A stretch of 64,000 bases of DNA from Burkholderia sp. Bp8992 (GTDB taxonomy: Bacteria; Pseudomonadota; Gammaproteobacteria; Burkholderiales; Burkholderiaceae), in assembly GCF_003853705.1 (NCBI RefSeq), contig NZ_QTQI01000001.1:496001-560000 (forward strand). The letters run 5' to 3'. The first letter of the stretch is position 1, and each line of letters opens with the position of its first letter. This document shows positions 1 through 64,000 of the stretch, piece after piece. The notes below the pieces were generated by a model. That model was not told where the DNA came from. It did no database searches and saw nothing but the letters and a program-made list of their open reading frames with translations. Position numbers and translations under genes: made by a program.

Positions 1-339
1 GCGAACGCGATCATGACGCGGGCGTTCTTCCCGCTGACCGTGCCGCTGACGGTCGGCCCCGGCTCGATCGCCACCGCGATCGCGCTGAACGCGAACCGCA
101 CGCACAAGCTGTCGGAGTTCATGCTGTCGAGCATCGTGTCGATCGCCGTCTCCGTGCTCGTCGCGGTCGTGATCTGGCAGGTCTACAGCCGCTCCGCGCT
201 GCTCGCGCGCTATCTCGGCAGCGAAGGGACCAAGGTCGCGAAGCGCGTGTCGGCGTTCCTGCTGCTGTGCATCGGCGTGCAGATCATGCTGACCGGCTTC
301 TCCGCGTTCCTGCAGCCGATCGCCGACCAGGCGAAGTAA
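1..339 (+). CDS. MarC-family integral membrane protein, C-terminal part
   Basis: The reading frame is open from base 1, so the gene begins upstream of the window and only about 112 C-terminal residues are visible. The visible part starts with ANAIMTRAFFPLTVPLTVGP and contains the PLTVGPGSIATAIAL segment, which I recognise as the conserved core of MarC/UPF0056 inner-membrane proteins. Two further hydrophobic stretches follow (residues about 40-60 and 82-103). The family was once linked to multiple antibiotic resistance, but its transport role is unproven. The next gene lies 159 bases downstream and looks independent. Confidence 0.8.
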   Translation, partial: ANAIMTRAFFPLTVPLTVGPGSIATAIALNANRTHKLSEFMLSSIVSIAVSVLVAVVIWQVYSRSALLARYLGSEGTKVAKRVSAFLLLCIGVQIMLTGFSAFLQPIADQAK

Positions 340-498
340 CCGGCGCCTTCCGGTTCATCCTTCGAGGTTTATTCTTTCACGCAGCCTGCACGCAGCGCGC
401 GGTCATACGCGTTCGCGGCATGCGGGATACCATGCGACGTCTGGCGGATGTGCGGCGCGCATCCGGCCGCAATCCCAACTTGAGTGGCGAGGCATGCA

Positions 499-1479
499 AT
501 GGAATACGTGAAATTCGGGTCGACCGGGCTGGACGTGTCGAAGCTGGTGCTGGGTTGCATGACGTTCGGCGAGCCGTTGCGCGGCACGCATCCGTGGACG
601 CTGCCGGAAGCGGAGAGCCGCCCGATCATCCAGCGGGCGGTCGAAGCCGGCATCAATTTCTTCGATACCGCGAACATGTATTCGGACGGCACGTCGGAGG
701 AGATCGTCGGCCGCGCGCTGCGCGATTTCACGAAGCGCGACGATGTCGTGATCGCGACCAAGGTTTTCTACCGGATGCGCCCGGGGCCGAACGGCGCCGG
801 CCTGTCGCGCAAGGCGATCATGACCGACATCGACCAGAGCCTGAAGCGGCTCGGCACCGATTACGTCGACCTCTACCAGATCCACCGCTGGGACTACGGC
901 ACGCCGATCGAGGAGACGCTTGAGGCGCTGCACGACGTCGTGAAGGCCGGCAAGGCGCGCTATATCGGCGCGTCGTCGATGTTCGCGTGGCAGTTCGCGA
1001 AGGCACTGCACATTTCAAGGCAGAACGGCTGGACCCGCTTCGTCAGCATGCAGAACCACCTGAACCTGCTGTATCGGGAAGAAGAGCGTGAAATGCTGCC
1101 GCTGTGCGCGGACGAAGGCATCGCGGTGATTCCGTGGAGCCCGCTCGCACGCGGCCGCCTGACGCGCAACTGGGACGAATCGTCGGAACGGCAGCAGAAG
1201 GACGACGTCGCCAAGCAGCTGTACGACGCGACGATCGACGCGGACAAGGCAGTCGTCGAGGCCGTGGCGGCGATCGCCGCCGCGCGCAACGTGCCGCGGG
1301 CGCAGGTCGCGCTGGCGTGGGTGGCGCAAAAGCACGGCGTGACCGCGCCGATCGTCGGCATTTCGAAGCCGCAGCAGCTGGACGACGCACTCGGTGCGCT
1401 CGCGCTGAAGCTGACCGACGACGAGATCGCGACGCTCGAACGCCCGTACGTGCCGCACGCGGTTGCCGGGTTCAACTGA
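499..1479 (+). CDS. Aldo/keto reductase
   Basis: NADPH-dependent oxidoreductase of the aldo-keto reductase superfamily, 326 residues, cytosolic. The catalytic tetrad is readable: Asp56 (FFDTANMY), Tyr61, Lys88 (ATKVF) and His129 (YQIHRWD). The nucleotide-binding end is seen in the IVGISKP segment near the C terminus. Length and motifs match the Tas/YghZ-like branch acting on aldehydes or ketones; the substrate is unknown. I chose ATG 499 because GAGG lies at 489-492, six bases upstream; an in-frame GTG at 484 would add five residues. The gene converges on a CPBP protease gene with a 31-base gap. Confidence 0.9.
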   Translation: MEYVKFGSTGLDVSKLVLGCMTFGEPLRGTHPWTLPEAESRPIIQRAVEAGINFFDTANMYSDGTSEEIVGRALRDFTKRDDVVIATKVFYRMRPGPNGAGLSRKAIMTDIDQSLKRLGTDYVDLYQIHRWDYGTPIEETLEALHDVVKAGKARYIGASSMFAWQFAKALHISRQNGWTRFVSMQNHLNLLYREEEREMLPLCADEGIAVIPWSPLARGRLTRNWDESSERQQKDDVAKQLYDATIDADKAVVEAVAAIAAARNVPRAQVALAWVAQKHGVTAPIVGISKPQQLDDALGALALKLTDDEIATLERPYVPHAVAGFN

Positions 1480-1510
1480 GCGGCATCGCAGGCGCCGCCG
1501 CGCACCGCGT

Positions 1511-2377
1511 TCAGTGTGCGGCAGCGAGCATCGGATAGGTGAACAGGCCGAAGTGGACGACGTTCAGCCCGGCATGCGCGATGGCGGACGCAAGCAGTCC
1601 GCCGCGCCGCCAGGCGAGCCCGTAGCCGGCGCCGGCCACCGTGCCCAGCACGATCCATTGCCAGCCGCCGGCCGCGTGCGCGGCGCCGAACAGCACCGCG
1701 CCGGCCGCGAGCGCGACCCACGGGCCCCATGAGAACGCGCGGAGCACGCGCGTCAGCCCGCCTTGCACATAGCCGCGGAACAGTGCTTCCTCGGCAAGCG
1801 TCACGAGCAGCAGGTTGTTCACGAGCCACAGCCAGCCCGACGCCGGCCACTTGGGCGCCCAGCCGACCATCCCGAACGCCAGCGCGCCGGCCAGGCACGC
1901 GGCCGCCGTCGCGACGGCCGCCACCGCGCCGGTGCGCAGCGCGCGCGACAGCGCGACGTCGGGCGCGACCCATGGCAGCACCCACAGCAGCCACAGGCCG
2001 ACCAGCGGCTTGTCGAGATTCAGGTACATCGTGAACGGCACGGCGTCCGGCGTGAAGCGCGTCGGGCCGATCACGAGCGGGTTGTGGAATCCGGGGACCA
2101 GATGCAGGCTCAGTGCGACCGCCAGCGCGGCAAACACGGCGTGCGCGGCGATCCGCACCGCGAGCGGGCGCGCGGGCCACACGCCCCACGCGGCTGCGGC
2201 CAGCAGCGCGAGCGGTGCCAGTGCGACTGCCCCGAGCTTGCCGAACGCCAGCGCGACGGCATAGCCGAACCCGGCCAGGATGATGCTCAGGCCGTGCAGC
2301 GGGCGATGCCACGCGAATGCGGCGGCCGCGAACAGGGCCAGCCAGATCGTGGCACACGGAAGGAGCGAAAGGGACAT
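1511..2377 (-). CDS. CPBP-family intramembrane metalloprotease (CAAX protease-like)
   Basis: 288 residues with about eight hydrophobic segments. The EEALFRGYVQ sequence (glutamate pair plus arginine) is the first conserved motif of the CPBP/Abi family; FGAAHAAGG and IAHAGLNVVHFG carry the two conserved histidine motifs expected to hold the catalytic metal. Members act in the membrane in prenyl-protein processing, bacteriocin self-immunity or protein maturation; nothing nearby says which applies here. The start is the first ATG of the open frame. Confidence 0.85.
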   Translation of the reverse strand: MSLSLLPCATIWLALFAAAAFAWHRPLHGLSIILAGFGYAVALAFGKLGAVALAPLALLAAAAWGVWPARPLAVRIAAHAVFAALAVALSLHLVPGFHNPLVIGPTRFTPDAVPFTMYLNLDKPLVGLWLLWVLPWVAPDVALSRALRTGAVAAVATAAACLAGALAFGMVGWAPKWPASGWLWLVNNLLLVTLAEEALFRGYVQGGLTRVLRAFSWGPWVALAAGAVLFGAAHAAGGWQWIVLGTVAGAGYGLAWRRGGLLASAIAHAGLNVVHFGLFTYPMLAAAH

Positions 2378-2478
2378 GACGGGACAGGCTTGGCTCGGAC
2401 GGGACGCCGCGCATCATACAGCACGCCGGGACTGCCGCCGGGCCGATGGCGACGGGGCGTTGGCGGGCAGGCCGGGCG

Positions 2479-3150
2479 TCAGCGGCCTGCGGTCTCGGTG
2501 ACGCCGTTGCGGCCCGGAATGTCGACGCTGTTGCGCACGCGCATTCGCCGCCGGTACCAGAACGTCCAGGCCAGCAGGCAGCCGAACACGGTGTAGCCGA
2601 CGATCGGCGACACGACCAGCACGCGCTCGACCGGCCAGGTCATCACCATCCAGCAGCGCAGCAGCATTTCCAGCGTCATGAAGCCGCCCCACACGAACGT
2701 CATCCGGCGCAGCATCTGCCGCAGCCCCGGCTGCACGGCCCAGACCGCTTCGAAGTGCGCGGCGCCGCCGTCCATCTCGCGGGCCACGGTCGCGCGGGCG
2801 AGATAGAAGATCAGCGGGCGCTCGCGGAACAGCGACAGCAGGAACACGACGCCGATCGTGCCCGACGCCAGCGATTCGCGCATCAGCAATGTACGCGGGC
2901 TGCCGCCGAGCGCCATGCCGATGATCGACAGCGCGATGCCGAGCAGCACGATGGCCGCCACCGCGTCGACGCGGCGCGAGCGGACGAATTCGACGATCGA
3001 CCAGATGATCGGCGGAACCGCCGACGCGTACAGCGCGCCGGTATCGCCGAACTGCGGCTGCGCGACCCGGTAGGCCACCCACGGCAGCACGAGGTTGACG
3101 AAAAGTTCGAGTATCAGTCCGGCTCGCGGTTTCACGGTGCGCAATTCCAC
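2479..3150 (-). CDS. VC0807-like multi-pass membrane protein
   Basis: About 223 residues with five or six hydrophobic helices (ELFVNLVLPWVAYRVA, AVPPIIWSIVEFV, AIVLLGIALSIIGMALGG, GTIGVVFLLSLF, then two C-terminal segments). The helix pattern and the LFVN-LP-Y start resemble the uncharacterised VC0807 family. The frame is open upstream to 3438, but that extension is arginine- and serine-rich and unlike a membrane protein, so I place the start at GTG 3150 (GTG 3135 is equally possible; neither has a clear ribosome-binding site). Function unknown. Confidence 0.6.
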   Translation of the reverse strand: MELRTVKPRAGLILELFVNLVLPWVAYRVAQPQFGDTGALYASAVPPIIWSIVEFVRSRRVDAVAAIVLLGIALSIIGMALGGSPRTLLMRESLASGTIGVVFLLSLFRERPLIFYLARATVAREMDGGAAHFEAVWAVQPGLRQMLRRMTFVWGGFMTLEMLLRCWMVMTWPVERVLVVSPIVGYTVFGCLLAWTFWYRRRMRVRNSVDIPGRNGVTETAGR

Positions 3151-3497
3151 GCAGGTTGGGGCGAACGTGCGAAGGACGTGGTGGCCTCCGGTCGCCCCGA
3201 AAAGGGTTCGGTCCAGTATATCCAAGAATCGCGCGCAGCAGCGGTGGCACGCTTCGTCACGCGTTGGCGGCTGCCGGCAGCGCGATCGTGACCGTGGTGC
3301 CTTGCGCCTCCGTCCTGTCGACACCGGTCGAAACGTGCCCGATCGGGAGAAACCCTGATCGCGCGTCAGGCCGGTGGTGCGTCGTGCTTGATTGTTTGGA
3401 TTGCGAAAATTATTTGACGGCGTGTCCGGGCGGCGCACAGGATGCGGATCGCGTCGGATGACGGCAGGGAGGAAATCGCGCGGGAGGTACCCGAATA
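3151..3497. other. Gap without a convincing gene
   Basis: Apart from the possible N-terminal extension of the leftward membrane protein, nothing here reads as protein. A short AT-richer patch near 3390-3420 (TTGTTTGGATTGCGAAAATTA) may hold its promoter, but no clear -10/-35 pair was found. Confidence 0.3.
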
Positions 3498-3520
3498 CGT
3501 CGCCCGGGAAGCGGGCGACG
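3498..3520 (-). terminator. Hairpin just downstream of the alcohol dehydrogenase gene
   Basis: Perfect 9-bp inverted repeat CGTCGCCCG / CGGGCGACG with the 5-base loop GGAAG, 31 bases past the leftward alcohol dehydrogenase stop. It has no T-run, so it is a probable 3' stabiliser or weak terminator. Confidence 0.45.
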
Positions 3521-3550
3521 CTCGACAGCGAAATGGCGATACGCGCGCTG

Positions 3551-4648
3551 TCAGGAAACGGCAGGCTGAACGATGATCTTCACGTTCCGGTCCTTGTGGT
3601 TGACCAGTTCCTCGAACCCGTGCGCGACGATGTCGCCGAGCGCGATGCGTCCGGTGATGAGCGGCTGCACGTCGATGCGGCCGTCTGCGATGAAGCGGAT
3701 CACGTCCGCGAATTCGCCGTTGTAGGCGAGCGAGCCGATCACTTCCTTCTCGGTCGACACGATGTCGAAGAAGTTGAACGGCGTCGGCTCCTCGAAGATG
3801 CCGACCATCACCGACTTGCCGGCCTTGCGGATCACGTCGATCGCGAGCTTCGCAGTGGCCGTGTGCCCGATGCATTCGAACGACACGTCGGCGCCATAAC
3901 CGCCCGTCAGCGCCTTGACTTCCGCGATCGCGTCGGACGTCTTCGGATCGATGACGACGCTCGCGCCGACTTCCAGCGCCTTCTGCTTGCGCGCAGCCGA
4001 CATCTCCAGCGCGATCACGCGCCCGGCGCCCGCGGCCTTCGCACACATGATCGTGCACAGGCCGATCGTGCCGGCGCCGACCACGACGACGGTCTGCCCG
4101 ACGATGTTGCCGGCCTTCTTCACCGCATGCAGCCCGACCGCGAGCGGCTCGATCAGTGCGCCGGCCTCGGTCGGGAAGTTGTCGGGCAGCTTGTACAGCA
4201 GCTCGGCCGGCACGTTGACGAATTCGGCGAACGCGCCGTTGTTCATCAGCCCGGTGAACGCGAGGTTCTCGCAGATGTTGTACAGCCCGTGCCGGCAATA
4301 CCAGCAGGTACCGCAATGCTGGCACGCGTCGGCCGTCACGCGGTCGCCGACAGCAAAGCCGGATACGCCCGCGCCGAGTTCGGCGATCTCGCCGCTGAAC
4401 TCGTGCCCGAGGATGCATTGACCCTTCAGGCCCGTCAGCGGATGCGGCGCATCGACCGGGATGAATACGGGTCCGGCGACGTATTCGTGCAGGTCGGAGC
4501 CGCAGATGCCGCACCAGTGCACGCGAATCGTGACCCAGCCAGCCGGCGGGCGCTCCGGAACGGGAACCTCTTCGACGCGGATGTCGTGGCGGCCGCGCCA
4601 GACGGCGGCTTTCATGCTGCGGGCGGTGATCGGTGCCGGTGTATTCAC
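3551..4648 (-). CDS. Zinc-dependent alcohol dehydrogenase, 2,3-butanediol dehydrogenase-like
   Basis: Medium-chain NAD(P)-dependent dehydrogenase, 365 residues. Catalytic zinc ligands are in HWCGICGSDLHEY and the GHE motif (ILGHEFSGEIAELG). The structural zinc loop has four cysteines in CQHCGTCWYCRHGLYNIC. The Rossmann motif is VVVGAGTIGL. The ICGSDLHEY signature and the long loop after it are typical of (R,R)-butanediol and related secondary alcohol dehydrogenases; the true substrate is not proven. Start GTG 4648 is supported by GGAGA eight bases upstream; the frame is open further but reads poorly. Upstream lie a sigma-54-like promoter (4731-4746) and repeated TGAGACG boxes (4883-4933), suggesting control by an enhancer-binding protein. 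Confidence 0.88.
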   Translation of the reverse strand: MNTPAPITARSMKAAVWRGRHDIRVEEVPVPERPPAGWVTIRVHWCGICGSDLHEYVAGPVFIPVDAPHPLTGLKGQCILGHEFSGEIAELGAGVSGFAVGDRVTADACQHCGTCWYCRHGLYNICENLAFTGLMNNGAFAEFVNVPAELLYKLPDNFPTEAGALIEPLAVGLHAVKKAGNIVGQTVVVVGAGTIGLCTIMCAKAAGAGRVIALEMSAARKQKALEVGASVVIDPKTSDAIAEVKALTGGYGADVSFECIGHTATAKLAIDVIRKAGKSVMVGIFEEPTPFNFFDIVSTEKEVIGSLAYNGEFADVIRFIADGRIDVQPLITGRIALGDIVAHGFEELVNHKDRNVKIIVQPAVS

Positions 4649-4730
4649 GTTGCTGTCTCCGTCAGGTTGTCGTCGGGCGCATGGCGTGGCTGCCGGAGCG
4701 CCCGTCGCGCGATTGCGCGCTCGACCGGTA

Positions 4731-4746
4731 TGCAGGAACGGGGCCA
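4731..4746 (-). promoter_or_regulatory. Possible sigma-54 (-24/-12) promoter for the alcohol dehydrogenase gene
   Basis: On the minus strand TGGCCCC...CCTGC gives GG, ten bases, GC, the spacing required by sigma-54. The -24 box is good; the -12 box (CTGC instead of TTGC) is imperfect. The predicted start near 4720 leaves a 72-base leader before GTG 4648. Known 2,3-butanediol/acetoin dehydrogenase operons are often sigma-54/AcoR-controlled. Confidence 0.4.
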
Positions 4747-4882
4747 GCGTGAAGCGGTGCCGGTTACGGTGATCCAGCGTGTGAGAAAGCGTGCGGCGCA
4801 GCATGCGTTCTTGCGCTGTCCGAAAATGAACTGGCGAGAAAGCCGCGCGGAATTTGCTGCATGTGCGAAAAAGAGGATCGCG

Positions 4883-4933
4883 TGAGACGCCGGGACGTTC
4901 GTCTCAACGCAATGAGACGAATCGTGAGACGAA
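4883..4933. promoter_or_regulatory. Clustered TGAGACG operator boxes upstream of the alcohol dehydrogenase gene
   Basis: TGAGACG occurs at 4883-4889, 4913-4919 and 4925-4931. The middle copy forms a perfect 9-bp inverted repeat TTCGTCTCA / TGAGACGAA around ACGCAA (4898-4921). The boxes lie about 160-215 bases upstream of the predicted sigma-54 start, the normal distance for an enhancer site. The rest of the 320-base gap (4649-4969) holds no gene I can support. Confidence 0.45.
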
Positions 4934-4969
4934 CGGCGGCGGGCGGCGGCCGGTGCGGTTCGATGCGTG

Positions 4970-5710
4970 TCAGGCGACGACTTCGTCCACCGCGACCGGC
5001 GCGAGCCGCATGAATCCGGCGGCACGGTACAGCGGCTGACCGGCTTCGGTCGACACGAGCCACACGCGCTGTGCGCCGCGTTGCCGCGCGTGCGCGACGA
5101 TGGCCGCCAGCAGTTGCATCGCGAGGCCGCGGCGCCGGTACGCGTCCGCAGTCCCGACGCGGTCGACGACGATATCGCGCGGCGACGCGAAGCCGTAGCG
5201 CGCGGTGGCGGCAATCTGCCCGTCGAGGCGGTGCGCGAACAGGAACGCGGCCGGATTCGGCTGGAACGGCGGGAAGGCGTCGCTGGCGTTGAACGCGTCG
5301 ATGTCGTTCGGCGTGTGGCAGGCGAGCGCGCGTGCGAGCGCATCGTCGCCGGACAGCGCGTCGATCTCGGCGGCCATGAAGGTCTCGTCCGACAGCCGGC
5401 GCGTCCTGCCGTGCAGCACAGGCGGCAGCGGCACGGCACCGTAACGCGTGATCCATGCGCCGACGGCGAACGGGCCGTCGCCGGACGCGGGCGCGCCCTC
5501 GATCATGAAATGCTCGAAAGGCCGGCCCATGCCGCCGTCGAACTGCACGACCTGGCCGTCCGGACTGTCGTGCAGCGGTGCATCGCGCCGGTTGCGCGCA
5601 GCGCAGTACCCGGCGATGAATGCATGTACGGCCGCCTTGCGGCGGGGGAACGCCGACCAGGCTTCGTCGAGCGCGAACAGGGTGGCGGGAGCGGGGGAGG
5701 CGGTCGGCAT
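4970..5710 (-). CDS. GNAT-family N-acetyltransferase
   Basis: 246 residues. The C-terminal half is a GNAT domain with the acetyl-CoA loop DAYRRRGLAMQLLAAIV (Q/RxxGxG/A type) and a typical end, GQPLYRAAGFMRL. The N-terminal half (to about residue 110) is unrelated and may bind substrate. I start at ATG 5710 (MPTASPAPATLF); the frame runs to 5845, but the extra part is low quality. Substrate unknown. It faces a ruined MFS gene across a 212-base divergent region. Confidence 0.8.
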   Translation of the reverse strand: MPTASPAPATLFALDEAWSAFPRRKAAVHAFIAGYCAARNRRDAPLHDSPDGQVVQFDGGMGRPFEHFMIEGAPASGDGPFAVGAWITRYGAVPLPPVLHGRTRRLSDETFMAAEIDALSGDDALARALACHTPNDIDAFNASDAFPPFQPNPAAFLFAHRLDGQIAATARYGFASPRDIVVDRVGTADAYRRRGLAMQLLAAIVAHARQRGAQRVWLVSTEAGQPLYRAAGFMRLAPVAVDEVVA

Positions 5711-5922
5711 GCGTCGGTGTACAGCTTCGTCGGGGCGAAACCGACAGCTTAGATCAGGATGCCGCCGCTGTCGCACCGACCGATTGCCGCGATCGCCGAA
5801 ACGCATCGTTGCACACGTTACCCCTTTACTTAAAGTGAACTTCAATTTGTATCATGTGCGCCAGTCCGATTGCGGCCGCGTGAGGCATCCCGTTGCACGT
5901 GGCCGCTGCAACGGAGGTGGAG

Positions 5923-6340
5923 ATGAGCGAAGCGCCTGTCGCGGCAGATGCCGCCACGCTGCCGTCGCGCAGTTGCCGGGCCGTCGGTTGCAATCTGCGC
6001 GGCCGGTGCAGGACGGTTCAGTGCGGCGACGCCCGCGCCGTTCGCGGTCGCGCTGGGCTTCGCGTTCTCGGCGATGGCCGGGATGCTGCCCGCGACGATC
6101 CTGGCCTGCGCGCCGGGCTCCGCGCCTTCGCCGTCGCCGGCACCGCTCGGCATCGGCTGGGTCGTGCAGGGCAACTGTCTCGGCCAGGTGATCGGCCCGT
6201 GACGATCGGCGCGATCGTCGGTGCGTTCGGCTGGTCGGGCGGCATCGGGCTGATGCTCGCGGCCGCCGTGGCCGGCGCCGCGATCGGCCTGTCGCTGCTG
6301 CGCGAACCGATGGCCGGCGCTGAGTGCGCCGGTGCCGCTC
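5923..6340 (+). pseudogene. Decayed MFS transporter gene (internal deletion plus frameshift)
   Basis: A strong ribosome-binding site (GGAGGTGGAG, 5913-5922) directly precedes ATG 5923, which opens MSEAPVAADAATLPSRS, a plausible transporter N terminus. Within about 30 codons the readable sequence jumps, in another frame, to what resembles the last helices of a major facilitator transporter (FAVALGFAFSAMAGMLPATI, then GIGWVVQGNCLGQVIGP). That frame stops at 6200-6202 and continues one base shifted as VTIGAIVGAFGWSGGIGLML. Only about 140 codons remain of a normal 390-420, so the gene suffered a large deletion and at least one 1-bp indel. Confidence 0.65.
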
Positions 6341-6364
6341 AACCTGCACGGAATTCCGTCAAGC

Positions 6365-6862
6365 ATGCTCAACATCATGGAAAGCCCGATCTGCGAAGAA
6401 GACGTGTCGTGCAATGCGCGTGCCCGTGGCGCGCACGATGCGATGTCGCTGCGCGATGGCATTGTCGCGCATCCGCTCGTGACGATCGGCCGCGCGCCGG
6501 TACCGGATCGCGCCGCGGCGGCGGCCTCGCCGTTGCGTCCGCAACTGTTCGTCACGGTGCTCGAGGCCGGCGACGACGGCCTGCTGATTCGATGGGTCGA
6601 GAGCGGCCGTTGCCACTACGGCGAGCAACGCTGGCGCTTGCGCGTCGCGTTGCAGCCGGGCCGCTGCGCGTTGTCGGGGCGGCCGATCGAGCCGGGCGAG
6701 CCGGTGTTCCGGCCGGTGCGGCGGCCCGTGCCGGCCAATGGCGACGAGATGATCTGCCCGGCGTCGGTGCCGGGTGCGGCTGCGGCTGCCATTGCAGGCA
6801 CGGCGCGGGACGGCGTGCCGGAGCACGACGACGCGCGCGATCCGGCCGACGTGCTCGACTGA
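6365..6862 (+). CDS. DUF3331-like protein
   Basis: 165 residues, cytosolic, unknown function. The core (residues about 70-130) has WVESGRCHYGEQRWRL, the CALSGRPIEPGEPVFRPVRR segment and NGDEMI, which I recognise as the Burkholderia/Paraburkholderia DUF3331 pattern: a small cysteine-containing domain ending in a methionine-isoleucine turn. ATG 6365 and ATG 6377 are both possible starts; no good ribosome-binding site is visible. It follows the MFS pseudogene closely. Confidence 0.65.
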   Translation: MLNIMESPICEEDVSCNARARGAHDAMSLRDGIVAHPLVTIGRAPVPDRAAAAASPLRPQLFVTVLEAGDDGLLIRWVESGRCHYGEQRWRLRVALQPGRCALSGRPIEPGEPVFRPVRRPVPANGDEMICPASVPGAAAAAIAGTARDGVPEHDDARDPADVLD

Positions 6863-6890
6863 GCGGAACGCCGGCCGGCCGCGGATCGGC

Positions 6891-8135
6891 TTACTTCTTC
6901 AGATCGTGCCGGTACTGGATGAACCCCGCATTGTTCGCGAGCTTGTCGTAAAGCGCACGTGCGGTCGTGTTGGTTTCATGCGTGAGCCAGTACACGCGGC
7001 TCGCGCCGGCTTCGCGGGCCCGTTCGTACACGGCCTCGATCAGCGCGCCGCCCGCACCTTGTCCGCGCGCGTCGGGCGCCGTGTACAGGTCCTGCAGGTA
7101 GCAGTACGGCCCGTCGGTCCAGCACGAGCGGTGGTAGATCGCATGCACGATTCCGACCAGCGTGCCCGACACGTCGAATGCGCCCAGCACGAACATCGGT
7201 TCGGCCGGATCCATCAGGCGCGCCCACGTCGTCGCGAACACCGCGTCGCTCAGCGCGGTGTCGTAGAACTTCTGGTAACCCTGCCACAGCGGGCGCCATG
7301 CGGCTTCGTCGGCGGCGACGAGCTGGCGCACCGTGACGCGCGTGGCGTCGTTCACGCGGGCCGCCGCGTCGCGCGCGCCGGCCTGCGCGTGGCGGATCGC
7401 GACGAGCGACCGGCGCTGGCTGCCCTCGGCGTCGAAGTTCTCCGGTGCGAGCCACGCTTCGAACGCGGCGCGCACGTCCGGCCATTCGCCGTCGATGATC
7501 GAGAACCACGCGGTGTCGCGATTGCGGCCGCGGTAGATGATCGCCTGCCGGAACGTGCCTTCGTAACGGAAGCCCAGCCGCGCGGCCGCCTTGCGCGACG
7601 GTTCATTGAGGTCGTCGCACTTCCATTCGTAGCGCCGGTAGCCGAGTGTGTCGAACGCGTACTTCATCAGCAGGAACTGCGCTTCGGTCGAGATCGGCGT
7701 GCGCTTGAGCAGCGGCGAGAACGTGACGGAGCCGACTTCGATCACGCCGTTGACCGGATCGATCCGCATCAGCGCGAGCGTGCCGACCGCGCGGCCCGTC
7801 GCGCGATCGATCACCGTGTAGTGCAGCGGGTCGGGGCTCGCCTGCGCGGTGCGTGCGTAGTCGCGGTAGCTCGATTCGTCGGTGTACGGGCCGTGCGCGA
7901 GATAGGTCCAGTCCCTGCCGTCGGGCGCTTGCGAGTAGGCCGCGTACAGGTCGGCTGCATGGCGCTCGGCGTCGAGCGGTTCGAGCCGGCAGTAGCGGCC
8001 TTCGATCGCGATGCGCTCCGGGCGCGGGCGCGCGGACCAGTCGGGAACGGGGTGGCCGATGGATTGCTGGAAGGCGTTGGTGAGCGTGGACAAGGTCGAT
8101 CTCGCTTCGGTTGGCGGCCGGCGACATGCCGGCAT
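6891..8135 (-). CDS. Tandem double-GNAT acetyltransferase
   Basis: 414 residues holding two complete GNAT domains. The first (residues about 20-215) is RimJ/RimL-like: RYCRLEPLDAERHAADLYAA, then the YRRYEWKCDDLNEPSRKAA and LGFRYEGTFRQ motifs. The second (about 260-414) is a separate GNAT with the acetyl-CoA loop APDARGQGAGGALIEAVYE and the end TTARALYDKLANNAGF. No frameshift separates them, so this is a real fusion. ATG 8135 is the outer likely start; TTG 8093 is an alternative placed nearer the first domain. Substrates unknown. It is divergent from the MocR regulator gene. Confidence 0.8.
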   Translation of the reverse strand: MPACRRPPTEARSTLSTLTNAFQQSIGHPVPDWSARPRPERIAIEGRYCRLEPLDAERHAADLYAAYSQAPDGRDWTYLAHGPYTDESSYRDYARTAQASPDPLHYTVIDRATGRAVGTLALMRIDPVNGVIEVGSVTFSPLLKRTPISTEAQFLLMKYAFDTLGYRRYEWKCDDLNEPSRKAAARLGFRYEGTFRQAIIYRGRNRDTAWFSIIDGEWPDVRAAFEAWLAPENFDAEGSQRRSLVAIRHAQAGARDAAARVNDATRVTVRQLVAADEAAWRPLWQGYQKFYDTALSDAVFATTWARLMDPAEPMFVLGAFDVSGTLVGIVHAIYHRSCWTDGPYCYLQDLYTAPDARGQGAGGALIEAVYERAREAGASRVYWLTHETNTTARALYDKLANNAGFIQYRHDLKK

Positions 8136-8257
8136 GCAGACGATCGTAGTCCTGGCGAGGTACCATGAGAAGCGCCAGAGATTGGCAAATTTATGGTGCC
8201 ACGATCGGGTGCCGTCACCTGTGCGCCGTTCCGACACTTTCACGCTGCGATGTTCCG

Positions 8258-9730
8258 ATGACGACTGCCATTTCTTCCGGCGACGCGCCGTTGCTGCCGC
8301 TCGATGCTCCGCTGGCGCGTGCGCCGGGCGCCCCTTCGTTGCAGCGGCAATTGCTGCGCCGCGTGCGTGACGCGATTCTCGGCGGTGCGATGCCGGCCGG
8401 CACGCGGCTGCCCGGCACGCGCGCGCTGGCCGAGACGCTCGGCGTGTCGCGCAACACGACGGCCGCCGTCTACGAACAGCTCGTCGCCGAAGGCTTCCTG
8501 CAGTCCGACCGTCGCGGCACGCGCGTGGTCGGGCTGTCGCGGCCGGCGCCGCCGCGCCGGCGAGCGGCGCCGCCGGCCGTCGCGCAGCGGCTCGGCCGGA
8601 TTCGCCCGAGCCTCGTCGGGGCCGGCGAGTCGGAGGGGTTCCGGCCGGGCGTGCCGGCGCTGTCGCATTTCCCGGTGGATGCGTGGCGGCACGCGATCGA
8701 CCGCGCGCTGCGCCGCGCCGGCCGCGACCTGCTGGCGTATGGCGACCCGCTCGGCGAGCGCGCGCTGCGTGAATCGATCGCGCGCCATCTGGCCGTGACG
8801 CGCGGCGTGCGCTGCGATCCCGAGCAGATCGTGATCACGGAGGGCGCGCAGGGCGCGATCGCGCTGTGCGCGCAGTTGCTGACGAACCCGGGCGATACGG
8901 TGTGGGTCGAGGAGCCCGGCTATCGCGGCGCACGCACCGCGATGCAGGCAGCCGATCTCGAGGTCGTGCCGATGCCGGTCGACGCGGAGGGGCTGCGCGC
9001 GGAAGAGGACGACTGGCGCGAGCGGACGCCGCGCCTCGTCTACACGACGCCGTCGAACCAGTTTCCGACCGGCGCCGTGCTGTCGATCTCGCGCCGGCTC
9101 GCGCTGATCGATGCGGCGCGCCGGCATCGCGCGTGGATCATCGAGGACGACTACGACAGCGAATTCCGTCACACCGGCGAGCCGATCGGCGCGATGCACG
9201 GGCTCGCGCCCGATTCGCCCGTCGTCTATCTCGGTTCGTTCAGCAAGACGATGTTTCCGGCGTTGCGAATCGGCTTTCTCGTGCTGCCCGAGGCGCTGCT
9301 GGCCGCCGTGCGGCCGGCGCTGCCGGAGATGCTGCGCGGCGGGACGCGCCATGTGCAGCTCGCGCTGGCCGATTTCATCGAGATGGGCGAGTACGGCCGG
9401 CATCTCGGGCGAATGCGCCGGTTGTATCGCGACCGGCGGCGTGCGCTGCTCGCCGCGCTCGACAGCAGCCTGAGCGTGCCGCACCAGGTCGAGGGCGGGC
9501 CGTGCGGGCTGCATCTCGCGTTGCGGATGCCGGCACGCTATCGCGATCGTTCGATCGTGGAAGCGGCACGCGCGCACGGCATCGGACCGTTTCCGCTGTC
9601 GGGTTTTTCGATCGATGCGGCGCGGGCGGGCAACGGGCTCGTGCTCGGTTTCGGCAACACGTCGGCCGATGCGTTCGAGCCGATGTTGCTGATGCTGTCG
9701 GCGATTGCGGGGCGGGTGGGCGAGGGGTGA
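8258..9730 (+). CDS. MocR/PdxR-type transcriptional regulator (GntR HTH fused to aminotransferase fold)
   Basis: 490 residues. An N-terminal GntR winged helix (about 20-85: LPGTRALAETLGVSRNTTAAVYEQL) is followed by a class I aminotransferase-like domain. The PLP lysine is Lys330 in GSFSKTMFPALRIGF, and the YTTPSNQFPTGAVLS and EDDYDSEFRH motifs that hold the cofactor are intact. Such regulators sense PLP or an amino compound and control vitamin B6, GABA or taurine genes, often divergent ones; the divergent double-GNAT gene is therefore a possible target. ATG 8258 was chosen because the protein-like sequence starts there. Confidence 0.88.
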   Translation: MTTAISSGDAPLLPLDAPLARAPGAPSLQRQLLRRVRDAILGGAMPAGTRLPGTRALAETLGVSRNTTAAVYEQLVAEGFLQSDRRGTRVVGLSRPAPPRRRAAPPAVAQRLGRIRPSLVGAGESEGFRPGVPALSHFPVDAWRHAIDRALRRAGRDLLAYGDPLGERALRESIARHLAVTRGVRCDPEQIVITEGAQGAIALCAQLLTNPGDTVWVEEPGYRGARTAMQAADLEVVPMPVDAEGLRAEEDDWRERTPRLVYTTPSNQFPTGAVLSISRRLALIDAARRHRAWIIEDDYDSEFRHTGEPIGAMHGLAPDSPVVYLGSFSKTMFPALRIGFLVLPEALLAAVRPALPEMLRGGTRHVQLALADFIEMGEYGRHLGRMRRLYRDRRRALLAALDSSLSVPHQVEGGPCGLHLALRMPARYRDRSIVEAARAHGIGPFPLSGFSIDAARAGNGLVLGFGNTSADAFEPMLLMLSAIAGRVGEG

Positions 9731-9824
9731 TGCGCGGGCGGCAGGGCGCGCGAGTCGCTTCACCCGCCGCCGTCGATTTCCGCTACCGTATCGCTGCCGA
9801 TTTCACTTCTCTTCTCGATCGAAT

Positions 9825-10226
9825 GTGCATAAATTTTACAGATTCATTGCGCTCGCCGGCATTGCATGTGCGTTGCTGGCGACCACCGCCCACGCGCAAG
9901 CGGCCCATGGCGGATTCATCTGCGATACCGACAAGCATCACATCGTGATCGATCATGCCGCGAACGGAACGCTGGACTACCGGGCCTGGAACAAACCGCA
10001 TCCGGTTGATCGCAAGCCGGACGTCGAGGTGCATGGCGGCACGGAAGAAACGGCGGGCACCGACCCGTGCGTCAGTACCGACTGGACGTTCAAGCGCGGC
10101 AATATCGAGTACATGGTGTCGGACAGCGTCGCCTGCACCGAAGGAAAGCCGCCGCGCAACGCTTACGGGATGGTCGTCGTCTCGATCAACAAGGAGTTTG
10201 CGTCGCGCTACTGGTGCGTGAGGTAG
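9825..10226 (+). CDS. Small secreted protein, unknown function
   Basis: 133 residues starting at GTG 9825. The first 26 residues are a clear Sec signal peptide (hydrophobic IALAGIACALLATT, cleavage after AHAQA). The mature part has four cysteines (ICDT, DPCVS, VACTE, WCVR), suggesting two disulfides in the periplasm or outside. I recognise no family. It precedes the T6SS island but is 278 bases from tssF, so a functional tie is not indicated. Confidence 0.6.
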   Translation: MHKFYRFIALAGIACALLATTAHAQAAHGGFICDTDKHHIVIDHAANGTLDYRAWNKPHPVDRKPDVEVHGGTEETAGTDPCVSTDWTFKRGNIEYMVSDSVACTEGKPPRNAYGMVVVSINKEFASRYWCVR

Positions 10227-10504
10227 GCGGTCGCCGCGGTCGGGAATTCGCCGGGTTCCCGCGGGAATTCGCGTGTTGCTGCGCTGCCACCTTGCTCGGG
10301 CACGTTCCGTACCGCGGTGAGTCGATACGCATAGGCGGACGGGGCGGATGAGGGAAAGTACGGGTACGAGCGACGGTGAAGATGCGCCGCGGTGTGCTGG
10401 TTCGACGTCGGTGTGCAGTAAACTCGGGATCAACAAACGAAGCGGCTTCGGTTGGTTGAGAGACCGTTGATCCAGACAAGAATCCGATTCTTGGGTCATA
10501 GCGC

Positions 10505-12361
10505 ATGGAAGACCTGCTGCCTTTCTACGAAAGAGAGCTGACGCTGTTGCGCCAGAGGGCGCGTAAATTTGCCGCCGATTATCCGAAGGTTGCGAGTCGC
10601 CTGTTGCTGGCCGGAGGCGCAGATAAGGATGGCGGCGACCATTCCGTCGAGCGCATGTTCGAGGCGTTCGCATTCATTGCTGCGCGCGCTACCCGACGTA
10701 TCGAGGACAACTATCCCGAATTTGCCGAGGGGCTGATCGAGACGATGTATCCGCATTACCTGCGGCCGTTTCCTTCATGCTCTATTGTGCGTTTCGACAT
10801 CGATGCCAGTCGGGCGTCGCGGATGTCGTCAGCGACCGTCATTCGTCGGGGGACGCAGTTGTACAGCCGGCCGGTGCGCGGTACGAAGATCATGTTTCGG
10901 ACCGCATACGATGTTGCGTTGTCACCGTTACAGTTGATCGACGCGCGCTTCGAGGCGGTTGCACAGGCTCCGCGGGCGCTTCGTTTGCCGCCACAGACTG
11001 CGTCGCAGATCTCGTTGACGTTCACCATTCAATCGGCGCATGCGTCGCTCGACGCGTTGAATCTCGATTCGATTCGCGTGTATGCGCAGGGCGATCCCTT
11101 GCTTTCCGCATCGTTGCGGGATGCATTGTCGATGCATGCATTACGGGCATACGTGGAGCAGGATCACTGCGGGAAATGGGTGGCGCTCGAGCAGGTGCCG
11201 TTCTCGCTTGCCGGACTGCGGCGCGAGGACGGCTTGATTCCGTTTCCGGAGCAATCGAACCCGGCCTATCTGTTTCTCACCGAGTATTTTGCCTATCCCG
11301 AGAAGTTCGGCTTCTTCGATTGCGATTTGCGGCAAATCGGGCGGATCGGCGGCCGGCACTTCACGCTGCACATCCTGCTCAAGGACGTGACGGCGGATTC
11401 ACCCGCCGCTCGCGCACTGGCGAATCTCGGCGCGGATAACATCCTGCTCGGATGCACCCCGGTCGTCAATTTGTTCAATACGGCGGGCAAGCTCTCCGGC
11501 GCATTCGACGGGACCTCCGGCACGGATCCTTGTCCGCTCGTGGTCGACGAGCAGAACATCCATGGCTACCAGGTGTATTCGGTCGATGCGGTCGAGCAGA
11601 CACGGGAAACGCCGCGAGGCGCGGCGGTTACTCGGTTCGAGTCGCTTCATGCGTTGAATCACGCGGCTCGGTCGGAGGCGCGGCATGCAACGTACTGGTG
11701 TGCCGGTCGCGATGCGCTGGCTGCGCAGGTTGGCCCGGGAAACGAGTTTGTGCTGCGCTTCGTCAATGGTGCGCTCGAACCTGTACCACCTCCACCCGGC
11801 CTCGATTTCAAGCTGACATGCAGTAATCGCGACCTGGCGGAGCAGCTGGAGCATGGTGCAGCGACCGGCGACCTGATGATGGAGGGCGGGACACTCGCGC
11901 GGCGCATCGTGCTGTTGCAGGCACCGACGAAGCCTCAAGGCGTCAGGCGCGATCACGGAGCGTTGTGGCGCCTCATTTCGCAACTGGCCTTCAGTCCCGT
12001 CGCTTTGATGGCTGGCGCCCAGCCGTTGCGCGATTTGCTGTCTCTCCACAATCCGATGAAGGTGGCTGCCGCAATGCATCAGATCGACGGCGTGGTCGAT
12101 CTGCATCAACAAGCGGCGACCGCGTGGCTGCCCGTCGGACCGAGCGCCGGTGTCGTGCGCGGCATCGAGTTGCGCCTGACGATCGACGAATCACATTTCG
12201 CCGGCACGGGCATCTATGCGTTTGCGCGGATGCTCGACGATTTCCTGAGCTTGCACGTCAGCACGAACGGTTTTACGCAACTCGTGCTGTTGTCGAGCGA
12301 AGGGGGCGGGCGTGAACTCCTGAGATGTCCGCGGCGGCCAGGCACCGACTTCCTGCTCTGA
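10505..12361 (+). CDS. tssF: Type VI secretion baseplate subunit TssF, orphan copy
   Basis: 618 residues, normal length for TssF (VasA/ImpG). The N terminus MEDLLPFYERELTLLRQRAR and the segment FAFIAARATRRIEDNYPEFAEGLIETMYPHYLRPFPS are the family's most conserved stretches. TssF forms the baseplate wedge with TssG, TssE and TssK that docks the sheath and VgrG spike. Here it stands without any other structural gene of the apparatus. It is followed after 32 bases by a convergent gene. The C-terminal part is intact, so it is a full gene rather than a remnant. Confidence 0.85.
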   Translation: MEDLLPFYERELTLLRQRARKFAADYPKVASRLLLAGGADKDGGDHSVERMFEAFAFIAARATRRIEDNYPEFAEGLIETMYPHYLRPFPSCSIVRFDIDASRASRMSSATVIRRGTQLYSRPVRGTKIMFRTAYDVALSPLQLIDARFEAVAQAPRALRLPPQTASQISLTFTIQSAHASLDALNLDSIRVYAQGDPLLSASLRDALSMHALRAYVEQDHCGKWVALEQVPFSLAGLRREDGLIPFPEQSNPAYLFLTEYFAYPEKFGFFDCDLRQIGRIGGRHFTLHILLKDVTADSPAARALANLGADNILLGCTPVVNLFNTAGKLSGAFDGTSGTDPCPLVVDEQNIHGYQVYSVDAVEQTRETPRGAAVTRFESLHALNHAARSEARHATYWCAGRDALAAQVGPGNEFVLRFVNGALEPVPPPPGLDFKLTCSNRDLAEQLEHGAATGDLMMEGGTLARRIVLLQAPTKPQGVRRDHGALWRLISQLAFSPVALMAGAQPLRDLLSLHNPMKVAAAMHQIDGVVDLHQQAATAWLPVGPSAGVVRGIELRLTIDESHFAGTGIYAFARMLDDFLSLHVSTNGFTQLVLLSSEGGGRELLRCPRRPGTDFLL

Positions 12362-12393
12362 CGGCGAGTAACGCCGGAGATACGGGCGCCGTG

Positions 12394-13815
12394 TCAGACG
12401 CCGACGGCCTGGGCTTGGTGTTCGTCTACCGGCGCCGGCCCGACGAGCGCGGCACCGCGGGCAATCGGATCGCTGCTGGAGATGACGATCACGGGCTGCT
12501 TTTCGCGGAGGTGATGAGCGCCGGCGACGGCGATCGCACCGAGCACCAGTACCGCGCCACTCTCGCCGTTGGCGAGCCCGAGCATGGATGGTGCGGCGGC
12601 GGGTGCTGCCGAAGGTGAGGCCGCACGCCATTTTTCGAGTGCGCCGACGAGTTCCGTGCGCCAACTGCTGCGCTGGTCGGTATCGGAGACAATCTGACAG
12701 ATGGACGTTTCGTGTCGGGAAGGGCCGGGCCGGGCGAGTGCTTGTTCAATCAACTGATACAGGATGTCGTCCTGCTGCGCGTCCGAATGATCGACGGGGG
12801 CGTTGCGGTCTGCCACCGCGGCGCGATAGAGATGGGGAGCCGGCTGCGCATAAGCTTCGGTCCGATGAGCGAGCAGCAATGCACACGCACCTTCACCTGG
12901 TACGCAACCATCGAGATGCTTCTGCCCATAGAGCCTGTCGGTGCTGTCGAGCATGCGTATCGTGCCCGGATCGAGCAGTGATTCGCAAGCCAGGACAATA
13001 TGCCGAAGCGCGGAAGGGTGCAGGTTGATCTCCCGATTCAGCGCGTCGATTGCCGTCAGGGCATCGGCCGCGGTCGCAACGGGGACGATTCGTGCAGGTT
13101 CGACGCCGGGGCGCCAGCGGCTGCGGGCAACATGGGCATCGAGCCATGCGCCGAGTTGCGGTGCGTCGGCCTGCCACCGCGCGGGAAGGAGCAAGTGCAG
13201 CTTGAAAGGCGGTGCGCCGGATGCGCGATGGTCGTTCGCCAGCGCGGCGGCTGCGTGCCGCTGCATCAGGTCGTCCATGGCATCCGCGGCGAGCAGCAGT
13301 GCGCGGCGTTGTTCATCGCTCCAGTCGGCGGTGGTCGCGGGTGGCAACAGGCTGTCGTCGAAGCGTTGCGCCGAGATCGATGCAACGGTGCCGGCAAATA
13401 CCCCGGATCCATCGGCGCGCTTCAGTTCGGCATGCAATCGGGTTGTCGCTCCTTCCAGGGCCGTGTCGAGCACCGTGTCCGTATCGTCGCCCGCCGGCAA
13501 CCGGACGCTGCTGTCCAGCAAGGCCATCGGGGAATCGGGCTGCATATCCCCGTTCGTCGACGGTGCCGACGCGGTGGACGCAACCGCCACGGGATTCGGC
13601 TGGCGCAGCAGGCGGATCTTGCCGAAAAGCCAGGCGGTTCCTCCGATCAGCGCGACGGGCAGCGCCAGGCCATACAGGACAAGATCGGTCCCGGTCGGGA
13701 CGTGGTAGGTCGCTCGCCAGCAGGCGGCGACAACCAGCCAGACCACGGCGAATGTTGCGACGACGCCAATTGCAATCCGCGCGACCGGAAATGCTTTCTG
13801 CGGCGTGGCTGCCAT
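12394..13815 (-). CDS. T6SS-linked membrane protein with thiolase-like segment
   Basis: 473 residues starting at ATG 13815, immediately after the PAAR gene stop, so the two are one transcription unit. Two N-terminal transmembrane helices (about 10-30 and 44-62) anchor a large soluble region. In it, ALRHIVLACESLLDPGTIRM followed by GCVPGEGACALLLAHR resembles the GEGA region of beta-ketoacyl synthases/thiolases, although no active-site Cys-His-His set is apparent. It may belong to the Tla3/DUF2875-type T6SS adaptor proteins; I cannot confirm this from sequence alone. The PAAR linkage suggests help in loading or folding a cargo. Confidence 0.55.
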   Translation of the reverse strand: MAATPQKAFPVARIAIGVVATFAVVWLVVAACWRATYHVPTGTDLVLYGLALPVALIGGTAWLFGKIRLLRQPNPVAVASTASAPSTNGDMQPDSPMALLDSSVRLPAGDDTDTVLDTALEGATTRLHAELKRADGSGVFAGTVASISAQRFDDSLLPPATTADWSDEQRRALLLAADAMDDLMQRHAAAALANDHRASGAPPFKLHLLLPARWQADAPQLGAWLDAHVARSRWRPGVEPARIVPVATAADALTAIDALNREINLHPSALRHIVLACESLLDPGTIRMLDSTDRLYGQKHLDGCVPGEGACALLLAHRTEAYAQPAPHLYRAAVADRNAPVDHSDAQQDDILYQLIEQALARPGPSRHETSICQIVSDTDQRSSWRTELVGALEKWRAASPSAAPAAAPSMLGLANGESGAVLVLGAIAVAGAHHLREKQPVIVISSSDPIARGAALVGPAPVDEHQAQAVGV

Positions 13816-13817
13816 GC

Positions 13818-14078
13818 TTACTCGCCGCCCGTGGTTGACTGACCGGCAATCAGAACGGCCCCGCATGCGGTCTTGTACCCGTCGCGTGCGGCACCGCTTC
13901 CGTCGATGATTGCAGTGTCATCTCCTTCCACGATGAAGTTCGGGCCGTGAATGGGGCAGGTGACCTTGTCGTTTCTCCGGGCGATGCCTTTGCCCTTGAT
14001 ATCGGCAATGGTGGAGGCGCTGGTCACGGTGCCGCCGTGACTGTGTTTGTCACCGAGAACGATGAACGGGCGTGTCAT
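13818..14078 (-). CDS. PAAR-domain spike tip protein
   Basis: 86 residues, all PAAR repeat: VLGDKHSHGGTVTSAS, then KVTCPIHGPNFIVEGDD and KTACGAVLIAGQ, with the metal-site His and Cys residues of the sharpened cone that caps the VgrG trimer. It has no extension domain, so cargo must bind elsewhere. A strong AGGAGG (14084-14089) precedes the ATG. It is divergent from the first vgrG and directly upstream of the thiolase-like membrane protein gene. Confidence 0.9.
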   Translation of the reverse strand: MTRPFIVLGDKHSHGGTVTSASTIADIKGKGIARRNDKVTCPIHGPNFIVEGDDTAIIDGSGAARDGYKTACGAVLIAGQSTTGGE

Positions 14079-14463
14079 GAATTCCTCCTGATATGGTCAA
14101 GCCACGATTTGGGAAATTATTACCTGCTTTGTGGGTGAATTGGCGTAGTTCGGCTTCAAATTTACCGAATTCAGTCGTCCCGTTTAAATCAGGCGAGCTG
14201 GCGGATTGTCGATTTTGTTTAATTCGCATATGGAAGCCGACGGGAGAGTTCAACATGCACTTTTCGCATGGTAAGCTACCTAATAATATTCAGTAAATGG
14301 GGACTAATCACTGTGCAGATGCGGCGGTGACGATTATCAGACTCCAATGCTGGGTATCCGGGATGATCTGGTGACCTATAGCGACAGGGGCGCGTCTTTT
14401 GCATCCTCGGCTATCGCAATTCGAAAACAGATAAGGCTTGATGCCCGAGAGAGCGGGGATTGC
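14079..14463. promoter_or_regulatory. AT-rich divergent region between PAAR and the first vgrG
   Basis: About 385 bases with no supportable gene, markedly richer in A and T than the rest of the window (TTTACCGAATT, CGTTTAAATCAG, CCTAATAATATTCAG). It must carry the promoters of the two divergent units. I could not fix a -10/-35 pair. It is a natural target for a nucleoid silencer of the H-NS/MvaT kind. Confidence 0.4.
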
Positions 14464-17268
14464 ATGGACGTCTCTTCACAATTGTCTTCGTTGGCGGACT
14501 TATTCAACGCCGCTAATCGTCTCTATTCCCTTGAAGGTCAAGGGCCGCTATCGGGGCTTCAGGTCGAGTGTTGGTCGGGCCGGGAACGCCTGTCCGAAAA
14601 CTACCGGTGGGACGTCTACGGACTGTCCCGTAATCCCGGTTTGAATCTCGACGAAATGCTGGGCCAGCGCGTGACAATCCACTGTGCGCTGACGAACGGA
14701 TCGTCCGCCGTGCGCAGCGGACTGGTTGTCGAAGCCCGATGTCTCGGCTACGACGGGATGGTGGCGCGTTACGCGCTGCAACTCGCGCCGTGGCTCGCGG
14801 TTCTGGATCACGGTCGGACCCAGCGCACGTTCGTGAAGCAGAGTCTCGCCGATATTCTCGGAACGATATTCGGCGAATACGAGCAAATTGCCCGCTGGCG
14901 TTTTACTGCCGACGCGGGCAAGCGTGTGGAAGCAATGGGATTGCTCGATTACAAGATCCAGTACCGGACGCAGACGCACCTCGGGTTCGTCCGGCATTTG
15001 CTGGCAGACGCCGGGTTGGGCTTTTGTTTTGTCGAGGACGACGATGCGCCGGCAGGCCACACGCTCGTGATTTTCGATGACAGCACGCAGCTTCCCGATG
15101 ACGAAACATCGACGCGCCTCGGCGGAATTACACAGCGCTTGAGCGACGGCGACGCGGCCGCCGCCGACCAGATTTTGGGTATCGGCCAGTCTTTGTCGCT
15201 GACGGCGGACCGGCTGACGCTGATCAGCAGCGACTATCGCAGCAATCAGGCGACGACTGCGTCCGCGAACCTGGGTAATTCGGGCGGTGCGCGGGAACTC
15301 TACGACGACGTCGGACCCGAGGCATTCGAGAGCTTGCAGCAGGCGGAAGACGTGGCGCGTCGGCAGGCCGAGGCGATCGTTTCGCGGGCTCGCTTCTGGA
15401 TGGGCTGCAGCACGCTGCGAACGGCACGCTGCGGCAACGTGTTCAGGATCGCGAATCCATCGTGGCGGCCAAGGCGCGACAACGCATCGGCGCCCGATGA
15501 GTTTCTGCTGGTGGCAATCGAGCATGCCGGCGTGAACAATCTGCCGAAAAATGCGATGGCGCTTGTCGAGCGTGGCCTTGGCATGCCGCCGCCCGCGAGT
15601 TCCGATGCGCGGATTGCGGCACAGGCTGCCGCCGGCGGCTATGCGAATCGTTTTGACGCCGTGCCGCGTCGGCAGGCGTGGCGACCGACGCTCGAGGACG
15701 GGAGCGGGCAGCGACTCAATCCGGTGCCGACCGCGTTGGGTGCTCAGACCGCGCTGGTAGTCGGCCCACAAGGCGAGCGCGAGTCAGGCGCCTTCGGGCC
15801 GGTACATACCGACGTCCAGGGGCGGCTTCGGGTTCGCTTCCACTGGCAGGCCGACGGCGACCAGGGCACCTATCCGACTCGCGGCATGCAGCGGCTGGCG
15901 AGCGACGGACATGGTCTGCAGCTGACACAGCGAATCGGCCAGGAAGTCCTCGTGCAGTTTCAGCACGGGCTCGTGCATCGTCCGATCGTGCTGGGCGGCC
16001 TGTTCAACGGCCGTGGCGAGGGCGGCGAAGCACCCACGCCGGGCGGCGAGCCGGCGCAGCCGGTGGATCCCGCCGTGTATCGACAGGCGTCGGATCGTAC
16101 CGCAAGCGCGCAAGGTAATCTTGCCGGCGGCCACAGCCCGAGCTGGCACGGTGCCGGCGGCGGCAGCGATGGCCACAATCATGCCGGTGCATTGTCCGGT
16201 TTCAAGTCGCAGGGGTTCGACGGGCAGGGAGGCAACCGGCTCGTTGCAGACGACAGCGACGCGATGGGCCGCCTTCAGATGGCGACGACGCATGCGGCGA
16301 CCGAATTGAACCTCGGCCATCTGCGTCATCAGGCCGACAACTATCTGGGCAGTTTCCGCGGACAAGGCGTCGAGTTGCGTACGGATGCGTATGGCGCGGT
16401 GCGCGGGACGCGCGGGGTGCTCGTTTCGAGCTATGCGACGACGCCCGATCAGCCGGCGGGCGACGTGTCGGCGTTGCAATCGCTGCTGGCGCAGCAAGCG
16501 ACGCTTGCCCGTCTGTTCGACCAGGCGGCTGAAACGCATCGTACCGTGCCGTTTGCGGTTCAGCGTGGCGTGCAAAAGACGGGGCAATCGATGCTCGACG
16601 ATCGTTCGGCACCCATCGACGCACTCACGAAGACATTCTCGACGACGGTCGGCGCCAAAGGCTTCGACCAGGCGGCGAGCGATGCCCGGCAGCACGGTTC
16701 AGGCCAATCGTTGCCTCACACGGGCGATGCGGTCATCGGGATGGCGGCTCAGGGTGGCCAGGGGATCTTCGCCGGCCAGGCGCTGCATTGGGCCGCGGGG
16801 GAGACGCTGACCGTCGGCAGCGGACAGGACATCAACATGGCGGTAAACCAGGTCGTGCGAATGCACAGCGGGCAGGGGATTGGCTGGCTCGCGGCCGCAC
16901 GCGAAGCGTCGGGGGCGGGACTGAGCGTGATTTCCGGCACGGCCGGTCTCGATCTTCAGGCGCAGCACGACCAGATGACGCTGCATGCGCAGAAGGATCT
17001 GAAAGTGGTGTCGGCCAATGCGAACGTCGAACTGGCCGCCAGCAAGACCGTTCATCTCGCGGTGAGCGGCGGGGCACATCTGACGATCGAGGGAGGCAAC
17101 ATCGTGTTCGGTTGTCCGGGATCGCTTACCGTGCACGCTGCGAAGCACGGATTTGTCGGTCCCGATCAGCTGGATGCGCAACTGCCGCAGTTTCCCGAGA
17201 AGGTCTGCGTCGAATGCTTGCTGCACGCGATGCAATCGGGCAGCGCACTTGCCGGCAAGGCGATCTGA
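14464..17268 (+). CDS. vgrG: VgrG spike protein, first of three
   Basis: 934 residues. The N-terminal gp27-like part spans about residues 1-400 (LEGQGPLSGLQVECWSGRE at the start). The gp5 OB fold is near 425-510 (QTALVVGPQGE, then VHTDVQGRLRVRFHW). A beta-helix needle follows, with a DUF2345-type domain about 740-910 (AGQALHWAAGETLTVGSGQD). It ends with a short CVECLLHAMQSGSALAGKAI tail. I start at ATG 14464 after GAGAGCGGGG; ATG 14347 would add 39 residues of weaker sequence. The following DUF4123 adaptor starts eight bases after the stop, marking this VgrG as the carrier for the DUF2235 lipase two genes on. Confidence 0.92.
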   Translation: MDVSSQLSSLADLFNAANRLYSLEGQGPLSGLQVECWSGRERLSENYRWDVYGLSRNPGLNLDEMLGQRVTIHCALTNGSSAVRSGLVVEARCLGYDGMVARYALQLAPWLAVLDHGRTQRTFVKQSLADILGTIFGEYEQIARWRFTADAGKRVEAMGLLDYKIQYRTQTHLGFVRHLLADAGLGFCFVEDDDAPAGHTLVIFDDSTQLPDDETSTRLGGITQRLSDGDAAAADQILGIGQSLSLTADRLTLISSDYRSNQATTASANLGNSGGARELYDDVGPEAFESLQQAEDVARRQAEAIVSRARFWMGCSTLRTARCGNVFRIANPSWRPRRDNASAPDEFLLVAIEHAGVNNLPKNAMALVERGLGMPPPASSDARIAAQAAAGGYANRFDAVPRRQAWRPTLEDGSGQRLNPVPTALGAQTALVVGPQGERESGAFGPVHTDVQGRLRVRFHWQADGDQGTYPTRGMQRLASDGHGLQLTQRIGQEVLVQFQHGLVHRPIVLGGLFNGRGEGGEAPTPGGEPAQPVDPAVYRQASDRTASAQGNLAGGHSPSWHGAGGGSDGHNHAGALSGFKSQGFDGQGGNRLVADDSDAMGRLQMATTHAATELNLGHLRHQADNYLGSFRGQGVELRTDAYGAVRGTRGVLVSSYATTPDQPAGDVSALQSLLAQQATLARLFDQAAETHRTVPFAVQRGVQKTGQSMLDDRSAPIDALTKTFSTTVGAKGFDQAASDARQHGSGQSLPHTGDAVIGMAAQGGQGIFAGQALHWAAGETLTVGSGQDINMAVNQVVRMHSGQGIGWLAAAREASGAGLSVISGTAGLDLQAQHDQMTLHAQKDLKVVSANANVELAASKTVHLAVSGGAHLTIEGGNIVFGCPGSLTVHAAKHGFVGPDQLDAQLPQFPEKVCVECLLHAMQSGSALAGKAI

Positions 17269-17276
17269 GCAAATCG

Positions 17277-18104
17277 ATGAGTATCGGTGACTGGATCGAT
17301 TCGTATCCGACGGAGACGCTGTCGCAGGTGCGACAGGTACTCGACGCGTCCGCGGCGTCGACGCGCTGGCATGCGTTGCTGGACATGAGTTTCGTGCCGT
17401 CGTTGCGCGAGCGCTTGTCTGCGCCGTCTTCCGGGTGTCCGATCGTCGCCCTGTACGAGGGGGTGTATGACGGCGAAGGGCTGATGGCGATTTCGCCTTG
17501 CCTGATGTCGTTGCCCGATGCCGCGGAAACGCGGGCCGCCGTATGCGCCGACCTGTTGCGCCATACCGCTGGGCATCCGATGTTGAGCCTGCTGCGCACG
17601 ACGGTCGATACCGATGCACTCGTGTCGCATCTGCGCAGGCAAATGGAGGCGAGTGCCGATGACGGGGAAGCGTTCCTCGTGCGACTTGCCGATACGCGTT
17701 GCGTGCCGACCTGGGTCGAGGTGTTGACGTTGCCGCAGCGCCGACGCTTCCTGGGCGGGATCGATGCGTGGTGGATGTTCGATCGTGCTGGATCGTTGAT
17801 GGCGCTGGACATCGAAACCGCCGGGATGGCCGGGCGGGATGCTGTCGACACGGATTCCGCGCCGTACCGGCTCGACGCGGATCAAGTCGCGGCGCTCAGG
17901 CAAGCGGCGAAGATCGATACGTTGCTCTTCCATGTCCGGCAGCGCCCGGATACGTTCGGGCAACTGCAAGCGACACCGTCCCAGGCATACGCATGCGTGC
18001 GTGATGCGTGGGAGAAGCAGGACCTGGCGGCACAAACGCCGCGAGTGGCACTGGACGCACTCAAGGCGGCCGGGTGGCTGGTACCGGCAACGATATCCGC
18101 GTGA
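17277..18104 (+). CDS. DUF4123 T6SS effector adaptor (Tap/TEC type)
   Basis: 275 residues, cytosolic. The layout with LYEGVYDGEGLMAISPCLMSL and RFLGGIDAWWMFD matches DUF4123 chaperones, which bind an effector and place it on its cognate VgrG. ATG 17277 lies just behind the vgrG stop. Gene order vgrG - adaptor - lipoprotein - lipase is the usual DUF4123 module, so the expected client is the DUF2235 enzyme encoded at 18797. Confidence 0.8.
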   Translation: MSIGDWIDSYPTETLSQVRQVLDASAASTRWHALLDMSFVPSLRERLSAPSSGCPIVALYEGVYDGEGLMAISPCLMSLPDAAETRAAVCADLLRHTAGHPMLSLLRTTVDTDALVSHLRRQMEASADDGEAFLVRLADTRCVPTWVEVLTLPQRRRFLGGIDAWWMFDRAGSLMALDIETAGMAGRDAVDTDSAPYRLDADQVAALRQAAKIDTLLFHVRQRPDTFGQLQATPSQAYACVRDAWEKQDLAAQTPRVALDALKAAGWLVPATISA

Positions 18105-18185
18105 ACGCGACGCGGATCGTTCCGGAAAGATCCACGATGTGGTGTCGTGCATGGCTGAATGGGACCCCGACAAGAGAATCGAGTC

Positions 18186-18800
18186 ATGAATTTGAGAGCT
18201 GGATCAGTGACGGCCGTTGTTCGTCTGGCAGTTTTTCTGGCCGTCTTCGTGACGGGAGCCGGGTGCTCTCGTGCAACGGATCACGCAGTGCCGCAAGCCG
18301 GTACGGCGGCGAGCGAGGTCGCGGGGCCCGGCGACGACGATGCCGGGCTCGGGTTGAAGCTGAATGCGCTGAACTACACGGACGTGCCGATCGGTACCTT
18401 CTATGTCGACGGGACCTGGGGCGGGAATGTGGCCGCCCGTATCGGCAGCGCCGGTGGCGGCATCACATGCTGCGTATCCGTTCCCCAGAAATGGCACCCG
18501 GGATTGACCGTCAAGGTCGAGTGGCGCAACGACGAGATGTACAAGCGCGACCCGAATGCAGTGGCAAGCCGGATCGTGCCGATCGAGCAGTATGGTTCCT
18601 TCTCGGACGGCTATCTGTGGATCGTGTTTTTTCCGGGAGATAGGATCAAGGCCTACGCGTCTCCGTGGCTGCCCGGCGCGCCGGCGTTTCCGGAAGGATT
18701 GCAGGCGCCGAACAAGGCTTGTCCGGGGCACTTTACGGTGTTGAACAGCAGCCGTGATTGTCCGACGCCGGATAAGAGGATTGCGGGGATTGCGCCATGA
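18186..18800 (+). CDS. DUF3304-like lipoprotein, probable immunity protein for the Tle1-type lipase
   Basis: 204 residues. A signal peptide ends in the lipobox VTGAGC (cysteine about residue 27), so it is probably an outer-membrane or periplasmic lipoprotein. The mature part contains LNALNYTDVPIGTFYVDG and GGGITCCVSVPQKWHPG, which I recognise as DUF3304. Such lipoproteins commonly sit beside DUF2235 lipases and are thought to neutralise them in the periplasm. Its stop overlaps the lipase start by four bases (ATGA), coupling their translation, with the immunity gene translated first. Confidence 0.75.
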   Translation: MNLRAGSVTAVVRLAVFLAVFVTGAGCSRATDHAVPQAGTAASEVAGPGDDDAGLGLKLNALNYTDVPIGTFYVDGTWGGNVAARIGSAGGGITCCVSVPQKWHPGLTVKVEWRNDEMYKRDPNAVASRIVPIEQYGSFSDGYLWIVFFPGDRIKAYASPWLPGAPAFPEGLQAPNKACPGHFTVLNSSRDCPTPDKRIAGIAP

Positions 18801-21196
18801 GTGTTCGTTTTGCGGCCGCCGAGCGGCCCGATGTCAGCGTCGTGACGCCCGAGGAGCAGGATGCGATTCTCCGCAGGCTTCATGACGACGACGGCATGAG
18901 CTGCTGCAAGACGCTGCACATCGGCATTTTCTTCGATGGCACGCGCAACAATGCCGAGAGGGATCGGTCCGGGCACAAGCACAGCAACGTCGCGCGGCTC
19001 CGCGATGCGTTCCAGCAGGATGATTATCACAAGGCGATCTACGTCGCGGGCGTCGGCACGCCTTTCGTCGCCGAGGTCGGCGACCATGGCGTAGGGCTGC
19101 AGGCCGCGGCGGGCGCCGCCGCCGGATGGGCGGGGGAAGGCCGCATCAACTGGGCGTTGCTGCAGATCCATAACGTCGTGCACGAATGTGCGTTCAAGGT
19201 CGGCCTGAGCGCGGCGCTCGGCGTGAAGGACAAGGACCTCGTGAAGTCCATGAGCGTCGACATGAATTTCAAGGGCATCGATTCCGGCGGCGCGATACCC
19301 AAGCCAGGCAGTCTCGGCGATATCAAGGCTCGCTCGAGCACGGGTGTCGGTGCGCTCAAGCTGATGGCCGCCGAGCAGAACGGTATCAACGAACTGACGT
19401 GGGAGCACGACTCGATCTGGGCCCAGCTCAAGAGCGAAGTCGATTCGTCGAAGTGGGCCGCCGCGATGCAGGCCTGGGATACGATGCGCCGCAAGGTGCT
19501 GAACGATCGGCTGGCGCAACTCAAGCAGCGCGTCGGCGACAAGCTCGTGAAAGGCAAGCCTGCACTGCGGAATATCCGGTTTTACGTGTTCGGATTCTCC
19601 CGGGGTTCTGCGGAGGCACGTACCTTTTCCAACTGGCTGCCGGACGCGCTTGATAATTTCAAGCTCTGCGGCGTGCCGGTTTCATACGAATTTCTCGGTA
19701 TTTTCGACACCGTGGCCTCCGTGGGTATCGCGCAGGGCGCGGCACCCACGCTGTTCGACGGGCATGGCGGCTGGGGGCGCGGGCAGTTGATGGCGGTGCC
19801 GCCGTATATCCGCCGCTGCGTTCACATGGTGGCGGCGCACGAGCCGCGTGGTTCGTTTCCGCTGGACCTGATCGATCGTTCTGCTGACGGTCGCATGGAA
19901 ATCGTGTATCCGGGCGTGCACTCCGACGTCGGCGGTGGTTACGCGCCTGCGGAACAGGGGCGCGGGCGCGACGATTCCGACAAGCTGTCCCAGGTTCCGT
20001 TGCTCGACATGTACCGCGAAGCACGTAAAGCCGGTGTACCGCTCGACGTCAAGGGGCCGGGTGTTTCCGCGGAAGCGGCGGATGCCTTCAAGATCTCCGG
20101 CGGCCTGAAGCAGGCGTTCGCGGCATACGTGAACGCGACCGCCGGCTGCTACCACGATCCGTCCCATGGCACGCCGGGCCTGATGCGTGCCCACTACGGG
20201 TACTACTTGCGATGGCGGAAGCTGCGGCTCAAGAACATGCGGGCCCAGCCAGGCTTCAAGGCGGCCCAGGCCGGCTATCCGCAGGATGCGACGGACCTCG
20301 ACAGCGCGAATCAGGAATTGCAGATGGAGTGGGACGATCTGCTGCAGAACGAGAAGGATGGCGGTCCCAGCCTTCGTTACTACTTCGGCAAGTATGGCGA
20401 GAACTGGCTGCATGACAATCCCAAGGGCGCGGCTGTCGCATCCGCGGCACTCATGCCGATCATCGTGATCCTGGGTGCGATCCCGGGCGGGACTGCGCTG
20501 ACAGCCGAGGTCAGCAAGCGGGCGATGCAGGTCGCTCAGGCGCAATTGCAGGACAAGTGGGACCAGTGGCGGCAGGTGCGCGACGACTGGAACTCGACCG
20601 TGCCGCTCGCGGACGCGATCAGCGCGCTGTACGACAACTACATGCACGATTCGCGTGCCTGGTTCAAGCCGATGGGCGACGACGACGACGTCTGGAACTA
20701 CAAGCAGATCCAGGCGCTGAAAGCCAAGCAGGCCGGCTACGAGCGCGCACATGACGTCTGGAAGACGCAGGTCGAATCCGGCTTGCCCGGCGCATTGCCG
20801 GGCTTGCGGACGATGAACCCGAATACGCTGGCGCTGGGGCCGGGAATCGGCATGAACCCCGGGCCGGAACCGCAGTCGCCGCTTACCGCGCAGGAAAGCG
20901 ACGTGCTGAAGCGATACGACGCGGCGATGCAGGCGGCGCAGAAGGCGCGCGCGGAGAAGAGCGCCGCGGCGCCTTCCGACAGCGCCGTGCTGACCGATCC
21001 GAAGGTGACGAACGGACTGCAGCAGCAGGCCGGCGGTCGCGAACCCTATTGCATATGGGGTTATCTGCGCTGGCGAACCGTCTTTGAGGACGGCAAGCGC
21101 TGGGAGCCGCCGCACGTCGAGACCCCGCAGGAGCAATGGGAAGGCGATCTGAAGCTGAACGAATTCCGCGCGTCCAAGTTCGCGTGGCCCGGATGA
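18797..21196 (+). CDS. T6SS phospholipase effector, DUF2235/Tle1 type
   Basis: 799 residues. The alpha/beta-hydrolase triad is readable: Ser268 in YVFGFSRGSAEAR, Asp304 in LGIFDTVAS and His375 in VHSDVGGGY, spaced as in Tle1. The N terminus has LHIGIFFDGTRNN, the standard DUF2235 opening. Tle1 enzymes are delivered to the periplasm of rival cells, where they hydrolyse membrane phospholipids. The long C-terminal part (from about 530) has a hydrophobic segment (VASAALMPIIVILGAIPGGT) and helical, charged stretches that probably bind the adaptor or VgrG. Confidence 0.88.
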   Translation: MSVRFAAAERPDVSVVTPEEQDAILRRLHDDDGMSCCKTLHIGIFFDGTRNNAERDRSGHKHSNVARLRDAFQQDDYHKAIYVAGVGTPFVAEVGDHGVGLQAAAGAAAGWAGEGRINWALLQIHNVVHECAFKVGLSAALGVKDKDLVKSMSVDMNFKGIDSGGAIPKPGSLGDIKARSSTGVGALKLMAAEQNGINELTWEHDSIWAQLKSEVDSSKWAAAMQAWDTMRRKVLNDRLAQLKQRVGDKLVKGKPALRNIRFYVFGFSRGSAEARTFSNWLPDALDNFKLCGVPVSYEFLGIFDTVASVGIAQGAAPTLFDGHGGWGRGQLMAVPPYIRRCVHMVAAHEPRGSFPLDLIDRSADGRMEIVYPGVHSDVGGGYAPAEQGRGRDDSDKLSQVPLLDMYREARKAGVPLDVKGPGVSAEAADAFKISGGLKQAFAAYVNATAGCYHDPSHGTPGLMRAHYGYYLRWRKLRLKNMRAQPGFKAAQAGYPQDATDLDSANQELQMEWDDLLQNEKDGGPSLRYYFGKYGENWLHDNPKGAAVASAALMPIIVILGAIPGGTALTAEVSKRAMQVAQAQLQDKWDQWRQVRDDWNSTVPLADAISALYDNYMHDSRAWFKPMGDDDDVWNYKQIQALKAKQAGYERAHDVWKTQVESGLPGALPGLRTMNPNTLALGPGIGMNPGPEPQSPLTAQESDVLKRYDAAMQAAQKARAEKSAAAPSDSAVLTDPKVTNGLQQQAGGREPYCIWGYLRWRTVFEDGKRWEPPHVETPQEQWEGDLKLNEFRASKFAWPG

Positions 21197-21322
21197 TCGG
21201 GGCTCGACGCGATTGAACAGGAGAACGCTGCCGCTCGCCCGGCTGTCACGGGCCGCATCGATGTTCGCGACCGTGTCGTGGAGCAAGGCGCCAATGAGAC
21301 GCAAGCAGAACCGGACATTGTC

Positions 21323-24007
21323 ATGAATCTAGCCGCCGCATTGACGGGATACGACCAGACGACCCGTCACATCCAGATCGACACCGCGATGCCGGGCAAG
21401 TTCGCGGTCGAACGCTTTCATGGTCGGGAGGGCGTCAACGAATCGTTCCGGTTCGAGATCGACCTGCTGTCGAGCGAACCGTTTCTCGACCTGACGCCGC
21501 TGATCGGCAGCGCGGCTCGCCTGCGTCTGGCGACGGGTAGCGGCGAGCGATGCTGGAACGGCTACGTGACGCATGCGGCGTACGCAGACAGCGATGGCGG
21601 AATGACACGCTACCGGCTGACGCTGGAGTCATGGCTGGCATTCCTGCATTTGCGCCGAAATTGCCTGTATTTCATGGATCTCGATACGGAAGGCATTTGC
21701 GAGCGTGTGTTCGGCGACTACGTCGAAGCGCGTCGTCGTTATGACGTCACGGGGAACTCGCGGACGTTCACGCTGCGCGGGCAGTATCGGGAGACCGATC
21801 ATGAATTCGCGTTGCGGTTATTGTCGGAAGCCGGCCTGTCGTTCCGGTTCGAGCACGCGCAGGATGCGGGGAAAACGCCCACCGGCGACCACACGCTCGT
21901 CGTCTTCGATTCGCATGCCGCGCCGCGCGCGGGTGGCACCGTTCCGTACAATCTCCAGGACGTCGGCGATCCGGACGGCGTGATGACTTATTTCACCGAG
22001 CGCCATCAGATGGTGCCGGACCGGGTGGTGGTGTCGAGTTGGAAGGCGGAGCAACTTGTGGCCGTTTCCGGTCGTGCGCAAAGCCAGGCCGACGCGGACA
22101 CGCCGGTCCTGCCGGCCCGCGAGGTATATGACGGCCAGCGCGCAGGGCGGTTCGACAGTTCGGACCAGGCCGACCGCTATGCGGCCCAGCGTCTCGATGC
22201 CCTTCGGCTACCCAAGGTGCTTCACCGAGGTGCCGGTTCGATTCGAACGCTCGAAGCCGGCAGCGTGTACACCCTCGACGGTTACCTCGACGAACCTGTC
22301 CGGTTCGTTCCGCTCCGCATCGACCATGAGGCGGTCAACAACCTGGGTGCGGAGATCGCGCAATTGCTCGGCCAGGGGCAACTGGAAAACGGACTGTATC
22401 GCAACCGCTTCGTCGCCGTCCCGCCCGATACCCCGATCGTGCCCGCCCATCGGGCCAGGCCGGTCGTGCATGGCGTGCAAACGGCGATCGTGGTCGGCGA
22501 GCCCGACAGTGCGGTGAGCAGCACGCGCGATCACCAGGTTCGTGTGCAATTTCCGTGGATGCGCGGGACGGCGCCGCTTCCCGGCGGATTGACGGATACC
22601 GCGAGCCGGTCGAATCCCGCCGGACATGCGCCGGGCGATCATCGGTCCGGTGTGCTGGCGCGCATCGCCGAGCAGACGGCGGGTCCGAATTTCGGGCACA
22701 GCTTCACGCCGCGCGTGGGAGCAGAAGTCGTGATCGGTTTCGATTCCGGAAATATCGACATGCCGGTGGTCCTGGGGCAGGTCTACGGAGGGCGCGTGCA
22801 GCCGCCGTTTGCGGCCGGCGAGGGCAGCAACGCGAATCACGGCGGCACGTTGTCCGGGGTGCAGACCCGCACGCTGGACGGGCAGCCCGGCACGCGCTGG
22901 GTGATGGACGATGCAGCCGGGCAGCTTCGCCACGAGGTCGGCAATGCCGTCGCGAGCAGCGGGCTGGCGCAAGGCTATCTGATTGCGCAGGACGGCGCGT
23001 CGCGCGGCATGTATCGCGGCGAAGGATTCGAACTTGCGACGGCCGGCTGGAACGTCGTGCGCGCGGGCGAAGGCGTGCTGCTGTCGAGCACGGCTCGCGC
23101 TGAAGCGACGTCGACGCAAATGGACGTGGCCGAAAGCGTGGGGCAACTGAAGCAGGCCGTCCTGACCGCCCGGAGTCTCCACGGAGCCGCCGTCGACGCA
23201 AAGGCCGAAGGCCTCGGCGCAAACGACGCGCAGGCGGATTTCCTCAAGGCGATCGACCCGCAGCAGGACGGAAAGTACACCGGTCCGGTCAACGGACAAG
23301 CGTCGACCAAGGCGAGCGGAACGCAGCGCGAGGGCGGCGACCCGGTCGAGCGCTTCGCGGTGCCGGCGATCGTGATGGAGTCTCCTGAAAACGTGGCGCT
23401 GGTGACACCGAAGACCGCGATTTCATACGCGGCCGAGCATGTGCATCTTACGGCGCAAGGCGATGCGCATTACGCGGCGCGGGCCACGATCGCCGGCGTG
23501 TCGGGCGAGTCACTGAGCCTGTACGGCGCGCAGGGCGGGGTGAAGATCATCGCGAATCACGGGCCGGTGAGCGTCGAGGCGCATACGGGCGCGATGGAGA
23601 TACTGGCCGACCAGTCGGTGCGGATCACGTCGACGGACAGTCGCGTCGAGGTGCTGGCGAAGGATGCGATCGTCCTCCAGCAAGGGCCGAGCCGCATCAC
23701 GCTGAAGGGTGGTGACATCACGATCGAGACACCGGGCCAGTTCACCGTCAAGGCCGGATCGCATCCCTTTCCGGGGCCGCTGGCTGCCACGCCGGCACTA
23801 CCCGGATTGCCTGATTCCCGTACGCCGATGTTCGACGAGGCATTCGTGCTCAAGGACGAGCAAACCGGAGAGCCGATTGCAGGGCGCGCTTACCGCATCG
23901 TCCGTGCGAACGGTGCGGTCGAGCATGGTGTAACCGATGCAACCGGACACACGCATCTGGTGAGCTCGGCCGACGCCGAGCCGCTGTCCATCGAGATCGA
24001 TCACTGA
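21323..24007 (+). CDS. vgrG: VgrG spike protein, second of three, with transthyretin-like tail
   Basis: 894 residues. gp27-like region about 1-380 (FHGREGVNESFRFEIDLLSS). gp5 OB fold about 380-490 (GVQTAIVVGEPDS, RVQFPWMRG). DUF2345-like needle about 675-805. From about 835 the protein adds a compact domain (FDEAFVLKDEQTGEPIAGRA, ending in GHTHLV) with the look of a transthyretin/carboxypeptidase-regulatory fold. In enteroaggregative E. coli such a VgrG tail is the docking site for Tle1. ATG 21323 was chosen; GTG 21278 is possible. It has no DUF4123 gene of its own, which fits tail-mediated cargo binding. Confidence 0.92.
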   Translation: MNLAAALTGYDQTTRHIQIDTAMPGKFAVERFHGREGVNESFRFEIDLLSSEPFLDLTPLIGSAARLRLATGSGERCWNGYVTHAAYADSDGGMTRYRLTLESWLAFLHLRRNCLYFMDLDTEGICERVFGDYVEARRRYDVTGNSRTFTLRGQYRETDHEFALRLLSEAGLSFRFEHAQDAGKTPTGDHTLVVFDSHAAPRAGGTVPYNLQDVGDPDGVMTYFTERHQMVPDRVVVSSWKAEQLVAVSGRAQSQADADTPVLPAREVYDGQRAGRFDSSDQADRYAAQRLDALRLPKVLHRGAGSIRTLEAGSVYTLDGYLDEPVRFVPLRIDHEAVNNLGAEIAQLLGQGQLENGLYRNRFVAVPPDTPIVPAHRARPVVHGVQTAIVVGEPDSAVSSTRDHQVRVQFPWMRGTAPLPGGLTDTASRSNPAGHAPGDHRSGVLARIAEQTAGPNFGHSFTPRVGAEVVIGFDSGNIDMPVVLGQVYGGRVQPPFAAGEGSNANHGGTLSGVQTRTLDGQPGTRWVMDDAAGQLRHEVGNAVASSGLAQGYLIAQDGASRGMYRGEGFELATAGWNVVRAGEGVLLSSTARAEATSTQMDVAESVGQLKQAVLTARSLHGAAVDAKAEGLGANDAQADFLKAIDPQQDGKYTGPVNGQASTKASGTQREGGDPVERFAVPAIVMESPENVALVTPKTAISYAAEHVHLTAQGDAHYAARATIAGVSGESLSLYGAQGGVKIIANHGPVSVEAHTGAMEILADQSVRITSTDSRVEVLAKDAIVLQQGPSRITLKGGDITIETPGQFTVKAGSHPFPGPLAATPALPGLPDSRTPMFDEAFVLKDEQTGEPIAGRAYRIVRANGAVEHGVTDATGHTHLVSSADAEPLSIEIDH

Positions 24008-24015
24008 GAGAACGT

Positions 24016-25284
24016 ATGCCGGATACTCCCGTTAAATCGTCGTCCGTCACGAGTCCGGTCTCGCGCAAGCAGCGCAAGACGGTGCTGGTTTCCGGGCGCG
24101 TGGTCGAGGCGCAGTTGCTGGAGATCAGCTGGCAGGGCGGCGTAACCGTCACGCGCAAGCAGTCCGCAGTCGCGGCGCCTCACTGGACGAGTGAGGCGAG
24201 TGTCGTCGAGATCGAGAAGCCCGACGAGTTCTGCCATGCAAACGGCTCGCAGCGTCCGGGCGCCTATCTCGTCAAGTCGAAGGCGGGCGCGAACAACAAG
24301 GTCGGCATCAAGTTGCGCGTCACCAAGACGAAACCGGATGCGCCCGCCACGATGAAGCTGACCGGGACGTTGCATGGGCTGACGATCGAAGGTGATTGTC
24401 CGACAGCGCTCGGCGAACATCAGGTGACGGCGACCGTCACGAACTTGCCGGACACGCTTGCCTACTATCACGGCGATGCATCGTGGAAACTGAGCGATGC
24501 CGCGACCGGCCTCAGTGCCGCCGTGACACCGGCGACGCGGCTCGAGGTGTTCGTGCTGCTCGATCGGCCAGGCATGCCGTTCGGTGCCGGCGTGTGGGCC
24601 GAAGCGCTGCGCTTTCTGTTCAAGCGCGCATCGGTTGCCGGTGCGGCGACGGCCAAGGCCGCGATCGCGAAGGTCACGGACTACTGTCACCACGGCCACG
24701 GGTTGCGCTACGACACGATTTCCGGCGCTGCGCATTTCGGCGGTGATTACGCAATGGCCGGCGGCAAGTTCGAATTGATGAGCTACATGCAGAAGCGTCC
24801 GCTCACGCCGAGCGGGACCTCGTCACATGCCGGCGCGACCGACGACGGGAAAACCGTGAACTGCTATGACCAGGCCTCGGCCGTGTTCAGTCTTGCGGCC
24901 GCGCTGGGTATCAAACCCGGCATCTATTTTCAGAATCCGTTCGGCTTCATCAACTCGACGAATCTCGTCGGCATCGGCGCGTGCAACAACCCGTTCTTTT
25001 CGTCGAACGGGTCGACGCCGACCGTCGCAGGCGATTCGCCGGCGCGGACCAGCTTCGGCAACCACGCTTTCGCGCATCTGAGCCACAAGGTCGAGGACGC
25101 ATGCGCCGGCCCGCACCACGACGAAGAGGTGCGCGCCTACCTGACCGTATCGATCGACGCGGTGGCGTCGACCCGTCAATTCAATCGGGCGTCCAACCTT
25201 CAGCCGCCTCTCGCGCCGAGCGAATACATCGAGCAGATCATGATGACGACCAGGGAGTTTCCCGGGGTAGGAACGGTGATATGA
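24016..25284 (+). CDS. Putative T6SS effector with transglutaminase/papain-like fold
   Basis: 422 residues, no signal peptide. The C-terminal third shows a cysteine-histidine-aspartate order typical of transglutaminase-like enzymes: Cys283 in KTVNCYDQASAVFSLAAALG, His350 in SFGNHAFAHL and Asp361 in KVEDACAGPHHDE. The N-terminal half (about 30-230) is beta-rich and may bind the VgrG tail. It starts eight bases after vgrG and overlaps a signal-peptide gene by four bases, the normal effector-immunity arrangement. The enzyme could be a protease, amidase or deamidase; I know of no named family that matches. Confidence 0.6.
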   Translation: MPDTPVKSSSVTSPVSRKQRKTVLVSGRVVEAQLLEISWQGGVTVTRKQSAVAAPHWTSEASVVEIEKPDEFCHANGSQRPGAYLVKSKAGANNKVGIKLRVTKTKPDAPATMKLTGTLHGLTIEGDCPTALGEHQVTATVTNLPDTLAYYHGDASWKLSDAATGLSAAVTPATRLEVFVLLDRPGMPFGAGVWAEALRFLFKRASVAGAATAKAAIAKVTDYCHHGHGLRYDTISGAAHFGGDYAMAGGKFELMSYMQKRPLTPSGTSSHAGATDDGKTVNCYDQASAVFSLAAALGIKPGIYFQNPFGFINSTNLVGIGACNNPFFSSNGSTPTVAGDSPARTSFGNHAFAHLSHKVEDACAGPHHDEEVRAYLTVSIDAVASTRQFNRASNLQPPLAPSEYIEQIMMTTREFPGVGTVI

Positions 25285-25919
25285 ACAAGTGTGTCGTCGG
25301 GTTGTTGTTATGTTCCATTTTTACCGGTGCAAGCCATGCGCAATCGCCGGAATCGAGAAAGGTCATGACTCCGGAAGAAAGAGCAGCAGCCATTCAAAGG
25401 GCCTTCAGTCCGACCGCCCGCGTCGATGCATTCAAGGCGCGTATCGATTTCGACCGGAAGTTCGCCACCGACGATGGCCGGATGGTGGTCGCGTACGACT
25501 GGACCAGGCTGGCAACGGAGCGCCTCCCCGGCTTGACGGAACTGAAGATCGACAATCACATTCCGCGCGTCAACGACTCCGGTCCGCTCAAGGATGTCCG
25601 GGTGGATATCTTCAATGGTCATTTCGACGGCGCACACGTATCGATCACGATTGCGCAGGCGAAGGATCGCTTCAAGGCCGCGGACTATTTCCTCAACGAG
25701 ACGACTTCGCCGACGATTGCGCAAGTGCCGTTCGAGACGGATCCTGCGTCGCTCGGAAGCGTGTCGGTCCGGAGCACCATCGCCGGCCCAGGGCGCGGCT
25801 TCGTGTGGATCTACAAGAACCTGTGTTTCGTCGTGACGGGCGCACCGGCCGATCCGGTCGGCAATCTTGCCCGGCGCCTGCAGACGCTGGCGGAAGGCCA
25901 TACGGTCAATTCGAAGTGA
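25281..25919 (+). CDS. Secreted protein, probable immunity partner of the transglutaminase-like effector
   Basis: 212 residues. A Sec signal peptide (MNKCVVGLLLCSIFTGASHA, cleavage near residue 20) sends it to the periplasm. The mature part is a mixed domain with no motif I recognise. The ATGA overlap with the effector gene, the export signal and the position before the next vgrG make immunity the best inference: a periplasmic inhibitor would imply that the effector acts in the periplasm. Confidence 0.6.
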   Translation: MNKCVVGLLLCSIFTGASHAQSPESRKVMTPEERAAAIQRAFSPTARVDAFKARIDFDRKFATDDGRMVVAYDWTRLATERLPGLTELKIDNHIPRVNDSGPLKDVRVDIFNGHFDGAHVSITIAQAKDRFKAADYFLNETTSPTIAQVPFETDPASLGSVSVRSTIAGPGRGFVWIYKNLCFVVTGAPADPVGNLARRLQTLAEGHTVNSK

Positions 25920-25956
25920 TGGCGAGCATCGCTCGCGATATTCAACGGAAAAGACC

Positions 25957-28791
25957 ATGTCCATCAATACAGGCGCACTGAGTTCGCTGCTGCGAGGCTG
26001 GTCGCAGCACAGCCGCTTTCTGTGGATGCGCACGTCGTTCGGAACCGATGCGTTGATCGCGGAAAGCCTGCATGGCTGGGAGGCGGTTGGCGGCGGCGGG
26101 TTTCGTTTCGAGCTGACCGCCTTGTCCGAGAACGCCCGGCTGGCGATCGGCAAGCTGATCGGCGGCCCGATTCTGATCGAGTGGCAGGCCGCGGAGGGGA
26201 GTGAGACCCGGCGCCCGGTTCATGGGCACGTGGTTGCCGCCGAACTGGTCGGCAGCAACGGCGGTCTCGCCCGCTATCGCTTCACGATCGAGCCGTGGTT
26301 TGCGCTGCTGCGCCAGCGCGTCGACAGCTACAATTATCAGCACGCCAGTGTGCTCGATATCACCGAGCAGGTCTTCGGCTACTACACGCACGGAGCCATC
26401 GCGCCCGCGTGGCGCTGGTCGCTGGCGGACCAGTCGAAATATCGCAAGCGCAGCCTGACCGCGCAAGCCGGCGAGTCGGATTTCGATTTTCTGCAACGCC
26501 TGTGGGCGGAAGAAGGCATCTTCTACTGGTTCGAACACAAGGGCGATGCGAACGCTGCAAACTTCGGTGAGCACACGCTGGTACTGGCGGATTCGAATCA
26601 GCAGTTCAAGCCGGACGATCCCGTCGTCATCGGGTTCCATCAGGCGAGCGACGGGAATCCGGCGGGGAACATCCAGGATTTCATGGCGGCGCGCCGCTGG
26701 CGTATCGGGCAAGTGACTCGCGCGAGCTGGGATTACCGCACCTTGTCCACCCGACCGTCGGAGGCGCGGGCGACAGGCGCAGTCATGCCGGGTATCGATC
26801 GCGACGTCGCCGGCCCGTACGCGTATCAGACCGCCGCGGTCGGCGACTACCGGGCGCAGCAGCAGCTGGATGCGCAACGCGTGAGCACGTCGCGCAGCGA
26901 AGGGCGCGGCACGCGCCGCGACATGCGGCCGGGGCTGCGGTTCGCGATGCGCGACCATCCGGTGCTGAAAGCCTCGCAAGCGTTCGTTTGCCTGCGTGTC
27001 GAGCACGACGTGCAGGCGAACGTGGATGCCGATGTGCACGGTGCAATCGAGCGCAAGCTCGGCAAGCCGTCGTCGGCCGGGATCGATGCATCCGATGTCG
27101 TCGAAGGATTGACGCCGGACGACCTGTCCGGCACCGGCACGCATCCCGGCAATGCGGTGTCGCGAAACGACACCGGCCGCGTGTACGGAAATGCGTTCGT
27201 TGCACTGCCGGTCGAACAGTCCTACCGTTCGCACGAGGATGGCGTGGACGGCGCACGCTCGCATCCGGAAACGGTGATGCAGGGCGCGCAGACGGCGATC
27301 GTCGTTGGTGCGGATGCGCCGGTTCATACCGACCGCGACCACCGCGTCCGTATTCAGCATCATGCGCAGCGCGGTCAGAATTCGGCCAGCCGCGAAGACC
27401 ATCCTCGCGATTCCAATGCGCCCGCCGATCAAGGTGCAGGCACCTGGACGCGGATGATGACCCCGATCGGGGGCGACAACTGGGGCGGTGTCGCCGTTCC
27501 GCGCGTGGGCCAGGAGGTGTGGGTCGACTGGCTGGAGGGGCAGCCCGATCGTCCGGTGGCGGTGGCGTCGCTGTATAACGGGCGCGGCAATGACAACGGG
27601 CAGCACAATGCGCGCGCCGGGGGCCCCAGCGGCAGCACCGGCAATGCAGCTGCGTGGTTCGCGGGCAACGGCCATGCGGCAACGCTGACCGGATTCAAAA
27701 CCCAGGAGCTGAGTCAGAGCCAGCAGGGCACCGGCGGCTATCGTCATTTCATGATGGACGATACGGCAGGTCAGTCGAGTGTGCATCTCTACACGACCGA
27801 CAGCCGCAGCGGGTTGATGCTCGGCCACCTCAAATCGATGAATGACAACGTTCGCCAGGCCGATCGCGGTTACGGCGCGGAGTTGAATACCGAAGCATCG
27901 GGTGCGGTGCGGGGTGGCGCCGGCGTACTGGTGAGCGCCGCAGCCGGCGTGAACCAGATGGATGCGTCCAGTGCGGCCCAGGTGCTCGGCGACAGTCACG
28001 ACCTGCTCGACGGTCTCGCGGAGGCGGCGCGTGCGCAAGGCGCCGAACCGGGCGCGTCGCAATCTTCCGCTTCGCAAGCGGATGCGTCGTCATCCGGACG
28101 AACGGATGCAGGCGCTTCGTCGTCCACGCTGGCGGCGGTCACGGGGTTGAGCGACGGCAAGCAGGCGATCAGTGCCGCACGAGCGGGATCCTCGTCCAGT
28201 CAGGCGACCGGAGGGGGCGACGGCAGCGCGACCGCGTGGAGCCGCCCGCATCTGGTCGCGTATGGCCAGGATGGCGTGGTGGCTGTATCGGCCAGGAGCC
28301 ACGTCTGGTTGTCGGGGACCGAGACGGTGCTGGCCGCCGGGCAGGATTTGCAGTGGACGGCGCAGAACAAGACGGGCGTCGTCGCGAACCAGGGAATCCT
28401 GCTGTACACGGACGGCAAGAAAGGCGACGGGCGGCCCGTTGCCGTTTCCGGCATCGCGCTGCATGCGGCGTGCGGTTCGGTTGGCCTGCAGGCCCAGCGC
28501 GGCGGGAATCTCGGAGCCGTTGCCCAGCAAGCCGTCAGTGTGGCCAGTGCGACGGCAAGCGTGACCGCGCAGGCGTCCCGGAAGGTATTGCTCACGGCGG
28601 CGAAAGCCTATCTGAAGATGGAGGGCGGCGGCATCGAGATCGGCGTGCCGGGCACCGTGAAGTTTCATGCAGCGAATCACGTGCTGACCGGCCCGCGCAG
28701 TTCGGACATGAGTCCGCAGATCGCGCAAAGTCAGGTGAAGGCCTGTCCGACGAAGGACGGCGATGCGGCAGGTCGCGGTGCCGCCACGTTG
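25957..28791 (+). CDS. vgrG: VgrG spike protein, third of three
   Basis: About 945 residues. gp27-like region about 1-400 (LIAESLHGWEAVGGGGFRFE, SDFDFLQRLWAEEGIFYWFE). gp5 OB fold about 445-550 (GAQTAIVVGADAPVHTDRD, then WGGVAVPRVGQEVWVDWLEG). A serine/alanine-rich linker lies near 700-740, and a DUF2345-type needle about 740-915. It diverges from the first two copies in the N-terminal half, so it is not a recent duplicate. ATG 25957 follows GGAAAAG. The DUF4123 gene starts eight bases after the stop (TGA 28792-28794). Confidence 0.92.
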
Positions 28792-28801
28792 TGACGGAGA
28801 G

Positions 28802-29764
28802 ATGGGCGTGAGTACATCGATCGAACTGACGACGTCGCGGATACAGGCTGCGCTGCGCAAGGAAGATTCGCTGCGCGGGTATCTGCTCGTCGATCCGTAT
28901 CTGCGGGAGCCGCTGGCCGAGCACCTGCCGATGCCGGGGGAACGCGAAGTCGTGCCGATCCCGGTGGCCAGCGAGTCGCTTCTCGATCATCAGCATCCCC
29001 GGCTGATCTGTTTCGATCATGACGATGTCGAGTTGATCGAGGCGTCGGTGCAGGCCGCGTGCGACGAACAAAGCGATTCGCATGACGAAGTGGTGCGCGG
29101 GTTCACGGTGGGCGGCTGGCTGGTTTCGACACTGCCACCGGAAATCGTCGCGGTGCACCTGGCGCGGGTGATGGTTTCACCACGCCCGCGCGTTGGCCGG
29201 AAATACGTGCGGTGGGCCGATCGACGCGTACTCGAATGGATGTGGCCGGCGCTGAATGATCTGCAGCGAAGCGACTTGTTCGGCCCGATCACGGCATGGC
29301 ACGTGCTCGACCGAAATGCTGAACTCGTCGAGCGGATTCCACCGGCGGCTTTCGACCCATATGCGTCGCGATCGCGCGCCACGTTCTTCGCGCTCGACGA
29401 CGCGCAATGGAGCCGTGTGGACAGAAGCGCGATGGTGCAGGACCTCCTCAGAGGCTGGTGCGTGTTCGAGCGCGAATTGCCCGACGATTACCTGAACCAG
29501 GCGGACGCGGCGGTGGCCGACGCGCAGGCGCTCGGCTTGACGCAGGTAGCCGACATCGTGCTGTTGGGCGCCTATGTGCTGCAGATTCATCCGGCACTGT
29601 GCAAGCACGCGCGTGTGATCGAGCTGGTGAAGTCGACATTGAGCGATCGGGCAAGCTTGAGCGAGCGGCTCGGCGCGGTCGGAGATGACGTGTGGGACGC
29701 GATGCGTCTCGAACTGGAGCAGAAGACGTCGCACGACACATCCATCGCGATGGCTCGCCGCTAG
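28802..29764 (+). CDS. DUF4123-type T6SS effector adaptor, second copy
   Basis: 320 residues, cytosolic. LRGYLLVDPYLREPL near the start, the FTVGGWLVSTLPPEIVAVHL stretch and KYVRWADRRVLEWMWPAL fit the DUF4123 chaperone layout. It has little similarity to the adaptor at 17277, as expected for chaperones matched to different cargo. GGAGAG precedes ATG 28802. It lies between the third vgrG and the VasX-like effector gene, its presumed client. Confidence 0.75.
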   Translation: MGVSTSIELTTSRIQAALRKEDSLRGYLLVDPYLREPLAEHLPMPGEREVVPIPVASESLLDHQHPRLICFDHDDVELIEASVQAACDEQSDSHDEVVRGFTVGGWLVSTLPPEIVAVHLARVMVSPRPRVGRKYVRWADRRVLEWMWPALNDLQRSDLFGPITAWHVLDRNAELVERIPPAAFDPYASRSRATFFALDDAQWSRVDRSAMVQDLLRGWCVFERELPDDYLNQADAAVADAQALGLTQVADIVLLGAYVLQIHPALCKHARVIELVKSTLSDRASLSERLGAVGDDVWDAMRLELEQKTSHDTSIAMARR

Positions 29765-29780
29765 CAAAGGAAATCGAATC

Positions 29781-32700
29781 ATGTCAGATGGCAAATATGC
29801 GCAGAACGCGAATGCCGCCGCCGCCGGCGCGCCGCACTGTTCCGCAGGCGGGTGCCCGTCATGCGTGAAGGCCGGGTTGCCGGTTTTGCTGGTCAGGCCG
29901 GCGCTGGCCGAGAAAAAGTATGCCGATGCGAAGAAAGGCGCGATCGCGAAGCTGAAGCCGGGGGTGGCCGACGTCGGGTTGAGTTACTTCGGCTACACGA
30001 TGCGAACCTTGCGCGGCGGCTATGTCTACGCGTATTACGAGCGACCGCACACCCCCGAGCTGAAGGAGCAGAAGGGATGGCAGGCATTCCAGGTCGACGA
30101 CGGCGGCTACATGACGCCTTATTCGCTCAGCGAACTGCCATTGCCTGGCAACGCACCGGTGTTCGCATGCCAGCGCACTGCCGGTTATGCGGCTGCCATG
30201 CTGTTCGTCATCCCTAATGCGTCCGAGACGCAGCGTGTGTGGATCGGCTTCAGCGATACGCCGTGGAGCGAGAAGGTTCGGGATGCATACGGGAATCCCA
30301 AGAACGAAGCGCTGCGTCGACAGCGCATGGTGTGCATCGATGCGCCGTATGCGAAATGCGATCGTTCGGCCCCGCTGACGGAGGCCGAAATGGGAAAGAT
30401 CGTCGACGAGTACAACGCGAACTATCCGGTGGCGTCGGCTGCGTTGTACGGCGATGACAATGTGTTTCCGTTGAGGAAGCCGGCGCGCATGGATCCGAAG
30501 GGAGGGCGTCGCGAAACGGCGAAGGACATATACGACCAGGCTGTCGAGATCGTCAAGAAGAGCCAGACGTTCGACATCGGCAAGGCGATGATCGTCAGCG
30601 TACCTGACGCGATCGGTGTGACGTACGAGGCGGCGAACTTCCGCATTACCGTGCCGAAGAAGGCCAAGACGATGATGACGGGCAACGGCTACTGGAAGCT
30701 GCAGTCGGCGCTGTGCATCAAGGGGCTGGTCGAGACGATGCAGCAGCAATACAGCCATATCGGCAATCTGTCCGGGATGCAGGGTGACCCGAACACGTAT
30801 ATGGCCAGGGATCAGTTCGACGCGATGAAGGCGAGCGGTAATCTCCCGCCGGGCGCGACCTTCATGCCGCAAACCATTTCCGCATCGGGGATGTTCGCCG
30901 GCACCTATACGAACCCGTCGATGGGCATTGTCGCGATACCGGAGGACGAGCTGCCGGCGGAGCAGATCAAGAAGAAGCTGGGTGACAAATATCAGACATT
31001 CCTGGACCAGTACCAGTCTGCGTGCAACGACGACAGCCGGTTGCTTGCGACGATCGAGCCGGATTACGGCGCGTGGTTGCAAAGCGCGGCGCGCAAGCTG
31101 GTGACCGAACACGATTGCGACGAGACGACGCGGCAGGACGGTGTCTACTACGCGGTACTGGTGGGCAGGGCGTGCCATGGCGGCCACATGACCGATGTCG
31201 GGCTGAAGTGGTACGCGGATTTCATGAAGGACAATCCGGACGACAAGAACAACCTGATGATCCGTGCGATGCTCGGCAACCAGCAGGATTTCTTCACGTG
31301 GTTCAAGGACAAGGATCAGCGATCCAAGACGATCGATGAAGCCAAGGCGCTTTTCGACGTGATCGAGGATCTCGAGAGCAAGCACAAGGGCGGAGAACTG
31401 GTCGGGGCCCTGGCGCGCAACCTGCCGTATTTGCGGGCGCTGGCATCGGTCTGGAGTTACAGCACGGTGTCGTTACTGAGTACTTCCTGTCTTGCGTTGA
31501 GTCGTCTCAAGAATCCGCCATCCCCCCAACTCATCAGGAAAGTCGAGTTCGCGATAGCAAGAATCGGCATCACCAGTGCCAGCAAGAATGGCATTCGCGC
31601 CAGGCGGGTCAAGGCGTCGTACAGGCAGGCGAAGTTTTACTGGCGCGAAGTCGCCGACGCGAAAAACAGTGCCGCCGGTGGCGGCAAATCGACGTCGAAG
31701 GTCGGCGACACGCGCACTGTCAGTGTTTCAAGAAGCGGCGGTGGTGCGTTTGACGTGTCGGGCAAAGGCGGGACCGTAGAGATATTCGTCTTCGAACAGG
31801 TCAGCGTTACGGCGACGACGACCGTCGTTGCGCAGTTGCCGGCCGACATGGGCGAACTCAGGAAGTTTGCCCGCAAGGTCGGCGAATTGCTGCGCGAGGG
31901 CGGTGCGGTGCTGTCTGCGGCGGGCGGGATGCTGCAGGTCCTGAGCCTGATGGATGCGGTCGATAAATACAAGTACGGAAATGAAGACGAGCGGTTGGAG
32001 GGTATTCTCGGCATCGGGTCGGCATCGATGGGTTGCGCTGCCGCGTTGCTGGAAATCTGGAGCGCCGGTGCGAAGAAATGGGAGGCGGTTGGCGCTGCGT
32101 TGCGCACGAAGATCCTTGTAGGCGCAGCCGCCACGATTGCTGCTGGTTTTGATACTGCGACGGCGATTATGAAACTCGCGTCGAGATATGGGCGGGACAA
32201 TCCGGGCGCCTTGTCGGCCTATGCGGTTCAGACAATGTTTTTTGGCGTTGCGACTGTGGCGAGCGGGCTGGGTTTCTTCGAAGCCATCGGCGCTATCTCT
32301 ATCACGGGCGGTTACGGACTTTCCTGGACCGGGTGGGGGCTTGTACTGGTTGCTGTTGGTATGGCTGCAGGTTACTTGGCCCAGCTTCTGCAGAATCGGC
32401 CCGCGGAAGAATGGGCGGCACGCACAATCTGGGGACGTGCCAGCGACAAGTGGGGGAGCCCCGCTCGCGAGCAGGAAGAATCGAACAAGCTGTTGCTGGG
32501 GATCAGCGTCGACTTCAGCTACAAGGACGGCTTTTGGGATCTGGCCGTCCGAAGCATGGGGACAGGCATGATGGGAGGACTGCCCATGCCAGCTGGCAAC
32601 AACAGCAATCCGATGGAGTATCGGGAGGTATATTTGCGCCTGCGCATCCCCGTGGGATTGCGGGCGCAACTGGACTGGGTTGCACGCATCTACGGCAAGA

Positions 32701-32939
32701 GCAAGAAAGGCGGGGCGACGCTGTTGCTGGAGCGCACCGGCGGTTCCGCGCGGCCTTCAGGGCTAGCGGCAGGTGGCGCTTCGGCGCTCGCGAAACTGAA
32801 CGCCGAGGTGAAAGATCAGGATCAAGACATTCGGCTGTCGCTCGATCTGAGTGTCATTGAATTCAGCGGGGCATATGCCGAAGTGGCCGTGGAGACGAAG
32901 GATGGAGACGAGGTCCTGAACGAACGGCTGCCGAACTAG
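29781..32939 (+). CDS. VasX/BTH_I2691-like T6SS effector, probable membrane-disrupting toxin
   Basis: 1052 residues. The N terminus has GGCPSCVKAGLPVLLVRPALA, the CxxC-plus-LPVL pattern of the VasX-type N-terminal domain, followed by YGFxxR-like YFGYTMRTLRGGYVYAYYE. The region about 700-890 carries four hydrophobic segments (for example ILVGAAATIAAGFDTATAIM and LSWTGWGLVLVAVGMAAGYL), as in colicin-like pore formers. The family is exported by T6SS with an adaptor and a VgrG; both are directly upstream. AAAGGAAA precedes ATG 29781. The catalytic or pore mechanism is inferred only from the hydrophobic segments. Confidence 0.75.
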   Translation: MSDGKYAQNANAAAAGAPHCSAGGCPSCVKAGLPVLLVRPALAEKKYADAKKGAIAKLKPGVADVGLSYFGYTMRTLRGGYVYAYYERPHTPELKEQKGWQAFQVDDGGYMTPYSLSELPLPGNAPVFACQRTAGYAAAMLFVIPNASETQRVWIGFSDTPWSEKVRDAYGNPKNEALRRQRMVCIDAPYAKCDRSAPLTEAEMGKIVDEYNANYPVASAALYGDDNVFPLRKPARMDPKGGRRETAKDIYDQAVEIVKKSQTFDIGKAMIVSVPDAIGVTYEAANFRITVPKKAKTMMTGNGYWKLQSALCIKGLVETMQQQYSHIGNLSGMQGDPNTYMARDQFDAMKASGNLPPGATFMPQTISASGMFAGTYTNPSMGIVAIPEDELPAEQIKKKLGDKYQTFLDQYQSACNDDSRLLATIEPDYGAWLQSAARKLVTEHDCDETTRQDGVYYAVLVGRACHGGHMTDVGLKWYADFMKDNPDDKNNLMIRAMLGNQQDFFTWFKDKDQRSKTIDEAKALFDVIEDLESKHKGGELVGALARNLPYLRALASVWSYSTVSLLSTSCLALSRLKNPPSPQLIRKVEFAIARIGITSASKNGIRARRVKASYRQAKFYWREVADAKNSAAGGGKSTSKVGDTRTVSVSRSGGGAFDVSGKGGTVEIFVFEQVSVTATTTVVAQLPADMGELRKFARKVGELLREGGAVLSAAGGMLQVLSLMDAVDKYKYGNEDERLEGILGIGSASMGCAAALLEIWSAGAKKWEAVGAALRTKILVGAAATIAAGFDTATAIMKLASRYGRDNPGALSAYAVQTMFFGVATVASGLGFFEAIGAISITGGYGLSWTGWGLVLVAVGMAAGYLAQLLQNRPAEEWAARTIWGRASDKWGSPAREQEESNKLLLGISVDFSYKDGFWDLAVRSMGTGMMGGLPMPAGNNSNPMEYREVYLRLRIPVGLRAQLDWVARIYGKSKKGGATLLLERTGGSARPSGLAAGGASALAKLNAEVKDQDQDIRLSLDLSVIEFSGAYAEVAVETKDGDEVLNERLPN

Positions 32940-32942
32940 AGG

Positions 32943-33821
32943 ATGAGCATCGATATGAAAAGCAACAAGAGCGACTACCGGGTGCTTTTGCCGGAGTGGA
33001 AGCAAGCGGAGCCGTATTTCAAGTTTTCCGGGAGACTGGCGAGAACCCGACAGGGCACCACGCCACCGTGGCGGGTGGCAAGCGATGACAAGCGGCGGCC
33101 GGTTCACGAGATGGCCAGCACCTGCGATTCTCTTCTGAACATTTACTTGAATGCGATTGAGGTTGGCACGCCAATGGGCGCTGGCGGAAAAGCGGTGTTT
33201 CTGATACTTGGTGTGCTGATTGGGCTGCTCGGTGCGGGGGGCATTGGCTACGGGGCGTTGCTGACCTTGCAGGAGGTTCCTGTCCTTGGTGTCGTTATGT
33301 GTTTCGTCACCTTGCTGTTCCTTTTGTTTGCAGTGTTCTCCCTCCGGATGGCGCTCTTTTCTCCGCGGGATCTCCCTGTCCTGTTCAATCGGAAGGATCG
33401 CAGCGTGAGCTTCATTCCTTACGTAACGCCGTCGTTCTGGCGAATCTGGGAGAAAGGCGGAGCAGGGGCAGTGCGCACGCGCGCGTGGGACGACGTAAAG
33501 GTCCGATCCTACAAGTGGACGCAATTTACGGGGGCGGCGGCGCGGGAATCCTATTTCCTGTCGCTGTTGTGGGGCGAGGTCGGAAACCCGCAGTCTTGCG
33601 CGGAGATCGTCAATATCGGCTACACCGGATGGTGGGAAGACGCGATGCTTTGGCGGTTGTACGAGCATATCCGGCGCTACATGGAGGAGGACGGCCCTCC
33701 GATCCCGCGTGGAGAAGCATTGCGCCAGACGGGTACCGGCAAGCTGCCCATCTTCCCGGCAGAGATCATTGCCGCAGCGGGTGGTGCGCCGATCAAGGTG
33801 GAGGAAGCGGCGAACCTTTGA
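32943..33821 (+). CDS. DUF6708-like membrane protein, first copy, candidate immunity protein
   Basis: 292 residues. Two or three transmembrane helices (about 82-135: VFLILGVLIGLLGAGGIGYG, then LGVVMCFVTLLFLLFAVFSL) sit between soluble ends. The C-terminal half has KDRSVSFIPYV and YFLSLLWGEVGNPQSC. A membrane location is expected for immunity to a pore-forming toxin, and it starts three bases after that toxin gene. ATG 32943 touches AGAGG; ATG 32955 aligns with the start of the second copy and is at least as likely. It is nearly identical to the gene at 33969. Confidence 0.7.
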   Translation: MSIDMKSNKSDYRVLLPEWKQAEPYFKFSGRLARTRQGTTPPWRVASDDKRRPVHEMASTCDSLLNIYLNAIEVGTPMGAGGKAVFLILGVLIGLLGAGGIGYGALLTLQEVPVLGVVMCFVTLLFLLFAVFSLRMALFSPRDLPVLFNRKDRSVSFIPYVTPSFWRIWEKGGAGAVRTRAWDDVKVRSYKWTQFTGAAARESYFLSLLWGEVGNPQSCAEIVNIGYTGWWEDAMLWRLYEHIRRYMEEDGPPIPRGEALRQTGTGKLPIFPAEIIAAAGGAPIKVEEAANL

Positions 33822-33853
33822 TCGGCTATCTCGATAGCGAAGGCTTGCTGTTC

Positions 33854-33964
33854 TCACGGCTCGAGCGGGCGGCTGGAAGTGATGACGCTCATGTTCGGCT
33901 CGATCATCACGTCGTCGGCGATATCGAAATTGCCGAGATAGTAGAACGTACGGTTCCGGTACAT
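33854..33964 (-). pseudogene. Fragment of a LacA/Maa-type sugar O-acetyltransferase gene
   Basis: A 36-codon minus-strand stretch reads MYRNRTFYYLGNFDIADDVM, then IEPNMSVITSSRPLEP and stop. It strongly resembles the left-handed beta-helix core of galactoside/maltose acetyltransferases (NxTFYxLGxxxIGDDVMIGPN, SLITSGHPxEP). The glycine of the VMIGPN turn and the catalytic histidine of the GHP motif are both changed (VMIEPN, SRP), and both ends are missing. It fills most of the 147-base spacer between the two DUF6708 copies, so it is debris trapped there. Confidence 0.55.
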
Positions 33965-33968
33965 CGAA

Positions 33969-34838
33969 ATGAAAAGCGACAAGAGCGACTACCGAGTGCT
34001 ATTGCCGGAATGGAAGCAAGCAGATCCGTATTTCAACAAGTTCCCCGGGAGACTGGCGAGAACCCGGCAGGGCATCACGCCACCGTGGCGGGTAGCGAGC
34101 GATGACAAGCGGCAGCCTGTCCACGAGATGTCCAGCACCTGCGATTCTCTTCTGAACATCTACCCGAATGCGATCGAGGTTGGCACGCCGATGGGCGCCG
34201 GCGGGAAAACGGTGTATCTGATGCTTGGCGTGCTGATCGGGCTGTTCGGTACAGGGTGCATCGGCTATCTGGCAGTTCTGGCCTTGCTGGAAATTCCGGT
34301 CTTCGGCGTCTTCATGTCCGTTGCGACCGTGCCGTTCTTTTTGTTTGCGGTGTTCTGCCTTCGCGCAGCGCTCTTTTCTCCCCGGGATCTTCCCGTTCTC
34401 TTCAACCGGAAAGATCGCAGCGTGAGCTTCATTCCTTATGTGCAGCCACCATTCTGGCGATTCTGGGAGAAAGGCGGCGCAGGTGCAGTGCGCACGCGCG
34501 CATGGCACGACGTGAAGGTCCGGTCCTACAAGTGGACGCAACTCACCGGGGCTGCGGCCCGGGAGTCCTACTTTCTGTCGCTGCTCTGGGGCGAGGTCGG
34601 TAATCCGCGCTCATGCGCGGAGATCGTCAATATTGGCTACACCGGATGGTGGGAAGACGCGATGCTGTGGCGACTGTACGAACATATCCGGCGTTACATG
34701 GAGGAGGGCGGCCCTCCGATACAGCGCGGAGAAACACTGCGCCAGAGAGGTACCGGCAAACTGCCCATCTTCCCGGCGGAGATCATTGCCGCAGCGGGCG
34801 GTGCGCCGATCAAGGTGGAGGAAGCCGCCGACCTTTGA
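33969..34838 (+). CDS. DUF6708-like membrane protein, second copy
   Basis: 289 residues, close paralogue of the preceding gene: most residues are shared from MKSDKSDYRVLLPEWKQA to AEIIAAAGGAPIKVEEAADL. Differences cluster in the transmembrane part (about 80-135) and in one extra residue near position 17 (YFNKFPG for YFKFSG). No ribosome-binding site is obvious, so expression may depend on the upstream transcript. Tandem immunity paralogues often give protection against variants of a toxin. Confidence 0.7.
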   Translation: MKSDKSDYRVLLPEWKQADPYFNKFPGRLARTRQGITPPWRVASDDKRQPVHEMSSTCDSLLNIYPNAIEVGTPMGAGGKTVYLMLGVLIGLFGTGCIGYLAVLALLEIPVFGVFMSVATVPFFLFAVFCLRAALFSPRDLPVLFNRKDRSVSFIPYVQPPFWRFWEKGGAGAVRTRAWHDVKVRSYKWTQLTGAAARESYFLSLLWGEVGNPRSCAEIVNIGYTGWWEDAMLWRLYEHIRRYMEEGGPPIQRGETLRQRGTGKLPIFPAEIIAAAGGAPIKVEEAADL

Positions 34839-35447
34839 CGCGATACCGTCTCCCGGCGCTCGGAATCGGCAGGTTCATCGTTGTCCAAGGGCCGGTTTTT
34901 CGTACAGCGACCAGACCTGCCCACCCGATCCGGACTCCCGTGCCCGTCCCGCCCGGACAAAAGCAGGGATACGTCGTACACACATGACTTCGCGTCGTGA
35001 GCGGCACCGCCAGGTCGGACAAAACGCCGGTTCGGTCCGCTACCTTGCCGACGCCCCGTCCAGCATGGGTCCACCGCGCTTGCGTCCGTTGAAGCCGTTC
35101 CGCACGTCGAGCCCGCGTACGTAACCGGTGCAGAGGCTCTTTGCCTCCCGATGATCGTCGGCGTCCAGATGAAGCGAAGGCCTGGCACGCGCGCGGACGT
35201 TACGCCAACCGACACAAACCGCCTGCCGACGCACACGACAATCGGGCTTGTGCGGATTGACGTACTGCGTACCTTGTTCGGAACGAACGCCATCGCGGCT
35301 CCGCGCCTGCCGCACCCCCACCATACGGGTTTCGATTCGTATGTTCCGACCGGCGCGTGGGCTATAAATGGTTGGGTGTACCGGTCCTTGTCGGGTGCCT
35401 GCGCGTCTCGCGCAGGATGGCGTCGCGACTGCCGGGGGAGGTGCGCC
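34839..35447. other. 609-base gap after the T6SS island
   Basis: No supportable gene on either strand. The last 100 bases contain CTATAAAT (about 35361-35368), a possible -10 element for the protease gene downstream, but without a convincing -35 partner. I see no terminator with a T-run after the second DUF6708 gene. Confidence 0.3.
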
Positions 35448-37016
35448 GTGGTTCGCCAGACGCTTGCTCGCGCCGTGCTTCGCACCGCGTTGATCGGGGG
35501 CGTGTTTGCCGGAGGTTTGCCGCCGCCGGCCTCCATTGCCGCCACCCTCGCGCCGCCTGCCGCGCCACGCGCCCTGAAGCAACGGCCGCCCGCCGCGCCT
35601 TATGCGATGCCGGTCGATTTTCCGGCCATCGTCGAGCGTTACGGACCCGCGGTCGTGACGATCATGACCGCGCTCAACCAGCAAACCGGCGGGCCGTCCT
35701 TCGCGATCCTCGATACCGACGATCCGCTCGCCGTGTTCTTCCGGCGCGGCGGCCCGACGCCCGTGCAGGGCGCGCAGGTGCCGACACCCGACCCGGTGCT
35801 GCGCGCGGTGTCGGGCAGCGGCTCGGGCTTCATCGTCAGTGCCGACGGCCTGATCCTGACCTCCGCGCACGTGGTCGACGAGGCGACCGACGTGACGGTG
35901 CGGCTCACCGACCGGCGCGAATTCAAGGCGACGGTGCTGGCCGTCGATCCGCAAAGCGACGTCGCCGTGTTGCGTGTCAATACAACGAAGCTGCCGTTCG
36001 TGCGCCTTGGCGATTCGGCGAAGGTGCGGGCGGGCGAACCGGTGATGACGATCGGCGCGCCGGACGGGGCCGGCAACACGGTCACGGCCGGCATCGTCAG
36101 CGCGACGTCGCACCAGTTGCCGGACGGCAGCGCATTCCCGTTCTTCGAAACCGACATCGCGCCGAATCCCGACAACTCCGGCGGCCCCGTGTTCAACCGC
36201 GCGGGCGACGTGATCGGCATCGCGGTGCAGGTCTACACGGGCAACGATCGCTACGCGAGCATGACGTTCGCGATCCCGATCGCATTTGCCGCAAAGGTGC
36301 GCGCGCAGTTGCAGGCGCAACAACAGGCCCAGATGCAGGTGCAACAGGTTCAGGTGTCCGCTCCCGGTGCGCCGGCCGGCAACGCGCTCGGCCTCGACGT
36401 GCAGGACGTCGGCGTCGGGCTGGCCGCGGCATTCGGGCTGCCGCGTCCGGCAGGCGCGCTCGTCAACGGCGTCGCGCCGGGCTCGCCGGCCGCCGCGGCC
36501 GGCCTGAAACCCGGCGACGTGATCGTGAAACTCGGCGACAAGGCGATCGGCCGCTCGGCCGAGCTGAACGACCTGGCCGCCGCGCTGGCGCCCGGCGAAA
36601 AGGCGTCGCTGCGCGTGATCCGCAACCGCGCACCGGTGATGCTGACGATCGCGGGTGCCGACGAGACGGCCGGGAACGCACCGGCCACGGTAGCGGGCAT
36701 GGCCGCGCCGAAGGCCGCGGCACGACCGGGCCCGGGGGCGGGCGACCATGGTGACCGCCTGGGACTGACGATGCACGCGCTGAGCGACGACGAGCGCCGT
36801 TCGACGGGGCTCGCGGTCGGGATGATGGTGGACGCGGTGCACGGGCCGGCCGCGAGCGCGGGCATCCAGCCGGGCGACGTCGTCCTGGAGTTGAACGACA
36901 CGCTGCTCGAGACGCCGGAAGACGTGCCGATGCTCGAAGCGAGCGGCGGCAACGTGATCGCGGTGCTGATCCAGCGCAACAACGCACGGAAGTTCGTGTC
37001 GGTGCGCGCGCGTTAG
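35448..37016 (+). CDS. HtrA/DegQ-like periplasmic serine protease with two PDZ domains
   Basis: 522 residues from GTG 35448, placed by GGAGGT five bases upstream. A signal peptide (about 1-33) exports it. The S1C triad is His141 (TSAHVVDE), Asp171 (QSDVAVL) and Ser244 (PDNSGGPVF). PDZ domains follow at about 310-400 (LGLDVQDVGVGLAAAFGLP, ALVNGVAPGSPAAAAG) and about 435-520. An unusual Gln-rich linker (AQQQAQMQVQQVQV) precedes PDZ1. The residue two before the catalytic serine is Asp where family members have Gly, which should affect the oxyanion hole. Expected role: envelope protein quality control, possibly more chaperone than protease. Confidence 0.85.
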   Translation: MVRQTLARAVLRTALIGGVFAGGLPPPASIAATLAPPAAPRALKQRPPAAPYAMPVDFPAIVERYGPAVVTIMTALNQQTGGPSFAILDTDDPLAVFFRRGGPTPVQGAQVPTPDPVLRAVSGSGSGFIVSADGLILTSAHVVDEATDVTVRLTDRREFKATVLAVDPQSDVAVLRVNTTKLPFVRLGDSAKVRAGEPVMTIGAPDGAGNTVTAGIVSATSHQLPDGSAFPFFETDIAPNPDNSGGPVFNRAGDVIGIAVQVYTGNDRYASMTFAIPIAFAAKVRAQLQAQQQAQMQVQQVQVSAPGAPAGNALGLDVQDVGVGLAAAFGLPRPAGALVNGVAPGSPAAAAGLKPGDVIVKLGDKAIGRSAELNDLAAALAPGEKASLRVIRNRAPVMLTIAGADETAGNAPATVAGMAAPKAAARPGPGAGDHGDRLGLTMHALSDDERRSTGLAVGMMVDAVHGPAASAGIQPGDVVLELNDTLLETPEDVPMLEASGGNVIAVLIQRNNARKFVSVRAR

Positions 37017-37097
37017 GGCGTTGACGCGGCGGGTGTCGCCCGCCTAACATCGTCCGATCTCGTCGGCAGTCAGCCCGGCATTCAGGAGCCATTCGGC

Positions 37098-37148
37098 ATG
37101 AAGACGGCTTGCTTCATCGTAGTAGTCCACAGGCGCAGGGTCCGGTAG
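37098..37148 (+). CDS. Leader peptide, 16 residues, upstream of the Bcr/CflA transporter
   Basis: AGGAG (37084-37088) stands nine bases before ATG 37098, which opens MKTACFIVVVHRRRVR and stop. The IVVV run recalls the macrolide-dependent arrest motifs of Erm leader peptides (IAVV, IFVI), and the Arg-rich end HRRRVR recalls +X+ type arrest sequences. Two of the four arginine codons are AGG, rare in this genome. A perfect intrinsic terminator begins 25 bases after the stop, and the drug transporter starts 44 bases after it. This is the layout of ribosome-stalling attenuation. No direct proof of translation exists from sequence alone. Confidence 0.6.
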   Translation: MKTACFIVVVHRRRVR

Positions 37149-37172
37149 CGGCACCGCGCCGGCACCCATGCG

Positions 37173-37198
37173 CCCCCGACTCGGTCGGGGGTTTTTTT
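37173..37198 (+). terminator. Intrinsic terminator/attenuator before the Bcr/CflA transporter
   Basis: Perfect 8-bp stem CCCCCGAC / GTCGGGGG with the loop TCG, followed at once by seven T residues (37192-37198). It is the best intrinsic terminator in the window and lies between the leader peptide and the transporter start, so it probably acts as a regulated attenuator rather than only ending the protease transcript. Confidence 0.85.
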
Positions 37199-37241
37199 GC
37201 ATTGCGCACGGCGCTGCGGCACGTGCGCGGAGGGCATCCGC

Positions 37242-38453
37242 TTGCAATCGAACCTGCCGATCGAATCCGCTCCGGCGTCGCCGCGACATGTGACGCTGAT
37301 CCTGCTGTGCGCGCTCTCGGTACTGCCGCTGAGCCTGTTCCTGCCGGCGTTGCCGGCGATCGCACGCGACCTGCATGCCGACTACGGGCTCGTCGCGCTG
37401 TCGCTCGGCGGTTACGCGGCGGTGGCCGCGTCGCTCGAGTTCGTGATGGGGCCGCTGTCGGACCGGTTCGGGCGGCGGCCGATCATGCTGACGAGTGTCG
37501 GCGTGTTCGCGCTCGGTTCGCTCGGCTGCGCGACGGCGACCGATATCCGCGTGTTTCTCGCGTGCCGGATGATGCAGGCGGCGATCACATCGGTCTATCC
37601 GGTGTCGATGGCGACGATCCGCGATACCGGCGGCGGCGCGCGTGCGGCGAGCCGGATCGGCTATGCGGCGATGGCGGCCGCGTTCGCGCCGATGCTCGGC
37701 CCGACGCTCGGCGGCGCACTCGACCAGACGGTCGGCTGGCGGGCGAGCTTCTGGCTGCTCGGCGCGGCCGGCATCGCGCTGTTCGGCTGGTGTGCATTCG
37801 ACCTCGTCGAAACCCATGCGAACCGGTCGTCGAGCTTCCGGCAGCAGCTTCGCGCGTATCCGGCGCTGCTCCGCGCACGCCGTTTCTGGGCCTATGCGCT
37901 TTGCATGGCGTTTTCGACGGGCGCGTTCTACGCGTTCCTGGCCGGCGCGCCGCTTGCCGCGAAAACGCTGTTCGGCATTGCGCCGGCGGAGGTCGGCTTT
38001 TACATGGGGACGATCACGGCCGGTTTCGTCGTCGGCAGCTTTCTGGCCGCACGTGTCGCGCGCCGCTACGCACTCGCCACGACGATCCTGTGCGGGCGGG
38101 TCGTCGCGTGTGCGGGGCCGTTGATCGCGCTCGGGCTCGTGTCCGGCGGCGCGACGCATGCGCTCGCATGGTTCGGGCCGTGCGTGCTGGTCGGCATCGG
38201 CAACGGGCTGACCAATCCCGGCGCGCATGCCGGCGCGGTGTCGGTGCGCCCGGAACTGGCGGGCAGCGCGTCGGGGCTGGCCGGCGCGATGACGATCGCG
38301 GGCGGCGCCGCGCTGTCGTCGCTGACGGGCGCGGTGCTGACCGCCGGCAACGCCGGTTATGCGCCGCTCGCGATGATGCTGCTGTCGGCGGCGATCGCGC
38401 TGGCGGCGGCCGTCTGCGTGCGGGTCCTCGATGCGCGGGACGCCGTGCGGTGA
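37242..38453 (+). CDS. Bcr/CflA-family MFS drug efflux transporter
   Basis: 403 residues, about twelve transmembrane helices. The start LCALSVLPLSLFLPALPAIA is the Bcr/CflA signature opening, and GPLSDRFGRRPIML is the conserved MFS loop after helix 2. Members export bicyclomycin, chloramphenicol, sulfonamides or dipeptides with proton exchange; the substrate here is unknown. TTG 37242 is chosen for GGAGGG seven bases upstream; nothing better is near. The preceding leader peptide and terminator suggest induction by a ribosome-targeting drug. Confidence 0.85.
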   Translation: MQSNLPIESAPASPRHVTLILLCALSVLPLSLFLPALPAIARDLHADYGLVALSLGGYAAVAASLEFVMGPLSDRFGRRPIMLTSVGVFALGSLGCATATDIRVFLACRMMQAAITSVYPVSMATIRDTGGGARAASRIGYAAMAAAFAPMLGPTLGGALDQTVGWRASFWLLGAAGIALFGWCAFDLVETHANRSSSFRQQLRAYPALLRARRFWAYALCMAFSTGAFYAFLAGAPLAAKTLFGIAPAEVGFYMGTITAGFVVGSFLAARVARRYALATTILCGRVVACAGPLIALGLVSGGATHALAWFGPCVLVGIGNGLTNPGAHAGAVSVRPELAGSASGLAGAMTIAGGAALSSLTGAVLTAGNAGYAPLAMMLLSAAIALAAAVCVRVLDARDAVR

Positions 38454-38579
38454 CTGCGGGTGCGGCCCGGTACCGTGGCGCGGCCGATTGGCGGACAATC
38501 CGTCGAATACCGGGACACGATGCACCATCCGCGAGCCGTATTCCCCGACGGGCGCGAAGGGTGACTGGGCGAGGATGCG

Positions 38580-39119
38580 ATGAGCGACTTTTCGGATTTC
38601 CAGCGGGACATTGCCGATGCCGCGAGGGCGACCTTCAAGGCACTGCGGGCGTTGCACCCGGACGAGCATTTCTATGCGTTCGCGCTTTATACGGACAGCG
38701 GCGCGATGACGGTGGTGCCGGCCGCCAATACGGTCGAAGGGCTGCGCCGGATGCGCGCGCAACAGGCGCTTCCGGACGACGATCCGTGGTTCGTGTGGGG
38801 CGTTTCCGAATGGGCGTACGAGGCGGCGGAGGCTTCGCCGTTCAACGCGATCTGCGGCAGGCTGGCCGACGAAGTGCTGAGTCCGCAGTTCGTGCGGTCG
38901 CGATTCACCGAATTTTCCCGGCAACTGCACACCGACATGATCGAGGCATTGCGGCTGCTCGATCGCGACGGTGTGTTCGGCACGGGCGACGAGCGGGCGG
39001 CCATCACGCTGTTCGTATCGATCAGCGACGACGATGCCGCCGAGGCGCTGGAAAACGCATCGGCGAAAGCGCTGAATCCGCCGGCCGTCGCCGACGCATT
39101 CCTGCGCCGCTACGGCTGA
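38580..39119 (+). CDS. DUF4303-like protein
   Basis: 179 residues, cytosolic, function unknown. DEHFYAFALYTDSGAMTVVPAANT near the start and WGVSEWAYEAAEASPFN are the conserved parts of the DUF4303 pattern. GCGAGGATGCG precedes ATG 38580. DUF4303/SUFU-like proteins often act as immunity proteins in polymorphic-toxin loci, but no toxin gene adjoins this one. Confidence 0.65.
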   Translation: MSDFSDFQRDIADAARATFKALRALHPDEHFYAFALYTDSGAMTVVPAANTVEGLRRMRAQQALPDDDPWFVWGVSEWAYEAAEASPFNAICGRLADEVLSPQFVRSRFTEFSRQLHTDMIEALRLLDRDGVFGTGDERAAITLFVSISDDDAAEALENASAKALNPPAVADAFLRRYG

Positions 39120-39135
39120 CCGCCATCGGGATACC

Positions 39136-39166
39136 GCACGGCGGCCCGCGCGGGCGGCCGCCGTGC
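39136..39166. terminator. Strong hairpin between convergent genes
   Basis: Perfect 11-bp stem GCACGGCGGCC / GGCCGCCGTGC around a 9-base loop, midway between the convergent DUF4303 and FAH genes. There is no T-run on either side; it is a probable bidirectional transcript end. Confidence 0.6.
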
Positions 39167-39174
39167 GTGCTTCG

Positions 39175-39873
<699 letters not shown>

Positions 39874-39999
39874 CGGATGGCCTCGTTCGGTAGGAAGACG
39901 GATGCCGGCGCCCGTGCGGCGCGCGGGCCGGCATGCGTGCAACGATACCCGACGCGCATGCGGCCGGATGCGACGCAACTGCGTTTTACCGGGACAAAA

Positions 40000-40941
40000 C
40001 TACGCGTCGGCGGCCGGCGGCGCGTCGTTGCTGTCCGGCAGCGCGGCGTTCGCGTCGCGGTACGCCTTCGGCGACACGCCGACGCGCGCCCGGAAGCGCC
40101 GCGCGAAATACCCTTCGTCGCGGAAGCCGACCGAGCGCGCGATGTCGGCGATGCGCCGGCTGGTATGGGCCAGCAGCGACTGCGCGAGCGCGATCCGGCG
40201 CTCGGTCACGAGATCGGTGAACGTACTGCCGGTTTCCTTGCGGACCAGGTGCGCGAGGTAGTTCGGCGACAGGAACGCGGCCTCGGCCGTTGCGGCGAGC
40301 GTCAGGTCCTCGCGGGTCAGGTTCGCGCGAACGTGCCGCAGCACGCGCGCGAGCGCATCGCGCCGGCCCGCACGCTGGGCGCCGCGCTGGGCGAGCTTGT
40401 CGAGCGCGCCCGCGTACTGCGTGCAGACGAGCCCGATCAGCTGCAGCAGGTAGCCGCGCAGCAACGTGGTCGAACCGAACGTGCGCACGCGATCGGTGTC
40501 GAGCATGCACAGCGCGAGGCGGCGTGCTTCGTCGTAGGTGTCGCCGGTCAGGATGAAGTCGAGATGTTCCTGGAAACGGAACGGCGTCAGCTCGGGGAAG
40601 CGGTGCGCGGGCACGTCCTCGAGGTCGAGCGGATCGACGTCGAGATCGGCGCGCAGGAACGCCTGGCTGAAGTTGATCACGATGAAATGCGCGCCTTCCG
40701 GATGCGGGATCAGGTGCTCGCGGTGCGGCAGCACGAACGCGAGCGCACCGCGCGGAAACGGACGCGTGACGCCGCCGATCCGCTGCTCGGTGTCGCCGCC
40801 GAGGTTGAACTGGATCTGGAAATATGCGTGCCGGTGCGGCTCGGTAATCGCCTGGCGCGACGCCTGGTCGCGGATGTAGAAGTCGAGCCGGTCGCTGCGT
40901 TCGGGCATCCCGTACAGGCGCGGCGGGGCGGTGGAGGGCAT
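40000..40941 (-). CDS. AraC-family transcriptional regulator
   Basis: 313 residues. An N-terminal cupin-like sensor (about 25-110: EPHRHAYFQIQFNLGG) is followed by a double helix-turn-helix at about 195-300 (LSPNYLAHLVRKETGSTFTD and IADIARSVGFRDEGYFARRF). The sensor type suggests a small-molecule effector, perhaps an aromatic or keto acid given the FAH gene next on the strand. The gap between the two genes is 126 bases, so they may or may not share a transcript. Confidence 0.88.
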   Translation of the reverse strand: MPSTAPPRLYGMPERSDRLDFYIRDQASRQAITEPHRHAYFQIQFNLGGDTEQRIGGVTRPFPRGALAFVLPHREHLIPHPEGAHFIVINFSQAFLRADLDVDPLDLEDVPAHRFPELTPFRFQEHLDFILTGDTYDEARRLALCMLDTDRVRTFGSTTLLRGYLLQLIGLVCTQYAGALDKLAQRGAQRAGRRDALARVLRHVRANLTREDLTLAATAEAAFLSPNYLAHLVRKETGSTFTDLVTERRIALAQSLLAHTSRRIADIARSVGFRDEGYFARRFRARVGVSPKAYRDANAALPDSNDAPPAADA

Positions 40942-41032
40942 GAAGGATTCTGCTGTTCGTGACGCGGTGGAGCCGCGATGGTACAGCGAACCGGGCGCGG
41001 CCGGAACGTGCGGGCGCGCTGCGGCGCGGCAT

Positions 41033-41821
41033 TCAGGCGTCCGGATGGAACCCGAGATAGCGGGCGTGCGGCCCCGTGCCGTTGCCGGCGAGCACGCTCG
41101 ATGCGCCGACCGACACGAGCGTTTCCACCGTGGGCGCGCGGTTCGACACCAGCTTCCATTCGGTTGCCTCGACGGCTTCAGCCGGCGACGGGGCGCACAG
41201 GTCGGTCAGTGCGGCGAGCAAGGTGGCGGCGGCCGGCGCATGGACCATGAATCCTTCATTGGCGACGGCCGCCGTGTCGATGCCGAGCACCGCGCACAGC
41301 CGCGCGCGCAACGGCGTCTCGGCCTCGCTCGCCGCGCGCGAGCGTGCGATGTGCTCGCGCGTCGCCGCGTCGACGAGCGTGCCGCCACGGATGAGCGGCG
41401 CGTGCTGCCAGGCGTCGGGCGGGCATTGCTTGCCGCCGGGCATCAGCGCCACGAACGGATTGACCTCGGCCGGATAGATCCGGCACACGAGCGGGCGTTC
41501 GTCGTAGATCCCGCACCGCAGGTCGTCGCGCAGGTTCGGGCACGGGCCCGCATGGGACGCGGTGAGCATGGCCGTGATGCGGACGGGCAGCGAACCGCTC
41601 GTCGCGGCGGTCGACCGCGCGCGCTTGTACGCAGCGAACGCGTCGCCCGGCTCGGGTTCGACGGGCCACGGCATCGCGTCGCACAGCAATTCCACGTGGC
41701 CGTCGCGCCGCAGCCACGCGATCGCCTCGTCGAGCGTCAGCGGAATGCGCAGGTCGCGGCAGCATGCGCCGCATCCGGTGCAGGCAAAGTCGACGTCGAG
41801 GTCGGTCGAGGTGGTATTCAT
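41033..41821 (-). CDS. YkgJ-family cysteine cluster protein
   Basis: 262 residues. The zinc- or iron-cluster cysteines are in FACTGCGACCRDLRIPLT, GPCPNLRDDLRCGIYDERP and VCRIYPAEV, exactly the YkgJ pattern (Cx2Cx2CC ... Cx8C ... C). Function is unproven, perhaps metal handling. ATG 41821 (MNTTSTDLDV) lacks a strong ribosome-binding site. The C-terminal half (about 150-262) is not conserved in a family I know. Confidence 0.8.
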   Translation of the reverse strand: MNTTSTDLDVDFACTGCGACCRDLRIPLTLDEAIAWLRRDGHVELLCDAMPWPVEPEPGDAFAAYKRARSTAATSGSLPVRITAMLTASHAGPCPNLRDDLRCGIYDERPLVCRIYPAEVNPFVALMPGGKQCPPDAWQHAPLIRGGTLVDAATREHIARSRAASEAETPLRARLCAVLGIDTAAVANEGFMVHAPAAATLLAALTDLCAPSPAEAVEATEWKLVSNRAPTVETLVSVGASSVLAGNGTGPHARYLGFHPDA

Positions 41822-41882
41822 GAGGGTATCGCGGGGACATCGGGCGGCACGCGACGCATCGCGATGGCGCCGGTGATTGCGT

Positions 41883-42482
41883 TCATCGGTCGAGCAGCGG
41901 TGCCACCCGGCGGCGGAGTTCGGGCACGACGTCGGCGTCGAACCACGGATGGTGCTTGAACCACGCCTGGTTGCGCGGCGACGGGTGCGGCAGCGGCAGC
42001 ACGCCGGGGCCGTAGTCGGGCCACGCATGCACGGTGTCGGTCAGCGTTGCCTTGCGTGTGTCGCGCAGGAAATGCCGCTGCGCGTACTGGCCGATCAGCA
42101 GCGTCAGGCGGATCGACGGCAGCTCGGCCACCAGCCGGTCGAGCCACAGTGGCGCGCATTCGGGGCGCGGCGGGTTATCGCCGCTCGCGCCGCGGCCGGG
42201 GTAGCAGAAGCCCATCGGCACGATCGCGAAGCGCGTTTCGTCGTAGAAGGTGTCGGCATCGACGTCGAGCCAGCCGCGCAGCCGCTTGCCGCTCGCGTCG
42301 TCCCACGGGATGCCGCTCGCATGGACGCGCGCGCCCGGCGCCTGCCCGACGATCAGGATGCGTGCGTCGCGATGGGCGCGCACGACGGGGCGCGGGCCGA
42401 GCGGCAGGTCGGCTTCGCAGGCACGGCACGCACGGATTTCGGTGAGCAGCACGTCGAGCGGCGCGCGCGTTCGTTTCGGCAT
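41883..42482 (-). CDS. Uracil-DNA glycosylase-family protein
   Basis: 199 residues. ILIVGQAPGARVHASGIPWDD is motif 1 of the UDG superfamily, and LPLPHPSPRNQAWFKHHPWF carries motif 2 (HPSPRN). The CRACEADLP pair near the start resembles the iron-sulfur type UDGs, but further Fe-S cysteines are missing, so this is the YqfM/family-5-like single-domain branch that is usually annotated only as UDG-family. Likely a base-excision repair role. Confidence 0.8.
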   Translation of the reverse strand: MPKRTRAPLDVLLTEIRACRACEADLPLGPRPVVRAHRDARILIVGQAPGARVHASGIPWDDASGKRLRGWLDVDADTFYDETRFAIVPMGFCYPGRGASGDNPPRPECAPLWLDRLVAELPSIRLTLLIGQYAQRHFLRDTRKATLTDTVHAWPDYGPGVLPLPHPSPRNQAWFKHHPWFDADVVPELRRRVAPLLDR

Positions 42483-42608
42483 CGATTCGGATCGGGGACG
42501 GAAGGGTCGTGCAACGTCGCCCGGACGGCGCCCGCCGGAGCCGCCGGGTGGCCCGGATCGGCGTGGCGCGGCCGTGGAGCGCGCGCCCGCGGCCTCATGC
42601 GGCACGCG

Positions 42609-43670
42609 TTACGCGTGCGACAGGCCCGCTGCGCCGCCTTCGGCGACCGCAGCATCATACAACGCGGTTTGCGCGATTGCCGCGGCGATCGCCGCGTCGT
42701 CATGCGGATCGTCGAGCATGCCCCAGCGCCGGTATTGGGACAGGAACCAGCGTCCTTCGCGCGGATCGGGCCGGTTCACGGCGCCGCCGCCGTGGAAACG
42801 GATCGGCAGCGGCGGCGCGGCGAACGGCCCCGCGCCGTAGTCGCCGAGCAGGCGCGGCGCGATCAGCCGGGCCGGCACGCCGAGCGCATCGGGCGACGCG
42901 AGCCAGTCGGCCGCCTCGCGGCGATGCGCGGCGCTGTCGAGCCACGCACACGCGTCGACGAGCGTACGGATCAGCGCGCGCGCGGTGGCCGGATACAGCG
43001 CGACGAAGTCGCGCCGGGCGGCCAGCACCTTCTCCGGATGATCGGGCCAGATCTCGCTCGTGACCGCGACGGTCCGGCCCGCGCCGCACGCTTCGGCTAC
43101 TGCGTGCCACGGTTCGCCGGAACAGAAGCCGTCGAGCTCGCCACCGGCGAGCGCGGCGACCATCTCGGGCGGCGGGATCACGACGCTGCGCACGTCGCGC
43201 AGCGGATCGATGCCGTGTGACGCGAGCCACGCGTTCAGCCACATCGCGTGCGTGCCGGTCGGGAAGGTTTGGGCGAGCAGCGGCTTGCGGCCGAGCGTCG
43301 CGAACGCGTCGCGCACGCTGCCGGTTGTGCGAACCGCGTCGGCGAGACCGCGCGACAACGTGATCGCCTGGCCGTTGCGGTTCAGCACCATCAGCGCGGC
43401 CATGTCGGCCTGCGGGCCGCCGATGCCGAGCTGCAGCCCGCAGACGAGCCCGTACAGCGCATGCGCCGCATCGAGCTCGCCGCTGAGCAGCTTGTCGCGC
43501 ACGGCTGCCCACGACGGCTGGCGACTCAATTCGAGCGTGAGGCCGTGCCGCGCGCCGAGGTTCAGGCGCTGCGCGACGATCAGCGGGGCCGCGTCGCTCA
43601 GCGCGACGAACCCGAGGCGAAGATGCGCGCGTTCCGGCGCGGCGGGAGGTGAGCTATTCATGGCGGTCAT
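42609..43670 (-). CDS. nasS: NasS nitrate/nitrite sensor (NrtA/CmpA-like)
   Basis: 353 residues with the NrtA solute-binding fold but no signal peptide, so it is cytosolic: HLRLGFVALSDAAPLIVAQR, VLNRNGQAITLSRG, FPTGTHAMWLNAWLASHGID and DGFCSGEPWHAVA are the nitrate-binding family motifs. In Azotobacter, Paracoccus and Pseudomonas, NasS holds the antiterminator NasT inactive until nitrate or nitrite binds. The start overlaps the nasT stop by four bases (ATGA), tying the two proteins in translation. Confidence 0.9.
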   Translation of the reverse strand: MTAMNSSPPAAPERAHLRLGFVALSDAAPLIVAQRLNLGARHGLTLELSRQPSWAAVRDKLLSGELDAAHALYGLVCGLQLGIGGPQADMAALMVLNRNGQAITLSRGLADAVRTTGSVRDAFATLGRKPLLAQTFPTGTHAMWLNAWLASHGIDPLRDVRSVVIPPPEMVAALAGGELDGFCSGEPWHAVAEACGAGRTVAVTSEIWPDHPEKVLAARRDFVALYPATARALIRTLVDACAWLDSAAHRREAADWLASPDALGVPARLIAPRLLGDYGAGPFAAPPLPIRFHGGGAVNRPDPREGRWFLSQYRRWGMLDDPHDDAAIAAAIAQTALYDAAVAEGGAAGLSHA

Positions 43671-44263
43671 GACTGGGGTGACGCGTCGAGCAGTTGTCGC
43701 GCGACGTCGACGATGCGCAGGCCCTGATCCATCGCACGCTTGCGCAGTGCCGCATACGCATCGTGCTCGGACAGCTTGCGCTGGTCCATCAGCGCGCGTT
43801 TCGCGCGGTCGATCAGTTTGCGTTCCGCGAGTTCGCGCTCGACGTCGGCGAGCCGGCGGCGCAGCGCATCGTCGTGCGAGAAGCGCGCGAGCGCGACTTC
43901 GAGAATCGGGGCGAGACGCTCGGCCGACAGCCCTTCGACGAGATACGCGCTGACGCCTGCGCCGACCGCCGCACGGATCAGTTCCTGGTCGGCGTCGTGG
44001 CTGAACATCAGCACGGGGCGCGGCGCGGTCGCGTGCATCACCGCGAGCTGTTCGAGGGTATCGCGCGACGGCGAATCGGTATCGATGATCACGACGTCGG
44101 GACGCTGCTCCTCGACGGCCGCGGGCAGCCGCGCGGGCGTCGCGACGTCGTTCAGCATCTCGTAGCCGAGGCGCGCGAGTGCGTCGCCGAGCTCGCCGAT
44201 CGGCTTGTCGGTGTCGGTGACGAGCAGCACGCGCAGGCGGGTGGTCGGGGCAGGCGAACTCAT
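43667..44263 (-). CDS. nasT: NasT ANTAR-domain antiterminator
   Basis: 198 residues. A receiver-like domain (about 10-125: RVLLVTDTDKPIGELGDALA, DVVIIDTDSPS, PVLMFSHDAD) is followed by a coiled linker and the C-terminal ANTAR RNA-binding domain (about 135-195: LIDRAKRALMDQRKLSEHDA, YAALRKRAMDQGLRIVDVAR). ANTAR proteins bind paired hexaloop hairpins in leader RNA and prevent a terminator from forming. Two matching leaders lie 1-1.5 kb away, before cobA and before the nitrate transporter gene. ATG 44263 is preceded by no strong ribosome-binding site. Confidence 0.92.
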   Translation of the reverse strand: MSSPAPTTRLRVLLVTDTDKPIGELGDALARLGYEMLNDVATPARLPAAVEEQRPDVVIIDTDSPSRDTLEQLAVMHATAPRPVLMFSHDADQELIRAAVGAGVSAYLVEGLSAERLAPILEVALARFSHDDALRRRLADVERELAERKLIDRAKRALMDQRKLSEHDAYAALRKRAMDQGLRIVDVARQLLDASPQS

Positions 44264-44383
44264 GAGGCGGGCAACAGGGGCGGTGACGCTTCGGCGCAAC
44301 GCGCGAACGATGCAGGCAAGCCGCATGCGCGGCCGGCGGTGACGGGAAGGGGGAACGGCCGAAGCCGCGCGACGCCGTGCATG

Positions 44384-45157
44384 TCAGGCGGCCCGCGAAA
44401 ATGCGGTGTCGGCCGCGGCGTCTGCGCACTGCGCGGCTGCTGCGCCGATTGCGCCGCCGACGAGGATCACGGCCGGGCTGCCGAGCCGCGCAGCCTCGAT
44501 GCCGTGTGCGAGCGTGCCGAGCGTTCCGGTCCAGCGGCGTTCGTCGGGCGTACCGGCCCATTGCACGGCGGCTGCCGGCGTCGACGACGGCAGCGCGGCG
44601 AGCAGGCCGGCCGCGATGCTGTCGACGCGGCTCATGCCCATGTAGATCGCGAGCGTGGTGCCGGTCGACGCGAGTCTTGCCCAGTCGGGTTCGCCGTGAT
44701 CCTGGCGGTGCGCGGTGACGAACGTGACGCCCTGGCAGTGCTCGCGGTGCGTGAGCGAGATGCCGAGGCATGCGGCGGCCGCGAATCCCGACGAGATGCC
44801 GTTGACGATCTCGACCGGAATCGCGGCGGCGCGCAGCGTCGCGAGCTCTTCGCCGGCACGGCCGAACAGCAGCGCATCGCCGCCTTTTACGCGCACCACG
44901 TGCGCGCCGCGCAGCGCGTAGCGGCGCATCAGCTTTTCGATGAATGCCTGCGGCGTGGAGCGGCAGCCGCCGCGCTTGCCGACGCGGATCACGCGCGCTT
45001 GCGGCGCGAGTTCGACGATGCCGGGCGCGACGAGGTCGTCGAGCAGCAGCACGTCGGCCGCGGCCAGTGCCTTCACGGCCTTCAGCGTGAGGAGATCGGG
45101 ATCGCCGGGGCCGGCGCCCAGCAGCGTGACTTTGCCAGTCGTCATGTCGTGTTCCAT
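44384..45157 (-). CDS. cobA: Uroporphyrinogen-III C-methyltransferase (siroheme synthesis)
   Basis: About 257 residues. SAM-dependent methyltransferase making precorrin-2, the first step to siroheme. VTLLGAGPGDPDLLTLKAVK is the family opening; VVRVKGGDALLFGRAGEE and ISLTHREHCQGVTFVTAH are the other signatures. It is a stand-alone CobA/SumT without the CysG oxidase/ferrochelatase half. Siroheme is the cofactor of NirB and of the sulfite reductase at the window end. ATG 45157 or ATG 45145 may start it (the inner one has GGAA six bases upstream). Its long leader carries ANTAR-type hairpins. Confidence 0.92.
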   Translation of the reverse strand: MEHDMTTGKVTLLGAGPGDPDLLTLKAVKALAAADVLLLDDLVAPGIVELAPQARVIRVGKRGGCRSTPQAFIEKLMRRYALRGAHVVRVKGGDALLFGRAGEELATLRAAAIPVEIVNGISSGFAAAACLGISLTHREHCQGVTFVTAHRQDHGEPDWARLASTGTTLAIYMGMSRVDSIAAGLLAALPSSTPAAAVQWAGTPDERRWTGTLGTLAHGIEAARLGSPAVILVGGAIGAAAAQCADAAADTAFSRAA

Positions 45158-45227
45158 TGCCGCATGCGTCGTGCGGCGGCCGATAACGGATGGTCTGCGC
45201 GGCGGCGGGCGGTCGAGACGCACCGGT

Positions 45228-45254
45228 GTCCTGCCGTGCCGCGCACGGGAGGAC
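45228..45254 (-). promoter_or_regulatory. Hairpin competing with the second ANTAR hairpin in the cobA leader
   Basis: On the minus strand GTCCT-C-CCGTGC-GCG-GCACGG-C-AGGAC folds to an 11-bp stem with one C/C mismatch. Its 5' arm (45254-45250) is also the 3' arm of the upstream hexaloop hairpin, so only one can form. Unlike the transporter-side structure it lacks a T-run, so it may act as a pause or Rho-linked site or need another partner. Confidence 0.5.
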
Positions 45255-45265
45255 GCCGTTGTCCT
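45250..45265 (-). promoter_or_regulatory. ANTAR hexaloop hairpin 2 in the cobA leader
   Basis: Minus strand AGGAC [AACGGC] GTCCT: a perfect 5-bp stem closing a six-base loop with A at position 1 and G at position 4, the NasT/NasR recognition rule. The same loop sequence occurs in hairpin 2 of the transporter leader. Confidence 0.65.
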
Positions 45266-45270
45266 GACGG

Positions 45271-45290
45271 GCCCGCCGTGAAGGGCGGGC
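45271..45290 (-). promoter_or_regulatory. Spacer hairpin between the two ANTAR hairpins of the cobA leader
   Basis: Minus strand GCCCGCC [CTTCAC] GGCGGGC, a perfect 7-bp stem. The loop does not fit the A1/G4 rule, so it is likely structural. The transporter leader has a comparable spacer hairpin (GCCCG-GCAA-CGGGC). Confidence 0.5.
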
Positions 45291-45309
45291 AGGGTTTGCG
45301 GGGACTGCC

Positions 45310-45329
45310 CACCGGCGCCGTTGCCGGTG
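45310..45329 (-). promoter_or_regulatory. ANTAR hexaloop hairpin 1 in the cobA leader
   Basis: Minus strand CACCGGC [AACGGC] GCCGGTG: a perfect 7-bp stem with a loop obeying A1/G4. It begins about four bases after the transcript start predicted from the sigma-54 element at 45344-45360. Confidence 0.65.
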
Positions 45330-45343
45330 TGATGCGTCGATCG

Positions 45344-45360
45344 AGCAATATCCGGGCCAA
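45344..45360 (-). promoter_or_regulatory. Sigma-54 promoter of cobA
   Basis: Minus strand TTGGCCCGGATATTGCT: TGGCCCG, four bases, TTGCT, one mismatch to the TGGCACG-N4-TTGCW consensus, with the exact GG-N10-GC spacing. Predicted start near 45333. Sigma-54 with NtrC would link siroheme synthesis to nitrogen limitation. Confidence 0.65.
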
Positions 45361-45528
45361 CCGGCGCGCGGCGCCGGCGCGTGCAGCGCGCGACGAGCCG
45401 TATGACGGATGGGGGCGCGCGTGCAGGCTAGCAGGCAGCCGCCGCGCGCGGCGGCCGTCATGCCGCATCGGCGTGCCTCGTGCGCCGCCGGCGCGCACCG
45501 CGATGTCGCACGGCGACAGTGCTGCAGC

Positions 45529-45543
45529 GCACCACATCTGTGC
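45529..45543. promoter_or_regulatory. Candidate NtrC enhancer site
   Basis: GCACC-ACATC-TGTGC is one base off the NtrC dyad GCACC-N5-GGTGC. It lies about 135 bases upstream of the predicted nitrate-operon start and about 200 bases upstream of the predicted cobA start, both within working range for an enhancer, so one site could serve both directions. Confidence 0.4.
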
Positions 45544-45644
45544 CTCGCTGCCTCAAAGCGCGTCGTGCGTCGCGTGTCGCGGCACATCGCCTGTCGACCG
45601 GCAAGCCTTGCAGCGCGGGGCCGAAGGCCCGATCGGCGGCGACA

Positions 45645-45659
45645 TGGCACGGCGCTTGC
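45645..45659 (+). promoter_or_regulatory. Sigma-54 promoter of the nitrate assimilation operon
   Basis: TGGCACG-GCGC-TTGC matches the sigma-54 consensus fully, with GG (45646-45647) and GC (45658-45659) ten bases apart. The predicted start, about 45671, coincides with the first base of the ANTAR hairpin 1, leaving a leader of about 139 bases before ATG 45810. Confidence 0.8.
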
Positions 45660-45670
45660 GTTAGCCGATT

Positions 45671-45696
45671 CGGGCGGATCAATGGCGATTCGTCCG
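45671..45696 (+). promoter_or_regulatory. ANTAR hexaloop hairpin 1 of the nitrate operon leader
   Basis: CGGGCGGATC [AATGGC] GATTCGTCCG: ten base pairs including two G-U pairs and a six-base loop with A1 and G4. It sits at the very 5' end of the predicted transcript, as expected for the first element of a NasT-binding tandem. Confidence 0.7.
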
Positions 45697-45734
45697 CAGT
45701 ACCGATTACCGACGCGCCCGGCAACGGGCTTCAT

Positions 45735-45748
45735 GGGCAACGGCGTCC
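45735..45748 (+). promoter_or_regulatory. ANTAR hexaloop hairpin 2 of the nitrate operon leader
   Basis: GGGC [AACGGC] GTCC: a 4-bp stem (one G-U) with a loop obeying A1/G4. Loop and 3' arm are the 5' arm of the terminator that follows, so this hairpin and the terminator exclude each other. Binding by NasT would hold it and let transcription continue. Confidence 0.65.
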
Positions 45749-45794
45749 TACGCATCGGGTCTCGACGAGACCGGGTGCGCAGGACGCCGTTTTT
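45739..45794 (+). terminator. NasT-controlled attenuator before the nitrate operon
   Basis: AACGGCGTCCT (45739-45749) pairs perfectly with AGGACGCCGTT (45781-45791). Inside, CGCATC pairs with GGTGCG (one G-U), and GGTCTC with GAGACC around a GAC loop, giving a hairpin of more than 20 pairs ending in five T residues (45790-45794). It ends 15 bases before the transporter ATG, so by default it blocks the operon. Confidence 0.8.
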
Positions 45795-45809
45795 CGTTTG
45801 GCGGATGAC

Positions 45810-47135
45810 ATGACCGACAAAGCTACCCGTATCGATCTCTTCAGCTTCCGCACCGCGCCGATGCGCGCGTTCCACATGACGTGGATGGCGTTCTTCGTGT
45901 GTTTCTTCGCGTGGTTTGCGTGCGCGCCGCTGATGCCGCTCATTGCACGCGAATTTCATCTGACGGCGGCTCAGGTCGCCAACATCAACATCGCCGCGGT
46001 GGCCGCGACGATCGCCGTGCGGCTGCTCGTCGGCCCGCTGTGCGACCGCTTCGGCCCGCGCCGCGTGTATGTCGGCCTGTTGCTGCTCGGCGCGATCCCC
46101 GTGTTCGCCGTGTCGTTCACGCACGACTATCTGTCGTTCCTGATCTGCCGGCTCGGCATCGGCGCGATCGGCGCAGGCTTCGTGATCACGCAATACCACA
46201 CGTCGGTGATGTTCGCGCCGAACGTCGTCGGTACTGCGAACGCGACGACGGCCGGCTGGGGCAACGCCGGGGCCGGCGCGACGCAGGCGCTGATGCCGCT
46301 GCTGGTCGCCGCCGGCCTGATGCTCGGCTTCGGCGAGGATTCGTCGTGGCGCATGGCGCTGGTCGTGCCGGGCATCGCGATGCTCGCGATGGCGTGGGCG
46401 TACTGGCGCTTCACGCAGGACTGCCCGCAAGGCGATTTCGTCGCGCTGCGCAAGCAGGGCGTGACAGTCGACAGCGGCAAGAAGGGCGGCTGGGCGAGCT
46501 TCTTCGCCGCATGCGGCAACTATCGCGTGTGGATGCTGTTCGTCACGTACGGCGCGTGCTTCGGCGTCGAGGTGTTCATCCACAACATCGCCGCGCTGTA
46601 CTACGTCAATCACTTCAGCCTGTCGCTGAAGGACGCCGGTTTCGCGGTCGGCCTGTTCGGGCTGCTCGCGCTGTTCGCCCGTGCGCTCGGCGGCTGGCTG
46701 TCCGACAAGATCGCCGCACGCCGCAGCCTCGACGTGCGTGCGGCGCTGCTGTGCGCGCTGATCGTCGGCGAAGGGCTCGGGCTGATCTGGTTCTCGCATG
46801 CGCAAAGCATTGGCGTCGCGCTCGTCGCGATGCTGGTCTTCGGCCTGTTCACGCACATGGCCTGCGGCGCGACCTATGCGCTGGTGCCGTTCATCGACCG
46901 CAAGGCGCTCGGCGGCGTCGCGGGGATCGTCGGCGCGGGCGGCAACGTCGGCGCGGTGGCCGCGGCCTTCCTGCTGAAGGGCGTCGGCGACGTGCAGCAG
47001 ACGCTGAGCCTGCTCGGCCTTGCCGTCACCGCGACCGCGCTGTGCGCGATGGCCGTGCGCTTCAGCGAAGAACACAAGGCACGCGAAGCCGAGCTGCGCG
47101 ATCGTGCGCTGGCCGCCGCCAACGCCGCGAACTGA
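45810..47135 (+). CDS. narK: Nitrate/nitrite MFS transporter (NarK/NasA type)
   Basis: 441 residues, twelve helices. FHMTWMAFFVCFFAWFACAPLM is the nitrate-nitrite porter opening. The two nitrate signatures are readable: GFVITQYHTSVMFAPNVVGTANATTAGWGNAGAG and ACGATYALVPFIDRKALGGVAGIVGAGGNVGAV (quoted here as landmarks only by their cores: TAGWGNAGAG and GIVGAGGNVG). It imports nitrate for assimilation. First gene of the operon narK-nirB-nirD-nitrate reductase, 22 bases before nirB, under the attenuator just upstream. Confidence 0.93.
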   Translation: MTDKATRIDLFSFRTAPMRAFHMTWMAFFVCFFAWFACAPLMPLIAREFHLTAAQVANINIAAVAATIAVRLLVGPLCDRFGPRRVYVGLLLLGAIPVFAVSFTHDYLSFLICRLGIGAIGAGFVITQYHTSVMFAPNVVGTANATTAGWGNAGAGATQALMPLLVAAGLMLGFGEDSSWRMALVVPGIAMLAMAWAYWRFTQDCPQGDFVALRKQGVTVDSGKKGGWASFFAACGNYRVWMLFVTYGACFGVEVFIHNIAALYYVNHFSLSLKDAGFAVGLFGLLALFARALGGWLSDKIAARRSLDVRAALLCALIVGEGLGLIWFSHAQSIGVALVAMLVFGLFTHMACGATYALVPFIDRKALGGVAGIVGAGGNVGAVAAAFLLKGVGDVQQTLSLLGLAVTATALCAMAVRFSEEHKAREAELRDRALAAANAAN

Positions 47136-47156
47136 TCGATCGAAGGAAGCGTCATC

Positions 47157-49730
47157 ATGAAACTCATCGTCATCGGCCACGGCATGGTCGGCCACAAGTT
47201 CCTCGAATGCGTCGCGGCGGAAGCCGGCACGGCGGGCGCGCTGCAGGTCACCGTGCTCGGCGAGGAGCCGCGGCCGGCCTACGATCGCGTGCACCTGTCG
47301 GAATTCTTCGCGGGCAAGTCGGCGGACGACCTGTCGCTCGTCGAACCGGGCTTCTTCGAGCGCTATCCGCGGTTCGACCTGCGCCTGAACGCGCAGGTCG
47401 CGTCGATCGACCGCGCCGCGCATACGGTCACGCTCGCGTCGGGCGAAACGCTCGCGTACGACAAGCTGGTGCTCGCCACGGGCTCGCGCCCGTTCGTGCC
47501 GCCGGTGCCGGGGCGCGATCGCGCGGGCTGCTTCGTGTACCGGACGATCGAGGACCTCGAGGCGATGCAGGCGTGCGGCGCGCACGCGAAGCGCGGCGTC
47601 GTGATCGGCGGCGGGCTGCTCGGCCTCGAATGCGCGAAGGCGCTGCGCGACATGGGGCTCGACACGCACGTCGTCGAATTCGCGCCGAGGCTGATGGCCG
47701 TGCAGGTCGACGACGGCGGCGGCCGGATGCTGCGCGCGAAGATCGAGGCGCTCGGCGTGACCGTGCATACGGGCAAGAACACGCTGGAAATCGTCGATGG
47801 CGACGAAGGCACGCACCGGATGGCGTTCGCCGACGGCACGCATCTCGACACCGACATGATCGTGTTCTCGGCCGGCATCCGCGCCCGCGACGAACTGGCG
47901 CGCGCCTGCGGGCTCGACATCGGCCCGCGCGGCGGCGTCGCGATCGACGACGCCTGCCGCACGAGCGATGCCGACATCTACGCGATCGGCGAATGCGCGG
48001 CGTGGAACGGCATGGTGTACGGCCTCGTCGCCCCCGGCTACGACATGGCGCGCGTGGTCGCGAAGCAGCTCGCTGGCGACGCGCACGATGCGGCCGCTGC
48101 CGCGTTCGCGGGCGCCGACATGAGCACGAAGCTGAAGCTGATGGGCGTCGACGTCGCGAGCATCGGCGACGCGCACGGCACGACGGCCGGCAGCCGCACC
48201 TACCAGTACGCGGACGAGCGCCGCCAGGTCTACAAGAAGCTCGTGGTGTCCGACTGCGGCAAGTTCCTGCACGGCGCGGTGATGGTCGGCGATGCAGCCG
48301 AATACGGCACGCTGCTGCAGATGATGCTCAACCGCATCGAGCTGCCCGAGTCGCCGGAATTCCTGATCCTGCCGTCGTCGGACGGCGCGGCGAAGCCGGC
48401 GATCGGCGTCGATGCGTTGCCCGCGGCCGCCCAGATCTGCTCGTGCAACAACGTGTCGAAGTCGCAGATCTGCACGGCCGTCGCCGACGGCGCGACGAGC
48501 CTCGGCGCGCTGAAGACGTGCACGGGCGCCGGCACGTCGTGCGGCGGCTGCGTGCCGCTCGTCACGCAGATCATGAAGGCCGAGATGAAGAAGCAGGGTC
48601 TGTCGGTCAACAACCATCTGTGCGAACACTTCGCGTATTCGCGCCAGGCGCTGTTCCACCTGATTCGCGTCGAGCGCATCACGACGTTCGACGAACTGCT
48701 GGCGAAGCACGGCCGCGGGCTCGGCTGCGACGTGTGCAAGCCGGCCGTCGCGGGCATCCTCGCGTCGTGCTTCAACGAATTCGTGCTGAAGCGGGAACAC
48801 GCAAGCCTGCAGGATTCGAACGACTACTACCTCGCGAACATCCAGCGCGACGGCACGTACTCGGTCGTGCCGCGCATGCCGGGCGGCGAGGTCACGCCGG
48901 AAGGGCTGATCGCCGTGGGGCAGGTTGCGAAGAAATACGGCCTGTACACGAAGATCACGGGCGGTCAGCGCGTCGACCTGTTCGGCGCGCGTGTCGAGCA
49001 GCTGCCGTCGATCTGGGAAGAGCTGATCGAGGCCGGCTTCGAATCGGGTCATGCCTACGGCAAGGCGCTGCGCACCGTGAAGTCGTGTGTCGGGTCGACC
49101 TGGTGCCGCTACGGCGTCGACGATTCGGTCGGCCTCGCGATCGACCTCGAAAACCGCTACAAGGGGCTGCGCGCGCCGCACAAGATCAAGTTCGGCGTAT
49201 CCGGCTGCACGCGCGAGTGCGCGGAAGCGCAGGGCAAGGACGTCGGCATCATCGCGACCGAAAAAGGCTGGAACCTGTACGTGTGCGGCAACGGCGGGAT
49301 GAAGCCGCGCCACGCGGAACTGCTCGCGTCCGATCTCGACCGCCCGACGCTGATCCGCACCATCGACCGCTTCCTGATGTTCTACGTGCGCACGGCCGAC
49401 CGGCTGCAGCGCACCAGCGTGTGGCGCGACAACCTCGAAGGCGGCCTCGACTACCTGATCGACGTCGTCGTGCACGACAAGCTCGCGATCGCGGCCGAAC
49501 TCGAAGCCGACATGCAGCACGTGGTCGACACCTACGAGTGCGAATGGAAGAAGGCCGTGACCGATCCCGACACGCGCAAGCGCTTCCGTCACTTCGTGAA
49601 CAGCGACGCGCCGGATACGACCATCGAATTCGTCGAGACGCGCGGACAGATTCGTCCCGCGACGCCCGGCGAACGCACGGGCGGCAAGCCCGTGTCGATT
49701 CCCGTTGTCGCCGAAAGTGCCACCGTTTGA
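47157..49730 (+). CDS. nirB: Assimilatory nitrite reductase (NADH), large subunit
   Basis: 857 residues. FAD/NAD(P)H domain about 1-300 (VIGHGMVGHKFLE, VVIGGGLLGLECAKAL). BFD-like [2Fe-2S] domain with cysteines near 427-460 (ICSCNNVSK, TSCGGCVP). Ferredoxin-like half domain, then the siroheme/[4Fe-4S] site with CVGSTWCRYG (about 644) and SGCTRECAEAQG (about 684). It reduces nitrite to ammonium with six electrons in the cytosol. GAAGGAAG precedes ATG 47157. Siroheme comes from the divergent cobA. Confidence 0.95.
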   Translation: MKLIVIGHGMVGHKFLECVAAEAGTAGALQVTVLGEEPRPAYDRVHLSEFFAGKSADDLSLVEPGFFERYPRFDLRLNAQVASIDRAAHTVTLASGETLAYDKLVLATGSRPFVPPVPGRDRAGCFVYRTIEDLEAMQACGAHAKRGVVIGGGLLGLECAKALRDMGLDTHVVEFAPRLMAVQVDDGGGRMLRAKIEALGVTVHTGKNTLEIVDGDEGTHRMAFADGTHLDTDMIVFSAGIRARDELARACGLDIGPRGGVAIDDACRTSDADIYAIGECAAWNGMVYGLVAPGYDMARVVAKQLAGDAHDAAAAAFAGADMSTKLKLMGVDVASIGDAHGTTAGSRTYQYADERRQVYKKLVVSDCGKFLHGAVMVGDAAEYGTLLQMMLNRIELPESPEFLILPSSDGAAKPAIGVDALPAAAQICSCNNVSKSQICTAVADGATSLGALKTCTGAGTSCGGCVPLVTQIMKAEMKKQGLSVNNHLCEHFAYSRQALFHLIRVERITTFDELLAKHGRGLGCDVCKPAVAGILASCFNEFVLKREHASLQDSNDYYLANIQRDGTYSVVPRMPGGEVTPEGLIAVGQVAKKYGLYTKITGGQRVDLFGARVEQLPSIWEELIEAGFESGHAYGKALRTVKSCVGSTWCRYGVDDSVGLAIDLENRYKGLRAPHKIKFGVSGCTRECAEAQGKDVGIIATEKGWNLYVCGNGGMKPRHAELLASDLDRPTLIRTIDRFLMFYVRTADRLQRTSVWRDNLEGGLDYLIDVVVHDKLAIAAELEADMQHVVDTYECEWKKAVTDPDTRKRFRHFVNSDAPDTTIEFVETRGQIRPATPGERTGGKPVSIPVVAESATV

Positions 49731-49768
49731 CCGTGACCGACGCCAGCGTCTATTCCAAGGAGCCCATC

Positions 49769-50113
49769 ATGAACGATCGTCTTCCGCTGTCCTGGACCCG
49801 CGTGTGCCCGCTCGACGACATCGTGCCGAACACCGGCGTGTGCGCACTCGTCAACGGCGAGCAGGTCGCGGTGTTTCACGTCGCGCATCCCGACGGCGGC
49901 GTGTTCGCGATCGACAACGTCGATCCCGTGTCGCAAGCGGCCGTGATGTCGCGCGGGCTGATCGGCAGCCTCGGCGAGCGCGTCGTCGTCGCGTCGCCGC
50001 TGTACAAGCAGCACTTCGACCTGCGCACCGGCGAATGCCTGGAAGCGCCCGAGCAGTCGGTGAGCGCGTATCCGTCGCGGATCGAGGACGGCTTCGTGTG
50101 GGTCGCGGCCTGA
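49769..50113 (+). CDS. nirD: Nitrite reductase small subunit
   Basis: 114 residues with the Rieske-like beta fold but without the Cys-His ligand pairs, as is normal for NirD (SPLYKQHFDLRTGECLEAPE is the equivalent region). It supports NirB activity. AAGGAG lies nine bases before ATG 49769. The reductase gene begins 16 bases after the stop. Confidence 0.92.
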   Translation: MNDRLPLSWTRVCPLDDIVPNTGVCALVNGEQVAVFHVAHPDGGVFAIDNVDPVSQAAVMSRGLIGSLGERVVVASPLYKQHFDLRTGECLEAPEQSVSAYPSRIEDGFVWVAA

Positions 50114-50129
50114 ACGCGCCGGAGCACGC

Positions 50130-53100
50130 ATGACCGCCACTTCCGTCAAGAGCGTGTGCCCGTACTGCGGCGTCGGCTGCGGGATGGTGCTGCACGTCGA
50201 GGACGGCGAAGTCGTCAAGGTGTCCGGCGACGCCGACCATCCGACCAACTTCGGGCGGCTGTGCACGAAGGGTTCGTCGGCGCACGTCGCGCTGCGCCGC
50301 TCGGGGCGGCTCGACCGCGCGTTCGTGCGCCGCGCGCGCGAGGACGACCTCGTGCCGCTGCCGGCGCGCGACGCGATCGCCGAAACCGCGCGCCGCCTGC
50401 GCGCGATACTCGATGCGCACGGCCCCGACGCGCTGTCGTTCTACGTATCGGGCCAGATGTCGATCGAGGCGCAGTACCTCGTCAACAAGCTCGCGAAGGG
50501 CTTCGTCGGCACCCACAACATCGAGTCGAACTCGCGGCTCTGCATGGCGAGCGCGAGCACCGGCTACAAGCAGTCGCTCGGCGCGGACGGCCCGCCCGGG
50601 TCGTACCAGGACTTCGATCGCGCGAACCTGTTCTTCGTGACCGGCGCGAACATGGCCGATTGCCATCCGATCCTGTTCCTGCGGATGATGGATCGCGTGA
50701 AGGCCGGTGCGAAGCTGATCGTCGTCGATCCGCGCCGCACCGGCACCGCCGACAAGGCCGACCTGTTCCTGCAGATCCGGCCGGGCACCGATCTCGCGCT
50801 GGCCAACGGCCTGCTGCACCTGCTGCATGCGAACGGCCGCACCGATGCCGCGTTCATCGACGCGTACACGGAAGGCTGGGACGCGATGCCCGCGTTTCTC
50901 GCCGACTACACGCCCGAGCGCGTCGCGGCGATCACGGGGCTCGCGGAAGCCGACCTGCGCACGGCTGCGCAATGGATCGGCGACGCGCAGGAATGGATGA
51001 GCTGCTGGACGATGGGGCTCAACCAGAGCACGCACGGCGTGTGGAACACCAACGCGATCTGCAACCTGCATCTCGCGACGGGCAAGATCTGCCGCCCCGG
51101 CAGCGGCCCGTTCTCGCTGACCGGCCAGCCGAACGCGATGGGCGGGCGCGAGATGGGCTACATGGGGCCGGGCCTGCCGGGCCAGCGCTCGGTGCTGTCC
51201 GACGACGATCGCCGCTACGTCGAGCATCTTTGGCGCGTGCCTTCCGGCACGCTGCGCAAGGAGACGGGGCAGGGCACGGTCGACCTGTTCTCGCGGATGG
51301 CGGCCGGCGACATCAAGGCGTGCTGGATCGTCTGCACGAACCCGGTCGCGACCGTGCCGAATCGGCAGAATGTGATCGCCGGGCTGCAGGCCGCGGAACT
51401 CGTGATCGCGCAGGACGCGTTCCTCGACACCGAGACCAACCGCTACGCGGACATCCTGCTGCCCGGCGCGCTGTGGGCCGAGGGCGACGGCGTGATGGTC
51501 AACTCCGAGCGCAACATGACGCTGATGCGTGCGGCGGTCGCGCCGCCCGGCGACGCACTGCCCGACTGGCGCATCGTCGCGGAAGTCGCGCGTGCGATGG
51601 GCTTCGGCGATGCGTTCGACTATGCGTCGGCGGCCGACGTGTTCGACGAGATCGTGCGTTTCTCGAATCCGGCGACCGGCTACGACCTGCGCGGTGCGAG
51701 CCACGCGGCGCTGCGCGACGGCCCGGTGCAATGGCCGGTCGCGCCGGGCACCGCGCGCGAGCGGCACCCGATCCGCTACCTGAACGACGGCGTGAGCCAG
51801 ACGCTGCGCGCGGCCGCCGACGGCAACGAGGCACCGCGCGTCGCGTTCCCGACGCCGTCGGGCAAGGCGCGCTTCTTCGCCCGGCCGCACGTCGATCCGG
51901 CCGAGCTGCCCGACGGCACGTTCCCGATCGTGCTGAACACCGGCCGGCTGCAGCATCAATGGCACACGATGACGAAGACGGGCAAGGTCGCGATGCTGAA
52001 CAAGCTGAACCCGCGCCCGTTCGTCGAGTTGCATCCCGACGATGCAAGCGCGCTCGGCATCGCCGCGAAAGACAGCGTCGAAATCCGCTCGGTGCGCGGC
52101 CGCGCGGTATTGCCGGCCGTCGTGACCGAACGCGTGCAGCGCGGCAACTGCTTCGCGCCGATGCACTGGAACGACGTGTACGGCGACGACCTGTGCATCA
52201 ACGCGGTGACGAACGACGCGATCGATCCGGAATCTCAGCAACCCGAACTGAAATACTGCGCGGTCGCGTTGCGACGCGTCGACACGGATGCGTTCGCGTC
52301 CGCCGGCGACGACACGGCGCAACCCGATGCAGGCGAGGACGATGCACCGCCCGCGCCTGCGATCTCGCCGATCGCGGCTTCACAGGAATTCGACATGGCA
52401 GACATCGACACTTTCGCGGCCGCACTCGGCGTCGCCGATCTCGCGCCGCCGCCGCTGACCGACACCGAGCGGCTGTACGTGGCCGGCCTCGTCAGCGGGC
52501 TGAAGGCGAGCGTCGGCCGTCGCGAAGGCGGCGTGCCCGTGCTGCCGGCCGGCGCACCGTTGACGCCGCCCGTGCGGTTCTGGCTCGACGGGATGCTTGC
52601 GGGGCTGTTCAGCCGCTCGCTGCCTGCCGGTGCGCAGATCGCCGCGACGCCTGCACTGCCGGCCGACGCCGCTGCCGCCGGCGGCGTGCGCATCGTGCGC
52701 GCGCGCCCGAAGGTCGTGCTGCTGTGGGCGTCGCAGACCGGCAACATCGAATCGCTGACCGAGGATTACGCAACGCAATTGATGAACGCGGGCTTCGAGA
52801 TCCGCACCGCATGCATGTCCGACTATCCGGTCGCGTCGCTTGCCGGTGCGCAATACGTGCTGCTGATGACGAGCACGTTCGGCGACGGCGATGCGCCCGA
52901 CAACGGCACCGAATTCTGGGACGCGCTGCAGGCCGGCAGCGCTGCGCGCCTCGACGGCGTGCATTTCGCAGTGCTCGCGTTCGGCGACCGCAACTACGAC
53001 CAGTTCTGCGGCCACGGCCGCCGGCTCGATGCGCGGCTCGCGGAACTCGGCGCGGCACGCCTGTGCGCGCGCGTCGATTGCGACGTCGAATTCCAGCGCG

Positions 53101-54317
53101 ATGCCGACCAGTGGCTCGAGCGCGTCGTCGCGCGGATCAAGGAGGCCGATGCCGCGCTGCACGCGGTGCCGTCCGGCGGGATGAGCGCGTCGGGGCTGCT
53201 GCCGACGAAGGCGCATCCGGCGCCGTCGAAGCTCGTCGCGAACCTGCGGCTGAACCGGCCAGGCGCCGCGAAGGATACGCGCTACGTGTCGTTGTCGACC
53301 GAAGGGGCGAACCTCGAATACGAAACCGGCGACGCGCTCGGCGTGTGGCCGACCAACTGCCCGGAACTGGTCGACGAACTGTTGTCGGTCACCGCGCTGA
53401 AGGCCGATGCATCCGTGTCGGTGCCGGGCGTTGGCGACATCCGGCTCGGCGAAGCGCTCGCGCACCACTTCGACATCACGCGCCCGCATCCGGACACGCT
53501 GGCCTTCATCGCGTCGCGCAGCACGAACGGCGCGCTGAAGTCGCTGCTCGGCGAAGATCGCAAGGCCGACCTCAAGCAATGGTTGTGGGGGCAACAGCTT
53601 GCGGATGTGCTGCACGAATACCCGGTCGATCTGTCGGGTACGGAACTGGTCGGCATGCTCAAGCGCATGCAGCCGCGTCTCTATTCGATCGCGTCGAGCC
53701 CGAGCGCGCACGCGGGCGAGATCCACCTGACCGTGTCGGCCGTGCGCTATCACAACGGCCGGCGCGCACGCAAAGGCGTCGCGTCGACGTTCCTCGCCGA
53801 TCGCGCGGACGACGGCCGCGTGCCGGTGTTCGTGCAGAAATCCGCGCATTTCCGTCCGCCGGTGAACGGCGACGTGCCGATCGTGATGGTCGGCCCCGGC
53901 ACCGGCGTCGCGCCGTTCCGCGGCTTCCTGCACGAGCGGCAGGCGCGCGGCGCACGCGGGCGCAACTGGCTGTTCTTCGGCGAGCAGCACGCGCAGACCG
54001 ACTTCTACTACGGCGACGAGCTGGGCGCGATGCACGACAGCGGCTTCCTCACGCGGCTCGACCTCGCGTTCTCGCGCGACCAGGCCGACAAGATCTACGT
54101 GCAGGACCGGATGCGCGAGCAGGGCGCCGAGCTGTTCGCATGGCTGGAGGACGGCGCGCACTTCTACGTGTGCGGCGATGCCGCGCGGATGGCCAAGGAC
54201 GTCGACATGGCGCTGAAGGCGATCGTCGCCCGGCACGGCGGCATGTCGGACGAGGCCGCGAACGACTACGTCGCGCGGCTTTCGAAGGCGCGGCGCTACA
54301 TGCGCGACGTGTATTGA
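50130..54317 (+). CDS. Assimilatory nitrate reductase fused to sulfite-reductase-type flavoprotein (NasC-CysJ fusion)
   Basis: 1395 residues, two enzymes in one chain. The N-terminal 720 residues are an assimilatory nitrate reductase: [4Fe-4S] cysteines 10, 13, 17 and 45 (VCPYCGVGCGM, RLCTKG), molybdenum ligand Cys138 (NSRLCMASAS) and the MGD-binding C-terminal domain (LQHQWHTMTKTGK). After an Asp/Ala/Pro-rich linker (about 715-755), a flavodoxin domain starts near 860 (LWASQTGNIESLTEDYA). A CysJ-like FAD/NADPH module follows (PRLYSIASSP, MVGPGTGVAPFRGFL near 1254). The fusion lets NADPH feed nitrate reduction directly, replacing a separate ferredoxin or NasB partner. Confidence 0.93.
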   Translation: MTATSVKSVCPYCGVGCGMVLHVEDGEVVKVSGDADHPTNFGRLCTKGSSAHVALRRSGRLDRAFVRRAREDDLVPLPARDAIAETARRLRAILDAHGPDALSFYVSGQMSIEAQYLVNKLAKGFVGTHNIESNSRLCMASASTGYKQSLGADGPPGSYQDFDRANLFFVTGANMADCHPILFLRMMDRVKAGAKLIVVDPRRTGTADKADLFLQIRPGTDLALANGLLHLLHANGRTDAAFIDAYTEGWDAMPAFLADYTPERVAAITGLAEADLRTAAQWIGDAQEWMSCWTMGLNQSTHGVWNTNAICNLHLATGKICRPGSGPFSLTGQPNAMGGREMGYMGPGLPGQRSVLSDDDRRYVEHLWRVPSGTLRKETGQGTVDLFSRMAAGDIKACWIVCTNPVATVPNRQNVIAGLQAAELVIAQDAFLDTETNRYADILLPGALWAEGDGVMVNSERNMTLMRAAVAPPGDALPDWRIVAEVARAMGFGDAFDYASAADVFDEIVRFSNPATGYDLRGASHAALRDGPVQWPVAPGTARERHPIRYLNDGVSQTLRAAADGNEAPRVAFPTPSGKARFFARPHVDPAELPDGTFPIVLNTGRLQHQWHTMTKTGKVAMLNKLNPRPFVELHPDDASALGIAAKDSVEIRSVRGRAVLPAVVTERVQRGNCFAPMHWNDVYGDDLCINAVTNDAIDPESQQPELKYCAVALRRVDTDAFASAGDDTAQPDAGEDDAPPAPAISPIAASQEFDMADIDTFAAALGVADLAPPPLTDTERLYVAGLVSGLKASVGRREGGVPVLPAGAPLTPPVRFWLDGMLAGLFSRSLPAGAQIAATPALPADAAAAGGVRIVRARPKVVLLWASQTGNIESLTEDYATQLMNAGFEIRTACMSDYPVASLAGAQYVLLMTSTFGDGDAPDNGTEFWDALQAGSAARLDGVHFAVLAFGDRNYDQFCGHGRRLDARLAELGAARLCARVDCDVEFQRDADQWLERVVARIKEADAALHAVPSGGMSASGLLPTKAHPAPSKLVANLRLNRPGAAKDTRYVSLSTEGANLEYETGDALGVWPTNCPELVDELLSVTALKADASVSVPGVGDIRLGEALAHHFDITRPHPDTLAFIASRSTNGALKSLLGEDRKADLKQWLWGQQLADVLHEYPVDLSGTELVGMLKRMQPRLYSIASSPSAHAGEIHLTVSAVRYHNGRRARKGVASTFLADRADDGRVPVFVQKSAHFRPPVNGDVPIVMVGPGTGVAPFRGFLHERQARGARGRNWLFFGEQHAQTDFYYGDELGAMHDSGFLTRLDLAFSRDQADKIYVQDRMREQGAELFAWLEDGAHFYVCGDAARMAKDVDMALKAIVARHGGMSDEAANDYVARLSKARRYMRDVY

Positions 54318-54342
54318 TCTCCGGCGACGCGCGCCGGGCGGG

Positions 54343-54795
54343 TTACGCCTGATCGTCCGGTTGCGGGCGGCCGAACCACTGCCGGCTCGAGCGCGACAGC
54401 AACAGCAAGGTCGCCAGCACGAAAAGACAGTAGACGGTGCTCAGGAAATCGGACGGTCGGTGGGCGGCCGCGAATGCCATCATGGCCAGCGTGGCGACGA
54501 CCAGCCCGATCATCGTGATGCGCGCCCAGTTCTTCCGGCGCGCGATCTGCACGACGAGCAGCGCGAGGACGACGGCGAGCGCGATGAACATCGTCGCGAG
54601 CATCTGGACGAGCCTGGTGCCGAACGCGTCGCGCGAGAAGCGGCCGAGCAGGGCTGGGACGATCTCCGACTCGAACACGGCGACCCGGTACGCGAAGATG
54701 CACCACGCGCCCGTCAGCAGCGTGACGGCTATCCGGACCGTTTCCGGCGCATCGCCGCTGAAAATCGGCATCTTCTTCAGCGAAGTCATTTTCAT
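54343..54795 (-). CDS. Small membrane protein, four predicted helices
   Basis: 150 residues starting at ATG 54795 (AAGGA ten bases upstream). Four hydrophobic stretches: VRIAVTLLTGAWCIFAYRVA, MLATMFIALAVVLALLVVQI, ITMIGLVVATLAMMAFAA and LSTVYCLFVLATLLLLS. I recognise no family. It converges on the nitrate reductase gene with a 25-base gap and is probably unrelated to it. Confidence 0.6.
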   Translation of the reverse strand: MKMTSLKKMPIFSGDAPETVRIAVTLLTGAWCIFAYRVAVFESEIVPALLGRFSRDAFGTRLVQMLATMFIALAVVLALLVVQIARRKNWARITMIGLVVATLAMMAFAAAHRPSDFLSTVYCLFVLATLLLLSRSSRQWFGRPQPDDQA

Positions 54796-55040
54796 TCTGG
54801 CGTTGTCCTTCGCGGCGGCGGGCATGCCGCTTGCACTCGGCTGGCGGCGTAGCGGCCGCAGGCGGGAATCGATCGTCGCAGCGTAGCACAGGCGCGGGCG
54901 CCGGCCGGTTCGTTTCGCAGCCGGCGCGCGCCGTTTCTTCAAGCGGGCGCGAGCAGGGTGCGGAGCTGTTCTCTTCCCCGGAGGACGGCGCGCATTTTCC
55001 ACGTATGCGGCGGACGGTTGTCCGCCGCTTCGCCGGCCGG

Positions 55041-55817
55041 TTACTGCTGCCGCTCCCACGCACGCGCCTGCTCGGCGCGCACGAACGCTTCCGACGAGGC
55101 CGGCAGCAGGTTGCGGAACGCGCCGCCGTCGCGGTCGATCACGTCGACCATCTTCGCGATCATTTCCTCCGGATCGTGCTGTTCGAGCGGGAACGTCAGC
55201 CGCTCGGGCGTCACGGTATGGACGGACGGGTCGTGCCAACGCCGTGCCGTTTCCATCATCCGGTCGTTGAAGCCCGTGCGGTACGGGCCCGGGTTCACGA
55301 CCGCGACCTTGATCCCGTGCGGCGCCAGTTCCGCGTGCATCGCCTCGGCCACCGATTCGACCGCGTGCTTCGACGCGCAGTACGCGCCGGTGAACGGCCC
55401 CGTGATCAACCCGGCGATCGACGACACGAACACGATCTTGCCGTGCTTGCGCGCGAGCATCCCGCGTGCGATCTGCTGCGTGAGTTCGAGCGGCCCGAAC
55501 ACGTTCACGTCGAACAACTCGCGGACGATCTCGACCGGCAGGTCGACGAGCGCGCCGGCTTCGCCGACGCCCGCGTTGTTCACGAGCACGTCGATGTCGA
55601 GTTCGGCGGCGCGGGCGCGATCGTAGGCCGACGTGACGTCGAGCTTCACCGCGCGCAACGCGGTGCCGCGCTGCGCGGCGGCGTCCGTCAGTGCGTCGAT
55701 CTCGACGACGGTGCGTACGCCGGCCGTCACGTCGTGGCCGCGCTCGGCGAGGCGCAGCGCGACTTCGCGGCCGAAGCCCGTGCCCGCGCCGGTGATGAGG
55801 ATGCGTTTCCGTGTCAT
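55041..55817 (-). CDS. Short-chain dehydrogenase/reductase
   Basis: 258 residues. NAD(P)-binding TGAGTGFGREVA, the NNAG motif (VLVNNAGVGEAG), the catalytic Ser in VSSIAGLITG and YCASK (Tyr and Lys four apart) are all present: a classical SDR. The extended C-terminal part (HDPSVHTVTPERL) resembles oxidoreductases of the YbbO type. Substrate unknown. The GlcG-like gene ends four bases upstream of its start, so the two form a unit. Confidence 0.88.
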   Translation of the reverse strand: MTRKRILITGAGTGFGREVALRLAERGHDVTAGVRTVVEIDALTDAAAQRGTALRAVKLDVTSAYDRARAAELDIDVLVNNAGVGEAGALVDLPVEIVRELFDVNVFGPLELTQQIARGMLARKHGKIVFVSSIAGLITGPFTGAYCASKHAVESVAEAMHAELAPHGIKVAVVNPGPYRTGFNDRMMETARRWHDPSVHTVTPERLTFPLEQHDPEEMIAKMVDVIDRDGGAFRNLLPASSEAFVRAEQARAWERQQ

Positions 55818-55821
55818 CTGC

Positions 55822-56265
55822 TTACCTTGTGGAGTGAAGGGTTGCCTGAAAAAGGTCGCGGCAGTGCTGCGCGATCGCGGTGTCTTCGTCGACGCTGCCG
55901 CCCGAGATGCCGATCGCGCCGACGCAGCGCCCGTCGCCGTCGACGAGCGGCTCGCCGCCGCCGAACGTGACGAGCCCGCCGTGACTGTGTTCGATGCCGC
56001 GCAGCGGACCGTCGCCCGACATCGCGCCGAGCGCGCCGGTCGACGCGCGAAAGCGGACGGCCGTCAGCGCCTTGCGCTGCGCGAGATCGATCGCGCCGAG
56101 AAAACAGTCGTCGGTGCGCACGAACGCGAGCAGGTTCGCGCCGGCATCGACGACGGCGATCGCGACGCCGGCCACCTGCAGCGATGCGGCATGCGCGAGC
56201 GCCGCGTCGATCGTGCTGTGGGCGACGGCGAGCGGCACGGGGCATGCAGCGGTGAGCGGGTTCAT
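55822..56265 (-). CDS. GlcG/HbpS-family protein
   Basis: 147 residues, one GlcG/HbpS (DUF336) domain: VAIAVVDAGANLLAFVRTDD, then GGLVTFGGGEPLVDGDGRCV and the GAIGISGGSVDEDTAIAQ end. Members bind heme or small acids or act as accessory proteins of degradation operons. GGAG seven bases before ATG 56265. It pairs with the SDR gene and is divergent from a LysR regulator, the standard layout of a LysR-controlled two-gene operon. Confidence 0.85.
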   Translation of the reverse strand: MNPLTAACPVPLAVAHSTIDAALAHAASLQVAGVAIAVVDAGANLLAFVRTDDCFLGAIDLAQRKALTAVRFRASTGALGAMSGDGPLRGIEHSHGGLVTFGGGEPLVDGDGRCVGAIGISGGSVDEDTAIAQHCRDLFQATLHSTR

Positions 56266-56371
56266 GTGAGGCTCCGAGGGGACGACAGCGCCAGTGTAGG
56301 CAGTTGCGGTATATGGGAGAATCCGCATTCCGCTCGAAGCAGTTTCAAGTTTTTTTAATGATGGACGGACG
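56266..56371. promoter_or_regulatory. Divergent promoter region, GlcG-SDR unit and LysR gene
   Basis: 106 bases between the two starts. LysR proteins bind such regions at T-N11-A dyads; the AT-rich part (56335-56360, CAAGTTTTTTTAATGATGG) probably holds the lysR promoter. I did not find a unique dyad. Confidence 0.4.
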
Positions 56372-57286
56372 ATGAGCAGACGCGATCCAATGGCCGGGCT
56401 GCACGTGTTCATGACCGTCGCGACGGCCGGCAACTTCACGCGCGCCGCCGCCGCGCTCGGCCTGACGCCGGCGGCCGTCAGCCTGGCGATCGGGCAACTC
56501 GAGGGCGAACTCAACGTGAAGCTGTTCAACCGCAGCACGCGCGGCGTGAGCCTCACGGAAGCCGGCCAGCGCTACTGGCGGCAGACCGAACCCGCGTACC
56601 GGCAGGTCAGGCAGGCACGCGACGAACTGAAGGATGCGCGCAGCGAGCCGAACGGGCTGCTGCGCGTGACCGCGCTGCCGCTCGCGCGCTTGCTCGTGAT
56701 CGCGCCGGTGCTCGCCACGTTCCGCGAGCGCTATCCGAAAGTCCGGCTCGAAATTCGCTACGAGAACGAGCTCGTCGACATCGCAAAGGATGGCTTCGAC
56801 GCGGGGATTCGCCTGGCCGACCGATTGCAGCCGGGCATGATCGGCGTTCGGATCGCGCCTGCGCTGACGTGTGCGCTGGTCGCGTCTCCGGCCTATCTTG
56901 CGCGGCACGGCACGCCCGAGTCGATCGCCGCGCTCGCGCGGCATGCGTGCATCCGTTTCCGGTTTTCGGAGAGCGGACGCCTGCACAAATGGCTGCTGCA
57001 CGACGGGCGACGCGACGTCGATCTCGATCCGGACGGCGTGTTCGTGACGAACGACGACGATGCGGTGATCGACGCGGCGCGCGCCGGTGTCGGCATCGCG
57101 TTCGCGTTCGTACGCGAGCGGATCGAGCAGGACCTGCGCGACGGCACGCTCGTCGAGGTGCTGCCCGGTGCGTGCCGGACGCTGCCGCCGATGTGGCTTT
57201 ACTACGTGAATCGCAAACACGTGCCGGCCAAGCTGCGCGCGTTCATCGACGTGCTGCGCGAGCGCGACGGCGCGGACGCGCCGTAA
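56372..57286 (+). CDS. LysR-family transcriptional regulator
   Basis: 304 residues. N-terminal winged helix (about 8-66: FMTVATAGNFTRAAAALGLT, AVSLAIGQLEGELNVKLFNR) and a LysR substrate-binding domain of the CrgA/PA0477 group (LLRVTALPLARLLVIAPVLA, DGFDAGIRLADRL). Likely target: the divergent GlcG-SDR unit. Effector unknown. Confidence 0.9.
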   Translation: MSRRDPMAGLHVFMTVATAGNFTRAAAALGLTPAAVSLAIGQLEGELNVKLFNRSTRGVSLTEAGQRYWRQTEPAYRQVRQARDELKDARSEPNGLLRVTALPLARLLVIAPVLATFRERYPKVRLEIRYENELVDIAKDGFDAGIRLADRLQPGMIGVRIAPALTCALVASPAYLARHGTPESIAALARHACIRFRFSESGRLHKWLLHDGRRDVDLDPDGVFVTNDDDAVIDAARAGVGIAFAFVRERIEQDLRDGTLVEVLPGACRTLPPMWLYYVNRKHVPAKLRAFIDVLRERDGADAP

Positions 57287-57362
57287 TCGCATCGGCCGGC
57301 TGCAGCGATGGCGCTGGCGGTGCATGATGGCGGCTCCAGCCACGAAGCCATGGAGTCGCGTC

Positions 57363-57803
57363 ATGACGGCATCCCCGCATTTCCCGATTCGAACCCTTGT
57401 GATTGCCGCGGCGCTGGCCGGCGCCGCGATCTGCAGCGCACCAGCCATCGGCCAGACCCAGACGTCGACCTTGCCGGCCGGCTCGGCGGCTGCGACGCCA
57501 GACAACGCAATATTGCTGACGGTTTTCCTGAAACACGACCAGTCGCGCCCGCTTGCCGAGCTGAATGCGCAACTCGCGAAGCAGGGGTTCTACAAGGCGT
57601 TTCCGCCGCCGGGCGTCGAAGTGGTGAGCTGGACCGTGACGATGGGGATCGGGCAGATCGTCGTGCTGCGGCTGCCGGCGTCGCGGCTGCGCGAAGTCAA
57701 TCGCGTGCTCGAGGATACGGCGTGGGGGGCTTACAGAACGGAGTTCTATCCGACGTACGACTACAAGGCGATCGCGTTGGGAGAGCGTGAGCGGGGGAAG
57801 TGA
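57363..57803 (+). CDS. Small secreted protein, unknown function
   Basis: 146 residues from ATG 57363 (GGAG seven bases upstream). A Sec signal peptide (TLVIAAALAGAAICSAPAIG, cleavage near residue 31) is followed by a compact domain with ILLTVFLKHDQSRPLAELNA and VVLRLPASRLREVNRVLEDT, resembling a ferredoxin-like fold. No family recognised. Expected in the periplasm. Confidence 0.6.
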   Translation: MTASPHFPIRTLVIAAALAGAAICSAPAIGQTQTSTLPAGSAAATPDNAILLTVFLKHDQSRPLAELNAQLAKQGFYKAFPPPGVEVVSWTVTMGIGQIVVLRLPASRLREVNRVLEDTAWGAYRTEFYPTYDYKAIALGERERGK

Positions 57804-58230
57804 GGCGAGCCGAGTGTCTCTGCACTGATGAAGTGCGCGGGCGGGCGCCCCGGATCAACCCGTCCCCATTCCCGAAACACCCCGCGCCAACCCGTGTTCA
57901 TCCTCGCACGCCGGGCGTCGTCCGGCAGATTTCTCCCAAATGCATCGCAAGTCATTCATCTGATGAAAAAACCGCCGCGGTTCCCGGTATGATGCGCACC
58001 TTGCGTTCGTTGGACGCTGTTTCTTTATGCGTTTTTGATGTGCGAGAAACCACAAATCGGCACAAAGCCGACGTGAAAGATTCTGTAATATAAATTCCGT
58101 ATACTTGAAAGTTCTGATCCAGGCGCTGCCAGCCTTGCCTTTCGGCCGGCCGCCCACGCAGAACAACCAGATTCGTCGCCGCCTGGCTCTCTTGCGCCGC
58201 GACACGCTATGCACCACCACTGAACAACTT
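57804..58230. promoter_or_regulatory. Non-coding region upstream of mprF
   Basis: 427 bases without a supportable gene. The part 57990-58110 is clearly AT-richer (GTTTCTTTATGCGTTTTTGA, CTGTAATATAAATTCCGTAT) and is the likely promoter of the mprF-acvB unit, giving a leader of more than 100 bases. No sharp -10/-35 pair could be fixed. Confidence 0.4.
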
Positions 58231-60825
58231 ATGTCTTCCCGCCACTCAGGTTCGCCCGGCCGTGCCGCGGCGGTGATCGCCCGTGCCCGGGCGTTGATCC
58301 GCAACGAGCGCGTGCTGTCGCCGCTGCTCGCGCTCGGTATCGGCCTGCTGCTGATCGTGGTCTTCCAGCATCTGTCGGAATCCGTCGACTACCGGTCGGT
58401 GATCCGCGAGTTGCGTCACATGTCCGTCGGCGAGTGGGGCGCATCGCTGGCCGCGACGGCCCTCAGCTATCTCGCACTCGTCGCCCGTGACGCGGTCGGG
58501 CTGCGCTATGTCGCCGCGAAGGTGCCGCGCGTCGCGTTGTGGATCGGCGCGATCGCCGGTTCCGCGCTCGGCAACGCAACCGGCTTCGGCGCGCTGACGG
58601 GCGGCGCGGTTCGCGCCCGCGTGTACGGCGTGTCGGGCGTCACGCCCGCACAGATCGGCCGGATGACGGTGTTCACGAGCGGTACGCTGGCGCTGGCGAT
58701 GGTGCTGATGACGGCGGTCGGCATGGTCTGCGTGCCCGAGGCGCTCGCCGCGATGCTGCACGTCGCGCCCGGCGTGCTCACGTGGGGCGGCGCCGCGCTG
58801 CTCGTGGTATTGGCCGCGATGGTCGTGATGTGCGGCAACACCGCGCGCCCGGTCGTCACGCGCTTCAAGTGGCTGTCGTTCGACGTGCCCGCGCGGCGCG
58901 ATCTCGTCGCGCAGGTCGTCTACGCGGTGCTCGACGTCGTCGCCGCGGGCCTGACGCTGTGGGTGCTGCTGCCGGCCGCACCGGTCGGCTTTCCGACCTT
59001 CATCACCGTCTACGCGGCCGCGCTGCTGCTCGGGATGATCGGCCATACGCCGGGCGGGATCGGCGTGTTCGAAGCCGCGATGGTGTTCACGCTCGGCCGC
59101 GAAGTGCCCGCGCACGCGATGGTCGCCGCGCTGATCGCCTATCGCGCGATCTATTTCGGCGTGCCGCTCGTGCTGTCGGCCGGCCTGCTGGCCGGCTTCG
59201 AGGGCCGCGCGCTGCGGCGCCGGCTCGTCACGCGGCAGGCCGTGCGCGTGTCGCAGCTCGCACCGGTGTTCCTGAGCCTCGTGACGTTCGCGGTCGGCGG
59301 GATGCTGGTGATCTCGAGCGCGACGCCCGCGTTCTGGCACCGGATCGCGATCCTGCGCCATATCGTGCCGTTGTGGGTGCTCGAAGGCTCGCAGGTGATC
59401 TGCAGCGTGCTCGGCGTCGCGCTGCTGTTCGTCGCGCGCGGGCTGCTGCGGCGGCTCGACGGCGCGTGGTGGATGACCTTCGCGTTGACGCTCGCGAGCC
59501 TCGCGCTGTCGCTCGCGAAGGGCCTCGCGTTCGTCGAGGCCGGCGTGCTCGGCACGCTGCTCGTGCTGCTGCTCGTCAGCCGCCGCCGTTTCAACCGCCA
59601 TTCGTCGCTGCTCGCGGAGCGCTTCACGGTGAGCTGGTTCGTGTCGGTAACGATGGTGCTGATACTGGCCGTATGGGTGCTGTTCTTCGCGTTCCGCGAT
59701 GTGCCGTACACGCGCGAACTGTGGTCGCATTTCTCGTTCGATGCGCGCGCGCCGCGGGCGCTGCGCGCGACGCTCGCATCCGGCGTGTTCGTCGCACTGT
59801 TCGCGCTGTGGCAATTGCTGCGTCCGGCGCCCGGCCGCTTCGTGAAGCCCGTGCCGCAGGACCTGTTCGACGCCGAACGGATCATTCGCGCGCAGGAGTG
59901 CAGCGATGCGGGCCTCGCGCTGATGGGCGACAAGTCGTTCCTGTTCTCGGAATCGCGCCAGGCGTTCCTGATGTACGCGAAGAACGGCCGCACGTGGGCC
60001 GCACTGCATGACCCGGTCGGGCCGCGCGAGGAGTGGCCGGCGCTGATCAGCAAGTTCATCGCGCTCGCGCACGCGCACAGCGGCCGCGCGGCGTTCTACC
60101 AGGTGCGGGCGAATGCGCTGCCGCTGTATCTCGACGCGGGCCTCACGCTGATGAAGCTCGGCGAGGAAGCGCATATCGCGCTCGACCAGTTCGACCTGAA
60201 GGGTTCGAACCGGTCGCACCTGCGCTACGCGCTGCGCCGCGGCGACAAGGACGCGCTGACGGTCGAGGTGATCGCGCCGGGCGACGTGCCGGCCGCGCTG
60301 CCGGCGCTGCGCGACATCTCGGACGGCTGGCTCGACAGCCGCGATGCACGGGAGAAGAGCTTCTCGGTGGCCGCGTTCCACGACGGCTATCTCGCGACGC
60401 AGTCGGTGATGCTCGTGCGCCAGGCCGACAAGCCGATCGCGTTCGTCACGTTCATGACGACCGACCTCAATACCGAGGCGACGGTCGGCGTGATGCGCCA
60501 TCTGCCGGACGCGTCGCCGTACGCGATGGAGTATCTGTTTACGCAGCTCGCGCTGCATCTGAAGGAAGCGGGTTTCCGCAAGCTGAGCCTGGGTATCGCG
60601 CCGTTCTCGGGGATGGGGGCGGCGAAGATGCCGTCGCCGTTGCACCGGATCGGGCTGATGGTCTGGCGCTTCGGCGGCCGCTTCTACAACTTCCGCGGCT
60701 TGCGCGCATTCAAGAGCAAGTTCGAACCGCACTGGGAGCCGCGTTACCTCGCAGCCTCGGGCACGGTCGGCGTGTTCGTCACGCTCGCGGATCTGTCATT
60801 GCTGGCTGGAGGTCGGCGCTCATGA
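58231..60825 (+). CDS. mprF: Bifunctional phosphatidylglycerol aminoacyltransferase/flippase MprF (LpiA)
   Basis: 864 residues. The first 540 residues hold about fourteen transmembrane helices (flippase part; GHTPGGIGVFEAAMVFTLG is the conserved loop). The C-terminal cytosolic DUF2156 domain (about 545-864) transfers an amino acid from tRNA to phosphatidylglycerol: GDKSFLFSESRQAFLMYAKN, then FMTTDLNTEATVGVMRH and FRKLSLGIAPFSGMG. It lowers negative surface charge and protects against cationic peptides and acid. Start ATG 58231. It overlaps acvB by four bases. Confidence 0.92.
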   Translation: MSSRHSGSPGRAAAVIARARALIRNERVLSPLLALGIGLLLIVVFQHLSESVDYRSVIRELRHMSVGEWGASLAATALSYLALVARDAVGLRYVAAKVPRVALWIGAIAGSALGNATGFGALTGGAVRARVYGVSGVTPAQIGRMTVFTSGTLALAMVLMTAVGMVCVPEALAAMLHVAPGVLTWGGAALLVVLAAMVVMCGNTARPVVTRFKWLSFDVPARRDLVAQVVYAVLDVVAAGLTLWVLLPAAPVGFPTFITVYAAALLLGMIGHTPGGIGVFEAAMVFTLGREVPAHAMVAALIAYRAIYFGVPLVLSAGLLAGFEGRALRRRLVTRQAVRVSQLAPVFLSLVTFAVGGMLVISSATPAFWHRIAILRHIVPLWVLEGSQVICSVLGVALLFVARGLLRRLDGAWWMTFALTLASLALSLAKGLAFVEAGVLGTLLVLLLVSRRRFNRHSSLLAERFTVSWFVSVTMVLILAVWVLFFAFRDVPYTRELWSHFSFDARAPRALRATLASGVFVALFALWQLLRPAPGRFVKPVPQDLFDAERIIRAQECSDAGLALMGDKSFLFSESRQAFLMYAKNGRTWAALHDPVGPREEWPALISKFIALAHAHSGRAAFYQVRANALPLYLDAGLTLMKLGEEAHIALDQFDLKGSNRSHLRYALRRGDKDALTVEVIAPGDVPAALPALRDISDGWLDSRDAREKSFSVAAFHDGYLATQSVMLVRQADKPIAFVTFMTTDLNTEATVGVMRHLPDASPYAMEYLFTQLALHLKEAGFRKLSLGIAPFSGMGAAKMPSPLHRIGLMVWRFGGRFYNFRGLRAFKSKFEPHWEPRYLAASGTVGVFVTLADLSLLAGGRRS

Positions 60826-62102
60826 GTTTGAAGAAGGGAATCGCGCGGGCGGCAGCCGCCTGCGCGGGAATGATGCTGGCCGGCGCCGCGTGCGCCACGC
60901 AGCCGGCCGCCGTGAAAGCCGAAACCGTGTCGGGCGGCCGCTATGGGCCCGTCACCGTGACCCGGCCGAGCGGGCCGCTGCGCGGATTCGTCGTGCTGTT
61001 CTCGCGCGAGGCCGGCTGGAATGCCGCCGATCAGCAGGCGGCCGATGCGCTGGCGAAAGCCGGGGCGATGACGGTCGGCGTCGATTCCGAGCGTTACGCG
61101 ATGAATCTCGCGGCGAAGCAGGAGACCTGCCACCACCTCGACGGCGACGCCGAGGCGGTCAGCCACCAGCTCGAACGTCTCGCGCAGTCGTCGCGCTACT
61201 TCACGCCGATCGTCGCGGGCGTGGGCCAGGGCGGTGCGATCGCGAAGCAGATCCTGTCGATGGCGCCGGAGAACACGATCGCCGGCGTCGTATCGGTCGG
61301 CCCGGCCGCGAAGCTCGATCCGCGCTTCAAGCCGTGCCCGCCCGATCCGACGATCGTGCGCCGCGCGATGCCGGGCTTCGTCGAAACGGCGGCCGCGGGC
61401 GACAACACGAAGCTCGTGCCGCTCGTGACGGCGCACCTGCGTGACACCAGCAGCAATGCCGAACTCGACGTGTCGGACCTGCCGCTCGTCGAGCTGCCGG
61501 CCAAGGGCGGCAGCGACCGGCTGGCGATCGTGATCTCGGGCGACGGCGGCTGGCGCGATCTCGACAAGACGATCGCCGAGGCGCTGCAGCGCGACGGCGT
61601 GTCGGTGGTCGGCATCGACAGCCTGCGCTATTTCTGGAGCGAGAAGCCGCCTGCGCAGGTGAGCCACGATCTCGCACGCGTGATGCGCACGTACACGGCG
61701 CGCTGGCATGCGAGCCGCGTGGCGCTGGTCGGCTACTCGTTCGGCGCGGACGTGATGCCGTTCGCGTACAACCGGCTGCCGGCCGACCTGCGTGACAAGG
61801 TCGTGGTGATGTCGCTGCTCGGCTTCGCGCCGGCCGCCGATTTCCAGATCCGCGTGACGGGCTGGCTCGGCATGCCGGCGAGCGAGAATGCGCTGAAGGT
61901 CGCGCCTGAAATCGCGAAGGTGCCGCCGCCGCTCGTGCAGTGCTTCTATGGCGCGGAAGAGAAGGACACGATGTGCCCGGCGCTCGCGAACACGGGCGCC
62001 GACGTGATCAAGACGCAGGGCGATCACCACTTCGGCCGCGACTACATCGCGCTCGAGAAGAAGATCCTCGGCGCGTTCGGCAAGCCGGTGGCGGCACGCT
62101 GA
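60822..62102 (+). CDS. acvB: AcvB/VirJ-family periplasmic hydrolase
   Basis: 426 residues. A signal peptide (about 1-26, ending GAACA) is followed by two alpha/beta-hydrolase-like halves. The C-terminal VirJ domain has the nucleophile elbow VGYSFGAD with Ser306 and a late His in GDHHFGRDY. In Agrobacterium, AcvB hydrolyses lysyl-phosphatidylglycerol made by LpiA, and the genes are co-transcribed; the ATGA overlap here gives the same coupling. It tunes aminoacylated lipid level and affects virulence in some hosts. Confidence 0.9.
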   Translation: MSLKKGIARAAAACAGMMLAGAACATQPAAVKAETVSGGRYGPVTVTRPSGPLRGFVVLFSREAGWNAADQQAADALAKAGAMTVGVDSERYAMNLAAKQETCHHLDGDAEAVSHQLERLAQSSRYFTPIVAGVGQGGAIAKQILSMAPENTIAGVVSVGPAAKLDPRFKPCPPDPTIVRRAMPGFVETAAAGDNTKLVPLVTAHLRDTSSNAELDVSDLPLVELPAKGGSDRLAIVISGDGGWRDLDKTIAEALQRDGVSVVGIDSLRYFWSEKPPAQVSHDLARVMRTYTARWHASRVALVGYSFGADVMPFAYNRLPADLRDKVVVMSLLGFAPAADFQIRVTGWLGMPASENALKVAPEIAKVPPPLVQCFYGAEEKDTMCPALANTGADVIKTQGDHHFGRDYIALEKKILGAFGKPVAAR

Positions 62103-62157
62103 ACGCCGGCGCCCGCGTCAGCGGCGGGCACCGGCCGGATTGCTTCCGGTGCTTCGT

Positions 62158-62189
62158 ACGGGCGGCCAGCGTGCCGCCCGTTTCATTTT
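62158..62189. terminator. Terminator between acvB and the DUF934 gene
   Basis: Perfect 9-bp stem ACGGGCGGC / GCCGCCCGT with the loop CAGCGT, followed by TTCATTTT. It ends the acvB transcript and lies at the end of the convergent DUF934 gene (stop at 62183-62185). Confidence 0.75.
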
Positions 62190-62620
62190 CCGGCCGGCGC
62201 TGCCGCGTTCTGCGGCGGCGTGACCGTTCTCGCATCGCGTTGATAGAAACCCGGAAACCGGTCGAGTTGTCGCCGTGCGGCCACGATGTCGGTATCGTCG
62301 CCGAGCACGGCGCTCGAGAACCCCGTGCGTTCCATCAGCAGCAACTGGTCGACCAGCACTTCGCCGGTCGCGCGCAGGTCACCCGTGAAACCGTAGCGCT
62401 TGCGCAGCAGGTACGCCTGGCTGTACGCGCGGCCGTCGGTGAACGACGGAAACTGCAGGTCGATGCGCGCGGCACGAGCGATCCGAGACGCGAGCGGCGG
62501 CAATTCTTCGTCGTTGCCGATCATCAGCGTCGTGTCGTCGTGCAGCGGCGTGTCGCCGGCGTGTTCGGCCGGCGTCAGCAGGCGGATGCGTGCGTGTGCG
62601 TTGGACGTTTCCTGGTTCAT
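62183..62620 (-). CDS. DUF934 protein, sulfite reductase-linked
   Basis: 145 residues. The pattern RIDLQFPSFTDGRAYSQAYL followed by LRKRYGFTGDLRATGEVLVD is the DUF934 signature. These proteins accompany CysI-type sulfite reductases in proteobacteria and are thought to help sulfate assimilation. The start overlaps the reductase stop by four bases (ATGA), so they are translationally coupled. Confidence 0.9.
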   Translation of the reverse strand: MNQETSNAHARIRLLTPAEHAGDTPLHDDTTLMIGNDEELPPLASRIARAARIDLQFPSFTDGRAYSQAYLLRKRYGFTGDLRATGEVLVDQLLLMERTGFSSAVLGDDTDIVAARRQLDRFPGFYQRDARTVTPPQNAAAPAGK

Positions 62621-64000
62621 GCGTGCTCCGCCGAGTGGCGCGCGTCGTTCGCGGCGGCCTTGAAGGGTTCCGCGCCGATGCGGCGCACCGTGTCGATGAA
62701 TCGTTCGCTGCGGCCGTTCGTATCGATCCGCGCGTCGAGGTATGCATTGACGATCGCGTCGACGACATCGACGATCTCGTCAGCCGCGAATGACGGGCCG
62801 ATGACCTTGCCCGGCCGCGCGGGGCCGCTCGCGGCCGAGCCGTCCGACCCGCCGAGCGTGACCTGGTACCACTCCGCGCCGTCCTTGTCGACGCCGAGGA
62901 TGCCGAGGTGGCCGCTGTGATGATGCCCGCACGAATTGATGCAGCCGCTGATGTGCAGGTCGATGTCGCCGATGTCGTGCAGCAGGTCGAGATCCTGGAA
63001 ACGCTCGGTGATCGCGTCGGCGATCGGGATCGAGCGCGCGTTCGCGAGCGCGCAGAAATCGCCGCCCGGGCACGCGATCATGTCAGTCAGCAGCCCGACG
63101 TTCGCGCTCGCGAGCCCGATCGCACGGGCGTTCTCCCACAGCAGGAACAGGTCGTCGACGTGCACCCACGGCAGCACGACGTTCTGCGTGTGCGTGACGC
63201 GCGCCTCGCCGGCCGAGAAGCGGTCGGCGAGATCGGCGAGCGCGTCGAGCTGGTCCGGCGATGCGTCGCCGGGGGCCTGCAGGCGGCGCTTGAACGACAG
63301 CGTGACGATGCGCAGCGCCGGATCGCGATGTTCGGCGACGTTGCGCGCGAGCCAGCGTGTGAATGCCGGATGGCGGGCCGCCTGCGCGGACACGCGCGCA
63401 TCCGCATCGGACATGTCGAGCGTGCGCGGCTTGAGCCGTGGCGGGACGAACGACGCGGCGATGCGGTCGAACTCAGCCTGCGGGATCGTGTGCGGGCCGC
63501 CGTCGAGGTCGACGATCTGGCGGAACTCTTCCTCGACGTCGTCGATATAGCGCTGCCCCTCGGTCTTCACGAGGATCTTGATGCGCGCCTTGTACTTGTT
63601 GTCGCGGCGCCCGTAGCGGTTGTACACGCGGACGATCGCCTCGATGTAGTTCATCGCGTGCTGCCACGGCAGGAACGCGCGCAGCAGCGTAGCGATCATC
63701 GGCGTGCGGCCCATCCCGCCGCCGACACTGACGCGAAAGCCGAGTTCGCCTGCGTCGTTGCGCACGAGCCGCAACCCGACGTCGTGCCAGTCGGTCGCCG
63801 CGCGGTCTTCGGTGGCACCGGTGATCGCGATCTTGAACTTGCGCGGCAGGAACGCGAATTCGGGGTGCAGCGTCGTCCACTGGCGCATCACTTCGGCGAA
63901 CGGGCGCGGATCGGCGATTTCGTCCGGCGCGACGCCCGCGCGCTCGTCGCACGAAATATTGCGGATGCAGTTGCCGCTCGTCTGGATGCCGTGCATGTCG
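62617..64000 (-). CDS. cysI: Sulfite reductase hemoprotein subunit (CysI-like), partial
   Basis: The 461 visible residues run off the window end, so the N terminus is missing. The siroheme/[4Fe-4S] cysteines are in MIACPGGDFCALANARS and SGCINSCGHHHSGHLG. The visible start has GIQTSGNCIRNISCDERAG, the ferredoxin-like half-domain loop. It reduces sulfite to sulfide. It needs siroheme, whose first step (cobA) is encoded 18 kb away. The stop overlaps the DUF934 start. Confidence 0.92.
   Translation of the reverse strand, partial: DMHGIQTSGNCIRNISCDERAGVAPDEIADPRPFAEVMRQWTTLHPEFAFLPRKFKIAITGATEDRAATDWHDVGLRLVRNDAGELGFRVSVGGGMGRTPMIATLLRAFLPWQHAMNYIEAIVRVYNRYGRRDNKYKARIKILVKTEGQRYIDDVEEEFRQIVDLDGGPHTIPQAEFDRIAASFVPPRLKPRTLDMSDADARVSAQAARHPAFTRWLARNVAEHRDPALRIVTLSFKRRLQAPGDASPDQLDALADLADRFSAGEARVTHTQNVVLPWVHVDDLFLLWENARAIGLASANVGLLTDMIACPGGDFCALANARSIPIADAITERFQDLDLLHDIGDIDLHISGCINSCGHHHSGHLGILGVDKDGAEWYQVTLGGSDGSAASGPARPGKVIGPSFAADEIVDVVDAIVNAYLDARIDTNGRSERFIDTVRRIGAEPFKAAANDARHSAEHA

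Follow-up and report, generated by a model that had tools for sequence, protein, structure and literature searches.

The intergenic region of 664 bases that separates cobA (minus strand) from a NarK-type transporter gene (plus strand) in this cepacia-group Burkholderia, whose NasT shares 98% identity with the B. arboris protein, carries on each strand a sigma-54-type promoter followed by two hexaloop hairpins. We propose that the two leaders probably form a divergent pair, started by sigma-54 and NtrC and gated by NasT, in which the cobA-nasTS arm would regulate itself and would be leaky in the B. cepacia group. The locus is a known kind of RNA in a new arrangement. Within the whole stretch of 64,000 nucleotides that was analysed (hereafter, the window), the genes concerned are the following:

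42609 to 43664, minus strand: nasS, NMT1-like binding protein, presumed nitrate/nitrite sensor (Pfam PF13379; named by its position adjoining nasT)
43667 to 44326, minus strand: nasT, response-regulator receiver and ANTAR domain (Pfam PF03861, E 1.3e-16, and PF00072)
44384 to 45145, minus strand: cobA, uroporphyrinogen-III C-methyltransferase (NCBIfam NF004790, 288.2 bits for a cut-off of 198)
45810 to 47135, plus strand: narK-type MFS nitrate/nitrite transporter (TIGR00886, 285.9 bits, under the cut-off of 311.7)
47157 to 49730, plus strand: nirB, nitrite reductase large subunit (NF011565 and TIGR02374, both above cut-off)
50130 to 54317, plus strand: fusion of a nitrate reductase and a flavoprotein reductase domain (matched by CysJ and nitrate/formate dehydrogenase models; none above cut-off among the 25 models listed)

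Behind the minus-strand leader the gene order is cobA, nasT, nasS, and the plus-strand leader heads the narK-nirBD-nasA operon. A preliminary description of the region had seen that nasS-nasT adjoin cobA, but had missed that both genes lie on the same strand as cobA, downstream of it and behind the minus-strand leader. Its view that the device co-regulates siroheme synthesis covers only part of the role: since this leader precedes cobA-nasT-nasS, its main role is likely the autoregulation of NasT together with siroheme supply. The elements between the two operons are:

45645 to 45660, plus strand: sigma-54-type -24/-12 promoter of the narK-nirBD-nasA operon, TGGCACGGCGCTTGCG (sequence; kept in relatives)
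45671 to 45696, plus strand: P1 hexaloop hairpin CGGGCGGATC(AATGGC)GATTCGTCCG, where the RNA is predicted to begin (sequence; covariation)
45735 to 45748, plus strand: P2 hexaloop hairpin GGGC(AACGGC)GTCC, its 3' half common to the terminator (sequence)
45739 to 45794, plus strand: intrinsic terminator that cannot form together with P2, with TTTTT after its long stem (sequence, folding)
45528 to 45544, strand not applicable: NtrC-like palindrome CGCACCACATCTGTGCC between both promoters, candidate shared enhancer (at least 9 of 12 consensus positions)
45344 to 45359, minus strand: sigma-54-type -24/-12 promoter of cobA-nasT-nasS, TGGCCCGGATATTGCT (sequence; pairwise identity averages 99.5% over 25 sequences of the B. 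cepacia group)
45310 to 45329, minus strand: P1 hexaloop hairpin CACCGGC(AACGGC)GCCGGTG (sequence; 99.6% identity in 25 cepacia-group sequences; covariation)
45250 to 45265, minus strand: P2 hexaloop hairpin AGGAC(AACGGC)GTCCT (sequence; 94.6% identity over a 14-nt core)
45224 to 45260, minus strand: terminator-like stem overlapping P2, no U-tract (U score 0.70, versus 4.20 in the narK arm)

Compared by eye with the consensus, GG-N10-GC in its TGGCAC/TTGC context, the promoters agree at 11 of 11 positions in the plus arm and at 10 of 11 in the minus arm. Both strands also bear the two hairpins with six-base loops, A at position 1 and G at position 4, that characterise a dual-hexaloop ANTAR target. 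For promoters and tandem hairpins alike, the preliminary description had the coordinates right, and the loops as well. Counted from the first base of the -24 element, the P1 loop begins 34 to 38 bases downstream in 112 of 113 leaders (30 in L049), and the usual spacing between the -12 element and the start would put P1 at the extreme 5' end of the RNA; the P2 loop is AACGGC in 89 of the 113. When the 64 kb were scanned on both strands for the promoter followed by two AANG hexaloop hairpins, by criteria fixed after the sequence had been looked at, exactly two sites were returned, and the same scan gave no site at all for 10 Markov windows of 64 kb or for 400 Markov intergenic regions. Matches of miRNA families (mir-191 and others) to the plus-strand terminator were far under their cut-offs and were rejected, as they reflect the long hairpin.

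An NtrC-like site (at least 9 of 12) lies between the promoters in all 41 intergenic regions compared, about 93 to 109 bases from the narK -24 element. Since an equally good site is found in 309 of 1000 Markov sequences, so that single sites alone are not significant, its position and conservation weigh more than its score. RNA-seq of B. cenocepacia H111 at 0.3 mM ammonium gave, for ntrC relative to the wild type, log2 changes of -11.4 for cobA (BCAM1687), -8.1 for nasT (BCAM1688) and -4.2 for a nitrate-binding protein (BCAM1689), and of -6.6 for the transporter (narK), -6.5 for nirB, -6.8 for nirD and -6.7 for the nitrate reductase, in a medium that the accessible part of the paper describes as low-ammonium with no mention of added nitrate (PMC5491218). 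Both leaders are present in L010, a B. cenocepacia. Taking BCAM1689 to be nasS, as we do here, the H111 data fit a cobA-nasTS arm without a strong need for nitrate, the fold changes giving no absolute levels.

Conservation was followed in these 41 intergenic regions, namely the window and 40 loci of Burkholderia and Caballeronia. By automatic criteria the tandem is present in 38 of the 41 cobA arms (missing in L027, L029 and L030) and in 40 of the 41 narK arms (missing in L024), and the conservation of the hairpins in related species, on which the preliminary description had made its reading depend, is thus found. Inspection by eye recovers the tandem in the cobA arms of L029 and L030, with a long linker and, in L029, an imperfect P1; the tandem is lost in the cobA arm of L027, and P1 has an internal mismatch in the narK arm of L024. 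Seven further genomes (L148 to L154), selected for divergent model matches, have leader-cobA-nasT-nasS back to back with leader-narK-nirB. In an alignment of 37 leaders from both arms and related operons, 96.0% of the cells are paired and the covariation of the whole structure reaches 0.600 for a shuffled mean of 0.183, none of 500 shuffles being as high; controls with a slid partner strand scored at most 0.121, and one of the five covariation measures (pairs changed on both sides) was not above the shuffles, 127 of 500 being as high. Double changes occur in six of the seven P1 pairs, and three of the four P2 pairs never vary, so that covariation says little about P2.

The model R1 was built from 37 rows hand-picked out of the 113 leaders. 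Among 200 genomes of the family, 131 have both a leader match and a NasT homologue, 10 a leader only, 3 NasT only and 56 neither, a co-occurrence that is confounded by clade and genome size. Leader matches with no NasT homologue at E 1e-20 were seen in G018, G202, G038, G067, G084 and G104, another ANTAR protein or an incomplete assembly being candidate explanations.

The tandem leader lies upstream of nasT, on the same strand, in 72 of 80 NasT loci, a count that relies on manual entries for L029, L030, L051 and L080 and in which L079 includes a stretch of 2.1 kb outside the query coverage. Among the 72, cobA stands between leader and nasT in 40, the leader directly precedes nasT in two (L051 and L064), and in the other 30 it heads a nitrite/nitrate reductase cluster (nirB/nasA genes) that has nasTS at its end. 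For the remaining eight, no upstream leader was recognised in L027, L042, L043, L074 and L077, a repeat is found in L025, and L032 and L066 are cut by the contig end; as L032 begins at the cobA start codon and L066 inside a nirB-type gene, neither can show a leader. In L042 and L043 (about 7800 to 8001), nasT keeps a sigma-54-type site, the ANTAR hairpins are unrecognisable, and GGGCAATCC alone is left just before the start codon. In L025 (Burkholderia stagnalis LMG 28156, positions 1 to 370), the leader is replaced up to the contig end by a six-base repeat, GGCTTG/GGCTTC, which makes up most of the 429 bases upstream of cobA and is either a real insertion or an assembly artefact.

Two exceptional arrangements bear on which gene the leader serves. 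In L064 it lies at 7647 to 7781, directly before nasT with no cobA between them, and no cobA was found in the 16.6 kb of this locus, where three leaders precede nasT, nirB and a gene of NarK type that shares 80% identity with its L113 counterpart; the other direct case, L051, is weaker (R1 20.9 bits, a P1 mismatch by eye). Conversely, in L111 and L114 the leader precedes cobA and no nasT follows within 3.5 kb. The former loci rule out a leader belonging to cobA alone and the latter a leader belonging to nasTS alone, which indicates that nasTS and cobA are each a target in their own right; in Burkholderia they have one leader in common. Plausibly, an ancestral one-leader operon nirB-nirD-nasA-cobA-nasT-nasS was split into two divergent operons, each headed by a leader. 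In L114 (about 3250 to 3760, minus strand; Paraburkholderia piptadeniae) and L111 (about 4010 to 4405, minus strand; a strain labelled Burkholderia sp. Ac-20365), the divergent partner of the cobA leader heads a small ORF, of 76 residues in L114 and with a 52% identical match in L111, which is followed by an SMP-30/gluconolactonase gene.

The two arms of the window differ in their terminators. The preliminary description does not mention that P2 of the narK arm, and of that arm alone, is overlapped by a strong terminator. An intrinsic terminator overlapping P2, as in attenuation, is found in the narK arm of the window and in the cobA-nasTS arm of Caballeronia L033 to L041, whereas the cobA-nasTS arm of the window has the stem with no U-tract; in the B. 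cepacia group, window included, this arm keeps both hairpins and has lost the U-tract. The U score was compared between the arms in 38 loci, which are related species and not independent events: its mean is 1.89 for the cobA arm versus 4.26 for the narK arm, and the cobA arm has the lower value in 36 of the 38 (exceptions L039 and L049). The set leaves out L024, L027, L029 and L030 and takes in L049, which has a truncated narK and lies outside the 41 intergenic regions. The cobA-arm U score of L149 rests on a wrong stem pick (six of eight pairs), and L148 to L154 were judged from their sequences: good cobA-arm U-tracts are seen in L151 and L152, as in Caballeronia L033 to L041, in L029 and L030 and in the autoregulatory leader of L064, and in L149, L150 and L153 the stretch of T that follows the stem is interrupted. 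The good U-tracts of L064, L151, L152 and L033 to L041 imply that a leaky terminator is no general rule. For the window and the B. cepacia group, the missing U-tract makes tight nitrate control of cobA doubtful, and leaky attenuation fits the window better. The earlier claim that cobA is induced only when nitrate is present is likewise doubtful; the NtrC dependence of cobA and narK in H111 supports the preliminary reading.

The arms also differ in folding. The narK leader has a z of -5.24, with none of 200 shuffles as stable, and the cobA leader is unremarkable (z -1.60, 11 of 200 shuffles as good). In equilibrium folding of the window the closing pair of P1 has a probability of 0.96 in the narK arm and of 0.03 in the cobA arm, where co-transcriptional folding may differ from equilibrium. 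The closing pair of P2 does not exceed 0.06 in either arm of the 13 loci folded, so that P2 would not be the stable form without protein, and for the base that follows the P2 loop the probability of pairing with downstream sequence is at least 0.95 in 25 of 26 leaders, the exception being the cobA arm of L009, in which folding does not predict the terminator pairing. A consensus promoter/terminator scan of 43600 to 46000 returned nothing, the narK terminator included, which probably escaped it through internal mismatches that break its rules. At the site of the lost U-tract, L001 to L003 and others of the cepacia group read GCCGGTG, the letters of the P1 3' arm, and the window reads ACCGGTG (45217 to 45229, minus strand); as GCCGGTG is identical to the P1 3' arm, the P1 5' arm could pair there instead.

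Taken together, these data suggest the following sequence of events. Nitrogen limitation, through NtrC, would start both transcripts from the single common intergenic region. In the narK direction, the terminator would by default stop RNA polymerase; nitrate or nitrite would release NasT from NasS, and NasT would then hold P1-P2 and so block the terminator. In the cobA-nasT-nasS direction, NasT would raise its own production together with that of NasS and with siroheme synthesis, a positive loop; because the leader heads the operon that makes its own regulator, self-amplification is probable under nitrogen shortage with nitrate available. The U-less terminator of the B. cepacia group probably leaks, which would give basal NasT/NasS and CobA under nitrogen limitation alone, NasT merely boosting this arm. 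That one regulator opens both directions, as first proposed, agrees with the tandem ANTAR loops on both strands and with the single cognate regulator gene adjoining them; what does not hold is the equivalence of the arms. Going one step further, and only tentatively, the locus could be a self-amplifying switch with unequal arms, in which a tight terminator guards the costly reductase operon, the regulator arm has lost its U-tract with its hairpins still under selection, and NasT acts on a leaky or unconventional terminator whose leak sets the threshold of the loop.

Several alternatives could be considered. The one drawn in the preliminary description, in which the two arms would be equivalent attenuators, each under tight control by nitrate, and would induce siroheme synthesis along with nitrate reduction, is unlikely: promoter, P1 and P2 are indeed present in both arms, and the leader before cobA without nasT in L111 and L114 makes siroheme supply a target of its own, but the cobA arm is without a U-tract in the window and the B. 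cepacia group, nasTS has a leader without cobA in L064 (and, more weakly, L051), and cobA depends strongly on NtrC in a medium which the part of the source at hand describes just as low-ammonium (PMC5491218). It is similarly improbable that the minus-strand leader of the B. cepacia group acts with no intrinsic terminator at all, through Rho, RNA stability or cobA translation. Such a mode of action would account for retained hairpins beside a vanished U-tract, terminator-less leaders are allowed in the ANTAR literature (PMC3369931), and Paraburkholderia L044 and L045 also show no U-tract just after P2; the terminator-like stem, however, is still about 89% identical, which suggests that termination still matters. 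Among 25 cobA leaders of the cepacia group, the promoter, P1 and P2 have mean identities of 99.5%, 99.6% and 94.6%; the terminator-like stem has 88 to 89%, the U-tract position 80%, the linker 75%, the spacer 61% and the remainder 76%, and by this comparison the cobA-arm hairpins still look selected despite the loss of the U-tract. The same contrast, 99.6% and 94.6% in the hairpins versus 61 to 80% in spacer, linker, U-tract position and remainder, makes it unlikely that the cobA arm is a relic whose hairpins persist by recent descent under purely sigma-54/NtrC control, even if several observations would suit it: the vanished U-tract of the B. cepacia group, the weak U-tracts of some members of L148 to L154, the lost hairpins of L027 and the weak cobA-arm fold.

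NasT/NasR ANTAR leaders precede nitrate operons in several bacteria (Klebsiella nasF, Paracoccus nasA, P. aeruginosa, A. vinelandii), and the window resembles these systems in having hairpin leaders before nitrate assimilation genes; unlike them, it has a second, divergent leader at the head of the operon that holds nasT and nasS. In the P. aeruginosa ami operon the amiE leader lies upstream of amiR, an antiterminator gene downstream of its own leader as in the window, but in a single operon and not in a split divergent pair. The nirBD-PA1779-cobA operon of P. aeruginosa is reportedly under antitermination control, so that cobA under NasT control is not in itself new. In Paracoccus, the nasA leader is bound by NasT in gel shifts (PMC3795266), and the activity of a nasT promoter fusion, dependent on NtrB and on a site for NtrC, was high on glutamate both in the presence and in the absence of nitrate, and nearly equalled that on nitrate (PMC5424462). 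The EutV regulon of Enterococcus resembles the window in that one ANTAR protein serves several leaders, but it does not concern nitrate and no divergent pair appears in the accessible text of the paper (Ramesh et al. 2012, PMC3369931), where Burkholderia is already named as a carrier of putative ANTAR RNAs. A study of 2025 predicts 66 sigma-54 promoters before genes of the ANTAR-protein group, mainly in beta- and gamma-proteobacteria (PMC12316311). Among the papers listed by searches on NasT leaders with cobA, NasT/ANTAR autoregulation and Burkholderia NasT, titles and the openings of abstracts describe no NasT leader before nasTS.

A covariance-model search had been proposed from the outset, and the Rfam narK RNA (RF03032) does match both strands of the window, with 21.0 bits (minus) and 18.0 bits (plus), far under the gathering threshold of 43.2; no match at gathering was obtained in the window or in the eight relatives searched. 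RF03032 shares with the window leaders, in the same order, a GGC..TTGC promoter, an AACGGC hexaloop hairpin and then CGAC(AAAGAC)GUCG, but the Rfam model pairs P1 only and leaves this second hairpin unpaired. In 200 genomes of the order it gives 23 matches, 3 of them above cut-off, and R1 falls in the same place as 16 of the 23, these 3 included. This overlap, together with a consensus that holds promoter, P1 and second hairpin, suggests that RF03032 is a NasT/ANTAR leader, and thus a NasT target, which its family name does not convey.

Related leaders are found at further loci. In Paraburkholderia (L044, L045, L047, L052, L054, L062 and L067, at about 1080 to 2375) they precede NarK- or nirB-type genes, with a P2 of GTCGGGC(AATGRC)GTTCGAC; in the bases just after it no U-tract is visible, which makes this set a candidate for ANTAR control without intrinsic termination. 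NasT-type leaders also stand before a gene with a PilJ N-terminal and a partial MCP signalling domain (L113, 2442 to 4845; L115, L116, L119, L155, L158, L160 and L165), followed in five of the eight loci by a NarK-type transporter gene; the call comes from Pfam for the L113 protein and from tblastn for the other loci. These genes are a possible nitrate-taxis branch of the NasT regulon.

The natural series of leaders, which runs from a full terminator to no U-tract with the putative protein-binding hairpins conserved, offers a test of whether ANTAR control needs an intrinsic terminator. If the proposed mechanism is true, the NasS-NasT system would gain positive autoregulation, and the regulator, the siroheme enzyme and the reductase operons would come under one common RNA signal.
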